Below are positions 1 through 64,000 of a stretch of 64,000 nt of DNA, one piece after another; the first letter of the stretch is position 1, and the number at the start of each line of letters is the position of its first letter. Location of the stretch: assembly GCF_000152905.1 (NCBI RefSeq), contig NZ_AAMY01000012.1, positions 1 to 64,000 of the forward strand, given 5' to 3'. Origin of the DNA: Nitrobacter sp. Nb-311A. Its GTDB lineage: Bacteria > Pseudomonadota > Alphaproteobacteria > Rhizobiales > Xanthobacteraceae. Made by a program: the position numbers and the translations under genes. The notes below the pieces were generated by a model, which did not search any database, was not told the DNA's origin, and saw only the letters and a list, made by a program, of their open reading frames with translations.

Positions 1-791
1 AAACTGGCCGGTTGTGGGTGTACGCCCGCGATGACCGGCCTTGGAACGGACCGGATCCGCCAGCCGCGGTCTATCTATACAGCCCCGATCGCAAGGCTGA
101 GCGTCCCGCTGCTCATCTGGCCAACTTCAGCGGCATCGTTCAGGTCGACGGTTATCCCGGGTTCGATCGGCTTCGCGACGGCGGCACCATCCAGCTCGCA
201 GCTTGTTGGGCTCACGCCAGGCGGAAGTTCTACGAGGTGCAGCAGGCGACCGCCTCGCCTGTCGCGACCGAAGCGCTGCGACGCATCGCCGAGCTTTACG
301 TGATCGAGGCCGCCATCCGCGGCCAGACCGCGGAAGCACGGCAAAGCATGCGTCGATCAAAGTCGTTGCCTCTGGTCACGGCGATGAAAGCATGGCTCGA
401 AATGCAACTCGCCCAAATCCCGCCGCGCGGCGGGCTCGCCGATGCCACTCGCTATGCCCTGAGCCGCTGGGATGCTCTTTGCTGCTTCCTCAATGACGGC
501 CGCATCGAGCTCGACACCAACACCGTCGAACGCGCCATTCGCCCCATCACGCTCGGACGAAAGAACCACCTGTTCGCCGGATCAGATGGCGGGGCTCAGC
601 GCTGGGCCACAGTCTGCTCCCTCATGACTACGGCAAAGCTAAATGACGTCGAGCCCTTCACCTATCTCAAGGACATCCTTGAACGCATGTCGGCCGGTCA
701 TCCCATGAGCCGGCTCGATCAGCTCTTGCCATGGAACTGGCGCCCGGCAACTATCCTCAACTAAGATGACGTGTCAGAAATAGACGCTTAC
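1..791 (+). mobile_element. IS66-family insertion sequence, right part only
   Basis: The window opens inside an IS66-type element. The transposase C-terminal part is followed at about 782-791 by a terminus that reads GTAAGCG when reversed, which is the usual start of IS66 inverted repeats. The 8 bases after 791 would be one copy of the target duplication; the other copy lies outside the window. Confidence 0.75.
3..764 (+). CDS. IS66 family transposase, C-terminal part
   Basis: The frame is open from the window edge and ends at 764. It shows IS66 TnpC features: a GRLWVYARDD-type segment at the start, ACWAHARRKF, then NTVERAIRPITLGRKNHLF and a C-terminal WATVCSLMTTAKLN helix. The N-terminal half, with the zinc-binding region, lies outside the window. 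DDE transposases of this family move the element together with TnpA and TnpB. The frame is intact as far as it can be seen. Confidence 0.85.
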   Translation, partial: TGRLWVYARDDRPWNGPDPPAAVYLYSPDRKAERPAAHLANFSGIVQVDGYPGFDRLRDGGTIQLAACWAHARRKFYEVQQATASPVATEALRRIAELYVIEAAIRGQTAEARQSMRRSKSLPLVTAMKAWLEMQLAQIPPRGGLADATRYALSRWDALCCFLNDGRIELDTNTVERAIRPITLGRKNHLFAGSDGGAQRWATVCSLMTTAKLNDVEPFTYLKDILERMSAGHPMSRLDQLLPWNWRPATILN

Positions 792-867
792 GCTTTTTTC
801 TGAGCACGCTACCCTTTTCATTCGCTCCAGTTTGTCTATAGATATTTGATAGACAGGAGAGCTTTCC

Positions 868-1362
868 TTGCCTCATTCTGCAATTGCCGTTTTCACCAGC
901 AAAACACTTGAGACGCTGCTCGCACACGGCGGTTCCGGCCCCTGGGTAGGTGCGGAGCAACGCGTGCATCAGCAAGAATTTCTGGTCTGTGTCCGAAAGG
1001 AGAGGCCCGGCGCGGAAAGCCACGGCGGGGCCTTTTTGGTCGGTAAGATCAGTGCAGTCCGTAAGCACGGATTTGACCGACGAGGTCAACAGCGCTGGTT
1101 TTTCGAGATCAGCGAATTCGCCATCCCCGCTCTTAGCGGCCGATGGGAGTGGCGTAATCCGGTCAGGTATACAACCCTTGAGGAACTCGGGATTGAGCTA
1201 AAGAAGCTCAAATTCAAGCCTGCGCCGCCGGCCACGCAGACGATACCAACGCCGGACGCCATTTCTAGCGTCAAGCCCTTAACGATAGCCGAGGCCAAGG
1301 CGGGGCTGGCCGCGAAATTCGGCGTGAGCCCGGACGCAATAGACATCCACATCAAAGGATAA
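868..1362 (+). CDS. hypothetical protein next to a phage methyltransferase
   Basis: The start is TTG with an AGGAGA ribosome site about 9 bases upstream. The product is 164 aa, soluble, with no signal peptide. A central segment (RWFFEISEFAIP) is followed by RNPVRYTTLEELGI and a proline-rich linker; the C-terminus looks like a small helical tail (TIAEAKAGLAAKFGVSPDAI). I recall similar proteins beside phage-type methyltransferases in Bradyrhizobium, but not a function. The segment pattern could be a PUA/EVE-like modified-base reader, which would fit the methyltransferase neighbour; that is speculation. Confidence 0.6.
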   Translation: MPHSAIAVFTSKTLETLLAHGGSGPWVGAEQRVHQQEFLVCVRKERPGAESHGGAFLVGKISAVRKHGFDRRGQQRWFFEISEFAIPALSGRWEWRNPVRYTTLEELGIELKKLKFKPAPPATQTIPTPDAISSVKPLTIAEAKAGLAAKFGVSPDAIDIHIKG

Positions 1363-1473
1363 TCGGGGGGCGCGTTAAGCATTGCGGGCATTGGTATGCC
1401 GCGCTACATTGCCATGTTTATTAGATATCTATAGATATGCCTGACGGAATACCCGGTAATCGCAGGCATCGAT

Positions 1474-2805
1474 ATGAATAGCCCACAGATCCAACACGTC
1501 GCGCCACAAAGTTTGAGGCCGTATGCCGGAAACGCACGCACGCACTCAAAAAAACAGATCAAACAGATCGCGGGATCAATCGAGCGCTTCGGATTCATCA
1601 ATCCGTTGATCGTTTGTGACGGGGTGGCGATCGCCGGGAATGGGCGCTTGCAGGCTGCGCTGCAGCTAGGTCTTAAATCGATTCCGATCATCGTCGTGGA
1701 AAATTTGTCCGATGCTGACCGCCGGGCCTATGTGATTGCTGACAATCGGCTCGCGCAGAATGCAGGCTGGGACCCTGATGTTCTGGCGATCGAATTGCAG
1801 GGCCTTCTTGACCTTGGCTTTGACGATTTAGAACTGACAGGATTTTCACTCGGCGAAATCGACGGTATTCTCAGCGACGCCGCAGAGAAGAACCCTCTCG
1901 AGCCCGGCCCCGAAGACTCACTTCCGGAACATTTCGGAGCTGCCGTCTCGCGTCCAGGCGATTTGTGGATCCTCGGAGCACATCGTTTGATCTGCGGCGA
2001 CGCTCAGAACGAGGCGGACTACGTCCGCGTATTGGCAGGAAAGCCGGCCGATCTCGTTCTGACAGATCCGCCCTATAACGTTCCTATCAAGGGCCACGTC
2101 TGCGGCTTAGGCAAGATACAGCATGCTGAATTTGCGATGGCCTCCGGCGAAATGTCGGAGAGCGAATTCAAACGTTTCCTCGCGACATTTCTTGCTCACG
2201 CTAAAGCTCATTCCAAGGCCGCGGCAATTCTATTCGTCTTTATGGACTGGCGTCATTTGTTCGAACTGACCGTGGCGGGACGCGAGAATAACCTGGAGCT
2301 GAAGAATCTTATCGTTTGGGCCAAAGACAATGCCGGCATGGGAAGTTTCTATCGATCAAAACATGAACTCTGTTTTGTCTTCAAAAATGGCGAGGGTTCT
2401 CACGTCAATACCTTTGAGCTCGGCCAGCATGGTCGCTATCGGACGAATGTTTGGGAATACGCCGGCGTCAACACGTTTCGAGCGGGTCGTTCAGGAGATC
2501 TGGCGATGCATCCAACGGTTAAGCCAACGGCGATGATTGCAGATGCCATTCGCGACGTGACCAAACGGGGAGCCGTAGTGCTCGATCCCTTCGCAGGCAG
2601 CGGAACGACGCTGATCGCAGCCGAAAAGACCGGACGCGCGGCGTGTGCCATCGAATATGATCCGCGCTTCTGTGATGTCATCATACGTCGTTGGCAGGCT
2701 TACACCGGTAAGGCTGCGACGCTTGAGGGCGACGCAGACACCTTCGAAGACGTTGAGCTGAAACGCGCCAGTTCCTCGACCTCCGAGGACAATGGCAATG
2801 GATGA
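1474..2805 (+). CDS. ParB-like nuclease domain fused to DNA methyltransferase
   Basis: The N-terminal 100 residues form a ParB/Srx-like domain (SLRPYAGNARTHSKKQI, then AGNGRLQAALQLG). From about residue 170 there is an N6-adenine/N4-cytosine methyltransferase with catalytic motif DPPYNVP near residue 200 and the SAM-binding motif DPFAGSGTT near residue 370. The product is 443 aa, normal for the family. Such fusions are common in phages and integrative elements, where they modify the element's own DNA. The gene overlaps the next one by 14 bases and so belongs to the terminase operon. Confidence 0.85.
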   Translation: MNSPQIQHVAPQSLRPYAGNARTHSKKQIKQIAGSIERFGFINPLIVCDGVAIAGNGRLQAALQLGLKSIPIIVVENLSDADRRAYVIADNRLAQNAGWDPDVLAIELQGLLDLGFDDLELTGFSLGEIDGILSDAAEKNPLEPGPEDSLPEHFGAAVSRPGDLWILGAHRLICGDAQNEADYVRVLAGKPADLVLTDPPYNVPIKGHVCGLGKIQHAEFAMASGEMSESEFKRFLATFLAHAKAHSKAAAILFVFMDWRHLFELTVAGRENNLELKNLIVWAKDNAGMGSFYRSKHELCFVFKNGEGSHVNTFELGQHGRYRTNVWEYAGVNTFRAGRSGDLAMHPTVKPTAMIADAIRDVTKRGAVVLDPFAGSGTTLIAAEKTGRAACAIEYDPRFCDVIIRRWQAYTGKAATLEGDADTFEDVELKRASSSTSEDNGNG

Positions 2806-3298
2806 CGATCGCCAGCCTGAGGTCCTTCTCCCGGCCCCATCCTCGGATGACGCCACCGTTGGCCCTGGCCGCCCGCCGAAAGCAACACGTTGGAAAAAAG
2901 GAGGTCCCTCGCCCAATCCTAAAGGGCGTCCGCGAAAAGATTCCATGTTCGCAGACGTGAAGAGGCTATTCGAAGATGCATTGAAGCAGAAGGTTCCGCT
3001 GACGCGCAACGGCCGACGCGTGTACCTGGCGAAGGTTGAGCTGGGCTTTGAGCAACTGGCAAACCAGTTTGCCAAGGGTGATCGCCATGCGCGGCGTGAC
3101 GTTTTCACGTATTCTGAACAGCTGGGCATTGACCTTACCGGAAAGGCAGAGGCTCTCAAAGAGACGCTGGCACCCAACCACCAGGAGATCCTCGGCGCCT
3201 ATTTAGCCCGTCAACGATCGTCGGACGAACGGCTTAAAGATGAGCGCGTGATTGCGCCGGTCGATTTGCTCGATAACGACGCGGATGAAGTGCGCTAG
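2792..3298 (+). CDS. DUF5681 protein, possible small terminase-like partner
   Basis: 168 aa. Near residue 35 is the DUF5681 signature W-KKG-PSPNPKGRPRK, a basic segment of a kind found upstream of phage large terminase genes. The rest is helical and charged. The gene starts inside the end of the methyltransferase gene and stops one base before the terminase ATG, which implies translational coupling. I infer a DNA-recognition or packaging helper role from this position; there is no direct evidence for it. Confidence 0.7.
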   Translation: MAMDDDRQPEVLLPAPSSDDATVGPGRPPKATRWKKGGPSPNPKGRPRKDSMFADVKRLFEDALKQKVPLTRNGRRVYLAKVELGFEQLANQFAKGDRHARRDVFTYSEQLGIDLTGKAEALKETLAPNHQEILGAYLARQRSSDERLKDERVIAPVDLLDNDADEVR

Positions 3299-3299
3299 T

Positions 3300-4733
3300 A
3301 TGAGCCACATATCAAATGCCCTTGATACGGCAGAAATCCCTCCCCAGCTTGTGCTGCGCGCGGCGCTCGCCTGCGATTTCTGTGCATTTATTGAGTTTAG
3401 CTTTGGCGTCCTTCGACCGGGGACGCCATTTCGACCCAATTGGCACATTGAGGCGATGGCTCACAAGCTGGCTCAGATCGCCTCTGGCGAGGTCAAACGG
3501 CTTATCGTCACCCTGCCCCCGCGCAATCTCAAATCAATCTGCGCGTCCGTTGCGCTGCCTGCTTGGTTTCTTGGTCATCATCCCTCGGAACGGGTCGTCG
3601 CCGTTTCCTATTCCGATTCGCTCGCGAAAACCCACGCCAACGATTTCCGCAAAGTCGTGAGTGATCCGATCTATCAGGCCACGTTTCCGGCAATGAGGGT
3701 TTCACGCGATACCGATAGTGAGATCCATACCACGCTACGCGGGCGGCGCTACGCCACCTCGATCGAAGGAACATTGACAGGGCGCGGCGGTAACCTTGTC
3801 ATCATCGATGATCCACTCAAACCCAACGATGCCCATTCGGAAGCAGCCCGTACTCGGAGTATAGAATGGTATCGCTCGACGCTGGTGACGCGACCCGACG
3901 ACAAGATGGCCGCCCGCATTGTCGTTGTCATGCAACGCGTTCACGAGGAAGATCTGGTTGGTTATCTTTTGGACCAGGGCGGATTTGAGGTCTTAAATCT
4001 TCCAGCGATCGCGCAATCGGATGCCTCCTATGAGCTTGGCGCGGGTGGTATTTACAGGCGCCAAAAGGGTGAACTGCTTCATCCCAACCACGAACCGGCC
4101 GAGGTACTGCGCGATCTCAAGAAAAACATGGGATCCTATGCATTCTCTGCGCAGTACCAGCAGTCTCCTATTCCACCAGGTGGCCGGATCATCAAAAAAA
4201 GATGGTTCAAGAGATACGGCCAATTGAGTCATGAACCGCGCGATCGTATTCTCATTAGCTGGGATATCGCGCTGAGCGAAACTGAGGCCGGAGACTTTTC
4301 GGTAGGCGTCGTGCTGCTCTGCCGAGAGGAAACGTTTTATGTCCTCGATGTTGTTCGGGGCAAATTTCCCTTCGATCAACTCAAGCGCAAAATTATAGAA
4401 CAAAAGCAAATCTATCATCGCTCAACATTAATTATTGAGGAGTCTCCCATCAGTCATGGCCTCATTCAATCATTACAGGAATCGCGCATCAATGTGGTCA
4501 CGTTCCGGCCCGACAGAGACAAACGGGCTCGAGTGATTTCACAGAGCGATCTGTTCGAAGGCGGATCCGTGTTTTTTCCAACTACAGCACCGTGGCTCGA
4601 GGACTTTGAACATGAACTCCTTGCCTTTCCGGGCCGGCATGATGACCAAGTTGATGCTCTGATTCAGGGTATCGCTTGGCAGCGCGAAGGATTCGGCATC
4701 GCGCAGTCAGGGCGAACGATCGGAATGATTTAA
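3300..4733 (+). CDS. terL: phage terminase large subunit
   Basis: I chose ATG 3300 (MSHISNALD), one base after the upstream stop, giving 477 aa. The N-terminal ATPase has a Walker A-like LPPRNLKS segment, a Walker B-like LVIIDDPLK segment, and the VVMQRVHEEDL coupling segment. A C-terminal RNase H-like nuclease follows, with ISWDIALSE, IIEESPISH and FPGRHDDQVDAL supplying acidic metal ligands. The protein packages phage DNA into proheads. Length and motifs look complete, but no portal or capsid gene follows; an IS3 remnant does. Confidence 0.85.
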   Translation: MSHISNALDTAEIPPQLVLRAALACDFCAFIEFSFGVLRPGTPFRPNWHIEAMAHKLAQIASGEVKRLIVTLPPRNLKSICASVALPAWFLGHHPSERVVAVSYSDSLAKTHANDFRKVVSDPIYQATFPAMRVSRDTDSEIHTTLRGRRYATSIEGTLTGRGGNLVIIDDPLKPNDAHSEAARTRSIEWYRSTLVTRPDDKMAARIVVVMQRVHEEDLVGYLLDQGGFEVLNLPAIAQSDASYELGAGGIYRRQKGELLHPNHEPAEVLRDLKKNMGSYAFSAQYQQSPIPPGGRIIKKRWFKRYGQLSHEPRDRILISWDIALSETEAGDFSVGVVLLCREETFYVLDVVRGKFPFDQLKRKIIEQKQIYHRSTLIIEESPISHGLIQSLQESRINVVTFRPDRDKRARVISQSDLFEGGSVFFPTTAPWLEDFEHELLAFPGRHDDQVDALIQGIAWQREGFGIAQSGRTIGMI

Positions 4734-4798
4734 TGGAACGGCGAAGACCCGCGCTCGCGAAGTAGGTCATTAGGGACATCCGTCGTACGACCGCATAA

Positions 4799-4981
4799 CA
4801 GTACTCGGCTGAGGGAAAGCGACGCGGTGAGGAGTCGATCGCCGCGCCGTACCGCCGCCAAGGCTTCACTGAGAGCCTGTATCAAAATTGGTCGAAGGGG
4901 TTTCTGCAAGCCGCTAAGAAGCAGCTTGCCGGCAAGACGGCGCGGACGGCCACCGGCGACGAGGTGAAAGTGAGAGCTTAG
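4799..4981 (+). pseudogene. IS3-family transposase OrfA remnant
   Basis: In one frame the sequence reads EGKRRGEESIAAPYRRQG, then ESLYQNWSKGFLQAAKK and LAGKTARTATGDEVK. This matches the helix-turn-helix part of IS3-group OrfA proteins (EESIAALCRREG, YYxWSKEFLEAGKKRLAGDTARAATSDEVK). Upstream and downstream parts carry stops, so only about 60 codons remain. It marks the point where the prophage operon is cut off after terL. Confidence 0.65.
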
Positions 4982-5239
4982 CATGATACAATCACGCTAA
5001 CGAAAGGGAGATGAGGTCCGATGAGATCCGCGCCTTTATTGCCGAAAATGAAACGCGACTGAAGACGAAGGATTAGGGCCTGCCTCAAAGCTGGAGCTTG
5101 GGGCGCGACTGGCACGGAACAATCAGTTGTCATCCGATAACAGTTCCGAAACCATTCGCTCTGCCTGTCAAATCCGCTAACGATTTCGAAAATCGCTCGC
5201 TGCATAGTCGCCCGCGTCAAAAGAAGCGGGGTTCGTTGT

Positions 5240-5443
5240 ATGAGTGGGAATGTTGACCTGGAAAACGTGCGTCGATATCGCACCATTGCTTCGCTCTATC
5301 GTCAGACCGCCGCGTTCCGTCCTGCGCAAAGATGGACGCTCCTGGCGCAAGCCTATGAATATGAGCGTCTCGCGATGACAGAGCTCGAAGCCCACTTCAA
5401 CGGTTATGACAGCGCATCGTGGAACGTGGCTGCCACTGCGTGA
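5240..5443 (+). CDS. small conserved hypothetical protein
   Basis: 67 aa, helical and charged, with segment IASLYRQTAAFRPAQRW and an acidic C-terminal half (YEYERLAMTELEAHF). Similar short proteins are frequent in Bradyrhizobium. The start ATG follows GTTGT without a strong ribosome site. No function is known to me. It stands alone, between the IS3 remnant and a region of weak coding signal. Confidence 0.55.
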   Translation: MSGNVDLENVRRYRTIASLYRQTAAFRPAQRWTLLAQAYEYERLAMTELEAHFNGYDSASWNVAATA

Positions 5444-5887
5444 GCGCGGTCGAAGAGCCGGCTTCCAATTTGTCGCGGTTAATGCATCCCCTCGGCCAGC
5501 CACCGAAACCGCCCCGTCTCTATCGCGGCGTTCGCTACCCGCTCAGCCGTCCAAAGATGCAAATCGACGGAGTCAGGCATCCTGAGGACTTTCGGCGCGC
5601 TTTGATAGATAAAGAAACAGCGATCGAACTGACGTCGTGATGAAACCGCCGGACATAGTATCGAGTTCTGCCTGTGGTGACCGGCTCTTGAACTGAATCC
5701 AGGCGACCTCGTTTGTGATCGGTTGCGGCAGCACCATATCCACATCACCTTAGAGCGGGGCTAGGGAAACGAATTCGCTGCCCGTCCCGGACAATCCCGT
5801 CACAGCTCGGGGACTGAAGGCTTAAGCTTTGAATGAACTTTGCGTCTGCCCGCGCATTAGCGGAGCAGTTAAGAAAGGGAGAGTTCA

Positions 5888-6043
5888 ATGTCGAACCCGA
5901 ATGACAAGGTAGACCACAGCTCAAAGGCCCCGCTGAAGTCCGACATGAAGGCAGGCGTTCAGCCCAACCAGCAGCCGGGCGTGAAGATCCCGAAGAAGGA
6001 GGGCGAGCACCCGGAAGGTACGCAAGACCAGGGCAAGAGCTGA
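5888..6043 (+). CDS. 51-aa hydrophilic small protein
   Basis: ATG 5888 follows a strong AAGGGAGAG ribosome site at about 5875-5883. The 51-residue product is rich in K, P, Q and G (start MSNPNDKVDHSSKAPLKSD, end EHPEGTQDQGKS), with no hydrophobic segment, so probably disordered. A GC-rich hairpin (GCCGCCAGCC / GGCTGGCGGC, about 6063-6089) lies 20 bases downstream and could end the transcript, though it lacks a T run. The polar composition resembles stress-related rhizobial small proteins; function unknown. Confidence 0.55.
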   Translation: MSNPNDKVDHSSKAPLKSDMKAGVQPNQQPGVKIPKKEGEHPEGTQDQGKS

Positions 6044-6209
6044 GAGCTCGCACCTCCAAGAAGCCGCCAGCCTGCAGCCGGCTGGCGGCGCGAGGGCGAT
6101 GAGCGAGAAGCTGCGCCCATTACACAAAGAAACAGGGGCGCAAATCTGAGACCGGGCAGTTAGGAACCCAGCCTGTACAACGCGGTTTCTCATTAGCATT
6201 TGGAAAACA

Positions 6210-6563
6210 ATGGTGATCGTCATGTCGGATATTTTCAGATCATTGCTCAAGCTTTCAGCCGTTCCTGCGCGCTTTGGGTTAGTTGCTGCTGACGCTGCGG
6301 TGACCGTCGGAAAATCGATCGTTGAGCCGGAACAAACGCAGCAGAATCACTTTGCTCCGGCCGCGCGGTTTACCGCTGCGGAGATCAACGCCGCGGCGCA
6401 AATCATTAAAGCCAGCATGACTATCGGTCGAGACACGACCTTCCTCAATCTGCTTGAGCTCAATTTCCCGGAGGCGACTATCAGAGCGATGGCTGAAGCC
6501 GCATTGATCGCCGCGCGCGATGTTCGTCTCCAGGCCACCACCGGTACCGGTACCCAGCATTAA
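6210..6563 (+). CDS. hypothetical protein, helical
   Basis: 117 aa from ATG 6210 (GGAAAA upstream); a second in-frame ATG at 6222 (MSDIFRSLLK) is also possible. The protein is alanine-rich and helical, with two likely amphipathic stretches (ARFGLVAADAAVTVGKSI and IRAMAEAALIAARDV). There is no signal peptide and no recognised domain. Stand-alone gene. Confidence 0.5.
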   Translation: MVIVMSDIFRSLLKLSAVPARFGLVAADAAVTVGKSIVEPEQTQQNHFAPAARFTAAEINAAAQIIKASMTIGRDTTFLNLLELNFPEATIRAMAEAALIAARDVRLQATTGTGTQH

Positions 6564-6663
6564 GTCCTGTATTCTAGGCGTCGGGCACTTCGGTGCGTGC
6601 TTGGCCGGCCTTCTCCTAACACTCTTGTAAGTAATTCAACAGCGCGTCACGTCTGCAAGTCTG

Positions 6664-6993
6664 ATGGATACTCTCGCAATAGCGTTACATGGATCGCGGA
6701 AGTTCACAGCTAATCGCCGGAACTCTAAGCCGCCGGCTCCGTTTCCCTCGATGGAAATTGCGGTTCAAGAAGCGCGTCCTCAAGCTGAGGTAGGTGCCGC
6801 CGGCGATAAGCTGCTTATGTTTCACCAATGCGCGACCGCCGCCAGCATCGACCGACGGGCCCATCCGGACTCGAACCCCTTTCCTCAGCTAGACGTCCCA
6901 AAAAAACCCAACTTAGACGTCCCAAAAACACCCGCATTAGACGTGCCGAAAAAACCTGACCTGGACGCTCCAAAAAAACCTGATCTAGCCTAA
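6664..6993 (+). CDS. hypothetical protein with C-terminal LDVPKKPx repeats
   Basis: 109 aa. The last 35 residues hold four tandem copies of an 8-residue unit (LDVPKKPN, LDVPKTPA, LDVPKKPD, LDAPKKPD), encoded by near-identical 24-base units at about 6889-6987. The N-terminal 70 residues show no recognised domain. Proline/lysine repeats of this type are extended and often act as linkers or wall-spanning tails. Codon-level conservation of the repeats suggests the frame is real, but the start codon is uncertain. Confidence 0.4.
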   Translation: MDTLAIALHGSRKFTANRRNSKPPAPFPSMEIAVQEARPQAEVGAAGDKLLMFHQCATAASIDRRAHPDSNPFPQLDVPKKPNLDVPKTPALDVPKKPDLDAPKKPDLA

Positions 6994-7464
6994 GCGGTAA
7001 CGCCTACCGGATCGCAGTCTGGCGAGCGATGCCGGGTGCTTCCGCTGATCGTCGGAGCACCCATACGTCAAGGCGCTTTCTGTCATTTTCAATTTGCCTC
7101 TCTTAGTCGGAGTGTGTGCCTGGACAATTCCGGGCGTGGACCAGCGACATACCGATGAGCGACTGGGTTGCCCTGGGATTTGGCGGCCTTTTTACGCTTG
7201 TGGTCGGAAGCGGATTGAATCGGGACTGATCTTCTACAGCAGCCGGGGCGGCTAGGATGTTGAGGCGTACCGAAAATGGCGTTCGAAGTAGTCCGAGACT
7301 TTCGATCGTCGATCCCCGGGTGCACTTGGGCGCCTTTCATTGCAATTCCTGTAGCAGCATCGAGCACAATAGAAAGCATCTTCGCCGATCTCGGAATGAC
7401 GATCGCCTAATGTCATGAGTTCACTGGTCCCTCGCGGACAAAGGCTGGTCAGACACTACGCCGA
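6994..7464. other. intergenic stretch without a convincing gene
   Basis: A reading frame at 7155-7229 would give a 24-aa peptide with one hydrophobic stretch (WVALGFGGLFTLVVGSGL), but it lacks a clear ribosome site. A 96-aa antisense frame shows no family resemblance. Confidence 0.4.
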
Positions 7465-7938
7465 ATGCTCGTCGAGCACGGCGAGGGGCATCTCATCATT
7501 ACGCTGCGCACCATCGTGGAATCATCCGGTAACGAACGCGCGCTGACGGCGGCCGGAATTCAGGGCGTGAGTGATCTCGTCCTGGCGCATGCGTCTTGGT
7601 CTGACCACGGACTGGCCTGGATCGAAGCGTTCTACAATATCGATTTGATCGAGCTCGCAAAGATTGCGAAGGCAAACCGCAAGGCGGTCCCGAAGCGTGA
7701 GGCTATGGCGGCGATGCTGTATGAGCGTTTGGCGCTGATCTTTGATCCGCCGCCGAAGCCAGGAAACATCGCCCATTCAAGCACACTAGAACGACGCCAC
7801 GGTACGCTCATCTGCCGGCTACCTGATCAGGCGTCGGACTTTTCACCACGCGGCGGGAACGCCCACGCCCCATGCGTCTCCTTCTCTCGACACTCACGAG
7901 CGTACATCAACAGCGCATCACACGTCGCTGGTTGTTGA
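7465..7938 (+). CDS. hypothetical protein, paralogue of the 14.0-kb gene
   Basis: 157 aa. Residues 5-75 (EGHLIITLRTIVESSGNERALT, then WIEAFYNIDLIEL) align without large gaps with the product at 14044-14454 (EGHVNLLIVMIIESADNENALV, WLEAFDHLPPLMTIL). I recall similar short proteins from Bradyrhizobium, without a function. The C-terminal 50 residues after ALIFDPP look unlike the family and may be read-through after a lost stop. It is probably soluble and helical. Confidence 0.5.
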   Translation: MLVEHGEGHLIITLRTIVESSGNERALTAAGIQGVSDLVLAHASWSDHGLAWIEAFYNIDLIELAKIAKANRKAVPKREAMAAMLYERLALIFDPPPKPGNIAHSSTLERRHGTLICRLPDQASDFSPRGGNAHAPCVSFSRHSRAYINSASHVAGC

Positions 7939-8574
7939 TGGATCTGGCCAATCGCTCGGCCGGCTCAGCCTGCTCACGAAAACTCTGGATCATGTGCCAC
8001 CTCATTTTAGGCACAAGTTGAGACTAAATGCCTTCGTTCCTCGAAGCATCGGCTCAGGCTTAATGGCGCGTAAATCCGAAAGGGTGGCCGACCCTCCGCA
8101 CTGAAAAGGGAGGGTCGAGGCTAGCTGCGGTTGGCCCGCGCAGTGCGCGGTCGCGGTCCGGGCGAGTTGGCTCAAGCGTCGATCTCTTTCGCCGCCTCGG
8201 CCTTTGTGGCTCTTTTCAGAAGATCGCTTCGTTCGGCGGCGGCACGGCTTCTGCCTTTTGCCGCGTCTCTTGAGGCGCTTTTCGAGCGACTTGGTTTGTT
8301 TAACCCTGCGGCGTGTGCAGGTTCTTGTTACCGCCCAACTCGGGCTTGTGTATCGGCTCGTCTGGTCGGCCTGGAACTCCAGGAGACCGCGTGTGACGTG
8401 CACTGCGTCCTTCAGCTCTCCTCTTCCGCAATTCTTCGCACGCGTGCGCGTTCCCAAAATCACGCTCAACTAGTCAACGAGCTTCAGAGCGTCCTCGCCC
8501 GAGGGGGTTTCCACCTCCGGGTGACTTCCGCCACGAGATCTTTCGTACCCTTTTGCTCCATCTGTCCTCCTGGT
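7939..8574. other. region of weak coding signal, possible small basic peptide genes
   Basis: Long frames exist on both strands at 8002-8598 but none resembles a known family. On the minus strand, about 8188-8310, one frame gives a credible basic helical tail (SRDAAKGRSRAAAERSD, then KAEAAKEIDA and a stop), but it has no start codon. A 25-codon frame at 8484-8561 (minus) has a good AGGAGG-type ribosome site just after the blh stop. The region may be a decayed tail of the blh operon. Confidence 0.3.
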
Positions 8575-9483
8575 TCAGTCCCAAGGCTCCCCTTCTAGAG
8601 CGTCTAGCGGGATTTTGAGAAAGCGTTTGCCATTGTTTTCTGGTTCGGGAAGTCGGCCACCCCGGATGTTCACTTGCATCGAATGCAGGATCAATTTGGG
8701 CATAGGCAGCTCGCGATCGCGTGCTTCGCGGAGCGCAACGAACTCCTCTTCGGTCTTTGCTTCTATGAGATGGCTGTTCTCAGCCCTCTGCTGGGCCACG
8801 GTGCTTTCCCAAGCAGGTTTCCTGCCACCGGGGCAGTAATCATGACCGGTGAACAGGCGCGTCTCGTCGGGCAAGGCCATGATGCGCTGTATGCTTCGCC
8901 AGAGCGCGGGAGCACTGCCGCCCGGGAAATCGGCGCGCGCCGTTCCGCCATCGAGCATGAAAATAGTATCGTGGATGAAGGCAGCGTCGCCAAGCAGGTA
9001 GGCGATGGAGGCTAGGGTGTGACCAGGGGTGAACAGCACCTCCACGTCCATGTTGCCGATCTTGAACCGCTCCCCATCAGCAAATAGCCGGTCCCATTGC
9101 GATCCGTCTGCCGGGCAACAGTCCGAAACGTTATAGATGCTCTGCCAGAGCTTCTGGACCTCAACGACCTTTTCACCGATCGCGGTCGGCACGTCTGTCC
9201 TGTCCTTCAAATAGCCAGCTGCTGAGAAGTGGTCCGCATGAGGATGGGTGTCGAGGATCCATTGAAGCCTAAAGCCCTGATCATCGACATAGCTCAGCAG
9301 CGCGTCGGCAGAGTGGGTCGCCGTTGCGCCGGACTTCGGGTCGAAATCAAGCACCGGATCGATGATCGCGCAGCTCTTGGTTTCGGGGTCGGCGACAACG
9401 TACTGAACGCTCGAAGTGCGCTTCTCGAAAAACCCCTTGACGAGGGGCCGTCCTGAAAGCCTCGGTAATGCTCGATCAGCCAT
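8575..9483 (-). CDS. blh: metallo-beta-lactamase fold hydrolase, persulfide dioxygenase-like
   Basis: I chose ATG 9483 (MADRALPRLSG) because AGGAG lies 8-12 bases upstream; the frame stays open further upstream but there encodes other remnants. The 302-aa product has the metal motif THPHADH, then TPGHTLASI, DTIFMLDGGTARADFPGG and TGHDYCPGG. These are features of the ETHE1/Blh group, which oxidises glutathione persulfide in sulfide detoxification. In other bacteria blh sits with bigR and TauE/SafE genes; here only a broken TauE-like piece precedes it. I saw no bigR. Confidence 0.8.
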   Translation of the reverse strand: MADRALPRLSGRPLVKGFFEKRTSSVQYVVADPETKSCAIIDPVLDFDPKSGATATHSADALLSYVDDQGFRLQWILDTHPHADHFSAAGYLKDRTDVPTAIGEKVVEVQKLWQSIYNVSDCCPADGSQWDRLFADGERFKIGNMDVEVLFTPGHTLASIAYLLGDAAFIHDTIFMLDGGTARADFPGGSAPALWRSIQRIMALPDETRLFTGHDYCPGGRKPAWESTVAQQRAENSHLIEAKTEEEFVALREARDRELPMPKLILHSMQVNIRGGRLPEPENNGKRFLKIPLDALEGEPWD

Positions 9484-9740
9484 TTTTTCCGTTCTCCTGA
9501 GGCGATAAGCGCGATGACGTCGCGCGATACGATGTAAAGACCGACGGCGATCACAAGATTGCAAAACGCGGCCCAAGGCCTGCTTCCCCGCCAGCGCGTT
9601 GCCGAGCGAAACGCGTGCAACTTCGCCCACGATACACTCCAATACGAAGAACGCCGCGAGAGGCGAACCGATGAGGCCTAAGATTGCATAGCTCGCCCCC
9701 ATCGGCGCGCTGGGCGCTCCGGCAAGGGGCGGCGGACCAC
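9484..9740 (-). pseudogene. TauE/SafE-like exporter remnant upstream of blh
   Basis: Reading on the minus strand, ASYAILGLIGSPLAAFF and SLGNALAGKQALGR continue after a frameshift near 9570 as NLVIAVGLYIVSRDVIAL. This looks like the last third of a TauE/SafE or similar membrane permease (family size about 250 aa). It lies directly upstream of blh, the position it holds in bigR-type sulfide operons. Broken by truncation and frameshift. Confidence 0.5.
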
Positions 9741-9965
9741 AATCGGGATGCGTTCCTGGATTGCGGATCCGGCACAAGAAATCCAGTCGAGCTAGAGACA
9801 AGCCTGTTCTGGCTGTTCGCACCCAGAATGGCCTGCCCAACCAAAATCAACAGCGGGCCTGATCGGGTCGGGGGTCATTGATTGGATTGCTACCACATAG
9901 TGCGCAGACAAGGCGGAACTAACGCCTCGGTATTCTCTTCATACCCGATCAAAAAGGAGCATTTC

Positions 9966-10045
9966 ATGGCTACCGATGAGAGAAAAAAGCGCTGATTGGG
10001 AGCAACAAGGTCGAAGGGACACCCGTCTGCCGGTCGACACAGAGG
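9966..10045 (+). pseudogene. PRC-barrel protein N-terminal fragment
   Basis: A start with an AAAAAGGAG ribosome site gives MATDERKK, then, after a one-base shift, LIGSNKVEGTPVCRS, the typical opening of rhizobial PRC-barrel proteins (compare SSDQYNGKAVYGAEDKKVG in the intact gene at 33554-33994). Homology ends after about 25 codons. Confidence 0.5.
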
Positions 10046-10224
10046 TTACGCAATCGGACGGGAATCGGAGCCACCGCCCTCAACTTCAGCTCCGTGCGCA
10101 GGCTTTGGGCTAATCCATCGTCGGCACGATGGGTCAACATAGCTTCACCAGCTTGAGGTTAACAAATTTCTTGGAAGGCTAATGATGCTGGACACCAAGG
10201 GCCGTCAAACTTCCAATCGTGAAC

Positions 10225-10815
10225 ACGATGAGAAGCCAGGAAAGTTCATGCGTTTGTCGCCAGAATGCGATTCCCCAAAATCATGATAGAACCCGCTCAG
10301 CGCGAGCTAGATGGATTTGTTAAGCTTCTGGAGTCGTTTGGAATCAAGGTGCGTAGGCCGGATGCAGTCAACTGGAAACGCCGCTTCCGCACGCCGGACT
10401 GGCACTCGAGAGGTTTTGTTAATGCCTGCCCCCGCGATTCTATGCTGGTCATCGGCGATGAAATTGTCGAGACGCCGATGGCATGGCCGACCCGCTATTT
10501 CGAAACTCATTCTTATCGGACACTGCTGAAGGAGTACTTCCGCGCTGCCTCCTATTCTAAAAGATTGGGACATCTTGGTTGCGCCGGAGCCGAACCCAAT
10601 CGAAGATCGGCTTCTCCAGATCACCTCCATGTGCGGTAAGTGGCTTAGTATGAATGTACTTACTCTCGACGAGAAGCGTGTTGTCGTTGAGCGACATCAC
10701 ACATCGATGATCAACGCGCTGGAACAGTGGGGGTTTGAGCCGGTACCTTGCGATTCTTACACTATGCCGCGTTTGGCGGTGCGTTTCATTGTGCGACGCT
10801 CGACATAGGCGGCGA
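10225..10815 (+). pseudogene. amidinotransferase-like gene, frameshifted
   Basis: Segments in different frames line up as one gene: GKFMRLSPE (to about 10263), then MRFPKIMIEPAQRELDGF and FVNACPRDSMLVIGDEIVE (to about 10560), then LNVLTLDEKRVVVERHH-like text (10650-10760), and finally AAFGGAFHCATLDIG in a fourth stretch. This is the pattern of glycine/inosamine amidinotransferases, whose catalytic cysteine lies in the GGxFHCAT motif. There are at least three frameshifts and a large internal deletion. No neighbouring pathway genes remain. Confidence 0.65.
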
Positions 10816-12013
10816 GGTAGTCTGGAAAGCTACTTCTAGTTCAACGATTGGTCGATCCTTGGTGCCATTGACACCTCACCGCTGGACGTTTGTTTGCGGC
10901 GCGTCCTAAAACTGCATGGCACCGAGACATGGGAGCGGCGGGCCGCAAACCATATGCTGATTTGTCATCGTGACTTGCAGAAAACGATCGGCCTGATCCA
11001 CGTCCTTCGATCATCTGCCGCCGCTCGGAGCGACATGCGCGCTCTCCATTTCTCCTATGATACGTCCCTAAGAAGCATTTTGAGCCGTCGAAGGTCGAAC
11101 CCGGAAGATTGACCGCGCAGGCGATTAATGTCGCGCCGCTACCGCCTCACCGGAGCCGATGCAATTCGTCAACCATTCGCGGCGGTGATAATTGGTTCAC
11201 CATCGCCGTTAAGCCCTTCTGACAATTCGTCGTGCGACTAATGCGTCATGATCGAAGACCAACTTCGACAGGGAGCGCGTCGGTCAGATTATTCTGGCCA
11301 GCGGGATCAGCATGGCAGCGAAGAAATCTCAAAAGAAAATCAGCGGTCGGACAACGACCGCGGCTGCCGCTGCTAATTCGATATCCATACATTGTCGGCA
11401 GCGTGATCAATACGGGCTTAGTGGCGATGAGTTCAGTTCAATCCTGCTTTGCCTCATAGCGACCAAGCGATTAATTTGAACCGCGCGGAAACGTGGTTCC
11501 AGGTTTAACCCGGTTCCGCGACATCAAGCTTAATCCCTGAGTTTCGTTGCGCCGGTTGTGGAGAGCGATAGCTTCCCGAAACCGGACATTGCCCTTCGTC
11601 CGGATCAGCGCTGGCGAGGCCGTCGGGCGAACATATACCGCTCGGCGGCTTCGTTCTGGAAAATGAGGATCTCATTTCACCACCGCTCAATCCGAACCTG
11701 ACGCTACGCCACCGCTGAGCGCCGCGCCAAAGGGCCGACCAGAATTAATCATGAGGCGGTAGCATTCTCTGAGGGGGCTAGCGTGGATCCGAGACATTCA
11801 AACAAACCTGACCCTAAATGCCGTGAGACAGTCTTCAAACGGCGTGGTTTTGTTTAATTCGGCGGCGTATTCTGGTCATTTCTAGGCCTTGAAGGGATGG
11901 CGGGAAGGCCGCCATGCTTCTCGGGAGGGCGAGCACCATGAGTAGCATCTGAAAGGGCGGGACTATCGGAGGCGCGATTATCGTGCTGCTGGCCATAATT
12001 ACGCGGCAATGAG
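10816..12013. other. gene-poor stretch, probably decayed DNA
   Basis: Only short frames without family resemblance are present (for example 10894-11112 on the plus strand and a 42-aa hydrophilic frame from 11258). I see no clear ribosome sites, repeats or RNA genes. Together with the broken genes on both sides it looks like a graveyard of old insertions. Confidence 0.4.
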
Positions 12014-12193
12014 CTACTTGGCTTTCAGTAACGCTAACCACGCAGCCGCCGCCGCGGTTGCCCTGTCCCATGCGATCTGTGCCGTGACGCCCGCTTGTAG
12101 GGCACCGACGAGTTGTCGGCAGGCGTATAAGAAAGTGGTTTCGGATTCCGCGATTTCGCCGTCAGTCTCTAAGTCTCTCGCTAGGCCTTCCAC
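12014..12193 (-). CDS. possible 59-aa helical hypothetical protein
   Basis: From GTG 12193 the frame gives VEGLARDLETDGEIAESET, then FLYACRQLVGALQAGVT and WDRATAAAAAWLALLKAK before the stop. The amphipathic periodicity and codon use look genuinely coding, unlike the antisense frame. The frame stays open upstream to about 12262, so the start is uncertain. No known domain. Confidence 0.35.
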   Translation of the reverse strand: MEGLARDLETDGEIAESETTFLYACRQLVGALQAGVTAQIAWDRATAAAAAWLALLKAK

Positions 12194-12483
12194 CAGCCAA
12201 GCGCGTCTTGGGCAGGCGAGCCTCTCGCAACCCTCAAAACCGAGACGGCTTAGCGGGCTCTAATCAAGCTTTCTTTCTCGCCCATCCGATCTTTGAGCCC
12301 TCACCACAATCGAATCGCTCGGAAGGTATTGAACCATAGGCTCAACGCCGGGTGCGGCAATCCTTTGCTTAAGACTGAGTGGATCGCGACGAGCTTGATG
12401 GCCTGTGCCGGCTAGAGGCCGGTGAGGGCCGACGAATGACCAGGTGCCGAACGACCCAGATCCTCATCGCGAGTGGCAGATAA

Positions 12484-13231
12484 TCAGTGATCAGAAAAAA
12501 TACGCATTGACCTCGGCCTTGCTCTGACTTGGAGTCCGGATCGGCTTGCTAGCGTCGCAAGCTTTTCTTTTGTTAGGCGATGTAACGGGCGGTCGAAGAA
12601 ACGCCACACAACAGCGGCTAGTGCGAAAGCACCGGCGATAATACCCATGGTGAAGGCCGGATTTGTTGCTGTGGTGCGAGCGCCGTGAAGACAACGTAGC
12701 CGAGCTGCATGTGTAACAGGTAAAGGGGATACGTGATGCCGCCGGCGGCGAGCACGGCCTTTGCCGGCAGCGGCATGCGCTTGACCTTGGTCGCAAGAAG
12801 GACAAGCGCGAAAGAAATCAGACAAACGGCAACGGCCACCTTTGGGTCGAATGAACTGTCGGAATGTACGCCAAGCCGTTCAAGTTTATGGACGGTTTGG
12901 AATACCATTGTGCCCAGCGCTCGGCGTCCGCCCCTCCGCAGAGAAGGCGATAACAAAGCCGCTAATCGCGAAAAAAACGGGTACGCCGAGGAAACCGTAT
13001 TGCGCAATCGGGGCTAACTCCGGAAGCGCCACCAAGTACGAGCCGTGCGAATAGGGGCCCAGAAAACGTAGTGATACAGAATAATGCCTGCGACAGCGGC
13101 GAGCCGCAGCAGGTCGAGGGCCGGTAGCCGCGAGGGCGCTGTCTGAATTTGCTGCACGAGCCTGATCTTCCAGAGCATGCACCACCCGCCCTATCGCTGA
13201 AGATCCCTTTAACACAACGATGAATGGGCAT
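12484..13231 (-). pseudogene. acyltransferase 3 (OafA/NodX-like) gene, decayed
   Basis: The minus strand carries FWGPYSHGSYL-like and IAQYGFLGVPVFFAISGFV segments (the N-terminal hallmark of acyltransferase 3 membrane O-acylases), later LLATKVKRMPLPAKAV and AGGITYPLYLLHMQLGY, and a terminal AVVWRFFDRPLHRLTK. These lie in three frames with a large central deletion; an intact member has about 350-400 aa. These proteins acylate cell-surface sugars at the inner membrane. Confidence 0.7.
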
Positions 13232-13299
13232 CCGTCACAGCAGGGCTAGTTCCTCCCCATTGCACGTTCCTACAGTGCCCGTGGTAACGAACGCCGTCT

Positions 13300-13704
13300 T
13301 TAGTCTTCGCGACATGCAATCTGCTCGACCAGGTTGACGACGCTGCGGCGGAGCTTTGGATCAGTGATCCGAGTGAATGCGCGGATCAGGGCTAGTCCCT
13401 GAGTTGTTGCGACAAAACTGGAAACGGAGTCAGGTGATGGCACCTGGCCGGGATCCTCGGTCGCGGAGATACGCGTGGGGCTACCCTCGAATAGAAAAGA
13501 AACCGGAACTCCAAGGATCTCGGAAATCTGCTTGATGCGACTGGCACCGACGCGATTAGTGCCTTTTTCGTACTTCTGAACCTGCTGAAATGTCAGCCCC
13601 AAAGCTTCCCCAAGTTGCTCCTGGCTCATGCCGAGCATAATGCGGCGCATGCGCACGCGGCTCCCGACATGCTTGTCAACGTAATTGGGCGACTTAATCG
13701 ACAT
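13300..13704 (-). CDS. XRE-family transcriptional regulator, PraR-like
   Basis: Start ATG 13704 (MSIKSPNYVDKHVG), with AGGA just upstream; 134 aa. Residues 10-68 form a Cro/CI helix-turn-helix (RVRMRRIMLGMSQEQLGEAL, TFQQVQKYEKGTNRVGASR). The opening SPNxxDKHVGSRVRMRR is typical of the rhizobial XRE group that includes PraR. The C-terminal half is variable and may mediate dimerisation. Its targets cannot be read from this window; it is not in an operon. Confidence 0.8.
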   Translation of the reverse strand: MSIKSPNYVDKHVGSRVRMRRIMLGMSQEQLGEALGLTFQQVQKYEKGTNRVGASRIKQISEILGVPVSFLFEGSPTRISATEDPGQVPSPDSVSSFVATTQGLALIRAFTRITDPKLRRSVVNLVEQIACRED

Positions 13705-14043
13705 ATCCTGGTCTCTTCGCCGGAAGGCCGCAGCGAGCTGTCGGTACAATCAGTTGCAGTTATCGTCAAATTCAACTCGATCACATGATGAAAATTCGAA
13801 GTTAATTCGTTATGGAATGGAATTGCTCGACTTGGCGTTAGTTCCGCTTCCCGATCGTCCTACGACTATGAAATAGGGTGGGGGTGCGGCTACGCCCCGA
13901 CGTGCGCGTGCAACGATAGTGATCCTCGGGATACAAATCACGTAACGGTCATCGTAGAAGAGACGGCGCACTAGGCGCATCGCGTTGCAATTCATCGATC
14001 GCGCCTTACACCTGATACAACGCAATGGCGAAAGGCTGGCAGC
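13705..14043. other. intergenic, promoter region of the XRE gene
   Basis: No reading frame of note. The stretch is AT-richer next to 13750-13830 than its surroundings, consistent with the promoter of the minus-strand regulator. Nothing else seen. Confidence 0.4.
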
Positions 14044-14454
14044 GTGGTGAGCACCGGTTCGTTGTCCGCGGCGAAGCAATGGATTTCTCCGTTCCAACCG
14101 ACACACCAGAGGGATATGCGCGGAAACGCTGCAACGGATCTATGCTCTTTTGATCGGCCGATTATCGAAGCGACAGCACGTGCCAGGTCAGAGCGCGTCC
14201 TGCGGTACCATGACGAGGGCCACGTCAATCTTCTCATTGTGATGATCATCGAGTCGGCGGATAACGAAAATGCGCTCGTCACGCCAGTGATCGAGGCCGT
14301 GCACCATGTGATGACTCGGCAATGCGCGTGGACGGAAAAGGGCTCAGAATGGCTCGAGGCGTTTGATCATCTGCCGCCGCTGATGACAATTCTCGAAGTT
14401 ATGCGCGGGCTCGACCTTGTCCTCGAAACATCGCTTGGCAGTATCTCGGCATAA
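14044..14454 (+). CDS. hypothetical protein, paralogue of the 7.5-kb gene
   Basis: 136 aa from GTG 14044. Residues 55-120 (YHDEGHVNLLIVMIIESADN, then WLEAFDHLPPLMTIL) match the protein at 7465-7938 over about 60 residues. The N-terminal 50 residues are not shared and the true start may lie further in. No domain known to me. The two copies differ at many positions, so the duplication is old or the copies arrived separately. Confidence 0.5.
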   Translation: MVSTGSLSAAKQWISPFQPTHQRDMRGNAATDLCSFDRPIIEATARARSERVLRYHDEGHVNLLIVMIIESADNENALVTPVIEAVHHVMTRQCAWTEKGSEWLEAFDHLPPLMTILEVMRGLDLVLETSLGSISA

Positions 14455-14468
14455 TCCTGGAAAACAAG

Positions 14469-14711
14469 TTGAGGAAGCATTTCGAACCTGAGCCCCACTC
14501 AGAAGCCGCGGGTCGAGCAAAGTCTAAGGCCGAAATGGTGATCGCCGAGGGATTGTTCATCCTACAACACAAAGGAGAACACAAGACGTCTCGCATTACC
14601 CAGCTCGCCTTCGACAAGTTCGGGCTTAGTCCCACCAATTGCGCAAAGGTAATGAACGTATGGGGATCGCCTTTGGCTAGTGAAATGCCTCTCTCGTGTT
14701 GCGCTATATGA
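14469..14711 (+). CDS. possible small hypothetical protein
   Basis: 80 aa from TTG 14469, 14 bases after the preceding stop. The middle part (EMVIAEGLFILQHKG, then ITQLAFDKFGLSP) looks like a helical domain. The C-terminus (SEMPLSCCAI) looks like read-through, so the gene may be truncated. Unknown function. Confidence 0.3.
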   Translation: MRKHFEPEPHSEAAGRAKSKAEMVIAEGLFILQHKGEHKTSRITQLAFDKFGLSPTNCAKVMNVWGSPLASEMPLSCCAI

Positions 14712-14868
14712 GCTCTCGGCGCCGTCGACCTCGCCGGCCGTTCTTGAAGCAATCGAAAATAGATTGCGCCTTAGAAAGAAGGTCAGGGCGCCAGAGATCA
14801 GGCGCTTACGAGCGACCTCGGGCTGAGGCTACCTCAAATCGCCGTCGCTTCAACGGTTGGAGAATATA

Positions 14869-15357
14869 ATGAGCAAGGCGCCCGACGGCACCATTTGCAT
14901 TGCCGCGCATGATGCCCCGCTGCGCGCGCGATCTTCAAATTATCCCGAGCCGTACCGGTCGCAGATGGCGAGGCGGCAGAAGAGGCCGCTTGGTGATCTG
15001 TTCGGAATTCGGAATTTCGGCGTCAACCTGACACGTCTTTTGCCGGGAGGTATGTCTTCGCTGATGCACCGGCACGATAAGCAGGACGAATTCATTTTCA
15101 TTCTGGAAGGCCAACCCACGCTAGTGACGGATCAGGGGGAGTTCGAGCTCCAGTCAGGCATGTGCGCTGGCTTTCCGGCTAAGGGTCTTGCGCATCATCT
15201 GATCAATCGTACGGGATCCGACGTCGTGTATCTAGAGATCGGTGACCGCTCACCTGGGGATTCCGCTACCTATCCAAACGACGATCTTGAGGCAGTGCTG
15301 GATTCGTCGGGAGCTTGGCAATTCCTGCATAAGGATGGAAAGCCCTACACTGAGTGA
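14869..15357 (+). CDS. cupin-domain protein
   Basis: ATG 14869 with TTGGAG upstream; 162 aa. A single cupin barrel spans about residues 55-125: motif 1 is MHRHDKQDEFIFILEG (metal-type histidines and glutamate) and motif 2 is GFPAKGLAHHLINRT. The sequence resembles small cupins annotated in rhizobia as sugar-binding or regulatory proteins. The substrate cannot be inferred. Stand-alone gene, with DUF3597 following 96 bases later. Confidence 0.8.
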   Translation: MSKAPDGTICIAAHDAPLRARSSNYPEPYRSQMARRQKRPLGDLFGIRNFGVNLTRLLPGGMSSLMHRHDKQDEFIFILEGQPTLVTDQGEFELQSGMCAGFPAKGLAHHLINRTGSDVVYLEIGDRSPGDSATYPNDDLEAVLDSSGAWQFLHKDGKPYTE

Positions 15358-15453
15358 AGCCAATCTCAGGGCGGCGGAATGGGATGGAACGAACCTGATC
15401 GGGCGCGTTATCTCGAGGTTGAATTGTTCCTCGCGGCCGAACGGAGCGTCACA

Positions 15454-15858
15454 ATGAGCATATTTGGAAAGATCATGGGTGCCATCTTCGGCAGCCACGC
15501 CGAAGCTGCGACACCGGAATCAAAACCCGAGACAGGCGGCGGGTTTTCTGCGACCCCGGCCACCTCTACCTCAAATGGAACGGCCGCCGGCAGCTCTGTT
15601 GACGTTGCAGCCATTCTCGACAAGGCTGTAGCGAAGAAAAACGAACAGCTGGCCTGGCGAACTTCGATCGTTGATCTCATGAAGGCTCTCGACGTCGACT
15701 CCAGCCTAGAATCTCGCAAGGAGCTGGCGAAGGATCTGGGCTTTCCCGGCGACATGAATGACTCCGCGACGATGAACATTTGGCTGCATAAGCAAATGAT
15801 GGCACAGCTGGCAGCTAACGGCGGCAAATTACCGCCTGATCTCGCCCGCGCAGCTTAG
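15454..15858 (+). CDS. DUF3597 domain protein
   Basis: Start ATG 15454 (MSIFGKIMGAIFGSHAEA), with CGGAG upstream; 134 aa. After a low-complexity S/T/G/A linker, residues 50-130 match DUF3597 (VDVAAILDKAVAKKNEQLAW, RTSIVDLMKALDVDSSLESR, KELAKDLGFPGD). This family is widespread, small and of unknown function, with a LysM-like size. No membrane helix or clear signal peptide is visible. Confidence 0.8.
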   Translation: MSIFGKIMGAIFGSHAEAATPESKPETGGGFSATPATSTSNGTAAGSSVDVAAILDKAVAKKNEQLAWRTSIVDLMKALDVDSSLESRKELAKDLGFPGDMNDSATMNIWLHKQMMAQLAANGGKLPPDLARAA

Positions 15859-15901
15859 CGGGAGGTTCGCTTCGTTATTCATGCCAACAGGAGTTCGACA
15901 A

Positions 15902-16105
15902 GTGACAATTGGTACTGTGAAGTGGTTCAACGGGCAGAAGAGTTATGGCTTCATAGCACCCGACAACGGCGGCAAAGTTGTCTTCGTGCACATCTCGGCC
16001 GTGGAGAAGGCGGGCCTTGGCTCGCTCAACGAGGGCGACAAAGTGAGCTACGAGGTCGTTGTGAACCGCGGCAAGGAAAGCGCGGAGAACCTTCGGGTAA
16101 GTTGA
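15902..16105 (+). CDS. cold-shock domain protein (CspA family)
   Basis: I prefer GTG 15902 over the ATG at 15881, because AGGAG lies 8 bases before it and the 67-aa product (MTIGTVKWFNGQKSYGF) then starts like other Csp proteins. RNP-1 is KSYGFIAP and RNP-2 is VFVHIS. Csp proteins bind single-stranded nucleic acid as RNA chaperones. A GC-rich hairpin (about 16111-16135) follows without a T run. Confidence 0.9.
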   Translation: MTIGTVKWFNGQKSYGFIAPDNGGKVVFVHISAVEKAGLGSLNEGDKVSYEVVVNRGKESAENLRVS

Positions 16106-16193
16106 TCCGTCTGCCCGCCGGTCAAGGCTGGCGGGCGATCGCTAATCCCGCGGATGCAGGCGAGGACGTTTCCTTCAGTTAGCGGTTCACCGT

Positions 16194-16412
16194 TTACTCA
16201 GAGGGACCGCGTGGATCCACCGGCGGCTGCAATCCAGGCGACCTGGACCATGCGTCATACCGGGCCGCCTTTTCCGCCTGCTCGATCTTTTTCAACAGAG
16301 CATCACGAGCAGGGCCAGGCTCAAGCTTGTCGGCCTGCTCGCGCGTTTTATCAGCCCAGGCTTTAAGACGATTCTGAAGGGTGAGCTGCTTCGAACTACG
16401 ACGTTCAGCCAT
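16194..16412 (-). CDS. small charged hypothetical protein
   Basis: ATG 16412 (MAERRSSKQLTLQNRLKAW) with GGAGG 8 bases upstream; 72 aa. Strongly charged and helical (KTREQADKLEPGPARDALL, KKIEQAEKAARYDAW), likely a short coiled coil. Proteins like it are common in Bradyrhizobium and are often annotated only as hypothetical. Confidence 0.65.
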   Translation of the reverse strand: MAERRSSKQLTLQNRLKAWADKTREQADKLEPGPARDALLKKIEQAEKAARYDAWSRSPGLQPPVDPRGPSE

Positions 16413-16573
16413 CTGCACCTCCACCTCTTAACCCGATGGCAATTCTAGCGCCGAAGAAATCTCCCGGGCGAGCGGTTTCTTGCTGGATGCCACCTATCGG
16501 CGGTGCGGTGGATTGTCTCGCTCATCGCAGCTTGGCTGCGAGGCTCGCCGATGGAGCCAAGGCCGACGGATGT

Positions 16574-16870
16574 CTAAGCTGTACCCTTCAGAGAATCGAT
16601 CATAGCGCGATGTTCTTTCGCTTCATCGGGCGGCATGTTGTGAAGTTCATCTTCAGAGAAGGCTGGAGCGGCTCGAATGATAAATTCGTCGCCATCAAAA
16701 CTCCCAGCTATTAGCCGCGATCCATCATCAAACCAGTAGGACGTGAGACCATCGATCGTTTCGGTAGCGATCCGTCCCCAATGACCACGAGCTAATTCTT
16801 TCTGAACTGCTTCGATCTCAACTGACCCCGCTGCTTCCTTTTCATTGAGAAAATTTTCCGCCTTCCCCAT
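16574..16870 (-). CDS. small hypothetical protein
   Basis: Two in-frame ATGs (16879 and 16870) follow GGAG; the second has the better 8-base spacing. The 98-aa product (MGKAENFLNEKEAAGSVEIE) has a central beta-like part (RIATETIDGLTSYWFDDG) and an acidic C-terminus with PPDEAKEHRAMIDSL. No known domain. Confidence 0.55.
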   Translation of the reverse strand: MGKAENFLNEKEAAGSVEIEAVQKELARGHWGRIATETIDGLTSYWFDDGSRLIAGSFDGDEFIIRAAPAFSEDELHNMPPDEAKEHRAMIDSLKGTA

Positions 16871-17014
16871 GGCATTCACTCCGTCATCGAGGTCGTTGCG
16901 TCCATGCTAGTCCGAACCGGAGGCCGTGTCAGGTGATCTGAGGTTCTTGTATTTCGGTTCAGAGCTAGGAACGCGCGGTTTTCCATGGCGTTGCAGCCGT
17001 AAAGGAGCTTCTAC

Positions 17015-17377
17015 ATGCCATGTTCGTCCGCCTGCAAGCTGCTTCTCGTTGCGACCCTGTTATCGCCTGTATCTGCCCTTGCGCAGGGCGGTGGCGGAGG
17101 AGGAGGAGGGGGAGGGGGTGGTGGCTCGGCCGGAGGCGGCGCGGCGAGTGGCGCTTCGGGAGCAGCGGGCTCAGGAGCGGGCCCCGGCACGGGCAGTGCT
17201 CCAGCTGGAAGGGCCGGCACGACAGGCAACCGGGCTGGTGGCGCAGCGGGAGGCCGCATAGACGGCACCGTTACTCCAGGACCTGCGATGCGGGGGGACG
17301 ATGTGATTCGCAAGGAAAACACACCGGGTCATTCCAAAGCTGACAAGAAGATCGACAGCATCTGCAGGGGATGCTGA
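17015..17377 (+). CDS. secreted glycine-rich protein
   Basis: ATG 17015 with AAAGGAG upstream; 120 aa. A signal peptide (CKLLLVATLLSPVSALAQ) is followed by a run of 13 glycines and a Gly/Ala/Ser-rich region, then a charged C-terminus (RGDDVIRKENTPGHSKADKK) ending in SICRGC. Exported low-complexity proteins of this type occur in Bradyrhizobium. The GGA/GGC/GGT run at about 17088-17126 could be prone to length change. Confidence 0.65.
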   Translation: MPCSSACKLLLVATLLSPVSALAQGGGGGGGGGGGGGSAGGGAASGASGAAGSGAGPGTGSAPAGRAGTTGNRAGGAAGGRIDGTVTPGPAMRGDDVIRKENTPGHSKADKKIDSICRGC

Positions 17378-17402
17378 CGGTGGCTTGCTGCCGAACCGCG
17401 AA

Positions 17403-17558
17403 ATGGATGTGACGTTACGGCTGAGGCTGCGTAGCAACGATCCCACAGCGTCAGCGTTGGCAGATATGCCCAACCTCTTCATCTATGCGATCGTTGTCGG
17501 CTTCGCCGTACTGATCACGCTGCTGGTGTTATTGTTCTTCTATCCGATCGTCATCTGA
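17403..17558 (+). CDS. possible single-pass membrane microprotein
   Basis: A 51-codon frame starting 23 bases after the glycine-rich gene. Its last 30 residues form one long membrane helix (NLFIYAIVVGFAVLITLLVL, ending YPIVI). An internal ATG at 17467 would give just this helix. The ribosome sites are weak. Confidence 0.35.
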   Translation: MDVTLRLRLRSNDPTASALADMPNLFIYAIVVGFAVLITLLVLLFFYPIVI

Positions 17559-17870
17559 AAGCGGCGACGAGCGTCAACGCCAGAGCCTATTCGCTCTCAC
17601 GGCGGAGGCGGGTCTCTTCAGCATCGTTCAGGATGATCAATGTGGGCGCGGATATAGGCCTAAACGTCACTTTCCAACTCAGCCTAATTTTCCTTCGAGA
17701 CGCCTTGCTCATGTGCCGCCCTGAGCAGGTTGTTCGCCAACTGCCGGATTGGCGACCTCTTCTCGGCGCTGGCCTTCTTGCTCGTCCGCGTGAACGGCTC
17801 ACGTCGAGCCAAAATTTCACGAACTCTTTTGCGCTGGGTCAACGCGCGCAACACTCTCCCGCCCGGGGGT
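17559..17870. other. intergenic with low-confidence minus-strand frames
   Basis: A minus-strand frame at about 17684-17830 gives a credible basic segment (RREPFTRTSKKASAEKR, then IRQLANNLLRAAHEQG), but its start is unclear and it may be the tail of a decayed gene. Nothing else seen. Confidence 0.3.
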
Positions 17871-18113
17871 TTATCTGAACGGCGTTGCCAAGTCCGGCAG
17901 ATAAGCCAGCAGCGCGACCAAAGAAACAAACCCGACCGCAATGAAGAGAAGAGATAGCTTCTGAGGACCGCTGAACTCAGATTTAGGCTGACCTGGCACC
18001 GATAAACGAGGGCTAAGGGCTGGCAGGGCCGTTCGTTCCAAAGATTGTTTTGTTCCCGGCGGCTCCCACTTCGCCTTCAAAGATCCGGCGGGACTTTGGT
18101 CCGCGCAAGCCAC
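17871..18113 (-). CDS. possible small membrane protein
   Basis: 80 aa, ATG 18113. A charged, proline-rich N-terminal 50 residues is followed by one membrane helix (LLFIAVGFVSLVALLAYL). It lies directly downstream of the 35-aa gene at 18120-18227 on the same strand, so the two may form an operon of membrane microproteins. Confidence 0.4.
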   Translation of the reverse strand: MACADQSPAGSLKAKWEPPGTKQSLERTALPALSPRLSVPGQPKSEFSGPQKLSLLFIAVGFVSLVALLAYLPDLATPFR

Positions 18114-18119
18114 CGGCGA

Positions 18120-18227
18120 TCAATCCAAAAGAAACATGCCATAGAGCGAGACGACAAGAACGATTAAGCTACCGACAGCCATTATCATCAGAAAGTAGCG
18201 TTCGAGCAGTTCGGCACCTGAAGACAT
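18120..18227 (-). CDS. 35-aa single-helix membrane protein
   Basis: ATG 18227 with an AGAGGG-like ribosome site. MSSGAELLERYFLMIMAVG continues into LIVLVVSLYGMFLLD and a stop: one transmembrane helix with a short cytoplasmic start. It is too short for usual gene finding. Its position 6 bases before the next minus-strand gene supports translation. Confidence 0.4.
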   Translation of the reverse strand: MSSGAELLERYFLMIMAVGSLIVLVVSLYGMFLLD

Positions 18228-18340
18228 TGGGGCCCTCTGACAAGACCGGGACGCGGTCGAGGATGCTCTCACCGCGTCAGCATTTCCGGGTGAGAGTTTA
18301 CAACCATTCTAACAGAAATCAGTTGCATGGAGCGGAATAA

Positions 18341-18655
18341 TTAACTCGTAGAGGGATCGCCCGCTTCTCTCCGCAACTTTTCAGCCCATTCCCGGGTGTC
18401 TTGCATCGGCCTGCCTTTATCCCTGAAGCCGAGAGCCGCCAGCTCTGCGCGGAGCTGGTCGCGGTCTGTCACATGAGAAACTTGGGCCTGCTCGAAGGTT
18501 GCCAGGAGAACGCGTGCGTTATGGGCCGCGTCCGCGTGGCCGTCGCGCTCCAGCTCGGCCATGATCTCCTTCTGGCGAGCTATATTTTTCTCGCCAAGCA
18601 GCACATGCTCCTCAGCTTGCGCCAGATGCCGCACTGTCATTTCCCGCTCGTCCAT
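18341..18655 (-). CDS. small charged hypothetical protein
   Basis: 104 aa from ATG 18655. Entirely helical and charged (MTVRHLAQAEEHVLLGEKN, QKEIMAELERDGHADAA), ending REWAEKLRREAGDP. The final REWAEKLRREA string recurs in the broken frame at 18957-19100, so the two share a tail. Such proteins are common in Bradyrhizobium, without known function. Confidence 0.6.
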   Translation of the reverse strand: MDEREMTVRHLAQAEEHVLLGEKNIARQKEIMAELERDGHADAAHNARVLLATFEQAQVSHVTDRDQLRAELAALGFRDKGRPMQDTREWAEKLRREAGDPSTS

Positions 18656-18736
18656 GGCGACCAGCTTACATTGAAATCCGGCGTATGGGTCAACCTGACC
18701 CGGTCATTAGGTCGGCCCGCCCGGCAGCTCACAAAA

Positions 18737-18768
18737 AGGCCCGCCGGATGGATTACAGCGGGCCTTTC
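18737..18768. terminator. hairpin resembling a transcription terminator
   Basis: AGGCCCGC (18737-18744) pairs with GCGGGCCT (18758-18765), followed by TTC; five A residues precede the left arm, so it could serve the opposite strand as well. No gene ends directly at it, so its role is unclear. Confidence 0.3.
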
Positions 18769-18956
18769 GGGTTCGGGAGTCGGTGCTCAGTCAACGCCCC
18801 GTTCCGACAGATCAAATGCGTAGCGCAAAAGAGCATTTCTATAGTGAGACGTTTGAGCAGTCGCTTTTTGAACCCTCAGCTGCGATTATTTTCCGGCTCC
18901 TGCCATTGCACGTCTTGCAGAGCACCCGAAGCGATAAGTGCCTCTAGGTCGTCGGC

Positions 18957-19100
18957 TTAACGATCATGGCCTTCCGCAAAACGAGCGAACGTATCCCGCT
19001 TCGCCGGATTGGTGGCGAGCTTGCTGATTAGCCGACATTCCTCGGCCTCTCTTCGGAGTTTTTCTGCCCATTCCCGAACATCTTTGATTTGCGAAGCCGC
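18957..19100 (-). pseudogene. tail of a small helical protein
   Basis: The minus-strand frame reads SQIKDVREWAEKLRREAEE, CRLISKLATNPAKRDTF, ARFAEGHDR and a stop. It resembles the C-terminal part of small rhizobial hypothetical proteins but has no start codon; its upstream end runs into the regulator remnant in another frame. Confidence 0.4.
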
Positions 19101-19260
19101 ACGCCGGCGCCGCCGCCGTTTTCAGGGATGAACTGCGCACCGGCATCTTCGAGGGCACGCTGAATGGAGGCCGCGGTCGCTGGCCTCGGGATCGCCCTTC
19201 CTCGCTCAATGCTGTTTAACGCTGCCGTCGAAAGATTAGCCGCCTTGGCCAACCGGCGCG
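19028..19260 (-). pseudogene. XRE-type DNA-binding protein remnant
   Basis: RRLAKAANLSTAALNSIERG and AASIQRALEDAGAQFIPENG, then GAGVRLRK: this is the core of the short XRE proteins common in Rhizobiales, which end EFIPENGGGPGVRLRK. The first helix is missing and replaced by a proline-rich string, so it is truncated at its N-terminus. Confidence 0.55.
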
Positions 19261-19417
19261 GCGGCGGAGCAGGCGGTGGAAGGCTCAACTATACGTGCGA
19301 GTCGACGTCCAATGCATGCTCGTGTACCGGCTGGCTAGACTGTGTCCTCATCATGGATGAATGCAGGACGCCGCCCGTAAACTCAGATGGCACTATTTGC
19401 AGCGGCGCTGCTCCCTG

Positions 19418-19443
19418 CACCTGCACCTGCACCTGCACCTGGC
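19418..19443 (+). repeat. CTGCAC hexamer repeat
   Basis: About four tandem CTGCAC units (CTGCACCTGCACCTGCACCT), in a stretch without a convincing gene. It could expand or contract. Confidence 0.7.
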
Positions 19444-19594
19444 ACTAGCTCTACCGGCTGCGCTGGTTCCTCGCAGCTTCTCCGCATAGGCGTCGCAAGT
19501 GCCATTCTTCTTGCAGGCCTGTGCGGACCGGATACCGTATCCAGGCATACATTAGGCAGAAACAGCGCAAGCAGACACCGCCACTTCCCCTGCT

Positions 19595-19740
19595 AAAGGA
19601 GCCCACGCTTTGGACCGCAGGCCACAGCTGGCTGCCGCATTGGCGGCGGCTCGAAAGGCAAGCAGCATCGTCGTTTTTAAGCTCGACCGGCTTTCCCGCG
19701 ACGTGGCCTTCGTCTCGGGCCTGCAAGCCAAGCAAGTGCA
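19595..19740 (+). pseudogene. serine recombinase (resolvase) fragment
   Basis: LDRRPQLAAALAAARKASSI, VVFKLDRLSRDVAFVSGLQA: this matches the middle of the resolvase catalytic domain (the KLDRLSRD motif that follows helix D). The serine-containing N-terminus and the DNA-binding C-terminus are absent. It is a relic of a mobile element. Confidence 0.65.
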
Positions 19741-19769
19741 TTTCGTTGTACCTCTCCCCTCAATCATTC

Positions 19770-20045
19770 GATCGAGGGTATTCATATGCCAGGAAACATC
19801 GAAAGGCGCGAAGTCAGTATGACGGCTAGTATTCGGCAGGATCACTCCGACATGAACCGGTTCACTATAACGAAATGATCGATGGTGCTGCTCGACGACA
19901 TGATGTTGGAACGCGGACGCTGATCGGTGCCCAGCACACCGGCTATGCCGCCGGTGACCGCTCCAACAGTCCCTCCCACCACCGCACCAACGGGGCCCGC
20001 GCTTCCTCCAATCATTATTGCACGGACCGGTAAATTGGAAACACC
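19770..20045 (-). pseudogene. DUF1236-like glycine-zipper protein remnant
   Basis: The minus strand reads MIGGSAGPVGAVVGGTVG, AVTGGIAGVLGTDQRPR, then in another frame HHRSFRYSEPVHVGVILPN. This is the order seen in rhizobial exported DUF1236 proteins (glycine zipper, then a beta-rich domain). A frameshift near 19920 and the IS inserted at 20062, close to its 5' end, leave it broken. Confidence 0.5.
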
Positions 20046-20057
20046 GTTCTAGTTCCG

Positions 20058-21334
20058 CTAGCAGGCTGTTGAAGAAGTGTCCCGTCTGGCTTTCGGGATG
20101 GCTTAATCGCCGTTGTGATGAGATTTGGATTGAGCTGTCGAGCAGTTTGGCGTGGCCGTGGGACGGGGGGTCATGCTGGCACCGCCATGAGCTTCGGCAG
20201 TCGCACCAGATTGTAAGCGGCGGCTGCGAAGGTGAAGGCCCATTCGACGCGGTCGCGGCCGCGGAAGCGGGTCTTGTCCTGGCGGGCGACCGTCTTGATC
20301 CAGCCGAAGGCTTCCTCAATGCGCTTGCGGATACGCTGGCTGACGGCATAGCCGCTGTGCCGCGTCGTGCGTCCGTCGATCTTCGGCCTCTCGTGTTCTG
20401 CGCCACGTGCGGCGTCACCTTCATCGCGCGCAACTCATTGACGAAGTCCTCCGTGTCATAGGCCTTATCAGCGCCAAGTGTGATGGCCAGGGGCCGGTCG
20501 GCGCGAGGTTCGATCATGTGCAACGCCGCCACCCGCTCGGCATGTCCGTCGGCCAGCGTCAGGCAGGCGTCGACCAACAGGCCGTGGCGGTTCTCCATCA
20601 GCCCATGACCCATGAAGCATAGCTTCGCCTCCTTGCCCTTGCCCTTCTTGTAGAGCCTTGCGTCCGGATCGGTGGTCGAGGCATGCGTGTCGTTAGTCCG
20701 CTTCTGGCCGTGGAAGTCGGCTTCGGCATTGCGCCCGACGCCGCCGGCCGGCGGCTCGCCAGAGCCGTCCTTCGGTTTGACGCTCTTCATCGAAGCCCAG
20801 GCCTCGATCAGCGTGCCGTCGACCGAGAAGTGATCTGTCGACAGCAGCTTCTTCACCTTGGGCTGGGCCAGCACCGCACTCAGGAATTTGGCCGCGATGT
20901 CGCCCTCAAGCAGCCGCTCGCGATTCTTCGAGAACACCGAATGGTCCCAGGCTGGATCGTCGACGCCGATGCCCACGAACCAGCGGAACAGAAGGTCGTA
21001 TTCCAGCCGCTCCATAAGCAACCGCTCCGAGCGGATCGAGTAGAACGCCTGCAAGAGCATCGCCCTGAGCAACTTCTCGGGTGGGATCGACGGCCGCCCG
21101 AGTGGCGAGTACAGCGCCGCGAACTCCCGCTCCAAAGCGACAAGCCCTTCGTTCACCGTGACCCGGATGGCGCGAAGCGGGTGGTCGCGTCGAACCCGCG
21201 CCTCCAGATCAACGTAGCTGAACAGCTCGCCAGTCAGATTGTCACCACCGCGCACTCATCATCTCCAAATCGCTTCGGAGCAATAAATCATGCTCACAGC
21301 TCGGCCGCGACTGGCTTTTTCAACAGCCTGCTAG
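20058..21334 (-). mobile_element. IS5/IS1182-type insertion sequence with CTAG target duplication
   Basis: The ends at 20062 and 21330 form inverted repeats (CAGGCTGTTGAAGAAG on the left against the reverse of CTTTTTCAACAGCCTG on the right, one mismatch). Both ends are flanked by CTAG (20058-20061 and 21331-21334), a 4-base target duplication. Element length is 1269 bases. It carries one transposase gene on the minus strand. Confidence 0.85.
20171..21255 (-). pseudogene. IS5/IS1182-type transposase with frameshift
   Basis: The start ATG at 21255 opens MRGGDNLTGELFSYVDLEAR. Family features are PSIPPEKLLRAMLLQAFYSI, then FRWFVGIGVDD, DHSVFSKNRERLL, STDHFSVDGTLIEAW (first catalytic D) and TLGADKAYD (second D). 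Near 20385 the frame shifts by one base: after VAQNTRG the continuation, IDGRTTRHSGYAVSQRIRKR, then EEAFGWIKT (catalytic E), lies in another frame ending at 20171. The break lies before the catalytic E, so the protein is either inactive or needs recoding. Confidence 0.8.
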
Positions 21335-21414
21335 GTTCTAAACTGCGTGTGCCGCGCCGATTTCGTGAAACCATGTTGAGCCCTTAGCGTTGTCGCGTCA
21401 CATGGGAGGCGACG

Positions 21415-22020
21415 ATGGTTTCAACTGCACGCATCTTCTTCGCAGGAGTGGCAACGTCAGCAATATTAGTAGGAGTTGGATTTAGCGGTGGCATATTGCT
21501 TGGGCGAGCGGCGCTTGAACCAGTTCATCCGACGAAGACGGATCAACCAAGGTTAGCGAAGAGATCGCTTCCTACAGCAAGAGTAGTTTTGCCAGCACCT
21601 ATGGAAATAGCTGACAATCCGCCCGCAACTGCTACTGCTCCCCACATACAACTAGCAAATCCCAAGACGTCTGAGCCGCAGAAGACGTCTTCAGGGGAAC
21701 AGCCTCACGTCGCGTCCGAGAAGACCAACCAAGCTCGCATGCAGGATTTGAAGAACGCAGAGCAGGCAGAGCAAATGGCCAAAGTTGAGAAGAAGAAGGC
21801 TGAGGCTATCCACCAACGACGAAGGGCCGCTGCAAGCGATCGTCATCGGCGATATGCAGAGCGGAAGGCGCGGCAGGAAGCAGCGTCGGAGCAGCAAGCA
21901 CAGGAACAACGCCATCAAGAAGAACGTCAGGCCCTCAATAAGCAGGCTGGACCATTTGGTCTGTTAGCGTTTGGTGACGGTATCGAAGTGCCGAGTCAGG
22001 CTAGCTTCTTCGGTAATTAA
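21415..22020 (+). CDS. membrane-anchored coiled-coil protein
   Basis: ATG 21415 with GGGAGG upstream; 201 aa. An N-terminal membrane anchor or signal (ATSAILVGVGFSGGILLG) is followed by a proline-rich stretch and a long charged coiled coil at about residues 100-175 (KNAEQAEQMAKVEKKKAEAI, HRRYAERKARQEAASEQQ). It ends with a hydrophobic tail. Proteins of this architecture are frequent in Bradyrhizobium and probably sit in the periplasm; function unknown. Confidence 0.65.
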   Translation: MVSTARIFFAGVATSAILVGVGFSGGILLGRAALEPVHPTKTDQPRLAKRSLPTARVVLPAPMEIADNPPATATAPHIQLANPKTSEPQKTSSGEQPHVASEKTNQARMQDLKNAEQAEQMAKVEKKKAEAIHQRRRAAASDRHRRYAERKARQEAASEQQAQEQRHQEERQALNKQAGPFGLLAFGDGIEVPSQASFFGN

Positions 22021-22051
22021 CCCGGCATTGAAAGAGGCGCCCCTTTAACGG

Positions 22052-22076
22052 GGAACTTTCGACTTGGCACGATGTT
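22052..22076 (+). promoter_or_regulatory. candidate EcfG-type stress promoter
   Basis: GGAAC (22052-22056), a 16-base spacer, then TGTT (22073-22076), 32 bases before the ATG of the small secreted protein. The EcfG consensus is GGAAC-N16/17-CGTT. Confidence 0.35.
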
Positions 22077-22108
22077 ACCTGCGAGCGATCCGAACAAGGA
22101 GACTTTGA

Positions 22109-22342
22109 ATGAAGAACCTTTTGATTTGTGGTGCACTTGCAGCATTTGTTTTGAGCACGCAGGCAGCGGTGGCCGATCATGAGTTTTACATCGTTCAGGA
22201 TGCCCACACCAAGAAGTGCACAGTCGTAGATACTAAGCCCACGACGACTACAACGACCGTGGTCGGAGATGGAACTGTCTACAAGACTCGCACGGAGGCG
22301 GATTCCGCGATAAAGACGACCAAGATTTGCACCGAGCATTAA
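22109..22342 (+). CDS. small secreted protein
   Basis: ATG 22109 with AAGGAG upstream; 77 aa. A clear signal peptide (NLLICGALAAFVLSTQAAVA) is followed by a 55-residue mature part with two cysteines (KKCTVVDTKPTTTTTTVVGD, TTKICTEH) that could form a disulfide. Similar small exported proteins are common in Bradyrhizobium. A terminator follows at 22405-22430, so it is transcribed alone, possibly from a stress promoter. Confidence 0.7.
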   Translation: MKNLLICGALAAFVLSTQAAVADHEFYIVQDAHTKKCTVVDTKPTTTTTTVVGDGTVYKTRTEADSAIKTTKICTEH

Positions 22343-22404
22343 AGGGTTATCAAGGGCGACCTTGGACCGCTATGAATCGATTTAGCTAAGAGACAATCTG
22401 GAGA

Positions 22405-22430
22405 CGGCTCGGCAACGAGCCGTTTTTTTT
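22405..22430 (+). terminator. rho-independent terminator
   Basis: CGGCTC (22405-22410), loop GGCAAC, GAGCCG (22417-22422), then eight T residues. It ends the transcript of the small secreted protein gene. Confidence 0.85.
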
Positions 22431-22644
22431 GGCGTGATTACAAGAAAACTGACGGAAGAAGAAGCTAAGCAGATGATTGCGGCGAATATGAAGGAGTATA
22501 GCCGCCGACTTCTATTCCGCTGTGCGCTCGGACCAGGTCGAGCAAGACGCGATCCCAGTGGCTTAAACTGACTGACTAGGCTAACCCGCAGCGACTTGAG
22601 ACCCTGTACTTCCTCTAGATTTGGGCAGCGTCCGTCGATTAAGG

Positions 22645-22860
22645 AGACGGACGATGCGCGCCTCGCGGTTTCACTGAAGAACAAATCATCGAGATTCTGA
22701 AGGAGCAGGAGGCTGGTGCGAAGACGGCTGAGTCTGCCGCAAGCACGGCATCTCGGCAGCAACCTTTTACAAGTTCCAGGCAAAGTTCGGCGGGATATCC
22801 GACGCGCCCGCCTGAAGGCTCTTGAGGACGAGATCGCTCGGCTGAAGAAGCTGCGGCGGC
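22645..22860 (+). pseudogene. IS3-family OrfA remnant
   Basis: GFTEEQIIEILKEQEAGAKT, then after a one-base shift VCRKHGISAATFYKFQAKFG, then KALEDEIARLKK in a third frame. This is the IS2/IS51-type OrfA helix-turn-helix protein, decayed by two frameshifts. It lies just upstream of the first copy of the duplicated membrane gene pair. Confidence 0.7.
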
Positions 22861-23173
22861 CGCTGGCGCTCGGCACGCGCAGGCCCATGCCGGACCGGGC
22901 CAACACAACATCATGGGCCGCGATCATCCGCCCACGATTGCCGGTCAGGGGCGTTCCAAGATGGAACGATCGGAAGCCGAGCAACAGGGCAACGCCACAA
23001 GAGGTCGCGCGGCGCGTTCTCATTTCGGGCTTCATGCATTTTTAGATTATTTTGTTGGGTTAAGCATATCGCAACTTGTTCGGGGACTACCCGAACATTT
23101 TGATGTCCCGAGCGCAGCCTATCGCCCAACGTTCTTCGTCAAGATTAGGAATCAAGCGCGTTCGGCATCAACC

Positions 23174-23533
23174 ATGGATATCGTTTTAATTCTATTGTCT
23201 CTCAGCGCACTCATAGGCACAATTGCAGGCTTGCGCTTTAAAGTCTTTGTCCTTGTGCCTATCGCGTTGCTGATTGTTCTGGTCTCGGCAGCTGTTCTCC
23301 GCACGCATGGTTTCGGTCCCGGGAGCGGGATTGCCATCATAGTCGCGGGTCTGGTCGTGAACCAGGCTGCTTACGCCCTTATCCAGATCGGCTTGGGAGT
23401 AAATGCTTATGACCGATCATTTGAAGAAATAGCCGACGGCGAACCAGCCCCCGACCGCGAGCAGCATGTCGGCGATAATCACCGCGATCAAAAGCCGTCC
23501 CCATCCCGGTCTTTTCCTTCGCATAAAAATTAG
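23174..23533 (+). CDS. small multi-helix membrane protein, copy 1
   Basis: 119 aa from ATG 23174 (MDIVLILLSLSALIGTIAG). Three likely membrane helices occupy residues 1-80 (VFVLVPIALLIVLVSAAVL, GIAIIVAGLVVNQAAYALI); the polar tail after residue 85 is antisense to the neighbour. It is about 60 percent identical by eye to the gene at 60270-60632. In both copies about 40 upstream residues in the same frame (RGLPEHFDV, AAYRPTFF) are also similar, so translation may start earlier or the leader is conserved. Function unknown. Confidence 0.6.
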   Translation: MDIVLILLSLSALIGTIAGLRFKVFVLVPIALLIVLVSAAVLRTHGFGPGSGIAIIVAGLVVNQAAYALIQIGLGVNAYDRSFEEIADGEPAPDREQHVGDNHRDQKPSPSRSFPSHKN

Positions 23534-23620
23534 CGCTCGGCGTATTTTCCAAGGGCTACTGTACCATTTTCGCTTGAAGCGCAGGCACGTTGCGTCGTGG
23601 TGGGACAATGCTTGGGTCAT
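23417..23620 (-). CDS. small single-helix membrane protein, copy 1
   Basis: 67 aa (MTQALSHHDATCLRFKRKW) ending in one membrane helix (RLLIAVIIADMLLAVGGWFA, then VGYFFK). An internal ATG (MRRKRPGWGRLL) may be the true start. Its 3' end overlaps the plus-strand gene by 117 bases. The partner at 60177-60386 is arranged identically with the same 117-base overlap, and the substitutions between copies are conservative (IIADMLLAVGG against IVIDCLLAAGA). Confidence 0.55.
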   Translation of the reverse strand: MTQALSHHDATCLRFKRKWYSSPWKIRRALIFMRRKRPGWGRLLIAVIIADMLLAVGGWFAVGYFFK

Positions 23621-23940
23621 AACAAGGCACTTTGCGTTGTGATTTCACTGAACGCTCCGTTCAGAGCAAAGCGAGTGCCATTCGTTCGTGACGGACGCGC
23701 TGAGAGAAGATGGTGATGCTCCGGGGCATTAACGAAAATTCCTGCGAACAACGCAATCCCTAGCGGCTCGATTTGCGCGAACACCGCTCCGGCTTGGTTT
23801 TCTTTGAGCAGTCAAATTTTTACGACGGCGCAGGGCGGGTCAGTCGTATCAAGCTTCGGCGCGCCACCTCCTCTGCCATAACAACAAACGTGATCGTTAA
23901 TGCTCGCCTGTTTGAATGCATCCGCAAAATATTATAATGA
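23621..23940. other. intergenic, nothing recognised
   Basis: Upstream region of the minus-strand membrane gene; its first 100 bases belong to the inverted duplication. The rest shows no gene, repeat or hairpin that I can support. Confidence 0.4.
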
Positions 23941-24143
23941 ATGGCAATGCAATCGTATGACGTGGTGAGTCCACCACTCCTAGTTGCTGAAGAAACTGGG
24001 GCTACGTCCTGCGCGAGTTACCTGTCGTTCGAGGGATTCAAGAATCCCCCTGTGGAAGATGCTCCTCGAACAAGATGCCCGCCTATGGTCACAATCCCCA
24101 CTCATCAAGGAAGCAAGTCTGATTCGATCATAGGGATGGGCAG

Positions 24144-24404
24144 TTGACCGGTTGGATTTGCGAGGAAGGAGCTGTTCGGAACGCTAAAGCTAGCGAGACG
24201 GGGCTGATTGCCTTGCTGATCGGATACACGGTTGCTGAAGTTGAACGCGATCTCATTATTGAAACGCTGCGTGCTTACGATGGCAATCGGACGCGGGCAG
24301 CAAAGACGCTTGCTGTTTCGGTTCGCACCTTGCGCAACAAGATCAACGAATATGAAGCCAAAGGTTTTGATATTCCCTCTTCGGTTCACAATCAGGTCTG
24401 CTAA
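24144..24404 (+). CDS. Fis-type helix-turn-helix protein
   Basis: 86 aa, TTG start at 24144 overlapping the stop of a 68-codon frame (23941-24147) that may be its displaced N-terminus. The C-terminal 55 residues (GYTVAEVERDLIIETLRAYD, GNRTRAAKTLAVSVRTLRNK) are the HTH_8 DNA-binding domain found at the end of NtrC-family activators. In Rhizobiales such short proteins occur alone, without the AAA+ domain. It could be a nucleoid or promoter-binding protein; the start is uncertain. Confidence 0.7.
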   Translation: MTGWICEEGAVRNAKASETGLIALLIGYTVAEVERDLIIETLRAYDGNRTRAAKTLAVSVRTLRNKINEYEAKGFDIPSSVHNQVC

Positions 24405-25032
24405 TCGATTTCAGCCTTCCGCTTCACAGTAGCTTGATGGCTTATCCGCTTCCTTCATCTTATCAATTTGTTTTAGCGGAGGGTCGCGCCTTCGATACTT
24501 GGCTCCGGCGCATTTCCAGAAGCAAAGTGGTTGACCCTTTGCAAGGCGTAGACGTAGTCAGGCGGTGGAATGCCTACGGTGAACTTGGGCAACAACTTTA
24601 TAGCCCGGCTCACTCATCTGATATCGAATGAGGCCGCAAGCTAACGTGTTGGTGCCGCAGACGCGTTTAAGGCAGTAGAGCAAAAAGGAGCTGGCCGGCG
24701 AATGGTCCTATACTCGGACCCGCCGCTGGGGTCCGGTGCGGTCGATCAAGACATTCATTCCGGGATCGCCTGTACGGCTAAACGCGACCGCATCGATATT
24801 CCCTTAGCCCGCTCAGCACCTCGTATCGCCGCATTTGAACTTGTGCCTTCAATAGCAACGCGCGACTCCGGGCGGTCTTCGCCAGCTCCGAACGTTGCTC
24901 AGATGAGGGACGTTCAACAGTACCAAAGTAAGTAAACCTGACAGTTCGTGCATACGCTCGATTAACTATTTCACTGGATGGTGGCGCACATATCCTTAAT
25001 TGAGCAATCCTGCCTTGTGCCGTGGAATCGCC
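24405..25032. other. gene-poor stretch
   Basis: A 64-codon frame from ATG 24437 (contains FVLAEGRAFDTWLRRISRS) might be a small protein or a relic; no family recognised. Frames at 24702-24935 and on the minus strand at 24778-24990 overlap each other and have no ribosome sites. Confidence 0.35.
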
Positions 25033-26067
25033 ATGCGTCGGTTTCCTGTTCTGATCGTCGCGGCTGGGGCTGTGGCCATGGCAAGTGGCAGCATCATCGC
25101 TATCGCAGCACAACATTTTCTCGGTTCGGCCGCATTCGAGCCAGCACCCGCTGCGAAGCCAGAATTAGTCACCGGCTCAATTGATTCGCGTTGGCCCAAA
25201 CCGGGCGTAGAACGCCAGACTGCGGTCGCCGACGCTGCACCGGAAGTCGCTGCGCTGGAAGTCGAGGCAGCGCCGGAGCCAGAGAAGCGAATGGTCGTCG
25301 CCAAGCCCACCTGCAACAACCCGAATGCATTAGGCGTGTCGCGCACGGTGCAGATCGATACAATGGGCGGACCTGGCTTTGGTATGTCACAGTATCGCGA
25401 CTACGACTTCCTACGGCCCGGCGAGGTAGTGTTGACTTTCGATGACGGCCCCTGGCCGGTGACGACACCGATGGTGCTAGCGGCCTTGAAGGCTGAGTGC
25501 TTGCGGGCCACCTTCTTCTCGATTGGCAAGCACGCCACCTGGCACCCTGAAGTGCTGAAACAGGTGGTGGCGGAGGGCCACACAGTGGGCTCGCATACTT
25601 GGTCGCACCAAAATCTTGCTCATAAATCGCCGCAAGAAGCTCAGGATGAAATCGAGAAAGGTATGAGCGCGGTAGCGACGATGGCCGGTACACCGATCGC
25701 GCCGTTTTTCCGCTATCCGCAATTGCGGCAAACCGGCAATCTCAAAGCATATCTTGTCCAGCGCAATGTCGCGGCATTCTCGATTGATATCGACTCGGAA
25801 GATTTCAAAATCAAGAAGCCTGACGTGTTGGTGGGATCGACGATGGCCAAGCTCAAAAAGAACGGCAAGGGCATTATCTTAATGCACGATCTGCATAAGT
25901 GGACCGCCCTTGCGGTGCCGGAACTGCTAGCCCAGCTCAAGGCGAATGGCTACAAAGTTGTTCACGTCCGCGCTAAAGATACGCTTAATACCCTACCAAA
26001 ATACGACGCAATAGTCGCGGCGGCGCAGCCGGCCAAATCAAACAACGCGCGCGCGATTCCGCAGTAA
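25033..26067 (+). CDS. polysaccharide deacetylase, NodB-like, exported
   Basis: I take ATG 25033 (MRRFPVLIVAAGAVAMASG), which gives a signal or membrane anchor; 344 aa. After a proline/alanine-rich linker, the NodB homology domain begins near residue 130: TFDDGPW (catalytic and metal aspartates), SHTWSHQ (metal histidines), RYPQ and LMHD. These enzymes remove acetyl groups from N-acetylglucosamine polymers, probably in the periplasm here. All core motifs are present. It is a single gene, with a small membrane protein gene following 60 bases later. Confidence 0.85.
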   Translation: MRRFPVLIVAAGAVAMASGSIIAIAAQHFLGSAAFEPAPAAKPELVTGSIDSRWPKPGVERQTAVADAAPEVAALEVEAAPEPEKRMVVAKPTCNNPNALGVSRTVQIDTMGGPGFGMSQYRDYDFLRPGEVVLTFDDGPWPVTTPMVLAALKAECLRATFFSIGKHATWHPEVLKQVVAEGHTVGSHTWSHQNLAHKSPQEAQDEIEKGMSAVATMAGTPIAPFFRYPQLRQTGNLKAYLVQRNVAAFSIDIDSEDFKIKKPDVLVGSTMAKLKKNGKGIILMHDLHKWTALAVPELLAQLKANGYKVVHVRAKDTLNTLPKYDAIVAAAQPAKSNNARAIPQ

Positions 26068-26127
26068 TACAGACCATCGACCGACTGAAGGCAACGACGG
26101 GCATACGCGTGTAACTCCGTCCTCACG

Positions 26128-26322
26128 GTGAGCAAGAAAAATTCCATTCTCGCGCTCCAAGCCCAAGTCATGCTGGTCCGTAACGGCAAAGGACTCAAGT
26201 GTCTCTTGATTGCAGCAATTATTGCGCTCGTCTATTCGCCCGCGTTCGTCATGCTCGTTCCCCTCTGGCTCTATTCCGTTCTCGAAGAACGAATCGGCGT
26301 CGCTAAAATCAACCCGCCGTGA
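26128..26322 (+). CDS. small membrane protein
   Basis: 64 aa from GTG 26128. One hydrophobic stretch, possibly two short helices (CLLIAAIIALVYSPAFVML, VPLWLYSVLEERIG). It follows the deacetylase gene on the same strand at 60 bases and might be co-transcribed. Unknown function. Confidence 0.45.
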   Translation: MSKKNSILALQAQVMLVRNGKGLKCLLIAAIIALVYSPAFVMLVPLWLYSVLEERIGVAKINPP

Positions 26323-26592
26323 TTCCTAACCGTCAGTGAAGAGGCTGCGTCACCATCGTTGCTCATACTCGCCGAGTGCGATAGTTCGCTACGTCTAATT
26401 AATAACGGCCGCGACCTGGTTGACCAAAGGCACAGCTTCGTCAGATCGCTTGAGGGATTGCGACGAGACGTTCCCACGACTTCATTTCATCAACATCCCT
26501 TGTTAGCTGAGCTCGCACGGGATATTGCCGTTACCTTGCGCAAAAGGCGCGATCTGCTAAACTGCGCGTTTTATGATTGAAGGATCGAAGAT

Positions 26593-26757
26593 TTGCCCAC
26601 GAAGAAGACAGCTGTTAGCCGCGAGTGGACGAAGGACGACGTCCGCACTCTCAAGGCGCTTGCGAAGCAGACGGCAGGCGTAGCGAAGATTGCAAGAATG
26701 TTGAAGCGAACACCCGGCGCAACGGCAGCAATGGCAATAGCATCGGTGTGTCGCTAA
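26593..26757 (+). CDS. small SANT/HTH-like protein, 3' end probably frameshifted
   Basis: 54 aa from TTG 26593. TAVSREWTKDDVRTLKALAK, then AGVAKIARMLKRTPGATAA closely follows a common rhizobial small protein with a helix-turn-helix-like fold. The normal ending (SLGVSL) is visible in another frame just downstream (SIGVSLST), so a one-base shift near 26735 has probably altered the last ten residues. Confidence 0.55.
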   Translation: MPTKKTAVSREWTKDDVRTLKALAKQTAGVAKIARMLKRTPGATAAMAIASVCR

Positions 26758-26770
26758 GCACTCAATAACG

Positions 26771-27223
26771 ATGCAAGCACTGAAACCAACGGATTGGATA
26801 CTCTTATTCGTCCTGTTTATTCTTACGGTTGGGCCGCTTTGCTTGCGTCCGACGTTTTGGCATCCAAATGCTGAACGATTACTCGCACTCGCTGTGCTCG
26901 GGTTTGCCTTCTCTTTTGCCTATCCCCGTCGACTCTTGGTCATCTTAATTCTTCTTGCGGGCTTTCATTGCTGTTTTGAGTACCTGCAGCACTTCGTGAA
27001 TTACAGGCACGCCACTGCGCATGATGTCGCGATCAAACTGGCAGGCGTAGGGTCTGCGGTGGTAGCTTTGTTTCAAAATTTGTCGACGACATCAGATTCG
27101 GCTAAGGCGACATCAATTCAGCACACCGGTCGGCAAACTCGAACGCGCGGAGATTGTCGTCCTTTCTCCATGGAGGGCCACGCGTCGCTGGCTGAAGAAC
27201 AGCATGCACCGATGCTGGCCTAG
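26771..27223 (+). CDS. VanZ-like small membrane protein
   Basis: 150 aa. Three or four membrane helices span residues 8-105 (WILLFVLFILTVGPLCL, AERLLALAVLGFAFSFAY, LLVILILLAGFHCCFEYLQ), with a VanZ-type polar motif FVNYRHATAHDVAIKLAG before the last helix. The C-terminal 45 residues after NLSTTSDS look unstructured. VanZ family proteins have no settled biochemical function. The stop overlaps the nuclease remnant that follows. Confidence 0.6.
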   Translation: MQALKPTDWILLFVLFILTVGPLCLRPTFWHPNAERLLALAVLGFAFSFAYPRRLLVILILLAGFHCCFEYLQHFVNYRHATAHDVAIKLAGVGSAVVALFQNLSTTSDSAKATSIQHTGRQTRTRGDCRPFSMEGHASLAEEQHAPMLA

Positions 27224-27430
27224 TTATTGATGGCGACACACTCGAAATTCACGGGCAGCGCATTCGTTTATCAGGCGTGGACGCGCCCGAGTCCGATCAG
27301 CTTTGTCGTGGTGACGATAGCTTAAAGGTATCACTGCGGTGCGAAGGCTGCGAACGACTAGCTCGCTTCATTGCTGGCAGGCCGGTTAGTTGCAAGGGCG
27401 TGGACATTGACCGATATAAGCTGTCATTCG
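27223..27430 (+). pseudogene. staphylococcal-nuclease-like (SNase) fragment
   Basis: VIDGDTLEIHGQRIRLSGVD, APESDQLC, then LARFIAGRPVSCKGVDIDRY. This is the N-terminal half of a thermonuclease-type SNase domain, including the GDT and R-x-SGVDAPE metal/active-site region. Homology stops where the IS3 remnant begins at 27453, and the central part looks frameshifted. Confidence 0.65.
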
Positions 27431-27452
27431 GCTCGCAAATTTGACCTCGTAT

Positions 27453-27890
27453 TGGAGTGGGCCCCTGGTGCCGGACAGAATCAGACTGCTGATGTGACCA
27501 TGGTCCGGATATATTGCTCCTCGAACTGCGCGGGGCTGATGTAGCCGAGCGCGGAATGCAGGCGGCGTTGATTGTAAACGTCGTCGATGAACCTGAAGCT
27601 GCTTGGCGATGTCGTCGCAGGTCTCGAACGCGATCGGATAGACCGCTTCGACTTTGAGTGTCTTCATGAAGCTCTCCGCCTTGCGTTGTCGTACGCGTTT
27701 CCGCGCCGGCTCATCGAGCCGACCAAGTCATGGGCCGCCAGCAATGCTTGATAGATACCAGACGCGTATTGCGATCCGCGATCCGAATGATGAATGCATC
27801 CTGGTCGCGGGCGCCGTCGCTCGATCGCCACCTTCAGCGCCGCGAGCGCGAGCCCGCGCTTCGATCGACCTGCCGATCGCATAGCCGATG
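27453..27890 (-). pseudogene. IS3-family OrfB transposase C-terminal remnant
   Basis: The minus strand carries GLALAALKVAIERRRPRPGC, IHHSDRGSQYASGIYQALL (HSDxGSQY around the second catalytic D), MSRRGNAYDNA, then [20 protein letters not shown]. Several frameshifts occur. The element end, TGGAGTGGGCCCC at 27453, abuts the nuclease fragment. The transposition core is incomplete. Confidence 0.75.
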
Positions 27891-27892
27891 AC

Positions 27893-28436
27893 GCGGCGTG
27901 AGCGTGCGCTGGAGGCGGAAGGCGTGGAGATTGCGTTCCGGCGGGCACGTGAAAATTTGTTCGGAAGTTGGACAGGGCACGACGGTCAAACTTTACCGGC
28001 CCAGGTTAGCCACGGATGTTGCAGAACCGGAAACGAGCTTTCCGATGAACCTTCTCCTGAAGCAGCGCTTGAGGAAACATTTTTGGTGCTTGAAGACGAT
28101 GAGGACGTCAGGAGCTATTCGGTCGAGATCCTGCGTGAGCTAGGTTATCGTGTTCTTGAGGCGCATGATGGCCTAAGCGCCCTCCGCGTGCTTGATCAGC
28201 ACGCCCGCGTCGACATCCTCTTTACCGACGTCGTACTTCCCGGTGGAATGACCGAGGCTCAAGTTGCCGCGCATGCGAGGGCTTTACGGCCCAAGCTTAA
28301 AGTGCTCTTCACAACGGGATACGCCCGTAACGCAATTATCCACCACGGTCGATTAGATAAGGGCGTTCAGTTGATTACCAAGCCGTTCAGCTTCAACGAT
28401 CTTGCAGCTAAAATTCGAGATGTTCTCGACAACTGA
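27893..28436 (+). pseudogene. hybrid histidine kinase tail with receiver domain
   Basis: One frame gives the end of a HATPase domain (GGHVKICSEVGQGTTVKLYR); after a frameshift near 28040 another frame gives a complete receiver domain: ETFLVLEDDEDVRSYSVEIL, phosphorylation site LFTDVVLPGGM, and KPFSF at the end. The kinase N-terminal part is replaced by the IS3 remnant. The receiver frame, open from 27888, could still be expressed as a 182-aa protein, but there is no evident start. Confidence 0.65.
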
Positions 28437-28813
28437 ATTACAGCGCGCAGTAGAGTGACTCAGCAACGCCGACAGGGTCTGTCACGTTGCTTACATTTTC
28501 AGGAGCTGGGTCGCATTCAGGACAGTCACGTTCACTCGACGCTCAAGGACAGAATCACTGACGCATGAATCTCAAGCCGCCGGCGTCTCGCGCATGGAAG
28601 TCCTTGCAATGCACTTCTCCTCCTCGAGCGCGATCCAGTGGCTATGCTTATGGTCGTCCCGCCGGGGATGCACCAGTAGCGAGCCTGTCTTTGAAAGCCC
28701 CATCGCGCGCTGTCTTCTTTTCTGTCGCCTTCTCCCAGACCCCGAGTCTAGTCGAGGAACTTGTCATCGCCCGAGGCATTGGCGACCACAGGCGATGGAG
28801 GAAGCGACGGGAC
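28437..28813. other. upstream region of the YihY gene
   Basis: The frame of the following gene is open from 28565, but the 83 extra residues it would add are low-complexity and unlike the family. I see no other gene. Confidence 0.4.
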
Positions 28814-29665
28814 ATGTGGTGGACAGTGATGAAGCAGGCTGCGAGCGATTGGTCCAGCCACAAGGATGCACGGCAAGGAGCCGCCCTCGCCTATTATTCG
28901 GTTTTTTCGCTGGGCCCAATAATCGTGATCGCCGTCGCCGTGGCTGGCCTTCTCTTCGACCACGATGTTGCCACTGCGCAGGTTATGTCGTCGATCAAGG
29001 ATATGCTCGGTGACAACGGCGCGAAAGCAGTTGAAGCGATGCTGGCAGGCGCCAACCGGCCCGCGACAGGGATCGTGGCTAGCATTCTGGGTATAGGAGC
29101 GCTTCTCTTTGCGGCCATTGGCGTGGTGGTGCAACTGAAAGACGCTCTCAACGTGGTCTGGGAAGTCGAGCAGTCAAAGGAATCCGGGCTCTGGCACTTC
29201 GCCCGCAATTACGTGCTGTCATTTGCGGCTGTTTTGAGCCTAGGATTTTTGCTGCTGGTTTCGCTCCTGGTCAGCGCAGGCTTGGCGGCGGCAGGCAAGC
29301 ACGCCTCTGCGTATCTTCCGGAAGGCGTGCTGCACGTTGTTACCATGCTAGTGTCCTTCGTGGTCGTAATGGTATTATTCGCGATGATATTCAAGTGGTT
29401 GCCCGACGTATCCGTAGGCTGGCGCGATGTTTGGCCGGGAGCGTTTCTCACCGCGATGTTTTTTGAAATCGGCAAGGCGGGGATTAGTTTCTACATCGGC
29501 AAGCAGGGACTGGAATCAACCTACGGGGCAGCCGCCTCGATTGTGGTCGTCCTGATCTGGGTCTACTACACGTCGCAGATCATCTTGATGGGCGCTGAAG
29601 TTACTCACAGTTATGCCACGCAGAATGGCTCTTTAAGGGAGGGTATGAAGCGGTTGCGCTCCTAA
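28814..29665 (+). CDS. YihY/BrkB-family inner-membrane protein
   Basis: ATG 28814 (MWWTVMKQAASDWSSHKDAR) fits the family start; GGAGGA lies 11 bases upstream. The product is 283 aa with about six membrane helices (LGPIIVIAVAVAGLLF, ILGIGALLFAAIGVVVQL, VLSLGFLLLVSLLVSAGL, VVVMVLFAMIFKWLPDV) and the conserved ALAYYSVFSLGP and YGAAASIVVVLIWVYYTSQI segments. Members were once called RNase BN; they are now regarded as membrane proteins of unknown, possibly transport-related, function. Single gene. Confidence 0.85.
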   Translation: MWWTVMKQAASDWSSHKDARQGAALAYYSVFSLGPIIVIAVAVAGLLFDHDVATAQVMSSIKDMLGDNGAKAVEAMLAGANRPATGIVASILGIGALLFAAIGVVVQLKDALNVVWEVEQSKESGLWHFARNYVLSFAAVLSLGFLLLVSLLVSAGLAAAGKHASAYLPEGVLHVVTMLVSFVVVMVLFAMIFKWLPDVSVGWRDVWPGAFLTAMFFEIGKAGISFYIGKQGLESTYGAAASIVVVLIWVYYTSQIILMGAEVTHSYATQNGSLREGMKRLRS

Positions 29666-29856
29666 AGCAAACTCCGCCTCCGCCTCTCGTGAACTAGACT
29701 TCGCCTATCGATCGCTCCGGTATTTCGTCGGAGGGCAGTGAACCTTAAAGCTCCCGGCTGGAAGCCGGACCGACTAGGTCGGACGCCTTGCAAAAATGTT
29801 TAGAAAAAGAATCCGCACAAATTCAAACCGCACCCGCATCTTAGCTACGGGAAAAC

Positions 29857-30450
29857 CTACCTCTTTTGGTTCGATTGCGAAACATCTACAGGAATCTGGG
29901 CCGCGAGATCGCGCGCCATTCGTAGATGTTCAAGAACGGTCGGCAGAGTTTCCGATGCAAACCGTTGCAGGTCGGCGTCTTCACCCTGCCCAATCTCCCA
30001 GGCCAAAAGCTGCGCCGTCTTCTGGTGTTCGACCGTTTGGTACGCGAGATAAGCGCGGTCAAATTGATGGCCATTAAGCTTATTTAAATCGGCTCGAGTT
30101 TTACCGTGTTCAGCATCGACGTTAGTCGGCAACGGGATGTTGCTCTTTTGCGCAATCGATTTGAGCTTAACGTTCGCCTTCTCATGGTCGTCCACCATAC
30201 GCTCTGCGAACCGCTTCACCCCGGGATCTACCGCTTTACTTGCGACAAGCTTGCCGAGATCAACCTCAGCAAGGCCTCCCACTGCAGCAGTCTGAGCGAA
30301 CAGCTGGTCCTGATAATTGCTTTGATTGGGTGAGGGCACACCTGCTTTTTCGGTTTGGGTATTTGGGGACCATCCTGCCGAATTGCCAATCTGGGCGCAG
30401 GCGTGCCAGGGCAGAAGGACCAATGCCGTGGCGATCAACACTTTTCGCAT
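29857..30450 (-). CDS. DUF4142 exported protein
   Basis: ATG 30450 with AGGAGG upstream; 197 aa. A signal peptide (VLIATALVLLPWHACA) is followed by a DUF4142 four-helix domain (FAQTAAVGGLAEVDLGKLV, VKRFAERMVDDHEKANVKL, IGQGEDADLQRFASETLPTV). The fold is ferritin-like and periplasmic; no chemistry is established. It starts 23 bases after the cytochrome gene, so the two form an operon. Confidence 0.8.
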   Translation of the reverse strand: MRKVLIATALVLLPWHACAQIGNSAGWSPNTQTEKAGVPSPNQSNYQDQLFAQTAAVGGLAEVDLGKLVASKAVDPGVKRFAERMVDDHEKANVKLKSIAQKSNIPLPTNVDAEHGKTRADLNKLNGHQFDRAYLAYQTVEHQKTAQLLAWEIGQGEDADLQRFASETLPTVLEHLRMARDLAAQIPVDVSQSNQKR

Positions 30451-30473
30451 AGTTTCCTCCTGATTTGCGATCC

Positions 30474-31871
30474 TCAAAGGGTGAGGAGGTAAGCGACAAG
30501 CGCATCCTTGTCTTGCTGATTCAGTTTGGTACCTAGGACCAAGTTGAAGAACTCCACCGTGTCAGCGAGCGTGGGTAGACGGCCATCATGAAGATAGGGC
30601 GGAGAGTCCTTGATGCCGCGCAGGGTGAAAGTCTTGATTGGCCCGTCCGGAATGGCCACCATATCGTTTGACGTCTGGCCCACTTTATAGAAGCGTTCGA
30701 GCTTCAGGTCGTGCATGTTGTTGTCTGTGAAGGACATTGTGGGAATGTGGCATTCTGCGCATCGTCCCTTCCCCATAAACACTTGCTCGCCTCGCAGTTC
30801 CTGTTCGGTGGCCTTCTTGGGGTCTAGCCTTCCAAACGGATCGAGTTTAGGCGCAGGCGGAAAATCGATGATGTTTTGCATCTGCGCCATCATCGCAACT
30901 TGATTTGGGCGGTCCGGCAGATGCACACCTTTGCGGGTAGCGCTTACGTGATCGCCGTTGAAATAAGCGGTGCGCTGCTCGAACTCGGTAAAGTCCTCGA
31001 CAGAACGGAGCGACCGCTTTGAGCCGTGGATCTGTTGGTTGAACAGGCCGCGCAAACTCGTGGTATCAAGACGGAACCGTTCCGCCTGAGGACGTACGTC
31101 TGGCGTTAAATGAAAAGCAGCATTGGTATGGAAGTTCGAGTGGCAATCCAGGCACGCAACGCCGAGGCTTGGTTGCGCCACCTTGCGATCTTCGGTTTGA
31201 TTAAATTCTTCTTGCGGAAACGGCGTAAGGAGGAGCCTAAGACCTTCCATCTGGACTGGGGTGATGATGCCGTTCAGGTATTCGTAGAAATTCTTGATAG
31301 TCAAAAGATCGCCGCGTGAGACATCGCCCAATTCCGGGTGCGTCGTAAGATAGATCGGTGGTGGAAACTCTGGAGTGAGATGGTCGGGCAGGTCGAAATC
31401 CACATCGAAGCGTCGAAGGTCCCGTTGTTCGTCGTTAGCGATCTTGCGAATCTCGTTTTCGGGAAAGACCTGACCGCCGGTCGCCTGCTTGACGTGCGGC
31501 AACGGCACGAATCCTTTCGGCAATAAGTCGCGATCCCTGATCTCGTGCGGCTCTTTCGCAGCAAGGCTATCCCACGTTTCGCCACTAGGCAGCTTAACCC
31601 GTACGCCTCCCTGAACCGGCTTGCGGCCGCCCGACATCATGACCCCAGAGAGGGGCCGATCAGCGAGATCGTACCGCTGCTCCAGCAAAGCACGCTGGCG
31701 CTCCTTCACGGCCGGCTTCTGGGCCTCATCGTTTTGCTTGACGGCGGAGAACGGAAGCGTCGGCAGAGGCCGATAGGTTGTATCGGGCGGAAGCGGATCT
31801 GCGACAGCGGGGAAAGCCAAGACGGCGAGCAGTGCGGTCGATATCAATCCAGTTCCAGCTCTCAGCGACAT
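30474..31871 (-). CDS. di-haem cytochrome c peroxidase-like protein
   Basis: 465 aa with a signal peptide (GLISTALLAVLAFPAVA). Two CxxCH haem sites are visible: CLDCH near residue 240 and CAECH near residue 365. The C-terminal part (FTLRGIKDSPPYLHDGRLPT, LADTVEFFN) is typical of the MauG/cytochrome c peroxidase superfamily. It should act in the periplasm, reducing peroxide or oxidising an unknown substrate. It is the first gene of an operon with the DUF4142 gene, divergent from the DUF892 pair. Confidence 0.8.
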   Translation of the reverse strand: MSLRAGTGLISTALLAVLAFPAVADPLPPDTTYRPLPTLPFSAVKQNDEAQKPAVKERQRALLEQRYDLADRPLSGVMMSGGRKPVQGGVRVKLPSGETWDSLAAKEPHEIRDRDLLPKGFVPLPHVKQATGGQVFPENEIRKIANDEQRDLRRFDVDFDLPDHLTPEFPPPIYLTTHPELGDVSRGDLLTIKNFYEYLNGIITPVQMEGLRLLLTPFPQEEFNQTEDRKVAQPSLGVACLDCHSNFHTNAAFHLTPDVRPQAERFRLDTTSLRGLFNQQIHGSKRSLRSVEDFTEFEQRTAYFNGDHVSATRKGVHLPDRPNQVAMMAQMQNIIDFPPAPKLDPFGRLDPKKATEQELRGEQVFMGKGRCAECHIPTMSFTDNNMHDLKLERFYKVGQTSNDMVAIPDGPIKTFTLRGIKDSPPYLHDGRLPTLADTVEFFNLVLGTKLNQQDKDALVAYLLTL

Positions 31872-32061
31872 TGACCGTTTTCCTTCTTACGAACGCGTCA
31901 ACCGTTCCAACAGATGAGAGAGCAGTTGGTTGCATGTGATCCATCTCAATAGGAACGTTAGAGCTAGTCGCGAATTGGAGGTCGCTGGGTGACAATTGTT
32001 CCCCTCTCCTTCTCCTATTCCTATTACTGTACCCTCTAGGGCTTGCGAAGAGGACCAGAAA

Positions 32062-32553
32062 ATGAGCGCTAAAGCCGAGGAAGACCTGATGGCGTGGCTT
32101 CGCAACGCACACGCTATGGAAGAACAAGCCGTGACTATGTTGGAGGCATTAGCCAGACGAACCGGCGATTATCCGGAAGTTAAGGCGCGTATCGAACGGC
32201 ACCTAGGGGAGACGCAGAGACAGGCTGAAGCGCTGGAGGAATGCGTCAAGCGCCGCGGCGGCGACACGTCTACTTTGAAGGACATGGCCGGCAAGATCAT
32301 CGCTTTCGGGCAAGGCATGAGCGGCATGTTTGTCGACGATGAGATCGTCAAAGGCGCGATGGCGAGTTACACATTCGAACATATGGAGATTGCGGCCTAT
32401 CGGGTTCTCATTGCGGCGGCCGAGTCCGTTGGCGACGCGCAGACGAAATCTGTCTGCGAGCGGATCTTGAAAGAAGAACTTTCAATGGCGTCCGATCTGG
32501 AAGCTAGCTTGCCCGACTTGACGCGCAAATATCTAAGTCGGCAAGGGTCCTGA
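32062..32553 (+). CDS. DUF892 ferritin-like protein (YciE/YciF type), first copy
   Basis: ATG 32062 (MSAKAEEDLMAWLRNAHAME), with GAAGAGGA upstream; 163 aa. A helical bundle with E and H residues at ferritin-like positions (HAMEEQAVTMLEALARRTGD, YTFEHMEIAAYRVLIAAAES). The family is linked to stress in many bacteria, but its reaction is unknown. It is followed 65 bases later by a second, more typical member. Confidence 0.75.
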   Translation: MSAKAEEDLMAWLRNAHAMEEQAVTMLEALARRTGDYPEVKARIERHLGETQRQAEALEECVKRRGGDTSTLKDMAGKIIAFGQGMSGMFVDDEIVKGAMASYTFEHMEIAAYRVLIAAAESVGDAQTKSVCERILKEELSMASDLEASLPDLTRKYLSRQGS

Positions 32554-32618
32554 CCATCTCAAGCATGGCCGCAATCCAGTCGCCTGCCTGCTCCCCTCAT
32601 ATTCTAAGGAAGACCACG

Positions 32619-33110
32619 ATGCCTACGAAAGACTTGAACGGGCTGTTTCTCGATACATTGAAAGACGTTTATTACGCTGAAAAGCAAATCTATAAGTCTT
32701 TGCCGAAAATGGCCAAAGCTGCAGCATCTGACAAGCTACGAGCTGCTTTTGAAAAGCACCACGATGAAACCGAAGGACAGATCGAGCGCCTCGAGCAGGT
32801 GTTTGAGCTTCTCGGTAAACCCGCGCGCGGCAAAAAATGCGATGCGATCGAGGGCATCTTAGACGAAGGCAAAGAGATCATGGAGGAATATGAGGGCGAG
32901 CCGGCTCTAGATGCGGGTCTTTTGGCGGCAGCACAGGCAGTCGAGCACTATGAAATTTCCCGTTATGGCACGTTGAAAAGCTGGGCTATCAAACTGGGGA
33001 TGAAAGACGCTGCCAAGTTGCTTGATCAGACGCTTGCGGAAGAGAAGAAAACCGACGACACCTTAACAAAGATTGCCGACACCGTCGTAAATGCTGAAGG
33101 ACAGACTTAA
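32619..33110 (+). CDS. DUF892 ferritin-like protein (YciE/YciF type), second copy
   Basis: ATG 32619 (MPTKDLNGLFLDTLKDVYYA) with AAGGAAG upstream; 163 aa, the usual family size. Canonical DUF892 features: YYAEKQIYKSLPKMAKAAAS, FEKHHDETEGQIERLEQVFE, EHYEISRYGTLKSWA. The E/H pattern suggests a di-metal ferritin-like site. It forms a tandem with the preceding divergent paralogue. Confidence 0.85.
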   Translation: MPTKDLNGLFLDTLKDVYYAEKQIYKSLPKMAKAAASDKLRAAFEKHHDETEGQIERLEQVFELLGKPARGKKCDAIEGILDEGKEIMEEYEGEPALDAGLLAAAQAVEHYEISRYGTLKSWAIKLGMKDAAKLLDQTLAEEKKTDDTLTKIADTVVNAEGQT

Positions 33111-33182
33111 AATCAGCCGACGTCATTTAAAAAGGATGGCAGGGAGCTGTTAGCGAACCTCGGGCCAGCCGAGCGAAATATC

Positions 33183-33317
33183 ATGGCGCTCGCCACGAGC
33201 GCCATGACCGGCGCGCCGGTCGAGCCCAACGTGGTCTCGAGCATCGTGCAGTTGATCGTCGAGGCGTTCGTCGCCTTCGTGCTCGCGCACGGCAGCTACA
33301 CCTTGTTCTGGAAAGCT
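33183..33317 (+). CDS. 44-aa single-helix membrane protein
   Basis: The ATG at 33183 opens MALATSAMTGAPVEPN followed by one helix (IVQLIVEAFVAFVLAHG, then SYTLFWKA). The ribosome site is weak. It lies between the DUF892 genes and a bidirectional terminator. Small, plausible, unproven. Confidence 0.4.
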
Positions 33318-33441
33318 TAAATCGAGGAACGGCGGGGCGGCGCTTGGCGTTGAGGATGTGCCGCCTTTTTCGAACCTGAAGAGCGGCAGAAGCGGTCTCG
33401 GACAATGCTCTCTGGCGGGGCTCCGGGGCCGCTTTCTTGAC

Positions 33442-33462
33442 AAAGGCCCCGTCGGGGCCTTT
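33442..33462. terminator. bidirectional terminator-like hairpin
   Basis: AAAGGCCCC (33442-33450), loop GTC, GGGGCCTTT (33454-33462): a perfect 9-bp stem with A on one side and T on the other. It separates plus-strand genes from the minus-strand PRC-barrel gene. Confidence 0.55.
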
Positions 33463-33553
33463 GCATTGCGCGCCTATTTCATCACCTGCTCAAATTTTCC
33501 GGGACACAAGGCGCCCGATGCTGCACGCGCACCGGGGCTCGTGCCTCGATCCG

Positions 33554-33994
33554 TCAGCCGCTGCTTCGCGTCATAGGATTCTCCGCGCCTTCTTTCGTCG
33601 TTACGGTATCGACGTTGTCGTAATAGGAGTCGAGCTCCGCGCGCTTCGCGGTCCAATCGAACAGCTCTGAGCCGCTGCTGCCGAAAACGCTCTTCGGATA
33701 GCCCTTAAGCCGGTTGCCGCTAATGTCGCTGCGGTAGCCGTCGAGCTTGGAGTCGTGCCTGAGCAGCCTCCAGGGAACCGGGTAATGGTCGGAGCCCATG
33801 CCGAGGATCCCGCCGATGCTCAACACGGCATAGGCCGGCTCGCCGGTGGACTTATCGACCATGACGCATTCGATCGCGCCCACCTTCTTGTCCTCGGCGC
33901 CGTACACGGCCTTCCCGTTGTACTGGTCAGAGGAAACCAGGTTGCCGGAAGAACGCGCGCTGTCGGGAGCGGGCGGCGGGTTGTTATCGGCCAT
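33554..33994 (-). CDS. PRC-barrel domain protein
   Basis: ATG 33994 with AAAGGAGA upstream; 146 aa. A proline-rich N-terminus is followed by a PRC-barrel (SSDQYNGKAVYGAEDKKVG, AYAVLSIGGILGMGSDHYPV, PWRLL), as in rhizobial stress-type proteins. The C-terminal 50 residues are polar. A candidate EcfG promoter lies upstream. A decayed relative starts at 9966. Confidence 0.8.
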   Translation of the reverse strand: MADNNPPPAPDSARSSGNLVSSDQYNGKAVYGAEDKKVGAIECVMVDKSTGEPAYAVLSIGGILGMGSDHYPVPWRLLRHDSKLDGYRSDISGNRLKGYPKSVFGSSGSELFDWTAKRAELDSYYDNVDTVTTKEGAENPMTRSSG

Positions 33995-34027
33995 AAGAGA
34001 TCTCCTTTTGGTTGGCATGCGGAACCC

Positions 34028-34052
34028 AACCCGCAAGTCAGCCCGCCGTTCC
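34028..34052 (-). promoter_or_regulatory. candidate EcfG-type stress promoter
   Basis: On the minus strand GGAAC (34052-34048), 16-base spacer, GGTT (34031-34028), 34 bases before the PRC-barrel ATG. It fits the general-stress sigma consensus GGAAC-N16/17-CGTT except for its first -10 base. Confidence 0.35.
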
Positions 34053-34295
34053 AAGTCCGCTGCGCATAGCCGGCGAGCTGCCGACGTCTCCCTTCGGAGC
34101 GCGGTTTAGGAACGCGCCGGCATGAACCGGCTTATACGACAGGCTGCGGCTACTTCCACCGCGGCCGGCACGGTCCCGCGGATACCTTCGCTAGGGGCAT
34201 GCGGGGCCGTGCGCTCCGGTCCGTGTTGACGAGCGAGGGAACGAGCTCGGAACGTCTTCCCGGAAGATGGAAGGTGAAAACCTAGGAGAAGAGCG

Positions 34296-34451
34296 ATGGC
34301 AAAGATGGAAGACGGGCGCATCGTCGAGACCGCGAGGGAAGCCCGGGGAGCCGAGCGCGGCCCCACGGTGCGCAACGTGCTGGTGGCCGGGACCGCGCTC
34401 GTGATAGCCGCATTCGTGATCATCTACATCGTGTATTTCGGCGGGAAGTAA
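34296..34451 (+). CDS. 51-aa single-helix membrane protein
   Basis: ATG 34296 with CTAGGAGAAG upstream. A charged N-terminal 25 residues (MEDGRIVETAREARGAERG) is followed by one membrane helix (LVAGTALVIAAFVIIYIVYF) and GGK. A decayed copy lies at 35666-35815. Similar microproteins occur in Bradyrhizobium; function unknown. Confidence 0.6.
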   Translation: MAKMEDGRIVETAREARGAERGPTVRNVLVAGTALVIAAFVIIYIVYFGGK

Positions 34452-34600
34452 GCGCGGACGTGCCTGCGGCTCCGCGCCGCGCTGCGGATAAGCTTTGCAC
34501 CTGCAGCGCGGCGATTTCGCGTAGCAGCCCGCATGCGTCCTTGACTCCGCGTTCCCTTTACGTTCTTATTCGCCGGCCATCCACCGCCGACGAGACTTGC

Positions 34601-34852
34601 ATGCCCGACCTTTCCTTCCTCCGCGCCGAGATCGAGCGCATGCGCTACCAGCTCCAGCGGCAGCGCAAGGAGATAAGGGCCCTCCTAAAGGCCGGCATCC
34701 CGACGAAGTCCGCTGAAGAGCTGCTGGAGCGGATGCAGGCGAAGATCGACGGCCTGTGCGCCGAACGCGATCGCCAGCGCGACGAGCAATGCATCAAGTA
34801 TCCCGGCACCGACAAGCCCATTAGGGGAGTCTCCGAGCGGCGCTACCGTTGA
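34601..34852 (+). CDS. short coiled-coil protein
   Basis: 83 aa from ATG 34601 (MPDLSFLRAEIERMRYQLQR). Charged heptad-like helices through residue 60 (QRKEIRALLKAGIPTKSAEE, LLERMQAKIDGLCAERDRQ). No known domain. Probably a soluble dimer. Confidence 0.55.
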   Translation: MPDLSFLRAEIERMRYQLQRQRKEIRALLKAGIPTKSAEELLERMQAKIDGLCAERDRQRDEQCIKYPGTDKPIRGVSERRYR

Positions 34853-34910
34853 GCGTCTACCGCCGCATCCCGCGGAGCGCAGACGGCACGCATCCGCACT
34901 GGGTCGCGCG

Positions 34911-35194
34911 CTCGAGGAGGAGAAGTGCATCGGCGAGAATTTCCGCGCGCTGCGGGCGTGCGACCAGCGCAGCTTGTCGCTCTCCCGTCACGGACATGTG
35001 GCATTCCGCGAGGGCCGCTGCTTCCAGGTCTTCATGTTCGCCGAGGAGAAGCCCGCCGAGATATTCCGCGCGGCATTCGGCGGCGAGCGATGTACCCGTC
35101 CGAAAAGGGAAAGGGCGCGCGGTGGGCGCAGTGGAAGAAGGAGACGAATGAGCAAAAGCCTAAAGACAGCCTTAGGCGCATCAATGCCTTGTGA
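34911..35194 (+). pseudogene. small conserved protein gene with frameshift
   Basis: LEEEKCIGENFRALRACDQR, FREGRCFQVFMFAEEKPAE, IFRAAFGGER in one frame continues after a one-base shift near 35090 as MYPSEKGKGARWAQWKKETN. The two halves together resemble a frequent Bradyrhizobium hypothetical protein ending KGxRWAQWKK. No start codon is evident upstream. Confidence 0.45.
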
Positions 35195-35339
35195 CTTGCG
35201 TGTGCGCGCTATTGCACAGAACATAACGGCCCGATGTGCGATTATGCATAATCACCGCACGGGTCGTGGCTTCTATCGGTGATGAGAACGCCCGCTCGCG
35301 CTCACGCCTTCCTGGCGTCGTTTCAAGCAGACTACATCG

Positions 35340-35503
35340 CTTCAGGACCGCCTCTCGGAGTTCGCCAATGGCGAGCGAGCCAAGGCGGAAGGCATGCCCG
35401 ATAGCGCTGAACGGTACGACCTCCTCAAGGAGATCCGGCAGGCGGAGTGCGCCGCGAACATCGAGGCGTGGTCAACTCTCCCGGGCTCCAGCCGCCGAAA
35501 TAG
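35340..35503 (+). pseudogene. small conserved protein gene, one-base deletion
   Basis: LQDRLSEFANGERAKAEGMP, DSAERYDLLKEIRQAECAAN, IEAW, and then, only in the next frame, NSPGLQPPK and stop. This is a common short rhizobial protein; a missing base at about 35472 breaks its last ten residues. Confidence 0.5.
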
Positions 35504-35665
35504 CCTACCGGAAAGCGACGACCGAGGGAACAGGAACGCCGGCGCCGATTTTGACTGCGCTTCGTTTGCCGCCCGGGCTCGCCGCTGGGAACCATCTTTC
35601 AGGCACGCGGGCGGTTCTTCTCGACTGAAAAATGCCTCGTCGAAGCGGATTGTCATCAGGAATAA

Positions 35666-35815
35666 CATGATGGCAAGATGGAAGACGGACGCATCGTCGA
35701 AACCGCAACGGAAGCGCGACAAGCGGAGCGTGGCCAACAGTGCGCAATATGGTAATCGCTGGGACGGGCCTTTCGCCGTCGTGTTCATCCTCTATTTTGC
35801 GAGCGGAGGCTGAGC
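35666..35815 (+). pseudogene. decayed copy of the 51-aa membrane protein gene
   Basis: The DNA reads nearly as at 34303-34451: MEDGRIVETATEARQAERG in frame, then a premature stop and shifts in the part encoding the membrane helix. The duplication therefore spans at least 150 bases, about 1.37 kb from the intact gene. Confidence 0.6.
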
Positions 35816-35928
35816 CCGCACGCGCAAGCGGTGACCCCTCTGATAGCCTTTCGCGGATTTTTGACTCTAAGCCTCGATCGAGGGCGCATATTCATCTGAC
35901 GCAATGTGTTGGAAGCTCTACTTGACGC

Positions 35929-36078
35929 TTACGCTGTGCTGTGTCCCCTACGCCTTCCGCTGTGTTCGTGGGCAGTCGAGGAACGCTCCCCCTGGCCTTT
36001 TCCGCTCTGACCTTGCCCGCCGCTGCCCTGCCCGCTTTGTTTGCCTTGTCCGCCCTGATTCTGGTTCTGTTGAGCCAT
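35929..36078 (-). CDS. 49-aa glutamine/glycine-rich protein
   Basis: ATG 36078 with CAGGAAT upstream. NQNQGGQGKQSGQGSGGQGQ, then SGKGQG and a histidine/arginine-rich tail. Low complexity, surely unfolded; reminiscent of KGG-type stress proteins or sticky exported peptides. The competing plus-strand frames show no such order. Confidence 0.4.
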   Translation of the reverse strand: MAQQNQNQGGQGKQSGQGSGGQGQSGKGQGERSSTAHEHSGRRRGHSTA

Positions 36079-36666
36079 CTCATATTCCTGTCTTGCGCTA
36101 CCGACGGCACTATCGCCATCGCCTGGGCAATGGGATCGGCGGGCCGGCGTTCCTAATCTATGGGTTACTTTTTGGCCGCTGCTGCGGAGGCTCGGACCTA
36201 TCCGTCGCCCCGGAGTGATGAAGAACAGCCGTAGGACGACGTGCCCCGACGCGGCATAAAGGTACTATACTTATGGCAGGCCCGCAGCCACCGAGGAGCG
36301 CACGACGGCCCGAACCAACACCGAGGAAATAACCGAGGCGAGACCTAGCGAGTTAGAGGCGCTACTCCTCGATACCACAAGCTCGGGCGCACGACTTCAT
36401 AGCTCCCTCCGGGAAGCGGCTTAGAGGGGTTTGGCTTCTAAATTGCGCGCAATGAGCAAGGTGAGCGATACCTGCTCTTCACATTCCAGTTCGTTCGCCT
36501 CGCGGCGCTAACTCCACTGTGGCCTTCAGCGACCACGGGAAGTGTCGCTTTTCTCGACCGCTGGCGGTCACGAGCGCGGCGTTGATGGACGCGCACAGAA
36601 CGTCCTGAGCAAGATCAATGAATCCCTAGCACCTCTTCATCGGAGAAGAAGCCGCAACACAAGTCG
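36079..36666. other. gene-poor stretch
   Basis: A 19-codon frame near 36273 and other short frames are not convincing. No RNA gene, repeat or clear hairpin recognised. Confidence 0.4.
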
Positions 36667-36981
36667 TCAAAGTTGAACGATTTGCTGAGCGCGAATGATG
36701 ATTTCCTCTTGGCGCAGCTCGGCTTCAAGCCTTTTCCGCAAAGCGCGCCAGAATTCAGTATCAAGACGCTCCGTCATCACCTCGACCACCGCGATATTGT
36801 CGCGCTCGATCGCGCTGCCGTCTCGCCACAGTCCCTCACCAGGAGCCCGGAGGAAACTCGTCACGCCACCGAACTTGCGCATCAGTTCTTTTAGAAGTTT
36901 TTCAAACCACTCCTGCGAAATCGGCTCGCCGCTTCCGGTCTCCTTAGGCAGAAGAATCTGCACGAGATGGGAGGCGCTCAT
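36667..36981 (-). CDS. hypothetical protein coupled to isochorismatase-like gene
   Basis: 104 aa; its ATG (36981) overlaps the stop of the upstream gene in an ATGA (36978-36981), so it is translationally coupled. A short beta/alpha protein (SHLVQILLPKETGSGEPISQ, then IAVVEVMTERLDTEFWRALR). No known family; the coupling suggests it works with the hydrolase. Confidence 0.6.
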   Translation of the reverse strand: MSASHLVQILLPKETGSGEPISQEWFEKLLKELMRKFGGVTSFLRAPGEGLWRDGSAIERDNIAVVEVMTERLDTEFWRALRKRLEAELRQEEIIIRAQQIVQL

Positions 36982-37616
36982 GATAACGACCCTGCCCGAG
37001 CGCCACCAGGCCAGCTGTCCAGAACGGTCCCGGTCGTGACGCATTCCACCTGCTGGGCAAAGCGGTTCATATAGACATCCATCATCGCGTCATGGGTTTC
37101 GTCGGCGGAGCTGCAAAGCGCATCTGTCACGAGGATGGTGCGGAAGCCCCAGTCGATCGCGCCCAGCATGGTCGCGAGAACGCAGACATCGGTCTCGCCC
37201 CCGGTGATGATGATGGTGTCAACTTTCGCCCCGCACAGCTGCTGGTGCAGGTCGGTCCCGGTCCACGGCGAGTAAACATGCTTGTCAAAAATTCGGGCTG
37301 GCGGAACGAATTGCGCGAGTTCAGGGACCAGCCCGATCATTTCCGGCCCGAGCCGGTCGATGGTCATCGATTCCCAGCGCTCGTAATAGTGCCGCCACAT
37401 CCCGACGCCGTGGCCCGGTTTTGCGGCCGGGATGAAGCGCGTAAAAATGGTTCTCTCAGGATGAGCGGACGCGATGGCAACGACATTTGGCAGCACGCGC
37501 GGCAGCCAAGGCATTTTCCATGCGGTGCTTTCTGCGAACATCCTCTGCATGTCGACGCAGATGTGAACGGCATTCTCGCCTGGCGCCCCGTAGCGGAGCT
37601 CTTCGCTCTTAGACAT
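36978..37616 (-). CDS. isochorismatase-family cysteine hydrolase
   Basis: ATG 37616 (MSKSEELRYGAPGENAVHIC); 212 aa. Catalytic triad candidates are D in CVDMQ, K in FDKHVYSPW and C in GGETDVCVLATMLGA, as in the family of amidases and isochorismatases. Members hydrolyse small amides such as nicotinamide or ureidoacrylate, or an ether in isochorismate. The substrate is not evident. It is the first gene of a two-gene operon. Confidence 0.8.
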   Translation of the reverse strand: MSKSEELRYGAPGENAVHICVDMQRMFAESTAWKMPWLPRVLPNVVAIASAHPERTIFTRFIPAAKPGHGVGMWRHYYERWESMTIDRLGPEMIGLVPELAQFVPPARIFDKHVYSPWTGTDLHQQLCGAKVDTIIITGGETDVCVLATMLGAIDWGFRTILVTDALCSSADETHDAMMDVYMNRFAQQVECVTTGTVLDSWPGGARAGSLS

Positions 37617-37964
37617 GGCTCGATCCTTGAAAGCCAGCTCCAACGGAGTCCTTTCAGGTTGGTTCCTGTTTCTGAGAAGGGTTGCGGCTGCAACCCTGCT
37701 AGCCCAGCGGCAATGAGCGGGGAAAGGCGGTCAAGGGTGCGGCACGCACCGAACGCAAACGAGCCTGCCCTTGACGGCCGAGGGGCACAGCCCCGCCTTT
37801 GGCGCGAGGGATCGTTACCTTGGGCCGAGACGAAGACTCGGGCGCATGACCGGCAGGACGCGCTAGAGCCCGGTCGACAGCGAAGCTGGCGGGCGCGCCG
37901 CGCTGAAGGAACCGCCAGGCTTTCCAGCGGGTTGGATATGCTCAACAACCCAAGGGAGACGAAC

Positions 37965-38251
37965 TTGAAGAAACAACAAAAGGTCGGGCCAAGGCTGCCA
38001 AGCGAGAACTGATCGCACCGCGCGGTGACAAACGCTATATCCGGCGCGACGCGAAGGGCCGCATCGACGAAAGCGACGATGTAAGCCGGTCTCTCTCACA
38101 GGATCGCCGGCGTAAAGCCAAAACACCCGCCAAGGCGGGACAGGGTGACCGCGGCGACCGCAAGCCCGTCAAAGCCAAAGCCGCGAAGGCCAAGACCGAG
38201 ACCAAGACGCGGACGCCGAAGAAAGCGAAAAAGTCGCGAGCGCGTAAATAG
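37965..38251 (+). CDS. basic lysine-rich protein, start possibly frameshifted
   Basis: The frame APRGDKRYIRRDAKGRIDES, DDVSRSLSQDRRRKAKT, then KAAKAKTETKTRTPKKAKKS ends at 38251. The start is unclear: a good GGGAG ribosome site precedes TTG 37965 (MKKQQK), but that start needs a one-base shift in an AAAA run at about 37979. The N-terminal half is a common rhizobial small protein; the tail is histone-H1-like and probably binds nucleic acid. It precedes the DNA ligase by 50 bases. Confidence 0.55.
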
Positions 38252-38301
38252 CTCGAAGCTGCTCGGTCAGCTTCCCGCAACATCCTAAAACGGAGCGCCG
38301 C

Positions 38302-39249
38302 TTGGCCCGCGTCTCGACCCTGCCAAAGCAACTGCAGCCGATGCTCGCGACCCTAACGGACGGTCCGTTCGACGACAAAGGCTGGATCTTCGAAGATAAG
38401 TATGACGGCTTCCGGATGGTCGCCAAAATTGCATCCGGCAAGGTTGCGCTCTACAGCCGCAACGGCAAGATCATCAGCCATAGCTACATTGAAGTCGCCA
38501 GAGCGCTGGAAGGCGTGAAAGGCGACGCCGTCATCGACGGCGAGCTCGTAGCTCTAGACGATGAGGGCGTCTCACATTTTCAGCTCTTGCAAAATGCCCT
38601 CCGGCGCCAGGCGAGGCTGCGCTATTTTGCATTCGACCTCATGTTTCAGGATGGTGACGACCTGCGCGGATTACCGCTGACCGAACGGAAAAAGCGCCTG
38701 AAAGCCATCCTGCCAAAACACAAGCTGATCGCCTTCAGCCGCGACCGAAAGACATTTGGGACGAAGTTCTTTGAGGAAGCTGAGCGCAAAGGCCTCGAAG
38801 GCATCATGGCGAAGCGTGCGGACAGCAAATATCAGTCGGGCGCACGGACGGACAACTGGCTCAAGATCAAGACCTCGAAACGTCAGGAGGTTGTTATCGC
38901 AGGCTTCACGGCTCCGAGAAAAACGAGGCCGTTCTTTGGCGCGCTGACGCTCGCGCTTCGGGACGGCGACAACTGGCGCTATATCGGCCATGTCGGCACA
39001 GGCTTCAGTCATGACACGCTTAAAGAGCTGCACGGGAAGCTCATCAAGTTGAAGACCGCGAAGTCGCCCTTCGGCAAAAAAGTAAAAGATGAAGCCGTCA
39101 CGACATGGGTCAAGCCACAGCTTGTTGCAGAGGTAAAATTCACGGAATGGACAAGCTCGGGTGAAATGCGCCATCCCGTTTATCTCGGCCTACGTGACGA
39201 TAAGCAGGCGACGGACGTCGTGGGTGAGCGGGAGCGGCCGCACGGCTGA
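38302..39249 (+). CDS. ATP-dependent DNA ligase, LigD ligase-domain type
   Basis: TTG 38302 with CGGAGCG upstream; 315 aa. The adenylation motif is EDKYDGFR (nucleophile lysine), followed by YSRNGK, IDGELVALDD, LEGIMAKR and WLKIK, the standard nucleotidyltransferase motifs. A C-terminal OB domain ends with the TEWTSSGEMRHPVYLGLR segment typical of LigD. It consists only of ligase and OB domains, without the polymerase and phosphoesterase parts of full LigD. A DNA-end repair role is likely; no Ku gene lies in the window. Confidence 0.9.
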   Translation: MARVSTLPKQLQPMLATLTDGPFDDKGWIFEDKYDGFRMVAKIASGKVALYSRNGKIISHSYIEVARALEGVKGDAVIDGELVALDDEGVSHFQLLQNALRRQARLRYFAFDLMFQDGDDLRGLPLTERKKRLKAILPKHKLIAFSRDRKTFGTKFFEEAERKGLEGIMAKRADSKYQSGARTDNWLKIKTSKRQEVVIAGFTAPRKTRPFFGALTLALRDGDNWRYIGHVGTGFSHDTLKELHGKLIKLKTAKSPFGKKVKDEAVTTWVKPQLVAEVKFTEWTSSGEMRHPVYLGLRDDKQATDVVGERERPHG

Positions 39250-39251
39250 CG

Positions 39252-39749
39252 TCATTTCATTTTCCGCTTCAGAACGCTGAGCCGCCCGTCCCCTTCAAGC
39301 GTCGCCAACCTGATATCCGCGTAATCTTCGACCTCGTGTTCTCGGAGCTGCGCTTTCAGCTCATCCTCCGTAATCATCTCTTTACGCAGGTTTTGAGGAA
39401 TAAGGCGCCCATCGCGAATAAGGGTTAGGCTCGGAGGGCTGAGGTACGGCCGCGTCCGGGGAAAACGCCAGGATAACCAGTCGAGCAGATATTCCCATGC
39501 GACAATCGTGAGAACGAGCGTGAGGCCTTCGGTGACCGAACCATAATCTTTTCCTAGGCCGTTTTGCGCCGCATCGGCAATCAGGACAATGACAAGAAGA
39601 TCAGCGGGTCCGAAGTGGCCTGCCTGCCGCCGCGCCATGACGCGCAGGATGATAAACAGACCAAGATACATAAGGCTGCCGCGAACGATTACTTCCGCGA
39701 GCCCTATTGCCGGAATGAAGACGGAATTCCAGTCAACCGATAAACCCAT
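39252..39749 (-). CDS. DUF421 (YetF-like) membrane protein
   Basis: 165 aa. The N-terminal part has three membrane helices (MYLGLFIILRVMARRQAGHF, LLVIVLIADAAQNGLG, GLTLVLTIVAWEYLLDWL); the cytosolic DUF421 domain follows (SLTLIRDGRLIPQNLRKEM, ITEDELKAQLREHEVEDYAD). The family is of unknown function. The 3' end faces the ligase gene at 2 bases. Confidence 0.8.
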   Translation of the reverse strand: MGLSVDWNSVFIPAIGLAEVIVRGSLMYLGLFIILRVMARRQAGHFGPADLLVIVLIADAAQNGLGKDYGSVTEGLTLVLTIVAWEYLLDWLSWRFPRTRPYLSPPSLTLIRDGRLIPQNLRKEMITEDELKAQLREHEVEDYADIRLATLEGDGRLSVLKRKMK

Positions 39750-39791
39750 GTAACGGCCCTCTCAAAAATCTTTAGAGCGTGGGATCGGAGT

Positions 39792-40277
39792 TCAGTCGAA
39801 ACTTACGGCGTCCTTCAGTCGATCGAGAAAAACGCCCTGCCCCTTCAGAATACGCAGAAAGGCTTCGTCGATGCTAAACCAGGCGGCGCGGTCAAGCTCT
39901 GGAAAGCTCTGGTGCTTGCCTGAACGCGGCGGCCATTCCATTTCGAAGAGATTGCTTTTGAGCTTATCCGGATTCCACTTACCCTCGGCCGCCCATACAT
40001 GCACCGTTTTGCCCCCAGGCTGTTTGGCCTTGCCAAGAGGGATATGATCATCACCCCCTCGGTGGCCTGTCTCCTCTTCGAACTCCCGCCGTGCGGCGTC
40101 TAGAAGGTCTTCGCCCGAAGCAACCAGACCCTTCGGAATAGTCCATGCGCCATGATCTTTCTTTTTCCAGAAGGGCCCGCCCGGATGCCCGAGCAGCACT
40201 TCAATACGTTTTCCTTTGCGCCTGAATAAAAGAATGCCGGCACTGATCTTTCTTGAAGAGGCGGCGCGGGCGTTCAT
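39792..40277 (-). CDS. NUDIX hydrolase
   Basis: 161 aa; ATG 40277 overlaps the PolX stop by 4 bases (40274-40277), so it is translationally coupled. The NUDIX box reads GLVASGEDLLDAARREFEEE then TG, giving the GX5EX7REUXEEXGU pattern. The N-terminal SAGILLFRR, then GHPGGPFWKKKDHGAWTIPK, resembles diadenosine or nucleotide-cleaning NUDIX enzymes. Coupling to a repair polymerase suggests nucleotide-pool or end-processing work. Confidence 0.85.
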   Translation of the reverse strand: MNARAASSRKISAGILLFRRKGKRIEVLLGHPGGPFWKKKDHGAWTIPKGLVASGEDLLDAARREFEEETGHRGGDDHIPLGKAKQPGGKTVHVWAAEGKWNPDKLKSNLFEMEWPPRSGKHQSFPELDRAAWFSIDEAFLRILKGQGVFLDRLKDAVSFD

Positions 40278-41992
40278 TGCCGCACAGGTGCTTCCTGCGT
40301 CGGCGCATGACGGCCCGTTCGCCTGCGCGCCAGCCCACGTTTGCGTTTCGAAAGATGCGCGATTAGCTTTGGAAGCGTCATCGCGTTCAGGACGCGATCA
40401 GCGGACACTCCTCCTTTTCGCGCCATCTCCACGCCCCAGTGCATATGGTCAAGCTCAGGAATAGAATGCGCGTCGGGATTGATGCTGAAGATGCAGCCGA
40501 GCTCTAAGGCCTTCTCGTGCCATCGCCAGTCAAGATCGAGCCGCCAGGGATGCGCGTTGATTTCGATGGCGACGCCATACTTTGCGCAGACTCTCAGTAT
40601 CTTCTCGACATCGATTTCGTAGCCAAGGCGGCGCTGAAGCTGGCGGCCCGTCATATGCCCTATAATCGTCGTGTGCGAATTTTTGATCGCACGGATTATT
40701 CTGTCCGTCTGCTCCTTCTTCGTCATTTTAAAGCGGCTATGCACGCTCGCCACAACGAAGTCGAATTTTTCCAGGATGCTGTCCGGATAATCAAGCGAAC
40801 CATCCGCGAGAATATCCGCTTCAAGGCCTTTTAGGATACGGAACTGATTGCCATAGCGTTTATTGAGGCGGCCCGCTTCCTCGTGCTGCGTAGCGATCTC
40901 ATCCAAAGATAAGCCGCCCGCGTAGTGCGCTGACTGAGAGTGATCGGCGACGCCAAAATAATCGAATCCACGCTTCCGCGTGGCCTCGGCCATCGTCTCA
41001 AGCGTTTCGGTGCCGTCTGACGCTGTGGTGTGACAATGCAAAATGCCTCGCAGGTCTGAATCCTGAACCAGCTTAGGTAGGTTGTGCTTCGCTGCCCGGT
41101 TGATCTCATCTCGCCCTTCGCGAAGTTCTGGCTCGATAAACTGAAGGCCTAGCGCCTCGTAGATATCCGCTTCGCTCGCGGACGCGACCAGCCTTTTGCG
41201 GCTATAAAGGCCGTCAGATTTGAGCTCGAATCCCTCTTTGCTTGCAAGTTCGCCCAGCTGCTCGATATGCGCGGCAGAGCCAGTCGCATTCAAAAGCCTC
41301 GCGCCAAAATGCTTCTTGTCGCTGACGATAATTCTGAGGCCTGAACTCTTCCCTTCTGATACGGCGCTCTTTCCCTGTGCCATGAGCGCAAGGTCGGAAA
41401 CGAGTTCGCAGCCTCTGCGAAAATCACCGGCAATCTCGACGCGCAAGTATTCGGGATGGTCCCGCTTTACGGCCGCAAGGGCATGTTCGAGGAGAGACGC
41501 GGCCTGGTGAAGATGCAACTGGGTCTCCCCGCTGCGCGTGATGGCAAGGTTTTGGAGGATTTTGGTCTGCAGTGAAGCGCCAAGCCCTTTGACCGGGCGG
41601 ATACGGTCTTCCTTTGCAGCGGCTTCGAGCTCTGCGAGCGAGCTTACGCCCAGTGTCTGGTAAAGCTTCATTATCTTGTCAGGTCGAAGGCCTGGAACGG
41701 CGAAGAGCTCAAGCACTCCCGCGGGCACTTCCTTGCGCAATTTTTCAAGGCTCGGGTGCGAGCCGGTCGCATGGAGCTTTGCCACGATGTCAGCAATGGA
41801 CTTGCCGATGCCGGGGATGTCGGTGAGCGTTCCCGCTGCAATGATGCGATCAAGCGGCTGAGAGAGCGCCGTGAGACTGTCTGCTGCGCGCAAGTAGGCC
41901 CTGGTGCCGTAGGGATTGGCACCTCGCAGCGCGCTTCTATGCGCGTACTCGCGGAGAAGATTGGCGACGGTCTGTGGGTCATTTCCGGGCAT
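40274..41992 (-). CDS. polX: PolX-type DNA polymerase/PHP exonuclease
   Basis: I prefer ATG 41992 (MPGNDPQTVANLLREYAHRS), giving 572 aa, the usual bacterial PolX size. The N-terminal HhH and PolX core (TDIPGIGKSIADIVAKLHAT, VPGLRPDKIMKLYQTLG) precedes a palm region where the catalytic aspartates are weak (ELVSDLALMAQG instead of DxD). A C-terminal PHP domain shows GILHCHTTASDGTETLETM, FGVADHSQSAHY, VASVHSRF and INPDAH. PHP should give 3'-5' exonuclease; polymerase activity may be reduced. First gene of an operon with NUDIX. Confidence 0.85.
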   Translation of the reverse strand: MPGNDPQTVANLLREYAHRSALRGANPYGTRAYLRAADSLTALSQPLDRIIAAGTLTDIPGIGKSIADIVAKLHATGSHPSLEKLRKEVPAGVLELFAVPGLRPDKIMKLYQTLGVSSLAELEAAAKEDRIRPVKGLGASLQTKILQNLAITRSGETQLHLHQAASLLEHALAAVKRDHPEYLRVEIAGDFRRGCELVSDLALMAQGKSAVSEGKSSGLRIIVSDKKHFGARLLNATGSAAHIEQLGELASKEGFELKSDGLYSRKRLVASASEADIYEALGLQFIEPELREGRDEINRAAKHNLPKLVQDSDLRGILHCHTTASDGTETLETMAEATRKRGFDYFGVADHSQSAHYAGGLSLDEIATQHEEAGRLNKRYGNQFRILKGLEADILADGSLDYPDSILEKFDFVVASVHSRFKMTKKEQTDRIIRAIKNSHTTIIGHMTGRQLQRRLGYEIDVEKILRVCAKYGVAIEINAHPWRLDLDWRWHEKALELGCIFSINPDAHSIPELDHMHWGVEMARKGGVSADRVLNAMTLPKLIAHLSKRKRGLARRRTGRHAPTQEAPVRQ

Positions 41993-42286
41993 GGCAGTCA
42001 GATCAAACGGACAGGCAGACAAGCGGTTCCCGGGTGTTCAGGTCACTTCGACTGCCGCGCCCGGCGCCTGATCCAGGCGGAGGAGGACGTCGCCGGAAAA
42101 GCGCTGGCGCATCCCTATGCGGTGATGCTGCCGCAATCCAACACTGAGCGCCTTCTTGAGACGCATCTGAAGCTGTTAGCCGTTCAAACCAAATCGAACT
42201 GACCCATTTCGAGGCCAGTACGATCCATCAAAAATGTATGGATTGGCTGCGCTAGAGCGGCGACTGAGATTGCCGAAGCTTGCGTT

Positions 42287-42409
42287 TTGGAAAGCCGAAA
42301 AATTCCTCCGGATGCCGTCGCAAACTCGCAGATTGAACCTGCTGGTACCGTTCTTAATGCCATCGTGTTTCTGCTGATCACCGTCACGCTGCTATTCTCG
42401 GATCTCTAA
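42287..42409 (+). CDS. possible 40-aa single-helix membrane protein
   Basis: TTG 42287 opens MESRKIPPDAVANSQIEPAG, then one helix (TVLNAIVFLLITVTLLFSDL). The frame is open further upstream without a better start. Proline-rich lead plus single helix resembles other microproteins of this window. Confidence 0.35.
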   Translation: MESRKIPPDAVANSQIEPAGTVLNAIVFLLITVTLLFSDL

Positions 42410-42458
42410 GTCCAGCCCCGAATACGCGATACGCCGAGCCGGACCCGCGCGTCCAGCA

Positions 42459-42483
42459 GGAACGATTCACCTGAGGGGGAGTT
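42459..42483 (+). promoter_or_regulatory. candidate EcfG-type stress promoter
   Basis: GGAAC (42459-42463), 16-base spacer, AGTT (42480-42483), 33 bases before the DUF3618 gene. A weak match to GGAAC-N16/17-CGTT. Confidence 0.3.
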
Positions 42484-42516
42484 CGCTTTCCAACAACCAT
42501 AAGGTGGTGAATTGCC

Positions 42517-43515
42517 ATGACACGATCCGTTGAGGAATTGAGACGAGAGTCCGAGCGTAACCGGGCCGAGCTCGCGGCGACGGTCGATCGGCTGAGGGAG
42601 CAGCTCTCCGACACGGCGGAGGAACTGCGCTACAAGGTGTCGCCGCAAGGGATCAAATCGGAGGTTTCCGAATTCGTCAGCCGCAAAACTTATAGTTGGC
42701 TTGATGGGCTCAAGCAGCGGGCGATGGAAAATCCAATGCAAGCAATCGCCGCTGGGACTGCGGTTGCGGTGCCTGCCCTGCGGTTGGCACGGGGATTTCC
42801 ACTTCCTCTCTTGATGATGGGTGCAGGCCTGGTCCTGACGTCGAAGTCCATGCGCGTCCGGGCAGCGGACGCCGCGGCTCCGGCGGCGGAAAAGGTCAAG
42901 GAAATGGCAGCGGAGGCTGCCTCGCGCGTGCGATCGTTTGGTGAGAGTGCCATTGACGCGGCGTCCCGGACAGGTCGCGATGTCGCCGACAAACTAAGCG
43001 AGGCTCAAGCCAAGGCGGCCGGAATGGCCGACAACCTGACCGACCGGGCGGCGCGGTCGACCGACAGAGTGAAAGCTAGCCTGGATACTGCATCGGAAAC
43101 TGCGAAAGCTAAGATCGAACAGTTTAGCTCCACTGTACGCGACAAGGCTAATGCGGCCCCGGAAACCGCCCAACAGATGATCGGTGACAACGCCGCCCTG
43201 ATTGCCGGTCTGGGAGTTGCGTTCGGAGCGATTATTGCCGCTTCCCTTCCCGCCACTCAGGCTGAAGCCGCTGTCTTCGGCAAGGCGAGTGTCGGGGTGA
43301 AGCGCACGGCGGGCCAGGCCGTCCAATCCGGACTAGAGGAGGCCAAGGACGCGGTGCTGTCGGCAGCCGATGGCGCAGCCAAGACCCTGTCCCAGGCGGA
43401 TCTCGGTAAAACCGCTAGCCACATGACTCGGGAAATGTCCGACAAATTGAAGGAAGCCGCCGACGATATCGTATCCGCGGCGTTCAATCCAGCAAACCCA
43501 AGGAAAACCTCATGA
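42517..43515 (+). CDS. DUF3618 membrane-associated protein with LEA-like repeats
   Basis: 332 aa. The N-terminal DUF3618 segment (SVEELRRESERNRAELAATV, DRLREQLSDTAEELRYKVSP) is followed by short hydrophobic stretches (LPLLLMMGAGLVLTS) and a long alanine/lysine-rich helical part resembling LEA or apolipoprotein repeats (AAAPAAEKVKEMAAEAASRV). First of four genes joined by ATGA or TGATG overlaps. Likely an inner-membrane-linked stress or envelope factor. Confidence 0.75.
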   Translation: MTRSVEELRRESERNRAELAATVDRLREQLSDTAEELRYKVSPQGIKSEVSEFVSRKTYSWLDGLKQRAMENPMQAIAAGTAVAVPALRLARGFPLPLLMMGAGLVLTSKSMRVRAADAAAPAAEKVKEMAAEAASRVRSFGESAIDAASRTGRDVADKLSEAQAKAAGMADNLTDRAARSTDRVKASLDTASETAKAKIEQFSSTVRDKANAAPETAQQMIGDNAALIAGLGVAFGAIIAASLPATQAEAAVFGKASVGVKRTAGQAVQSGLEEAKDAVLSAADGAAKTLSQADLGKTASHMTREMSDKLKEAADDIVSAAFNPANPRKTS

Positions 43516-44045
43516 GCGAATCTGATATCCGACAAGCTGTTCCTCCAAAGCCAGCCTCGACGTCCTCTCAACGTCTGAAGGACGAGATCGCTGATGCAGG
43601 CGCCGAGGTCAGTCAACGCGCCCGCGAGGCGCTGCGGGCCTCGAAGGACGTGGCGAGCGACACATTCAAGGAGGCCTCCGACGCTGCTGCGGAAGTTGCG
43701 GAAGGAGCCTCGGATCACTTCCGGGATAAGGCCCAGGAGCAACAGCGATCCGGAGCCGACATCATCGACCGGCTTGCTGGGAATATTCGGCAAGCGGCCC
43801 ATGCATTCGAAAACGACGCGCCGTTTGCCGCGCGCGGCATCAATTCCAGCGCCGACTACGTGGAAGATGCTGCCGAGAAGATTCGCAATGGCACCTTCCG
43901 AGATCTCGTTGACGGGGCCTCCGATTTCGCGAAGCGGCAACCGGCTGCTTTCCTCGGACTGTCGGTGCTCGCCGGCTTCGCCGCTGTGCGTTTCTTTAGA
44001 GCTTCGGAAGACCATACCGCGTCGTCCCAACAGGAGGATGTGTGA
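43512..44045 (+). CDS. nutrient-deprivation-induced-like protein
   Basis: 177 aa; ATG overlaps the upstream stop (ATGA, 43512-43515). Charged helices (SQRLKDEIADAGAEVSQRA, VASDTFKEASDAAAEVAEGA) are followed by a C-terminal hydrophobic segment (AAFLGLSVLAGFAAVRFF). The ending resembles the tail of ElaB/YqjD-like membrane-anchored proteins. It is part of the four-gene envelope operon. Confidence 0.7.
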   Translation: MSESDIRQAVPPKPASTSSQRLKDEIADAGAEVSQRAREALRASKDVASDTFKEASDAAAEVAEGASDHFRDKAQEQQRSGADIIDRLAGNIRQAAHAFENDAPFAARGINSSADYVEDAAEKIRNGTFRDLVDGASDFAKRQPAAFLGLSVLAGFAAVRFFRASEDHTASSQQEDV

Positions 44046-44440
44046 TGAGCACACGATCCGATTTTGGGACGATCTCAACCCTGCTCAGCGATGCACTTTC
44101 GCAATTCGCGAAGCTCTTCCAGAACGAGGTCGATCTCGCCAAGGCCGAGCTCGCCGAAAAGGTTCAGCGGGTTGGTTGGGCGGTCGGTTTCTTGGCGGCC
44201 GGGGCGGTGCTAATCATTCCCGCGCTTGTCATGGCCCTATTTGCGCTGTCGGCTGCGTTGATGGCGGCCGGCTGGTCGCCGCCGCTTTCCTACCTTGTCT
44301 GCGCAGTCGGTACCGCAGTGGTTGCCGGCGCATTATTTGCCGTTGGCATGAACCGGCTGGACGCGCGCAACTTGGCCCCTCGAGAAACGATAAGTCAGCT
44401 CGAGAAAGACAAGGCCGCCGTAAAGGACATGGTGCGATGA
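44045..44440 (+). CDS. DUF1469 / holin-3_6-like membrane protein
   Basis: ATG 44045 overlaps the previous stop by one base; 131 aa. The N-terminal helix LFQNEVDLAKAELAEKVQRV precedes two membrane helices (AVGFLAAGAVLIIPALVMAL, YLVCAVGTAVVAGALFAVGM), the pattern of the YqjE/phage-holin-3_6 family (DUF1469). Despite the name these are mostly chromosomal YqjE-like proteins that accompany YqjD-like partners, as here. Confidence 0.8.
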   Translation: MSTRSDFGTISTLLSDALSQFAKLFQNEVDLAKAELAEKVQRVGWAVGFLAAGAVLIIPALVMALFALSAALMAAGWSPPLSYLVCAVGTAVVAGALFAVGMNRLDARNLAPRETISQLEKDKAAVKDMVR

Positions 44441-45135
44441 GCGATTTTTTGGACAATCTGAAGGAAGCCGTTGGGGCAAACCCGCTTTCTGCCACGCTGA
44501 TCGGCGGCGGCGCGCTTTGGCTCTTGTTGGGTAACGAGAGGCTGAGAAGCGCGGCAGCTTCGGTCAGTGCGGCCACCGCACGCCCTCGCGCCGATACCAG
44601 AACTAATCTGCGGTCGAGCGCGCCCGAATTCGCAAACAGTCCGCAGACCGCTCGGGAAATGGACCAGGGGGCTGTGCATGGTGTGCATACGTTGAGTGAG
44701 ATATCGAGCGCCGCATCGGGTGCCGCAAACACCATTAAAGATCGCCTCGGAGAAGGGGCGACTTACGCGCGAGAGAGTTTCAGCAAGGCAGCCGAAGTGC
44801 TTCCCCCAAAGGAGACCATCGCGAAGGTCCAATCCTCCATTTCCAATCTGATCGAGAGACAGCCGCTGGTGCTGGGGGCGATTGGTCTCGCGGTCGGAGT
44901 TGCCGTCGCAAGTGCGTTCACCGCGTCGGATCTTGAAAATGAGTGGATCGGCGAAGTCAGTGACCGCGTTAAAGAGGACCTGGAAGCACGTGCCGGATCC
45001 GTCTCTCACAGCGTGCGGGAGGCCTCCGACACGCTAAAGGCCACGTTTCGCGACATCGGATCGGAAGCCGCAGATCGGCTGAAGGAGACCGGCCGCAATG
45101 TGTTGGATGCAGCTCGTGAGAAGGCCAGCGCATAA
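44437..45135 (+). CDS. envelope/stress helical protein, last gene of the operon
   Basis: 232 aa; ATGA overlap with the upstream gene (44437-44440). A first hydrophobic segment (LSATLIGGGALWLLLGNERL) and a second (PLVLGAIGLAVGVAVASAFT) are separated by a polar helical region; the tail (DRVKEDLEARAGSVSHSVRE, ADRLKETGRNVLDAAREKAS) is LEA-like. The layout resembles a larger relative of the second gene of the operon. Confidence 0.7.
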   Translation: MSDFLDNLKEAVGANPLSATLIGGGALWLLLGNERLRSAAASVSAATARPRADTRTNLRSSAPEFANSPQTAREMDQGAVHGVHTLSEISSAASGAANTIKDRLGEGATYARESFSKAAEVLPPKETIAKVQSSISNLIERQPLVLGAIGLAVGVAVASAFTASDLENEWIGEVSDRVKEDLEARAGSVSHSVREASDTLKATFRDIGSEAADRLKETGRNVLDAAREKASA

Positions 45136-45784
45136 CTTCAACCACTCAATCCGTGAGCATGCAGGAGTGTTACGAGGGCTGGTCCCGGCTGTTTCAACTT
45201 CCACCGCAATTTCAGAAAGACACTACGCGGCTGGCGTCGTTTCTAAAAGCGGCTGCGTAAACCACGCCTTATGTTTTCGAATTTCGTCACCGCAGCTGGT
45301 ACACAACGGAAATCTTCGATCTTCTGCGTTGCCACAGTAGTGCACTTTGCATCTCGGATCATCATGGTGCGCCGTCGCCGTGGGAGGTGACCGCACCTCA
45401 CGTCTATATCCGGACGTATGCACCTTCTGGAAATTATGGTGATCATTACGCGCCGCAGGCATTAGCTGCGTGTGCGCGGCGGCTTTACAGAATCATCTAA
45501 GTGCATCAAACATATCAAGCGTGCGGCATCCAGAGGAGCCGCCCTCTTTTAATCATTATCGAAATAGACATAGATATTATGGCTTTCCGCAAGCAGTCGA
45601 TAGGATGCCGTCGCCCTGCCTGGGCGTGATGTTGCAGAAAAGCCAAGCACATCCGATCGGTCGCCTAGCGCTTGTGCTGCGGTCGTGAACTAGACGAGTT
45701 CGAAGTCCTCGGTCGGGAACGGCCGCTTTGGGGTAGTCGGCGGCCCTGCATATCACTCCAGTTGTTCGGCCACAACTTTGCGGT
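45136..45784. other. intergenic with one possible minus-strand zinc-binding peptide
   Basis: Apart from the frame at 45223-45462 listed separately, the stretch has only short frames without ribosome sites. It separates the envelope operon from the NA37-like module. Confidence 0.35.
45223..45462 (-). CDS. possible small Cys-rich protein
   Basis: 79 aa. The C-terminal half reads CKVHYCGNAEDRRFPLCTSC and GDEIRKHKAWF, with four cysteines spaced as in zinc ribbons. The N-terminal half is basic and of doubtful coding value. No start with a good ribosome site; it could be a relic. Confidence 0.3.
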   Translation of the reverse strand: MPAARNDHHNFQKVHTSGYRREVRSPPTATAHHDDPRCKVHYCGNAEDRRFPLCTSCGDEIRKHKAWFTQPLLETTPAA

Positions 45785-46885
45785 ATGTTCCGAGCGCGGC
45801 TTCTACTGAAGCAACGACACCCCAAATCTTACGCAGATCAGAAACACAATCGGAATTCGGATTGCCCGACCAGTTCGCCCTCTTTGCCGACGCGCCAGCT
45901 CTGCCCGATGGGCTGCGCTACGCTGCTACTGACGGCTTTCGATGCCGGCCAACACGCGGCTTTTTTTCTGGGTCGCGTCCGATCAGTCAATAGCGGAAAT
46001 CGATACAAATTCCTCGCGGACGCGCCGGTGCAAGCGCAACTCGCGCGGATCAGCCGGGACAAAGCAACTTTCCAGGAGGAGAGCGAGAAGCTCGCAACAG
46101 CGTTCAATGAAGCTCACGGAGGCAGCGCGGCCGTCGGCGCCTTCCTCATCTTCTCGCTGTCCTGCTCGAGCGGTCAGCTATTTGCGCTTTTGAAATTCGA
46201 GGACGAAAAGGTCCTCAGCTACGATTACGATGTCAGCCGCGGGCGCTCGGGAAAGCCGAAGCCGACCTTCGGCGAAATCGAGCGGACCTTTGTCCAGAAC
46301 CGCAACGCCTTGCAGAAGGCCGCCCTCATCAAACTGCGCAAGGACGGCAACGAGATCTGCGTTGTCGATCGTCAGAATCCACAGCGGCCTGCGGCCTATT
46401 TCGAGCAATTCTTGTTGGTACGACGCCAGCGGACGGAAGAAGAGCTGACAAAGACGATTATCAATGTCACACGCAACATCGCGCAGAAACATAAGGACGT
46501 GCTTCCACCAGATACGATGAAAAATCTTGCACAACGTCTCTATGATGCCAGCCAATCAGGCGGCTCCGTCGACGGCGAAAGCGCTGAAAATTGGCTAAAG
46601 AGCATTTTCGGACCACTGCCTGACGACAGCCCGGTCGTAAAAGACTTCAAAGCTGGGTTGAAACGCGAGGGGATGGCGGGAGAGTCGTTCGTACTCCAAA
46701 AGAATGCAATTCAAGCTCCCAGGAACCGCCGCGTCGAGACGGCGAGCGGAATCAAACTGACCTTCCCTGTCGGCCTGACGTCTTCAGTCGTTTCGGTGAA
46801 TCGCGACAAAGGCGAGATCATCATCAAGGACACGATCACACTCGATGACTTCGAGCTCAACACATCTGGTCGAACGCGCTCGTGA
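45785..46885 (+). CDS. NA37/NdpA-like nucleoid-associated protein
   Basis: 366 aa if started at ATG 45785; the first 45 residues look unlike the family and the true start may be later. Recognisable blocks: GAFLIFSLSCSSGQLFALLK, then FEDEK; FGEIERTFVQNRNALQKAAL; AAYFEQFLLVRRQRTEEELT; and a C-terminal GIKLTFPVGLTSSVVSVNRD domain. These are the hallmarks of the 37-kDa nucleoid-associated family (YejK/NdpA), which binds DNA. Accessory copies outside the core genome often sit in defence or mobile loci. It overlaps the next gene by 41 bases. Confidence 0.7.
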   Translation: MFRARLLLKQRHPKSYADQKHNRNSDCPTSSPSLPTRQLCPMGCATLLLTAFDAGQHAAFFLGRVRSVNSGNRYKFLADAPVQAQLARISRDKATFQEESEKLATAFNEAHGGSAAVGAFLIFSLSCSSGQLFALLKFEDEKVLSYDYDVSRGRSGKPKPTFGEIERTFVQNRNALQKAALIKLRKDGNEICVVDRQNPQRPAAYFEQFLLVRRQRTEEELTKTIINVTRNIAQKHKDVLPPDTMKNLAQRLYDASQSGGSVDGESAENWLKSIFGPLPDDSPVVKDFKAGLKREGMAGESFVLQKNAIQAPRNRRVETASGIKLTFPVGLTSSVVSVNRDKGEIIIKDTITLDDFELNTSGRTRS

Positions 46886-48278
46886 GCTAGTCGCGAGCGG
46901 CGCCTCGGCGGACGAGCGTATTGACGCCCTTGTGTTGCGAGGGCGGCTGCCGTCTGCCGATGCGCAGGTGGCTTGGCTCGAATTCGCCGATGACGTCCCG
47001 CCGCCATTCTCGTCATTGCAAGTCTATAACCCAGCTCTCGGTGGCGATCTCGTCAGGGGTGATGACTTTGATCCGATGCGCGATGTTATAATCACACTTG
47101 GAAAGCCGGTCGCTGACGGCTGCGCTTTCTTTGTCTTCCAATCCGGCATTCCGCACTATTTGGCGCAACGGGCCGTCCTTCCACGTCTGGCGATCGTCGA
47201 CTTTAATTCCGCTCAGGCATTTCACGCGCGAGGATTGGAGGTTGCTGCATGGGATTTGGCGCAACCGGTCCCGCCTCCAGAATGCTCGACTGGTCCGATC
47301 GACCCAAGCCGCTATGTTCGCGATTTTGTTCCGGACCGTGAGATCGTCACGGATCTCAATCCCTGGATGTTGGTGACCGCACCAGCAGCTTCATCGCCGG
47401 CGTATCAAGCATGGGAAGCGATTGCTGCGCGCCGGTTGCTGGGCGGTCTTGTTTCCCGCGCTTGGCTCGAGGACGGGCAAGTCTGGCTGCAGGCAGCAGC
47501 TACGCCTCCGATCTATCGCATCAAAGCTGATGATTCTGCCCTGCCCGGCACCCGTTCTCAGCTGACTGAAGCCGCTTCCTGGGTTTTTCTTTCCGGGACA
47601 GACATCGAGGCACGCCATCTCCTCTTTTCCGGAGAGCTGGCTCGGGCGAGGCGGCCTCAGCAAGATCTCGCCACGACATTGGATCAGGCGCTCGAGGCAG
47701 CCAAAGCTGCCTATGAGGCTCACGTCCAATCTTCGAGCCGCGAAACTCTGAAGGCGCTCGCCGATCTCCGCAAGACTGTTATTGATGAAACTCAGAAGGT
47801 CGCACAGCGGGCGCAGGATCTCGCAGCGACGCTCTGGCGCGACCTAGCCGTCTCCGCTGCACCATTCGTACTGAAGATCTTGGGCGATGCGACCAAGACG
47901 CCGGATCCCATCATCTCTTCTGCATTCTACTTCGCGGCCGCCGGATTCATCGGCCTGTCGTTCAGCCTGCAGTGGCGGATCAATGGCGCGTTCTTCCAAA
48001 GCCAGGCCGCCTCGCGGCGGATCTGGATGCAAAGCCTCTATAGCTACATCTCCGTTCGCGAACGGGAAGAAATCGCTGAAACGCCGATCGACCAGGCGAT
48101 GAAGAACTACCGGGAGACCCATGGCGCACTGCTTGTTGTTTATGGGCTGCTGATCGTAGTTCTCATTGCCTTCGGCGTACACGCGCTGCAGGACGTGACG
48201 CCCTCAGCTTCGAACCCTGCCGCGAGCGTCGCGCCGAGCCCGGCAGCAGTCCCACCGCCTCCGGCAAAGCTACCGTAA
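46845..48278 (+). CDS. unknown protein with coiled coil and two C-terminal membrane helices
   Basis: 477 aa. Residues 1-265 form an unrecognised globular domain (SLQVYNPALGGDLVRGDDFD, AFFVFQSGIPHYLAQRAVL, WVFLSGTDIEARHLLFSGEL). Residues 270-330 are a coiled coil (TLDQALEAAKAAYEAHVQSS, TQKVAQRAQDLAATL). Two membrane helices follow at about 357-377 and 427-448, and the tail is proline/alanine-rich. It starts inside the NA37-like gene, so the two are made together. A sensor plus membrane-effector pair is my inference from this architecture. Confidence 0.75.
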   Translation: MTSSSTHLVERARELVASGASADERIDALVLRGRLPSADAQVAWLEFADDVPPPFSSLQVYNPALGGDLVRGDDFDPMRDVIITLGKPVADGCAFFVFQSGIPHYLAQRAVLPRLAIVDFNSAQAFHARGLEVAAWDLAQPVPPPECSTGPIDPSRYVRDFVPDREIVTDLNPWMLVTAPAASSPAYQAWEAIAARRLLGGLVSRAWLEDGQVWLQAAATPPIYRIKADDSALPGTRSQLTEAASWVFLSGTDIEARHLLFSGELARARRPQQDLATTLDQALEAAKAAYEAHVQSSSRETLKALADLRKTVIDETQKVAQRAQDLAATLWRDLAVSAAPFVLKILGDATKTPDPIISSAFYFAAAGFIGLSFSLQWRINGAFFQSQAASRRIWMQSLYSYISVREREEIAETPIDQAMKNYRETHGALLVVYGLLIVVLIAFGVHALQDVTPSASNPAASVAPSPAAVPPPPAKLP

Positions 48279-48324
48279 CTGCGAGACACTTCAGGATTTC
48301 AGCATAGGAGCGCACCTCCGAGCC

Positions 48325-48600
48325 ATGCAATCTTATTCCCAGTGTGTTCGAGACAGCATCCTGCCGCTTTCGGTGGGAGATACCCTGCCGAAGGAGGAAT
48401 GGTACTTCACCGGAAGTACCGAAGACCACGAAGAGCCCTGCGAAACCTGCGAGTTGTGCGGCCAAGACGGTCTGCGATATCACTTCGAAATTAGCAACAA
48501 ATTCACGGATCAAGTTCTGCAGGTCGGGTCGCACTGCATTTTTCGATGCGCCCCACGGTCGCGGAACGCAACGACTTCGGTGACTTCGAAGTGTGTATAG
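48325..48600 (+). pseudogene. zinc-ribbon-like protein, truncated
   Basis: 91 aa. The segment CETCELCGQDGLRYHFEISN, then KFTDQVLQVGSHCI is a well-formed CxxC...C domain opening seen in longer phage and plasmid proteins. After residue 72 the sequence (FRCAPRSRNATTSVTSKCV) no longer fits and is antisense to the minus-strand gene, so a rearrangement junction near 48545 probably cut it short. Confidence 0.5.
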
Positions 48601-48719
48601 AAGCCAAGTACACCATCTTTGGTCAGTCGCTCAATTTCGTCTTTGACGAATGTGAACTCATCGCGAGCACCCATGATCTTCCCAACTGCGCTCAAAGTAT
48701 CACTTAATCCTATCGCCAA
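48510..48719 (-). CDS. small protein downstream of the nuclease-like gene, 3' end possibly truncated
   Basis: 69 aa from TTG 48719, overlapping the stop of the upstream gene by 10 bases; AGGCGGG lies upstream. The sequence (TLSAVGKIMGARDEFTFVKD, EIERLTKDGVLGFYTHFEVT) looks like a folded alpha/beta domain until about residue 60; its last residues are antisense to the truncated zinc-ribbon gene. It is coupled to the nuclease-like gene. Confidence 0.5.
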   Translation of the reverse strand: MAIGLSDTLSAVGKIMGARDEFTFVKDEIERLTKDGVLGFYTHFEVTEVVAFRDRGAHRKMQCDPTCRT

Positions 48720-50038
48720 TTGCCCGCCTGAATATCCCAGCGCCGATGCTCGGCGTGATGCGGAAAGAACCTGAGGAGCGTCAACCCGTCGCCTTGTATG
48801 GCGATATCGACATCACGATCAAGCTCTGCCCCGCCGGTTATTGGCGCCACTGTAAGCGATGTCGTTCGAGGGACCCCGTCCGGGTTTTCGGATAGGGTTC
48901 GCAGAATCTCTTTGGCCGATTGCTCGTAGATTGCAATCAGCAGATATTCGGGCCACCACCAGAATGGATGATCACGTCCCGCCCAAAATCGCTTGCCGCG
49001 ATGCTCGAAAACCCAAAAATCCTGCACAAGGCTTTCGGGATCCAAGACATTCATGCTTTGCCCCGTAAGGCTGTTGCGTATTGCGCGCGCAGCATTGGTC
49101 GCACCGCAAAGAAGAAAGACCGACTCGTAGTTCGCATAGGCAATGACTCCGCTGGGCTCTCCTCGCCCACCCTCGCCTCGGAACCCACCATCCGGGGGAT
49201 CGCCTCCGCTCCCTTTGTATCTTTGCGGCGCCGGGTACATAAGCGCGGGCTGAGGGGCCGGCTGCGGTGCATAGCTTGCCGCAGCGGAAAGGGAATGCGC
49301 GGCGACCACACCGAATGAGGTACCGGCCAGGACCGCTTGCGGGCTTGCGATCGCCAACGTGGACAGGCGCTTACCCGGGATAGTGCCAAATGCAATTGCG
49401 TAACCGCTAGCAACCTCCAAGTCGCCGCTCTTGGCGCCAATGATATGACGTACCTGCTCGTTGTATGCGTCTTGGGCAAGACTGAGGATTGGCTTTCGCT
49501 TCGCCTTTTGTTTCGACAAGCTGCCTTTCGCTTCAACGACGACGATGCTTTGCGGCTGAAATCCGTGCTTACCCGCTGGATCATAGACAAAGTCGGGCAT
49601 TTTCTTTGTCGTACCATTTCCTTTGAGTTTCAACTTGAGTTCACGCGCATTTGCGGACCAGTAAAACCCCATGCGTTGCATAACGAGATCGGCAACAGCC
49701 GCTCCAACCTTCGCGGCAAGTGACGTTCGTTGCTCGTCAGCGAGGATATTGACTTTTGTCTTGAACAAAAATTCAGTGTCCTGCGGGTCAACAAACAAAT
49801 TCATGTGACTCGCCAACAAAGCGCCATTAGCCCGAGCCAACTCTTGTCGTTCCTCGTGAGAAAGCTCCGGGACAGCAGACAGAAGCCCTGTCGTTCGCGC
49901 AAGCGACAGAACCAAGTCTGCCCAAGTGAACAACAAGGGGCTTGGACAGGAAAGCGCATCTCCTCCGCGCGTTAGATTCTGTCTGACGCGTATCGGGTTT
50001 AAATCGTTGATCTGTTTAGTCGGCGGACTCCAGCTCAC
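48710..50038 (-). CDS. putative PD-(D/E)XK nuclease-fold protein
   Basis: GTG 50038 with TCGAGG upstream; 442 aa. A motif compatible with the PD-(D/E)XK fold is visible: P148-D149 in KKMPDFVYDP and E169-x-K171 in SIVVVEAKGS, 20 residues apart, followed by a helix with Q189 and Y192 (SLAQDAYNEQVRHIIG). Residues 255-300 are a proline/glycine-rich linker; the C-terminal 140 residues (RFWAGRDHPFWWWPEYLLIA) form a second domain. No family recognised. I infer a defence-type nuclease from motif and location. Confidence 0.6.
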   Translation of the reverse strand: MSWSPPTKQINDLNPIRVRQNLTRGGDALSCPSPLLFTWADLVLSLARTTGLLSAVPELSHEERQELARANGALLASHMNLFVDPQDTEFLFKTKVNILADEQRTSLAAKVGAAVADLVMQRMGFYWSANARELKLKLKGNGTTKKMPDFVYDPAGKHGFQPQSIVVVEAKGSLSKQKAKRKPILSLAQDAYNEQVRHIIGAKSGDLEVASGYAIAFGTIPGKRLSTLAIASPQAVLAGTSFGVVAAHSLSAAASYAPQPAPQPALMYPAPQRYKGSGGDPPDGGFRGEGGRGEPSGVIAYANYESVFLLCGATNAARAIRNSLTGQSMNVLDPESLVQDFWVFEHRGKRFWAGRDHPFWWWPEYLLIAIYEQSAKEILRTLSENPDGVPRTTSLTVAPITGGAELDRDVDIAIQGDGLTLLRFFPHHAEHRRWDIQAGNWR

Positions 50039-50436
50039 AAATGCCTCGACTAGCTAAATGAGGTCACGATCCCTCAGAACGAATGGACCGCCGGTCTGAG
50101 CACTATCCCGAATGACCGAACAGAAACGGCTTTGACACCAGGACAGTGTGGCGGTCCCCACGTCGCACTCTTGATGACGTCGTCGATCACAGTCAATAGC
50201 TGCTAAGGGCCAAGCAGTTCGCCTATGCACTTTCGGTCAGCGACGAAGAGGGCACTTCGCTTCTGACGCGGATTACAAAACGAACCCCAGAAATACTGCA
50301 CGTAAACAGGCTGCCCTGGCGGCGGCGAGACTGGCAAACTTGCTCAATGCCGCGCTAAAGTAAGATCTGCTACCACAATTCTGTACCGCTCGATTTTATT
50401 TCAGGACAATTGCGAACCACATTATTGGGGCACAAC
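50039..50436. other. intergenic, nothing recognised
   Basis: Divergent upstream region between the nuclease-like gene and a secreted protein gene. No gene, repeat or hairpin that I can support. Confidence 0.4.
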
Positions 50437-50844
50437 ATGAAAACGCGATTTTTCTTCGCTTTGTTAATCCTCCTTGCTTCGCTCTCTTGCGTCCCTGCCA
50501 AAGCCACCGAAATCTCGGTCACCGGGTCACCCCTTGCACAACTCACACCGATATTCGGTACCCGGATCTTTTTCGATCCAGTACGGATCACAGCCGTGGT
50601 TGCTCTGCCTACCTATCAAGCACGGATTGATGCCTCGCTGCAGCGTCTTTCGCCGCAGATTTTCTTTCCATTACCATCCGCATTGGCCACGGACAAAGGC
50701 CCCAACAAGGAACCGGTCTCCCAGGTTCTCGGCATCTTCGCCAATTTGATGCCGGTGAAAGAAATGGTCGATGACGTCGTTGCACTCGCAGGTCGCACCC
50801 AATTGTTCAGCTCACCCTCCTCACCGGCCACACGGTGTGGATGA
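50437..50844 (+). CDS. exported hypothetical protein, possibly frameshifted
   Basis: From ATG 50437 a signal peptide (RFFFALLILLASLSCVPAKA) is followed by a mature part of about 110 residues (RITAVVALPTYQARIDASLQ, VSQVLGIFANLMPVKEMVD). After about residue 120 the frame loses quality (SSPSSPATRCG), while an overlapping frame (50835-51107: WVTQNYLLGENPGAGSYVGL) looks like a plausible continuation. A frameshift near 50790 is likely. No family recognised. Confidence 0.5.
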   Translation: MKTRFFFALLILLASLSCVPAKATEISVTGSPLAQLTPIFGTRIFFDPVRITAVVALPTYQARIDASLQRLSPQIFFPLPSALATDKGPNKEPVSQVLGIFANLMPVKEMVDDVVALAGRTQLFSSPSSPATRCG

Positions 50845-51107
50845 AGGCGGCCGCCATCGGATGGGTTACGCAAAATTATCTGCTTGGCGAAAATCCCGGC
50901 GCCGGAAGTTATGTAGGGCTTAGTCTTTGGCCAGGACGTCCAACTGCAGTCAAGGAGGACGTCGATACAGTACGCAAGCTGATCGAACAGCAACGTAACG
51001 GCAATCGGACGAAGAACCAACGATTTGGCAAATCTGTACCTGTGTACACATGCTTTGCGCACACTCACACTCAAGAGGACCAGACTCGATCAACGGACTA
51101 CGACTAG

Positions 51108-51511
51108 GTCCTCCGGACAATCGTTCCGTGTCATTGAAGTCGGAACGACCGCATCCCGACCAACAGGCTGCCAAAATGTCGACGACGTTCTTACAAAGCC
51201 AGCGCCATCCAACGATGCATTGGTGTAGAAAAACTGAATTACTATAGATAGCAACAAAGCATAACATTGCGGCTTGTTGCGCTCTGTTTCACTTGACCAT
51301 AGTGGTCTCTGGTTCTCCGGCACGGCTCTCATACGGGATTTTGGCATTTTGGCACGGTTAGAGACCGGGAGGTGAGGTCGCAGCGGCGCTGGGATGCCGA
51401 CGAACAGACTTAATAGGGCGCTGTTATCTTAGGATAAGCGGGCCGGCACTCACTCAATGGCCGTGCTCCATGTCGACGGCACGATTTTGCCCATAGACAG
51501 GAGCATTTGAG
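51108..51511. other. intergenic, nothing recognised
   Basis: Short frames only. The end of this stretch carries an AGGAG ribosome site for the 37-aa gene at 51512. Confidence 0.4.
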
Positions 51512-51625
51512 ATGAAAAAGCCCAAGACCGCTACACGCGCAGAGAACGAAGGGGACGTCGGGACGCCCGCCGCGACGGATCCGGGATGGGCCGATATCGA
51601 CCGGATGTTCGCAGGCCGCGAATAA
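51512..51625 (+). CDS. 37-aa small protein before phage portal fragment
   Basis: ATG 51512 with CAGGAG upstream. KPKTATRAENEGDVGTPAAT, then PGWADIDRMFAGRE and a stop. Polar, acidic C-terminus. It may be a fused start: the portal fragment begins right behind its stop in another frame. Confidence 0.4.
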   Translation: MKKPKTATRAENEGDVGTPAATDPGWADIDRMFAGRE

Positions 51626-52214
51626 TCATGCCAGTGCCTTCTTGAGAACTGGCGCGAGCCCTAGCGGCGTGATCGAGGTGCCTAGTGCAATGGGACCGGA
51701 ACAGAGATCGATGCTCCGCAAAGCCTTCGAGGATCGCCACGCTGGCGCTGAGAAGGCGGGCAGCACTCTGATTTTAGACGGGGGCATGAAATGGTCCCCC
51801 GCGCAAATCTCGCCTGAAGATGCCGAGCTGCTGGAAACTCGCAAGTTCGGCGTGGTCGGGCTCTGCCGACTGTTTCAGGTGCCGCCGCCGATCGTGCAGG
51901 CATATGAAAACAATACTTTTACAAACGCCGCTCAGGCGGGCTTGTGGTTCGCCACCTTCTGCCTTGCGCCCTGGGCGCGGAAGATCGAGGCGGAATTTGT
52001 CCGTTCGGTATTCCCAACCGGCGGGCCTTACGAGCTGGAGCTGGACCTGTCCGGCTTCCTTCGCGGCGATCCCGAAACGCGTTGGAACGCCCACAAGATC
52101 GCGATCGATAGCGGCGTGCTCGACCCTGACGAGGTTCGCCAGATTGAGGGCTGGAATCCCCGGCCTGCTGGCCAGAAGCCAGTACCCGCGAGCGATGGAG
52201 CGCAGGGCCAATGA
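51624..52214 (+). pseudogene. phage portal protein (HK97 type), C-terminal fragment
   Basis: The frame opens NHASAFLRTGASPSGVIEVP and continues KAGSTLILDGGMKWSPAQIS, RKFGVVGLCRLFQVPPPIV, WFATFCLAPWARKIEAEF, LDLSGFLRGDPETRWNAH. These are late segments of HK97-family portal proteins (about 400 aa); the first half is missing. The portal forms the DNA-entry ring, normally encoded next to the terminase, which lies 47 kb upstream in this window. Confidence 0.8.
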
Positions 52215-52267
52215 CACGAGAATTCGCGAAGTCGGCGCCACCACGGAAACGGCTGTGAACTAGATCG

Positions 52268-52462
52268 ATGGCTAATCGTCCTACGCCCATTACTCAGGCC
52301 AATGCGACCCGCTACTTTAAGGCGGCGGCTACGGCTGGCTATGGGCGCACTCGTTTAGTGATGCACCCTGACGGTAGGGTGGAAGTCATCGCAGAAATCG
52401 CAGAGACGACAGAAGCGTTTGAAGGTCCGCTGGAGGCGTGGAGGCGTAATGGTCAGGGCTAG
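52268..52462 (+). CDS. small hypothetical protein before integrase
   Basis: 64 aa (ITQANATRYFKAAATAGYGR, TRLVMHPDGRVEVIAEIAET). A small beta-rich protein of a kind encoded just before phage-type integrases in Rhizobiales; possibly an excisionase-like or DNA-binding helper. It overlaps the integrase start by 14 bases. Confidence 0.55.
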   Translation: MANRPTPITQANATRYFKAAATAGYGRTRLVMHPDGRVEVIAEIAETTEAFEGPLEAWRRNGQG

Positions 52463-53278
52463 GCTTCAGGGCATCAACACGGTCCGCAAGCGCCTCGCGG
52501 ACGGATCCGTGCGACTCTATTACTACCACCGCGCCACGGGCCTTCCGCTGAGCGGCAAGCCCGGCTCGCCCGAATTTCTCCGCGACTATGGCTCGGCTGA
52601 AAAGACGATGCTCGATCGCCACTCTGGCATCTTCAACGGGCTGGTGCGCGACTACACATTGTCGCCCGAGTTCGAGAAGCTGAGAGACAGCACGCAGCAC
52701 GAATATAGGCGCATGCTCACCAAGGCCGAACAGAAGTTCGGCAACATGCCGCTCGCCGCGCTTGAAGATCCCCGCGTGCGTCAAGATTTCATGACCTGGC
52801 GCGCCACTGTGGCCAAGGCTTCCGGCGACCGCGAAGCCGACAATCGCCTGAGCGTCGTGTCTGCGATGCTCACCTGGGGCATAAGGAACGGCAGGTTTTC
52901 AGCAACCACATTGCCGGATTCCGACGCCTGCACAGCGCCGATCGCTCTGACCTGATCTGGTTGCCCGAGCACATTCACGCCTTCATGGCCGTTGCGCCTG
53001 TCGAGCTTCAGCGCGCACTTATCCTCGCCCTTCACACCGGCCAGCGGCAAGGCGATCTGTTGCGTTTGTCATGGGGCAACTATGACGGCTCGTTAATTTC
53101 TATTCGGCAGGGCAAGACCGGACGAAAGGTCGAAATCCCCTGTACCAGAGCCCTGAAAAAGATGCTGGACGGCCTAGACCGCAACACGGCGGTGGTTCTC
53201 GCCACCAAGACGAAACGGCCGTAGACGCCTCGCTACTTCAAGGCGCAATGGGAGGCGGCGAATTTCATCGAATTTTAG
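52449..53278 (+). pseudogene. phage integrase (tyrosine recombinase), broken
   Basis: From ATG 52449: an N-terminal arm and SAM-like domain (RLADGSVRLYYYHRATGLPL, LRDSTQHEYRRMLTKAEQKF). A frameshift near 52900 is followed by the catalytic domain start (LALHTGQRQGDLLRLSWGNY with the first catalytic arginine), then a TAG stop at 53222-53224. The HxxR and tyrosine motifs are absent. The enzyme cannot be active. Confidence 0.8.
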
Positions 53279-53435
53279 CGATCTCTCAAAGCTGGCTTTT
53301 AAGGATTCAAATTATGTTGGCGTCATGAGCAGGCCGACCCCAACCTTACTCGCGCGCCTTCCCGAGGCTGCGTGTACCCGAAAAGTTGCGAAGGCGCTGA
53401 CGGCGGCCATGCGGCCCGTACGGTAGCGGCCGCCC

Positions 53436-54200
53436 TCAAGCGACGGCCTCGTCGGGAAGCTTCAATATGGTCAGGATTTCCTCGTTCGGCAGAAGAAACG
53501 ATTGCTCTTCGACTTCCAGGTCGTCGCCTCCTCTAACGTCAAACCATGCGTCGGCCGGCATTTTTCGGGGAAAAGCCTGTTCAGCGGCGCCTTTGAAGAG
53601 CATCTCGGCTGCGAATGTTTGGGGATCCAATTGCTTGGCCGGCACCCACCAAGGCTGGATCATCTTTGCCCTCTCGAACCAGCGACGCTTTTCCTTGTTG
53701 TGACACACGAGGACTATTGGAAATCGGTTCAGAACGGTCATCTTGAAGAGCGTTGCCGTCAGGCTGGCTTCGAACTCGCCCGCCAACTCGCGCGCAGCCG
53801 CCAAAGTCGGACGCTTCATTTTCCGAAGACGGGGTGTGACCATAAAATTCGGTAGGATCAGATCAGAAGCGAAGCCGTCAGCTTGACGTTCTGGATCCAA
53901 GGGACCGTTGGCGAAGTTGCAGACGTCGCTCTTGCCGCAGAAGAGAATCCGGCCGCGATGATGGTGCCAGTGGCCGATTTCGTGGGCTAGGGAAAAGCGC
54001 CGACGTTTGGGGCTGCTGCGGCTGTTGATGGAAATGACAGCCCTTCGACGGGTGCCCACAATGGTGGCCTCGCAACTGTCCATGGGACGGTAATTGACGA
54101 CTGCACCTTTGGTCCAGGCGATCGCATCCAGGTCGATCTCCTTTGGTTCGGATATGCCGAGTTCCGTTAGCATCCGCTCCGCGGGAGTAGCGGCGTTCAT
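53436..54200 (-). CDS. ImmA/IrrE-family metallopeptidase
   Basis: 254 aa; ATG 54200 overlaps the upstream stop in ATGA (54197-54200). The gluzincin motif is H73-E-I-G-H77 (SLAHEIGHWHHHRG) with the third ligand E104 in PERQADGFASDL. The C-terminal 110 residues form a separate domain with a conserved tryptophan-rich part (FERAKMIQPWWVPAKQLDPQ). ImmA/IrrE peptidases cleave repressors on a stress or DNA-damage signal; CapP does this for CBASS. Last gene of the sigma-like operon next to CBASS, so I infer it cuts the middle protein. Confidence 0.85.
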   Translation of the reverse strand: MNAATPAERMLTELGISEPKEIDLDAIAWTKGAVVNYRPMDSCEATIVGTRRRAVISINSRSSPKRRRFSLAHEIGHWHHHRGRILFCGKSDVCNFANGPLDPERQADGFASDLILPNFMVTPRLRKMKRPTLAAARELAGEFEASLTATLFKMTVLNRFPIVLVCHNKEKRRWFERAKMIQPWWVPAKQLDPQTFAAEMLFKGAAEQAFPRKMPADAWFDVRGGDDLEVEEQSFLLPNEEILTILKLPDEAVA

Positions 54201-54628
54201 TCCTCGTCATTCCCTTCGTTCTCGAGCGCCTCGAGCTGAGCCAAATCGTCCAGGGCGCCTTCTTCGTCTTTCTCCGAAAGATTTTTACCCTTGCGAGCGG
54301 CCATCATCATGCCCGCGACGTTTTCTCCGGCTCCGGATCGCATGGCAGCCAGCTTCCCGCGAACTCGCTCCCTGTCGATGCGAGAAACGGTTGAGGTTTG
54401 AGTATTCCGGTCCGCGACTGCCGCCTTAGCTTGCTCTAGGCGCAGCTTGGCACAGGACTTTTTCGCGTCAACGAAGACCGCGTCCATCTCGGCGATTACC
54501 TTCGCCTCATCGAGACTTTCCGAGGACAGTTCTTCTCGCAGCTGCGCCGGCGACATGTTGAGGATGTCCTCGTCGAGTGCATCAGATATCCGCTGCAACT
54601 GCTCATGCCCCGTTACCTTCCTGCTCAT
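54197..54628 (-). CDS. small charged protein, candidate anti-sigma factor
   Basis: 143 aa, coupled on both sides by ATGA overlaps (54625-54628 and 54197-54200). Helical and acidic at the N-terminus (RISDALDEDILNMSPAQLRE, ELSSESLDEAKVIAEMDAVF), basic in the centre (VSRIDRERVRGKLAAMRSGA) and very acidic at the end. No membrane helix, no metal-binding motif, no recognised family. Its place between a sigma-like protein and an ImmA/IrrE peptidase suggests the cleavable inhibitor; this is inference. Confidence 0.65.
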   Translation of the reverse strand: MSRKVTGHEQLQRISDALDEDILNMSPAQLREELSSESLDEAKVIAEMDAVFVDAKKSCAKLRLEQAKAAVADRNTQTSTVSRIDRERVRGKLAAMRSGAGENVAGMMMAARKGKNLSEKDEEGALDDLAQLEALENEGNDEE

Positions 54629-55218
54629 GATGGAAGTCCCTCCGGGAATTTCTTCTTCACCGCCTTCTTGATCCGCCTCATTGCGTAATCGTACGCCGCC
54701 TGGTCAATTCCGACTTCATCGCGCAATTCCTTTCCCTTTTTGCCGTCCGCCAGCGCCATGATCACGAATTGCGCCTCGTCGTCGCCATCCAGACACTCAT
54801 AAATCGCCGCTACGGTGTCGGTATCCTCCTGCTCGATGAGGGCCGCCTCCGGATTGTGCTGGTTGGTCAAAACCTGCAGATCCGACAAGTCCCCGCTGCG
54901 GCCATCCTTCGCGATCGACCGCTCCCGCTTCAACTGGACCCGGCGATGCGAGGCCAGACTGCGCATTGTCTGGGCTAGGAATGCAATCAGCGACACGTCG
55001 ATCGGACACCGCCGCTTCCCAGTCAGTGCCCGGCAGACCGCCTCATGATAGAGATCACCTTGCCGGAAGTCGGTGCCCGCACATCGGCGCCGCTCAATGA
55101 GCCAGAGCCGGATCTTTTCGTCCGCAGAAAACGAGGCGATCTGTTCCAACACCTCCTCAGGAGCGAGGTGCTTTGTGTCTTGCGGCTCACTTTCGCCGAG
55201 AACGTCGGTGTCGCTCAT
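54625..55218 (-). CDS. sigma-70-family RNA polymerase sigma factor-like protein
   Basis: 197 aa; ATG 55218 with TGAGGAC upstream. A region 2-like part at about residues 50-100 (DLYHEAVCRALTGKRRCPID, LIAFLAQTMRSLASHRRVQL) and a region 4-like helix-turn-helix near residues 145-190 (GDDEAQFVIMALADGKKGKE, VGIDQAAYDYAMRRIKKAV). The layout fits small alternative sigma factors of the ECF type. First gene of a coupled three-gene operon, divergent from the CBASS genes with a 167-base shared upstream region. Confidence 0.75.
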   Translation of the reverse strand: MSDTDVLGESEPQDTKHLAPEEVLEQIASFSADEKIRLWLIERRRCAGTDFRQGDLYHEAVCRALTGKRRCPIDVSLIAFLAQTMRSLASHRRVQLKRERSIAKDGRSGDLSDLQVLTNQHNPEAALIEQEDTDTVAAIYECLDGDDEAQFVIMALADGKKGKELRDEVGIDQAAYDYAMRRIKKAVKKKFPEGLPS

Positions 55219-55241
55219 GCGTCCTCAGCGCTGCTGCCCGT

Positions 55242-55319
55242 GTATGCCGATCTCAATCTCGGATTCGGACGATCTGGAAAAAAATTAGGAGTCCGAAATC
55301 CCCGCCCAGCTCGGCATAC
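55242..55319. promoter_or_regulatory. nested inverted repeats in the sigma/CBASS divergent promoter
   Basis: The outer arms GTATGCCGA (55242-55250) and TCGGCATAC (55311-55319) are perfect; the inner arms GGATTCGGAC (55261-55270) and GTCCGAAATCC (55291-55301) pair with one extra base. Both share one centre near 55280, inside an A-rich stretch. This could be an operator pair bound by a dimeric regulator or an RNA hairpin in the CBASS leader. Confidence 0.6.
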
Positions 55320-55385
55320 GTGTGTGAGAGCGCCTTAACGAGGCTAGGTGGCTGGCGAAATATAGCAGAAAGCGATGCTAAATCA

Positions 55386-56578
55386 ATGAATTACGTAGCA
55401 GAACGTGCGCAGTTGCGCCAATCCCAGCTTATGTTGAAGAGGCTTGTCAGCACCTAGAGCCGTCCGCATCCCAGCAGGACCTCGCCAAACAGCGCTATGA
55501 GGGCGTCGGAGGCTGGCTTGCCCGCTCGGAGGACTCGCTGCTCGCTTCGATCGAGATCCGGCTGCAGGGCTCGGTCGCCATCGGTACGACCGTCAAGCCG
55601 CTAGGAGCCAACGAGCACGACGTCGACCTGGTCGCGCATGTTCCCGATCTAGATGTCGCCGTTTCGCCGGCTCAACTCAAGCACCGGATCGGCGATCGCC
55701 TCCGCAGCAACGGATATTACGCCCCCCTGCTGAAGGAGATGCCGCGGTGCTGGCGGCTCGATTACGCCAATGAGTTTCACCTGGACATCACCCCGTCGAT
55801 TCCGAATCCGGAGTGCCGTTTCGGAGGCGAACTCGTTCCGGACAAGACGCTAAAGACATGGAAGGCCTCGAACTCCATGGGTTACCGGGCCAAGTTCAAC
55901 CGGCGTGCCGCGCTTCTGCCACGGATACGGCCCGCTCTCGGCATGACATTCGACAGCATGCGGAAGGTCGATGTCGAACCCTACCCCGAAAACAAGCGCC
56001 TGAAAGGCATCCTTCTGCGCATCGTGCAGATCGCAAAGCGCCACCGCGATCTGCTCTTCATCGATGACAACGATGGCGTGGCGCCGCTCTCAATCATCAT
56101 CACCACGCTGGCCTCGCGGACCTATGAGATCTGCGCCACTAACTTCGAATACGATCACGAGCTCGACCTGATCGTCGACGTGCTGCGCCGGATGCCGAGC
56201 ATGCTGGAGACCGGCACGTTTCAGGGACGCGCGGTGTGGTACCTCTGGAACCAGACCACCTCCGGCGAGAACTTCTGCGAAAAGTGGAACAAGTACCCCG
56301 AGCGGGCTATCGCGTTCTTCGAATGGCACCGCAGGATCCTGGCCGACGTCGAGCTGCTCGCCCGCGCGCAGGGGCTCGACCAGGTGCGGCGGCGGCTGGG
56401 TGACGTCTTCGGCATGGGCCCGGCCAACAAGGCGATGGACTCTCTGACCGAACGCGTGGACACCGCTCGCGCCACGGGCCGGCTGTCCGTCACCAAATCC
56501 GCCGGCCTGATCATGGGCACGACGGCAGCCAGCGCGACGCCGGTACCCGCGAACACGTTCTTCGGCGACAGGCGGTGA
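55386..56578 (+). pseudogene. CBASS CD-NTase (cyclic oligonucleotide synthase), frameshift near start
   Basis: The ATG at 55386 starts RAQLRQSQLMLKRLVST, then hits TAG at 55455-55457; in the next frame the family continues at once as LEPSASQQDLAKQRYEGVGG. A one-base deletion there best explains this. Active-site motifs are intact: LQGSVAIGT and HDVDLV (GS and DxD) and EFHLDITPSIP (third aspartate). From ATG 55739 only a 279-aa protein lacking GS and DxD could be made. CD-NTases make cyclic nucleotides on phage infection. Confidence 0.85.
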
Positions 56579-56582
56579 TTCC

Positions 56583-57077
56583 GTGCGGCTCGGGCGACCG
56601 AAAGCGCTGACGATGGCGCAGCAATACGTCAATCTGCGCGGCAATCCCCTGAGCGCGGGAGATGGCCCTTTGCGGGCCAGCAGCTTCACCTGGATCTACG
56701 AGACCTCGCCGTCGCCGCTGAGCCGCGACTACCAGATCCGGATCGAAATGGCTTGCGGCCTCCCTCCAAGGGTCTTCGTCGATGACCCGGATATCGAGGT
56801 GCTCGCCTGCGGTCGCGACCTTCCGCACGTCTACCGCAATCCGACCCGGCTTTGCCTCCATCTGCCGCGCACGCGGGAATGGCAGCCGTGGATGAGGCTC
56901 GACCAGACCGTCGTGCCCTGGACGTCGCTGTGGCTGTTTTATTTTGAGGACTGGCTGGAATCGGGGGAATGGAAGGGCGGAGGCATGCATCCAGCCGACG
57001 CCCCGCGGACCCGGCAAAGCCGGCGTCGTTTGGGATTGCGGCAGCCCGTCGAATGCGACCTGGGGAGCGAAGGGTGA
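56583..57077 (+). CDS. CBASS stand-alone E2-like protein
   Basis: GTG 56583, four bases after the CD-NTase stop; 164 aa. The candidate catalytic cysteine is C91 in the segment TRLCLHLPRTREW, followed by VVPWTSLWLFYFEDWLESGE and WKGGGMHP. This pattern is that of the E2-only proteins of short type II CBASS, which process the CD-NTase C-terminus in a ubiquitin-like way without E1 or JAB partners. It ends in a GTGA overlap with the next gene. Confidence 0.75.
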   Translation: MRLGRPKALTMAQQYVNLRGNPLSAGDGPLRASSFTWIYETSPSPLSRDYQIRIEMACGLPPRVFVDDPDIEVLACGRDLPHVYRNPTRLCLHLPRTREWQPWMRLDQTVVPWTSLWLFYFEDWLESGEWKGGGMHPADAPRTRQSRRRLGLRQPVECDLGSEG

Positions 57078-58057
57078 ACACCGAGGCTCCCACCTACAAA
57101 ATTCTGTCGATTGACGGTGGCGGAATCCGCGGCGTCTTTCCAGCGGCCTTCCTCGCCAAGCTGGAAGATCACCTCGACGTGCCGATCGGGTCCTACTTCG
57201 ACCTGATCGCCGGAACGTCGACAGGCGGAATCATCGCCATCGGTCTGGGGCTGGGATTGTCCGCCAAAGACATCCTGCGGCTCTACCAAGAGCAGGGACC
57301 GTCAATCTTTGATCAGCAGCACGGCGTATTCGGCAATTTCGTGCGACAGCGATTGCGCGGGGCGATGCACTGGGTGGGATCGAAATACTCCTCGCAGCCG
57401 CTGCACGACGCGCTCGTCGGCATTCTCGGAGACCGCCGACTCGGTGAAAGTCGGACGCGCCTGGTCGTCCCCGCATGGCACCCCATGCTCGAGCGCGTCT
57501 ACATCTACAAGACGGCCCATCACCCCAGGCTTGAGACCGATTACCGTGTGCGGGCGCTCGATGCAGCGATGGCCACTGCTGCCGCGCCGACGTTTCTGAA
57601 GCCTCACATGACAAACGACGAAATCGAACTGGTCGACGGCGGCGTCTGGGCCAACAATCCGATCGGCGTGGCCACGATCGAAGCGGTCGGGATGCTGAAC
57701 TGGCCCGCGAACAGGCTGAAGATCCTCAGTGTCGGCACCATCAATGATGTCAAAGCCCCTCCGCGATGGAAGGGAAAGCTTCCGATGGCGTCATCCGTCG
57801 CGCGCCTTTTCATGGCCGGGCAATCTCACAGCGCGCTGGGTACGGCGAAAATCGTCACCGGCGACGGCCACGACCATCGCGCGATCTGGCGTGTCGACCA
57901 AACCGCGCCGGCGGGTCGCTACACGATGGACGACGCTGCGCGCATCGCAGAAATGAAGAACCGTGGTTTTACCGAAGCGCGGGAGCAACTGCCCGAGCTG
58001 CGCCGCCACTTTTTCGACCGCGAGGCCGAGCGGTTCGTTCCCTGCCACTCACTCTGA
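57074..58057 (+). CDS. capV: CBASS effector: CapV-type patatin phospholipase
   Basis: GTG 57074 overlaps the E2 stop by 4 bases; 327 aa. A patatin domain with the oxyanion loop DGGGIRG (residues 14-20), nucleophile S49 in GTSTGG, and the catalytic aspartate in VDGGVWANNP. CapV enzymes are switched on by the cyclic nucleotide from the CD-NTase and degrade membrane phospholipids, killing the infected cell. All catalytic residues are present. The family-typical C-terminal part (YTMDDAARIAEMKNRGFTEA) is intact. Confidence 0.9.
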   Translation: MNTEAPTYKILSIDGGGIRGVFPAAFLAKLEDHLDVPIGSYFDLIAGTSTGGIIAIGLGLGLSAKDILRLYQEQGPSIFDQQHGVFGNFVRQRLRGAMHWVGSKYSSQPLHDALVGILGDRRLGESRTRLVVPAWHPMLERVYIYKTAHHPRLETDYRVRALDAAMATAAAPTFLKPHMTNDEIELVDGGVWANNPIGVATIEAVGMLNWPANRLKILSVGTINDVKAPPRWKGKLPMASSVARLFMAGQSHSALGTAKIVTGDGHDHRAIWRVDQTAPAGRYTMDDAARIAEMKNRGFTEAREQLPELRRHFFDREAERFVPCHSL

Positions 58058-58069
58058 ATGCGAGGATAC

Positions 58070-58129
58070 ATGCCGAAGAACATCCTGATCTTCTCCGACG
58101 GCACCGGTCGTCGCTGTTGGGGGCACTAA
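58070..58129 (+). pseudogene. DUF2235 hydrolase, first 14 codons only
   Basis: The ATG at 58070, 12 bases after capV, reads MPKNILIFSDGTG and then diverges to a stop. KNILIFSDGTG is the invariant opening of DUF2235 (Tle-type alpha/beta hydrolase) proteins. The operon once carried a second hydrolase gene that was cut off here. Confidence 0.65.
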
Positions 58130-58479
58130 GCTACTTCCAACAGATGAAAAAAAGAACGGCTCGATAGATCTCGGAGTTCGATCAGGGCGACGATCTGTTG
58201 ATTCAGTTCGCAGATCCGCTTTTCTCCATTCTGCATTTGTAGCTCATATTCCTTGAGAATTTTTTCGTCTGCCGGATCGCGCGTCAGTTGTTCATCGTGG
58301 GCTGTTCCGGAGGCGAGTGAGGCAAGATCACGAGCATTACTCACGCGGAATTGCAAAGCATCTCGCTCTTTGGTTGCGGACGCGATCGCGGCATCAATCG
58401 ACTGGACAATCGAACCGACGCGCTTTTTATCGGTCTCAGCATCTCGTTGCCTAGAACGAACTTGAAAGAGTCTTTTCAA
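58126..58479 (-). CDS. coiled-coil hypothetical protein
   Basis: 117 aa from ATG 58479. Helical throughout (VGSIVQSIDAAIASATKERD, EYELQMQNGEKRICELNQQI), ending RDLSSRSFFHLLEVA. No membrane segment or known domain. The 3' end meets the DUF2235 stump, so it arrived with, or next to, the deletion that truncated the CBASS operon. Confidence 0.55.
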   Translation of the reverse strand: MKRLFQVRSRQRDAETDKKRVGSIVQSIDAAIASATKERDALQFRVSNARDLASLASGTAHDEQLTRDPADEKILKEYELQMQNGEKRICELNQQIVALIELRDLSSRSFFHLLEVA

Positions 58480-58965
58480 TCTTGTCTCCTTATTGCTGGA
58501 TAGGAATTTACCTCATTTTACTGATCGATTGAAAAAAGGTGTGGTGATGAGGCCCGCTCGGCAAAAAAAGAACTTGGGATCAACCGGTGGTTGACCCCAC
58601 CGCGAAATCGGTCGCTATGCTCCTAGTCGGACACGCCGCAATTTGAACCCGCATGCGTGAGAACGAAGATCCTAGGCCCCTTCTATCGTGATTCTATATA
58701 AAAGTCAGAGCCATCAAATCTGGTGACCACCGGCCGGCCCCGTTACAATGGCCCCGCGATCAGGATCGTTTCGATTTTCTTCCTCGATGGCGTGCCCGCT
58801 CTTAAGAACTTAAAGCTAATCTGAAAATCCAACCTCGCCCAAGGTCCCCAGCTATCGCATTAAGCTTCAGAGGACGAACCAGCAGATCATTCAACGCCGT
58901 CTGACAAAGCGGCGGTGCAAATAATTCTCGTCCCACAATCGGTGAGGCCTTTCTTGAGATCGAGA
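58480..58965. other. gene-poor stretch
   Basis: AT-rich near 58500-58530 (promoter side of the minus-strand gene). No convincing gene; an 83-codon minus-strand frame at 58802-59053 lacks family resemblance. Confidence 0.4.
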
Positions 58966-59730
58966 GCGAGCATGTCCGTGAGGTCGGTCTCAGTCCCCAC
59001 TGGCAAACGAGACGGGTCGCCTCCTCCCCTATCCAATCTGCTATTCGCAACACTCGCTTACTGCACCCAGGCCAACGCTTTTGGCGATTTCAAATGTGGC
59101 ATAGTGAGTAAATCTCTACACCCGCTGACTGACAACTCGATCAGCATAATCATATGCTCAGCCTTGCGCCCTGGGCTCGGGAATGGAGCGTGGTGGCCAT
59201 CAGGTTCTGGCCGATGGCTTCGCTTTGGTTACCCATGGCGGCCTGTCCCAAGGCGCCTGATTGGCAGCAGCATTCGGTGCGCGGCTTCTTCGCCGGTATC
59301 TTACGGAAGAAGCTCAAGCTGACGCTGACATCGGAAGCTGCTGATGCCGGTCGGATCTACAAAGTAACTGCCCGCACCGAACCGACCGGATCGATGCCTG
59401 ACAAGGCCGCGGCCTGATGCCATGGCGCGAAGTCCAGGATCGCGCCAGCCTGTCAGTCGACGACTTACGAGATTGTCAATGGAAGAGGAGATTGCGCATC
59501 TCCGCAGTCCCGATCTTATCGGCTTGCAGTCCCGCTGGCAGAGTGTTGTGGAGCGGCGTCCACCCTCGGAGCACGTGCCCAATATTTGCTGTTCGGCAGT
59601 CTCGCCTATCGCATTCAGGCCGATGAGCTTGGAGATCTCGATGCTACGACGTTTCAACTTCTGACGCGTGCGGCTACCGACGGTCGCCCTTGCGATGATC
59701 GGCGTCCGCCGTTCCGCTGGCGAGACGTAC
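58966..59730 (+). pseudogene. decayed DUF2924-DUF3489 cassette
   Basis: Fragments in order: a DUF2924 part (LLFATLAYCTQANAFGDFKC, compare MLAYRIQADAFGDLDAG in the intact gene), a DUF3489 C-terminus ([20 protein letters not shown], ending 59417), and a second DUF2924 with shifts (IAHLRSPDLIGLQSRWQSVV, then GSLAYRIQADELGDLDATT). It is an older, rearranged relative of the intact cassette at 62178-64000; no recombinase part follows. Confidence 0.7.
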
Positions 59731-60029
59731 CCCAGCCTCAGCGCACCGCACAACGCCGACGACGGACATAACGTCGTCGCGACAGACCTGACAAAACCGG
59801 CGGATTTTCGTCGTACGACGGCGCTCTTTGCCAATATTATTCGAACGGCTGCTGGCAAGATTTCCCTATGTTGAGCAGAATTGCAGCATTATCGCACGGA
59901 ACGAATTTGCACGGTTGGTTGACGACTTTGCCGAATTGCCAAGGAGCAAAACAAGCGCTCCTCTGGCCTAGTTGAGCAGATTTTTTTGATGTCTAGCGAG
60001 AGCTGTCACATTCAAGTTGTAGCGCGCAG
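59731..60029. other. intergenic, nothing recognised
   Basis: Short frames after the decayed cassette; no ribosome site or repeat seen. Confidence 0.4.
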
Positions 60030-60176
60030 ATTGTGGGTTTCATGAGAGTTCGCTGATGACCCCGCGAGAAGATATCGATCGTCAGCGCCCTCACCTGCTT
60101 CCGTCACGAACAGATGTGGCACTCGCTTTGCTCTGGACAGAACGTTCAGTGAAATCACAACGCAAAGTGCCTTGTT

Positions 60177-60386
60177 ATGACCCAAGCATTGTCTCACCAA
60201 GATGCAACAAGTCTGATCCTCGAGCGAAAATGGTACACTAGGTATCAGGGAATATGCCGCCCGAAGGCGCTAATTCTCCGGCGGATGAAGCGGCCGGGAT
60301 TGGGGCGTCTCCTGATCGCCGTGATCGTCATCGATTGTCTGCTCGCGGCCGGGGCCTGGTTCGCCGTCGGTTACATCATCCAATGA
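60177..60386 (+). CDS. small single-helix membrane protein, copy 2
   Basis: 69 aa (MTQALSHQDATSLILERKWY) ending in one helix (RLLIAVIVIDCLLAAGAWFA, VGYIIQ). About 60 percent identical to 23417-23620. An internal ATG at 60285 (MKRPGLGRLL) may be the real start. Overlaps the minus-strand gene by 117 bases at their 3' ends. Confidence 0.55.
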   Translation: MTQALSHQDATSLILERKWYTRYQGICRPKALILRRMKRPGLGRLLIAVIVIDCLLAAGAWFAVGYIIQ

Positions 60387-60632
60387 TAGATCAGAAGCGC
60401 CGGACCTGACGCCCAAAAGCTCAACAAGGAGGTAGGCCGCCTGGTTCAGGACAAGACACGCGGCTACGATGACAATGCCACTCACGGGTCCGAAACCGTG
60501 CATACGGAGAACGGCCGCCGAGACGATGACAATCAGTAATGCGATAGGCGCAAGGGCGAAGACTTTCAAGCGCAAGCCTGCGGTTGCGCCGATCAATGCG
60601 CTGGTAGCCAGCAAAACAAGAGCGATATACAT
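60270..60632 (-). CDS. small multi-helix membrane protein, copy 2
   Basis: 120 aa from ATG 60632 (MYIALVLLATSALIGATAGL). Helices: VFALAPIALLIVIVSAAVL and GIVIVAACLVLNQAAYLLVE. The polar tail (DVTDGEPGPGREQTIDDDHG) is antisense to the partner gene but conserved in both copies. The upstream frame is open to 60908 and its RGLPGHFHV and YRPSF segments are shared with copy 1. Confidence 0.6.
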   Translation of the reverse strand: MYIALVLLATSALIGATAGLRLKVFALAPIALLIVIVSAAVLRMHGFGPVSGIVIVAACLVLNQAAYLLVELLGVRSGASDLSLDDVTDGEPGPGREQTIDDDHGDQETPQSRPLHPPEN

Positions 60633-61074
60633 GCTTGATGCCAACGGCGATTGTTGTTCTCGTCCTGGCAAGAAGGATGGCCGATAGATGGCGCCGGCGA
60701 CATGGAAGTGGCCGGGTAATCCCCGGACATATCGCTGCATGCTTAACTCGACAAAACAATCTAAAAGAAGCGTAAATTCTGCGATGTGGGCGTCGGCTGC
60801 TAGCCCTCGATCCACGCATCTTATTCTTCGCCGATGACTATCGTCTTTGCGACAGTACTCAATCTGCTCGCGCGCGATCGCAGCGCACCGTTTTCCGAGC
60901 TCAAACAAGGCTGAATTCTGTCAACGTAATGTCAACCCGCGGTTGGGTTTTCTACTTCTGGCGCCGCGCCAACCTTCACCTATTAAGGAAGGCGCCGGAA
61001 CACGCGAGCATAACCGCCCACATGGCCACCACGCTCGGCGTTCCGAAGGTGCTACACCCCGAGCCAGCCGGCAA
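60633..61074. other. leader of the membrane gene plus unassigned sequence
   Basis: 60633-60770 belongs to the inverted duplication and may contain an N-terminal extension of the minus-strand gene. The rest, to 61074, carries only shadow frames. Confidence 0.35.
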
Positions 61075-61344
61075 TCAGGCCGCCGATCTGACCACGGTTG
61101 CGCCAGCTTTGCGTTCGAGCGTGGCAATCGTTGCTTTCAGATTGTCGCGCCTTGTCCGCAGAGCGCGCGCCAACATGGAATAGGCAGCGTCCTGCGGATC
61201 GAAAACCAGCGTTCGCTTTTCTTCGGCCAGAATTTCGCAATCCAGTAGCCCGACTATCCTATCGAAGTCGCTGATTAACGACGCCACCTTTGCATCACTG
61301 ACGTTTTCATCCGTCGTAGCATCAGAAACGAAATGTTGTGCCAT
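61075..61344 (-). CDS. small helical hypothetical protein
   Basis: ATG 61344 with GGGAG 9 bases upstream; 89 aa. All helical (SLISDFDRIVGLLDCEILAE, LARALRTRRDNLKATIATLE). No known domain. Size and pattern resemble a four-helix partner protein. Confidence 0.55.
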   Translation of the reverse strand: MAQHFVSDATTDENVSDAKVASLISDFDRIVGLLDCEILAEEKRTLVFDPQDAAYSMLARALRTRRDNLKATIATLERKAGATVVRSAA

Positions 61345-61433
61345 TTGAATACTCCCGGGTGCACTGCTTTGATACAACTCGTAGACCCAACGCGGATCAT
61401 GAGGATGGCTTGGCAAGAAAGCTGCCAACTCGA

Positions 61434-61710
61434 TTATTGAAGGGCTACCCTTCGCGGAAATGCTGATGACCCAGCCGATGATGGTCGTGATCGGCCAGAA
61501 GGTCGGCGCGTATCGCGACGGCATGGAAATCTACGGCCGCTCCACAGCCTCGAAGGACCGCCAGCTCGTCTCTGGACGACTGGTCGCACTACGATCTCTA
61601 CGACAAAGCCCGAGCCGGTGCGTCTGGCGTTGGAAACGCTGGTGCCGTCCTTCAAGACGCATCTGAACGGTGCGCCGCCGCAAGCCGGCCCCAGGCGGCG
61701 GAATAAGCGC
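61434..61710 (+). pseudogene. alpha/beta hydrolase C-terminal fragment
   Basis: GLPFAEMLMTQPMMVVIGQK, VGAYRDGMEIYGR, then after shifts DDWSHYDLYDK (catalytic histidine region) and KPEPVRLALETLVPSFKTHL. This is the last third of a YcjY-type alpha/beta hydrolase in three frames. Truncated and frameshifted. Confidence 0.6.
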
Positions 61711-61773
61711 GCTTTTCTCTACGGAGCGGCGCCGGGTTCTCGCGCCGCTCCACGCAATTTGTGAGGACGGAAA

Positions 61774-61820
61774 ATGACGAAAGTGCTTGTTCTCGGTGCG
61801 GGTGGTCACTTACGAGACAT
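61774..61820 (+). pseudogene. NAD(P)-binding oxidoreductase, N-terminal stump
   Basis: The ATG at 61774 (with GAGGACGG upstream) gives MTKVLVLGAGGH, the start of a Rossmann-fold (NmrA-type) protein, then homology stops. It lay downstream of the alpha/beta hydrolase gene; both were cut. Confidence 0.45.
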
Positions 61821-62177
61821 TCACAGTCGGAGGTTCCTAGAAATTTCTTTGTGTTGTAGTGCTCGTCAGGTATCGCATTGGAGGGCTATGGAACGGACGT
61901 ATTTGTCATCTTCGCCTGCGACGGCGCGTCCGAAGAGATTCGAGCTCCTGACCCCCAGATTCGTGGTGCCGGTCCGAGATCGCCGACATCAACACCGAGA
62001 AACGCGCAACAAGATTGCTCAGAAAGAACTGGCTTTGCTGCGGCAACGGAGCATTACTATGACCGTTATAGCGAGCTAACAGGCTCGTCAGGATCGGGCC
62101 CCGCCGGCTGTTTTGGCCACTGCGGGGCTGCGGTGGTGCGGGCACGATGGATGCCCCGCAACCACGGGAAGATCCTG
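61821..62177. other. upstream region of the intact recombinase cassette
   Basis: No gene recognised. The cassette boundary may lie here, because homology to the old operon stops near 61815. Confidence 0.4.
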
Positions 62178-62585
62178 ATGACAAAAGCCAAAGCAAAGCG
62201 ACCGACGACCACCAGACGTGCCTCGAAATCGGATGCAACCCGGTCCATTAAGGCCAAACACGTTGACCCCAAAACAAAAATGCCAGCGGCCTCGAAGGCT
62301 TTGCCGGCTGCTGACTCATCCGTTTTGCCAACGAAACGTAGGGGCGCTCGCGCCGATTCCAAGCAAGCTCGAGTGCTCGCTCTGCTGCGATCGCCAGACG
62401 GTTGCACGATCGACGCCATCGTTAAGGCGACGGGCTGGCAGCCGCATTCGGTGCGGGGCTTCTTTGCCGGTGTCGTTCGCAAGAAACTCAAGCTCGATCT
62501 TGAGTCCGGTTTGGTTGACGAGGTCCGGCGCTATCGCATCAAACCTGCAGCCCATGAGATCGGCAAATCGGCTACGGCCGCTTGA
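62178..62585 (+). CDS. DUF3489 protein of a recombinase cassette
   Basis: ATG 62178 with GGGAAGA upstream; 135 aa. A basic lysine-rich N-terminus is followed by DUF3489 ([40 protein letters not shown]), a winged-helix-like domain. It stands 3 bases before the DUF2924 gene. This protein, with DUF2924, accompanies large serine recombinases in Alphaproteobacteria; it may bind the attachment site. Confidence 0.85.
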
Positions 62586-62588
62586 TCG

Positions 62589-63089
62589 ATGGCCCCGCGC
62601 AGACAATCACGTCGCACCGTCGATGCGACCTCTCTTGAAATCGAGATCGCAGATCTCCGTGATCTCGATCTTAAGAGCCTTCGCCTGAGGTGGCGGGGTG
62701 TGACGGGTCGCTCGGCACCGATTCATCTGCCCAAGCATCTGCTGTTCGCCATGCTCGCCTATCGCATCCAAGCCGATGCCTTCGGCGATCTCGATGCGGG
62801 GATGGTGCAGATATTGAAGGCTGCCGTTGGATCAGAGGGATCGGCTGCTATCACCAGGCTGACCGACAAGGTCGATCAGCGCAACCAGGAGCTCACGCCG
62901 GGCGCCATTCTGACCCGCGAATGGAATGGACGGGACCATCGGGTCATGGTACTCGCCGATGGCTTTGCCTTTGAGGGCAAGACCTATGACAGCCTGTCCA
63001 AGGTCGCCTTTGCCATTACCGGCACCAGGTGGAACGGGCCGCGGTTCTTTGGCTTGAGGGCGGCAACGCAGTCTGCCCGACCACAATGA
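62589..63089 (+). CDS. DUF2924 protein of a recombinase cassette
   Basis: 166 aa. DUF2924 features: EIEIADLRDLDLKSLRLRWR, MLAYRIQADAFGDLDAGMVQ, LTREWNGRDHRVMVLADGF, and YDSLSKVAFAITGTRWNGPR. Its ATGA overlap with the recombinase (63086-63089) implies coupled translation. Probably an accessory factor for recombination. Confidence 0.85.
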   Translation: MAPRRQSRRTVDATSLEIEIADLRDLDLKSLRLRWRGVTGRSAPIHLPKHLLFAMLAYRIQADAFGDLDAGMVQILKAAVGSEGSAAITRLTDKVDQRNQELTPGAILTREWNGRDHRVMVLADGFAFEGKTYDSLSKVAFAITGTRWNGPRFFGLRAATQSARPQ

Positions 63090-64000
63090 CATCGGCCGGC
63101 AAATCGGTGTCTGGCAAATCCGTCCGGTGTGCGATCTATACCCGGGTCTCGACCGATGCCGGGCTCGATCAGGAATTCAACTCGCTCGATGCTCAATACG
63201 ATGCTTCTGAAGCCTATATCCGTAGTCAGACGCATGCGAGCTGGACGCTGATCAAGACGCGCTATGACGATGGCGGGTTCTCGGGCGGATCGACCGACCG
63301 CCCTGCCCTGCAAAAGTTGCTCGATGATGTCCGGACCCGCAAAATCAATGTGATCGTCGTTTATAAGGTGGACCGCCTGACGCGGTCCCTGGCCGACTTC
63401 GCCAAGCTGGTTGAGCTGTTCGATGCTCATAACGTGTCATTTGTCTCGGTGACCCAGCAGTTCAACACCACAACATCGATGGGCCGTTTGACCCTAAATG
63501 TTCTTCTGTCCTTCGCCCAATTCGAGCGCGAGGTCACAGCCGAGCGCATCCGCGACAAGATTGCCGCCTCCAAGCGCAAGGGCTTGTGGGTCGGAGGCAT
63601 GGTTCCGCTCGGTTACTCGCTCAACGAGGGCAAGCTCTCCATCCACGCGGACGAAGCAAAAACCGTCCGGCTCATATTCGAGCGCTACCTTGAACTCGGA
63701 AGCGTCAATCGCCTGGTCGCCGATCTCAAGAGCAAGGGACTGACCTCCAAGGTTCGCAGGCTCTCGACCGGTGCCGTCAGAGGCGGCGTTCCCTTCACCC
63801 AGGGGCCGCTGTTCTACATGCTGCGCAACCGGTTCTATATCGGCGAGGTGACATTCAAGGGTGAGGTGCTGCCCGGGCCGCAACCGCCTTTGCTCGAGCG
63901 ATCCCTGTTCGATGCCGTCCAGGCGAAACTGGCCGAACAATGGTCCCATCGGACCAGAGCCAGGCAAAAATCCAAAGCACTTCTCTCCGGATTGCTGTTC
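63086..64000 (+). CDS. large serine recombinase, runs off the window
   Basis: The ATG at 63086 opens with SVRCAIYTRVSTDAGLDQEF (catalytic serine in YTRVST). The catalytic domain continues IVVYKVDRLTRSLADFAKLV, FNTTTSMGRLTLNVLLSFAQ, FEREVTAERIRDKIAASKRK; the recombinase domain follows (PLFYMLRNRFYIGEVTFKGE). 305 residues are visible and the zinc-ribbon and C-terminus lie beyond 64000. It should integrate and excise the mobile element. Confidence 0.9.
   Translation, partial: MTSAGKSVSGKSVRCAIYTRVSTDAGLDQEFNSLDAQYDASEAYIRSQTHASWTLIKTRYDDGGFSGGSTDRPALQKLLDDVRTRKINVIVVYKVDRLTRSLADFAKLVELFDAHNVSFVSVTQQFNTTTSMGRLTLNVLLSFAQFEREVTAERIRDKIAASKRKGLWVGGMVPLGYSLNEGKLSIHADEAKTVRLIFERYLELGSVNRLVADLKSKGLTSKVRRLSTGAVRGGVPFTQGPLFYMLRNRFYIGEVTFKGEVLPGPQPPLLERSLFDAVQAKLAEQWSHRTRARQKSKALLSGLLF

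What the first reader, a model, noticed from the sequence alone, without database searches (positions are those of the whole stretch)
53436..56578. Sigma-like protein / small charged protein / ImmA-IrrE peptidase operon divergent from CBASS
Seen: three genes joined by 4-base overlaps encode a sigma-factor-like protein, a 143-aa charged protein without known domain, and a peptidase with HEIGH. They share a 167-base upstream region with a CBASS operon on the other strand. Established: CBASS loci elsewhere can be controlled by CapH (HTH repressor) and CapP (ImmA/IrrE-type peptidase that cleaves it). Inference: here the repressor is replaced by a sigma factor held by a cleavable anti-sigma; on damage or infection the peptidase frees the sigma factor, which transcribes CBASS. 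I know of no description of such a sigma-based CBASS switch.
Basis: partly seen in the sequence, partly recalled or inferred. Interest (0 to 1): 0.88.

Follow-up and report, generated by a model that had tools for sequence, protein, structure and literature searches.

The report
Protease-released sigma switch for bacterial immunity
A small three-gene bacterial control unit, found beside many different anti-virus systems, appears to keep a dedicated transcription starter locked up by a partner protein until a protease cuts that partner, a way of arming immunity for which our searches of the open literature found no description.

Summary
In detail: three overlapping minus-strand genes (sigma-like, 143-aa protein, CapP-like ImmA/IrrE peptidase) diverge over 167 bases from a type II-short CBASS operon. 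The trio stands in 79 of the 80 closest peptidase loci. Of 98 loci, 53 have CBASS, Bub, MBL-like, Pycsar or other candidate immune genes on the divergent side. By fold and profile the first gene is an ECF-type sigma. New here: a promoter, TGTCCGA-N13/14-SSGCATAG, faces the sigma gene in 86 of 98 loci and the divergent gene in 88. The two copies of a locus co-vary, and sigma residue 91 tracks a -10 base. Their distance varies (6-49, also ~178 bp) and single copies occur, against a dimer operator. The N-terminal domain of the 143-aa protein also occurs alone or fused to other proteins beside this sigma where no peptidase was found; its C-terminal segment accompanies the peptidase and holds the family's only invariant residues, Ala-Ala-Arg (77 of 77). 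A cut before Arg would leave LAA or MAA in 72 of 77, like a ClpXP degron. Binding, cleavage and trigger are untested. In the window itself the CBASS cyclase gene is frameshifted.

The parts
54625..55218 (-). ECF-type sigma factor, 197 aa (sigma2 residues 20-105, sigma4 residues 123-190)
54197..54628 (-). 143-aa helical protein, proposed anti-sigma factor: N-terminal domain ~7-65, C-terminal peptidase-specific segment ~105-135
54293..54301 (-). codons of the invariant A110-A111-R112, proposed cleavage site and latent degron (cut before R112)
   Evidence: cleavage is inference
53436..54200 (-). CapP-like ImmA/IrrE metallopeptidase, 254 aa
53970..53984 (-). codons of the zinc-binding HEIGH motif (residues 73-77)
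55241..55249 (-). -10 box CGGCATACA of the promoter toward the sigma operon, 22 nt from the sigma ATG
55264..55271 (-). -35 box CGTCCGAA of the promoter toward the sigma operon
55290..55297 (+). -35 box AGTCCGAA of the promoter toward the CBASS operon
55312..55320 (+). -10 box CGGCATACG of the promoter toward the CBASS operon
55386..56578 (+). CD-NTase (CBASS cyclase) gene, start by homology with L003; frame broken by a 7-nt gap relative to L003 near 55430
56583..57077 (+). E2-like protein of type II-short CBASS
56969..58057 (+). patatin-like CBASS phospholipase (listed ORF; the homologous part begins near residue 38)

Best explanation
The trio is a proteolysis-released sigma switch for an adjacent immune operon. 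At rest the ECF sigma is held by the N-terminal helical domain of the 143-aa protein (anti-sigma). When the CapP-like peptidase is activated (by analogy with CapP and PprI/IrrE, by single-stranded DNA from damage or phage replication), it cuts the anti-sigma in its flexible C-terminal segment at the invariant Ala-Ala-Arg, most likely before Arg. The new C-terminus, LAA or MAA, would let ClpXP remove the rest. The freed sigma then binds core RNA polymerase and fires two matched divergent promoters, one for its own operon (amplification and resetting) and one for the immune operon. Shown by computation: conserved module, sigma fold, paired co-varying promoters, link between the sigma's DNA-reading helix and the -10 bases, modular architecture of the 143-aa protein, invariant AAR. 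Inferred: sigma-anti-sigma binding, cleavage, degron, ssDNA trigger.
For: Trio in 79 of 80 loci and in 14 of 20 fetched plasmid loci. The first 13 PDB matches of the sigma model are sigma factors; sigma2 lies on 5uxx (Z 7.0, 3.0 A over 81 residues), sigma4 on BldN (Z 6.7, 1.8 A over 58). The region-2.2 stretch that binds core in known sigmas (recalled) is kept: D/E at 55 in 83 of 90, L56 85, E59 79, A60 85. Promoter sites above the 99% shuffle limit: sigma side 86 of 98, divergent side 88, both 80, at least one 94; in 64 of the 86 the -10 ends 12-32 nt before the sigma start codon. Box offset is 21 or 22 in 169 of 171 sites. Boxes of one locus agree at 14.4 of 17 letters against 11.7 (sd 0.18) when loci are re-paired, 0 of 10000 as high; spacing agrees in 56 of 64 against 35; spacers only 36% identical. 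Sigma residue 91 tracks -10 base 2: D/E with C 26 of 28, H with G 15 of 15, N/A/S with A 27 of 33; for the three bases together it ranks first of 434 sigma and peptidase columns. Of nine variable positions, six in the -10 box lean to sigma2.3-2.4 (ratios 1.00-1.35) and three in the -35 box to sigma4 (0.72-0.98). The window's promoter occurs exactly only twice in its 4.1-Mb genome, both here. In sigma-selected loci the C-terminal segment is present in 28 of 28 with the peptidase and absent in 8 of 9 without it, where the N-terminal domain is alone or fused to an M23 protein with a hydrophobic segment, helicases or other sequence. AAR invariant in 77 of 77; 72 of 77 would end LAA or MAA.
Against: No binding, cleavage or transcription data. 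The 143-aa model has no Foldseek match, so the anti-sigma fold is unconfirmed. The window sigma scores below the TIGR02937 cut-off; only one Foldseek match passes E 0.001, whole-chain TM-scores are 0.2-0.3, and Z under 8 can mean only a common arrangement. For C against A alone, residue 91 ranks third of 428, behind two peptidase columns, so shared ancestry explains part of the signal; with residues grouped by chemistry it is second among sigma columns for three bases and outside the first eight for C/A; the tree-based pair test had only 4 pairs and is not significant. The hold-out test missed the sigma-side site in 6 of 20 loci (L005, L013, L161, L170, L175, L176), and several of the 14 found are close relatives. 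In L008 and L015 the motif is AFR; L007 keeps a tail-like segment (AFK) without a detected peptidase. Peptidase absence is uncertain in L161 and L173, where the locus ends soon; L020 and L161 are weak matches. 19 of 98 divergent sides are unassigned, and Bub operons are not proven anti-phage (PMC13373217).
Confidence: 0.74

Rival explanations
1. Split-CapH repressor: the sigma-like protein no longer starts transcription but serves as the DNA-binding half of a repressor, with the 143-aa protein as its partner or oligomerising half; the peptidase cuts the latter to lift repression, as CapP does with CapH.
For: The peptidase is CapP-like. 26 of 77 of the 143-aa proteins match the PADLOC capH model at E<=0.001. 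Paired sites with close spacing in most loci look like an operator.
Against: Profile-profile comparison of 20 CapH-type proteins with the 143-aa family gives probability 0.4%, though the CapH profile is shallow. Gaps between arms vary from 6 to 49 bp and are 177-179 bp in five related loci. Lone sites occur upstream of the sigma gene (L160, L172, probably L017). The core-binding region stays conserved.
Confidence: 0.12
2. The peptidase acts on the sigma itself, or is an off-switch: the 143-aa protein protects or presents the sigma, and cleavage ends rather than starts the response.
For: All three are co-encoded, mostly with overlaps, so any pairing is possible.
Against: The invariant AAR and the tail that comes and goes with the peptidase lie in the 143-aa protein. 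No residue of the sigma is strictly invariant among 75 sequences.
Confidence: 0.07
3. The trio controls mobile-element or plasmid functions and stands beside immune operons only because both sit in variable regions.
For: Many copies lie on plasmids (38 of 72,556 records match the sigma) and the module is patchy (sigma in 20 of 296 family genomes, 0 of 8 other listed genomes of the genus).
Against: A promoter site faces the divergent side in 88 of 98 loci, co-varies with its partner, and the divergent genes are rich in a few immune families.
Confidence: 0.05

Closest known systems
CapH + CapP (CBASS-associated repressor and ssDNA-activated ImmA/IrrE peptidase)
   Same: CapP-like zinc peptidase beside CBASS and Bub operons, with a small co-encoded probable substrate
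   Different: No HTH repressor: the output is an ECF sigma plus a separate 143-aa protein without HTH, so the logic is activation instead of lifting repression. Canonical CapH+CapP exists elsewhere in the same genome (L132).
CalpL/CalpT/CalpS of type III CRISPR (PMC11417357, passages seen)
   Same: A protease cuts an anti-sigma to free an ECF sigma in an immune response; there too ClpXP is thought to finish the job
   Different: There a Lon-SAVED protease is activated by cA4; here the protease is ImmA/IrrE, and the module faces CBASS, Bub, MBL-like and Pycsar operons through dedicated promoters
CapK + CapS and CapW (PMC13373217: abstract, section 7 and passages seen)
   Same: Dedicated controllers beside an overlapping set of immune operons (CBASS, Bub, MBL)
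   Different: Those are repressors released by phosphorylation or ssDNA binding; no sigma factor is described as their output
PprI/IrrE-DdrO of Deinococcus (PMC10904395, passages seen)
   Same: ssDNA-activated ImmA/IrrE-type peptidase cutting a loop in which an arginine is needed
   Different: The substrate DdrO is an HTH repressor
Classical ECF sigma/anti-sigma pairs released by proteolysis (RseA, RsiW; recalled)
   Same: Sigma and anti-sigma in one operon, autoregulated promoter, anti-sigma domain fused to varied sensors; a cut exposes a ClpXP degron
   Different: In the trio form the presumed signal and protease are cytoplasmic, without membrane cascade

Membership tests
ECF-type sigma factor | sigma2 and sigma4 domains only, joined by a linker | tested here: met
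   AlphaFold model pLDDT 86 with two helical domains; first 13 PDB matches are sigma factors, domains fit 5uxx and BldN; profile hits ECF sigmas in PDB, 6jcy 1.1e-5
ECF-type sigma factor | score above the curated TIGR02937 cut-off | tested here: inconclusive
   window protein 26.9 bits against 42.9; 27 of 75 aligned relatives match at E<=0.001
ECF-type sigma factor | reads -35 and -10 boxes of a cognate promoter | tested here: met
   indirect: paired promoters and base-residue covariation, with the reservations given
ECF-type sigma factor | binds core RNA polymerase and starts transcription | not testable with these tools
   region 2.2 stretch conserved, no assay
CapP peptidase | ImmA/IrrE fold with HExxH and the further conserved Glu | tested here: met
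   H73, E74, H77 and E104 invariant among 15 peptidases; PADLOC capP 1.7e-63 over nearly the whole length; solved CapP 7t5t 3e-8 over 58-173
CapP peptidase | ssDNA-stimulated cleavage of its partner | not testable with these tools
   no assay
CapH | N-terminal XRE-type HTH domain | tested here: not met
   no Pfam family at E<=1 in the 143-aa protein; hhalign of 20 CapH-type proteins with the 143-aa family 0.4%; 26 of 77 do match the PADLOC capH model
Class I anti-sigma domain | helical domain co-encoded with an ECF sigma and fused to varied sensor parts | tested here: met
   N-terminal domain alone (4) or fused (4) beside this sigma in 8 loci, two of them weak matches
Class I anti-sigma domain | structural match to known anti-sigma domains | tested here: inconclusive
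   no Foldseek match for the model
CalpL/T/S | Lon protease with SAVED domain | tested here: not met
   Pfam above its cut-off finds only M78 in the protease; PADLOC finds capP and other ImmA/IrrE-type models
Type II-short CBASS (divergent operon) | CD-NTase, E2 protein and effector, without E1 | tested here: met
   PADLOC cyclase 1.3e-103, E2 7.9e-52, phospholipase 3.4e-99; no E1 among the ten window ORFs scanned
Type II-short CBASS (divergent operon) | intact cyclase reading frame | tested here: not met
   frame broken near 55430 relative to L003

The most novel reading that the evidence does not exclude
[quoted passage not shown] An ssDNA-triggered CapP-like peptidase cuts an anti-sigma at an invariant Ala-Ala-Arg and so unmasks an ssrA-like LAA/MAA degron; ClpXP destroys the anti-sigma, and a sigma that serves only this locus fires its own operon together with CBASS, Bub, MBL-like or Pycsar. 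The same sigma family is a platform whose anti-sigma domain has been re-attached to other sensors, including helicases and a probably membrane-spanning M23 protein.
Probability: 0.45. Interest if true: 0.9.

Novelty: new variant of a known kind. Interest (0 to 1): 0.82.

Why it matters
Abortive-infection systems must be silent until needed. The three damage-responsive controller families named in PMC13373217 (CapW, CapH+CapP, CapK+CapS) are repressors; a WYL-domain activator under genotoxic stress is known to me from a listing only (PMC10693628, title and start of abstract seen). A sigma-based switch would give a self-amplifying burst that is independent of housekeeping promoters, and would join two fields: proteolytic anti-sigma signalling and ImmA/IrrE damage sensing. 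It comes with an explicit promoter consensus, a candidate recognition residue (sigma 91) and a candidate cut site, so it can be tested directly; and the promoter can serve as a tag to find immune operons not yet known, such as the DUF2188/DUF3892/93-aa cassettes that are the only named divergent genes in 26 of 98 loci.

Tried and rejected
PADLOC capH hit on the 143-aa protein: taken at first as a sign of a split CapH, dropped after hhalign gave 0.4% probability and no shared HTH. Single dyad operator for a dimer: rejected because arm distance varies and single sites occur. Helical phasing of the gaps between -35 boxes (near 12, 22, 32): a period near 10.5 scores high but periods 9.5 to 13 score almost as high, so inconclusive. 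Tree-based independent-pair test of residue 91: only 4 pairs, not significant. Grouped-residue covariation: residue 91 second among sigma columns for three bases, not in the first eight for C/A. Sigma in viral contigs: no relative, but a single-protein query reaches close relatives only; sigma and 143-aa protein in phage records: no match. Structure search of the 143-aa model: nothing. Class-wide search with the sigma profile: 50 of 385 genomes match at 1e-4, nearly all apparently generic ECF sigmas; only 4 are below 1e-12.

Dropped rows and limits: L108 (contig edge) left out of the 98 loci, as were plasmid loci L005 and L013; of 98, L061, L062, L087 and L111 have no site (L061 has broken trio genes, in L111 the sigma frame is poorly called). 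Covariation with the sigma used the 90 of 98 loci with a site, an unbroken sigma frame and a peptidase. The arm test used the 64 loci with both sites; only exact duplicates were screened for, so relatives remain, and L020 with a misplaced arm was kept. Of 379 peptidase relatives only the best 80 were fetched, so the more distant ones are unseen. Divergent genes were grouped only if found in three or more loci or similar to 13 query proteins. Lau et al. 2022 on CapH+CapP is not held, so whether it mentions a sigma variant is unknown; searches (11, 59, 125 and 130 list only part of their hits) and passages of PMC13373217, PMC12839542, PMC11417357, PMC8999054, PMC8103513 and PMC9122588 showed none; PMC10904395 was read only for PprI, CapP and CapH.
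Full report
Observation. The three minus-strand genes, their 4-base overlaps and the 167-base gap to the divergent CBASS operon are as described. The peptidase is an M78/ImmA-IrrE protein with a PADLOC capP E-value of 1.7e-63. The divergent operon is a type II-short CBASS: CD-NTase, E2, patatin. One thing was missed: by alignment with the relative L003 the cyclase starts at ATG 55386 but its frame is broken near 55430, and no ATG, GTG or TTG follows in the cyclase frame before 55739. The local CBASS is therefore probably disabled, while the three control genes read as open frames.

The module. Plasmid records with relatives of the sigma number 38 of 72,556. Of 20 such records fetched with their neighbourhoods, 14 have the full trio (L002-L004, L006, L008-L012, L014-L016, L019, L021), four have the sigma with a small protein but no peptidase (L007, L017, L018, L020), and two have the sigma followed by a helicase (L005, L013). 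A search by the peptidase profile in a collection of 84,980 species gave 379 relatives, of which the best 80 were fetched. The trio stands in 79 of these 80, the other being cut by a contig edge (the sigma match in L111 is weak, 1e-4). Record titles include Alpha-, Beta- and Gammaproteobacteria, Desulfuromonadaceae, Geobacter and Terriglobia. It is an accessory module: 20 of 296 genomes of the window's family have the sigma at E<=1e-14, and none of the 8 other listed genomes of the genus.

What it stands beside. For 98 loci (79, 18 plasmid loci, the window) the genes within 7 kb on the divergent side were grouped by similarity and named by Pfam and PADLOC on representatives: CBASS 17, Bub (multiubiquitin or ThiF/E1) 22, MBL-like 6 (PADLOC RTasMBL from 1.7e-14 down to 3.4e-5, one by similarity only), Pycsar 3, TRIP13 2, S8 peptidase 2, patatin 1, small DUF2188/DUF3892/93-aa genes only 26, unassigned 19. 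The loci were chosen by peptidase or sigma similarity, not by defence genes. The set overlaps the one reported for CapK+CapS, which includes CBASS, Bub and MBL operons (PMC13373217, section 7).

The sigma. A 75-sequence model has two helical domains (pLDDT 86). Its first 13 PDB matches are sigma factors, among them B. subtilis SigH, E. coli sigmaE, M. tuberculosis SigH and SigL; only the first passes E 0.001, and whole-chain TM-scores are 0.2-0.3. Domain by domain, sigma2 fits RpoE 5uxx (Z 7.0, 3.0 A over 81 residues) and sigma4 fits BldN (Z 6.7, 1.8 A over 58), values that alone could reflect a common helical arrangement. The sequence profile independently finds ECF sigmas in PDB (6jcy 1.1e-5). 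The stretch DLLQEA, whose equivalent binds core polymerase in known sigmas (recalled), is conserved. A sigma that had turned into a mere DNA-binding repressor would not be expected to keep it (inference).

The promoters. In the window two copies of GTCCGAA-N14-CGGCATA face outward (55243-55270 minus, 55291-55318 plus). They are the only two exact copies in 4.1 Mb; three more have one mismatch, and at up to two mismatches the genome shows 48 matches against 35 for the reversed control. A motif learned across loci is TGTCCGA[A/G] with the -10 box SSGCATAG starting 21 or 22 bases downstream in 169 of 171 sites, although six offsets started equal. Beyond the 99% limit of shuffled sequence, a site faces the sigma gene in 86 of 98 loci and the divergent gene in 88; 80 have both and 94 at least one. 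The model was trained on these loci. On 20 further loci it found 14 sigma-side sites and missed six; L165-L167 are near-identical and L023 closely matches the training locus L057. In 2.9 million scanned positions of locus sequence, both strands counted, only 8 sites farther than 260 bp from the sigma start reach 19 bits, four of them in L065, L078 and L093 where the start codon is probably misplaced. In 64 of 86 loci the -10 box ends 12-32 nt before the sigma start codon, as a promoter should.

The two arms of a locus co-vary. Among 64 loci with both arms they share 14.4 of 17 box letters against 11.7 (sd 0.18) after re-pairing loci, 0 of 10000 as high, and they agree in spacing in 56 of 64 against 35, while the spacers are only 36% identical. 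One factor per locus therefore probably reads both arms. That this factor is the sigma is supported by covariation over 90 loci: residue 91 in the helix that should read the -10 box tracks -10 base 2 (D/E with C 26 of 28, H with G 15 of 15, N/A/S with A 27 of 33) and ranks first of 434 sigma and peptidase columns. Of nine variable box positions, six in the -10 lean to sigma2.3-2.4 (1.00-1.35) and three in the -35 to sigma4 (0.72-0.98). Against it: for C and A alone residue 91 ranks third, behind two peptidase columns, grouped residues weaken it, and the tree-based test has too few pairs. Shared ancestry therefore contributes.

Activator or repressor. The gap between the arms ranges from 6 to 49 bp and is 177-179 bp in five related Bub loci (L115, L118, L119, L121, L122; hosts include Roseivivax, Marivita and Pseudooceanicola), where each copy sits near its own gene. 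L172 and L160 have a strong sigma-side site and none toward the other side; L017 is similar. Independent promoters explain this, a fixed dimer operator does not.

The 143-aa protein. It is predicted helical (pLDDT 79) with a weakly predicted stretch at residues 101-120 and no structural match. It is not CapH by profile: 26 of 77 members match the PADLOC capH model weakly, but profile comparison gives 0.4%. Sigma-selected loci show its build. With the peptidase the full protein is present in 28 of 28 (14 plasmid and 14 family loci, some nearly identical). Without it, 8 of 9 loci with a detectable copy hold only the N-terminal domain, alone (L017, L018, L160, L020) or fused: to a protein with a hydrophobic segment and an M23 domain (L173), to a SNF2-type helicase (L013; L161 is similar and runs off the contig), or to unknown sequence (L172). 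The exception is L007; L020 and L161 are weak matches, and L161 and L173 end soon after the gene. In L005, L024, L025 and L174 no copy was detected. Fisher's exact test on 28/0 against 1/8 gives 2e-7, relatedness ignored. An anti-sigma domain that changes its sensor would behave like this (inference).

A latent degron. The only fully invariant residues among 77 members are A110, A111 and R112, preceded by L or M in 72. In DdrO the loop cut by PprI needs an arginine (PMC10904395, passages). A cut before R112 would leave LAA in 42, MAA in 30 and another -AA in 5 of 77. Such ends resemble ssrA and RseA degrons for ClpXP (recalled); a C-terminal di-alanine is a ClpXP target in AntA (PMC8999054), and ClpXP is thought to finish CalpT (PMC11417357). 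This would explain how a cut in the tail frees a sigma held by the other end. Among plasmid members L008 and L015 have AFR and L007 AFK, so the rule has exceptions.

Verdict. Searches of the held literature found no such system (some lists are capped), and the key CapH+CapP paper is not held. It works like CalpL/T/S in logic and like CapH+CapP in protease, and is a member of neither: the HTH repressor of the one and the Lon-SAVED protease of the other were looked for and not found.

Noticed in passing
window 55386-55739: The CBASS cyclase gene lacks 7 nt relative to L003 and its frame is broken; in the Bradyrhizobium loci L054-L056 the cyclase also appears as several short ORFs.
   Followed up: partly
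window 51642-53224: Remnants of a prophage or other mobile element: a piece of an HK97-type portal protein and an integrase split into two ORFs, next to the module.
   Followed up: partly
L132 (G000:C35 near 7927-8247); also G000:C37:112127, C27:13656, C1:2098: The same genome holds a canonical CapH with CapP, divergent from an AAA ATPase that looks TRIP13-like (recalled, not tested), and further strong capH-model matches, so HTH-based and sigma-based controllers coexist.
   Followed up: partly
L006, L012, L098, L120 and others (26 of 98 loci): Small divergent cassettes (DUF2188, DUF3892, a 93-aa protein beginning MIYAINYDL in some) near the same promoter: possible unrecognised immune or stress genes.
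   Followed up: partly
L173:604-1788: Anti-sigma-like N-terminal domain fused to a hydrophobic segment (residues 83-101) and an M23 peptidase domain beside the same sigma family, like a membrane-spanning anti-sigma.
   Followed up: partly
L005:8992-12742, L013:6866-10602, L161: The same sigma family directly precedes a SNF2-type helicase (Pfam in L005 and L013); in L013 and L161 the start of the following long protein weakly matches the anti-sigma domain.
   Followed up: partly
80 loci with both promoters: Gaps between the two -35 boxes cluster near 12, 22 and 32 bp, which hints at helical phasing but is not statistically distinct from neighbouring periods.
   Followed up: partly
L061 (Bradyrhizobium japonicum in8p8): A decayed-looking copy of the module with interrupted sigma and peptidase frames.
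   Followed up: no
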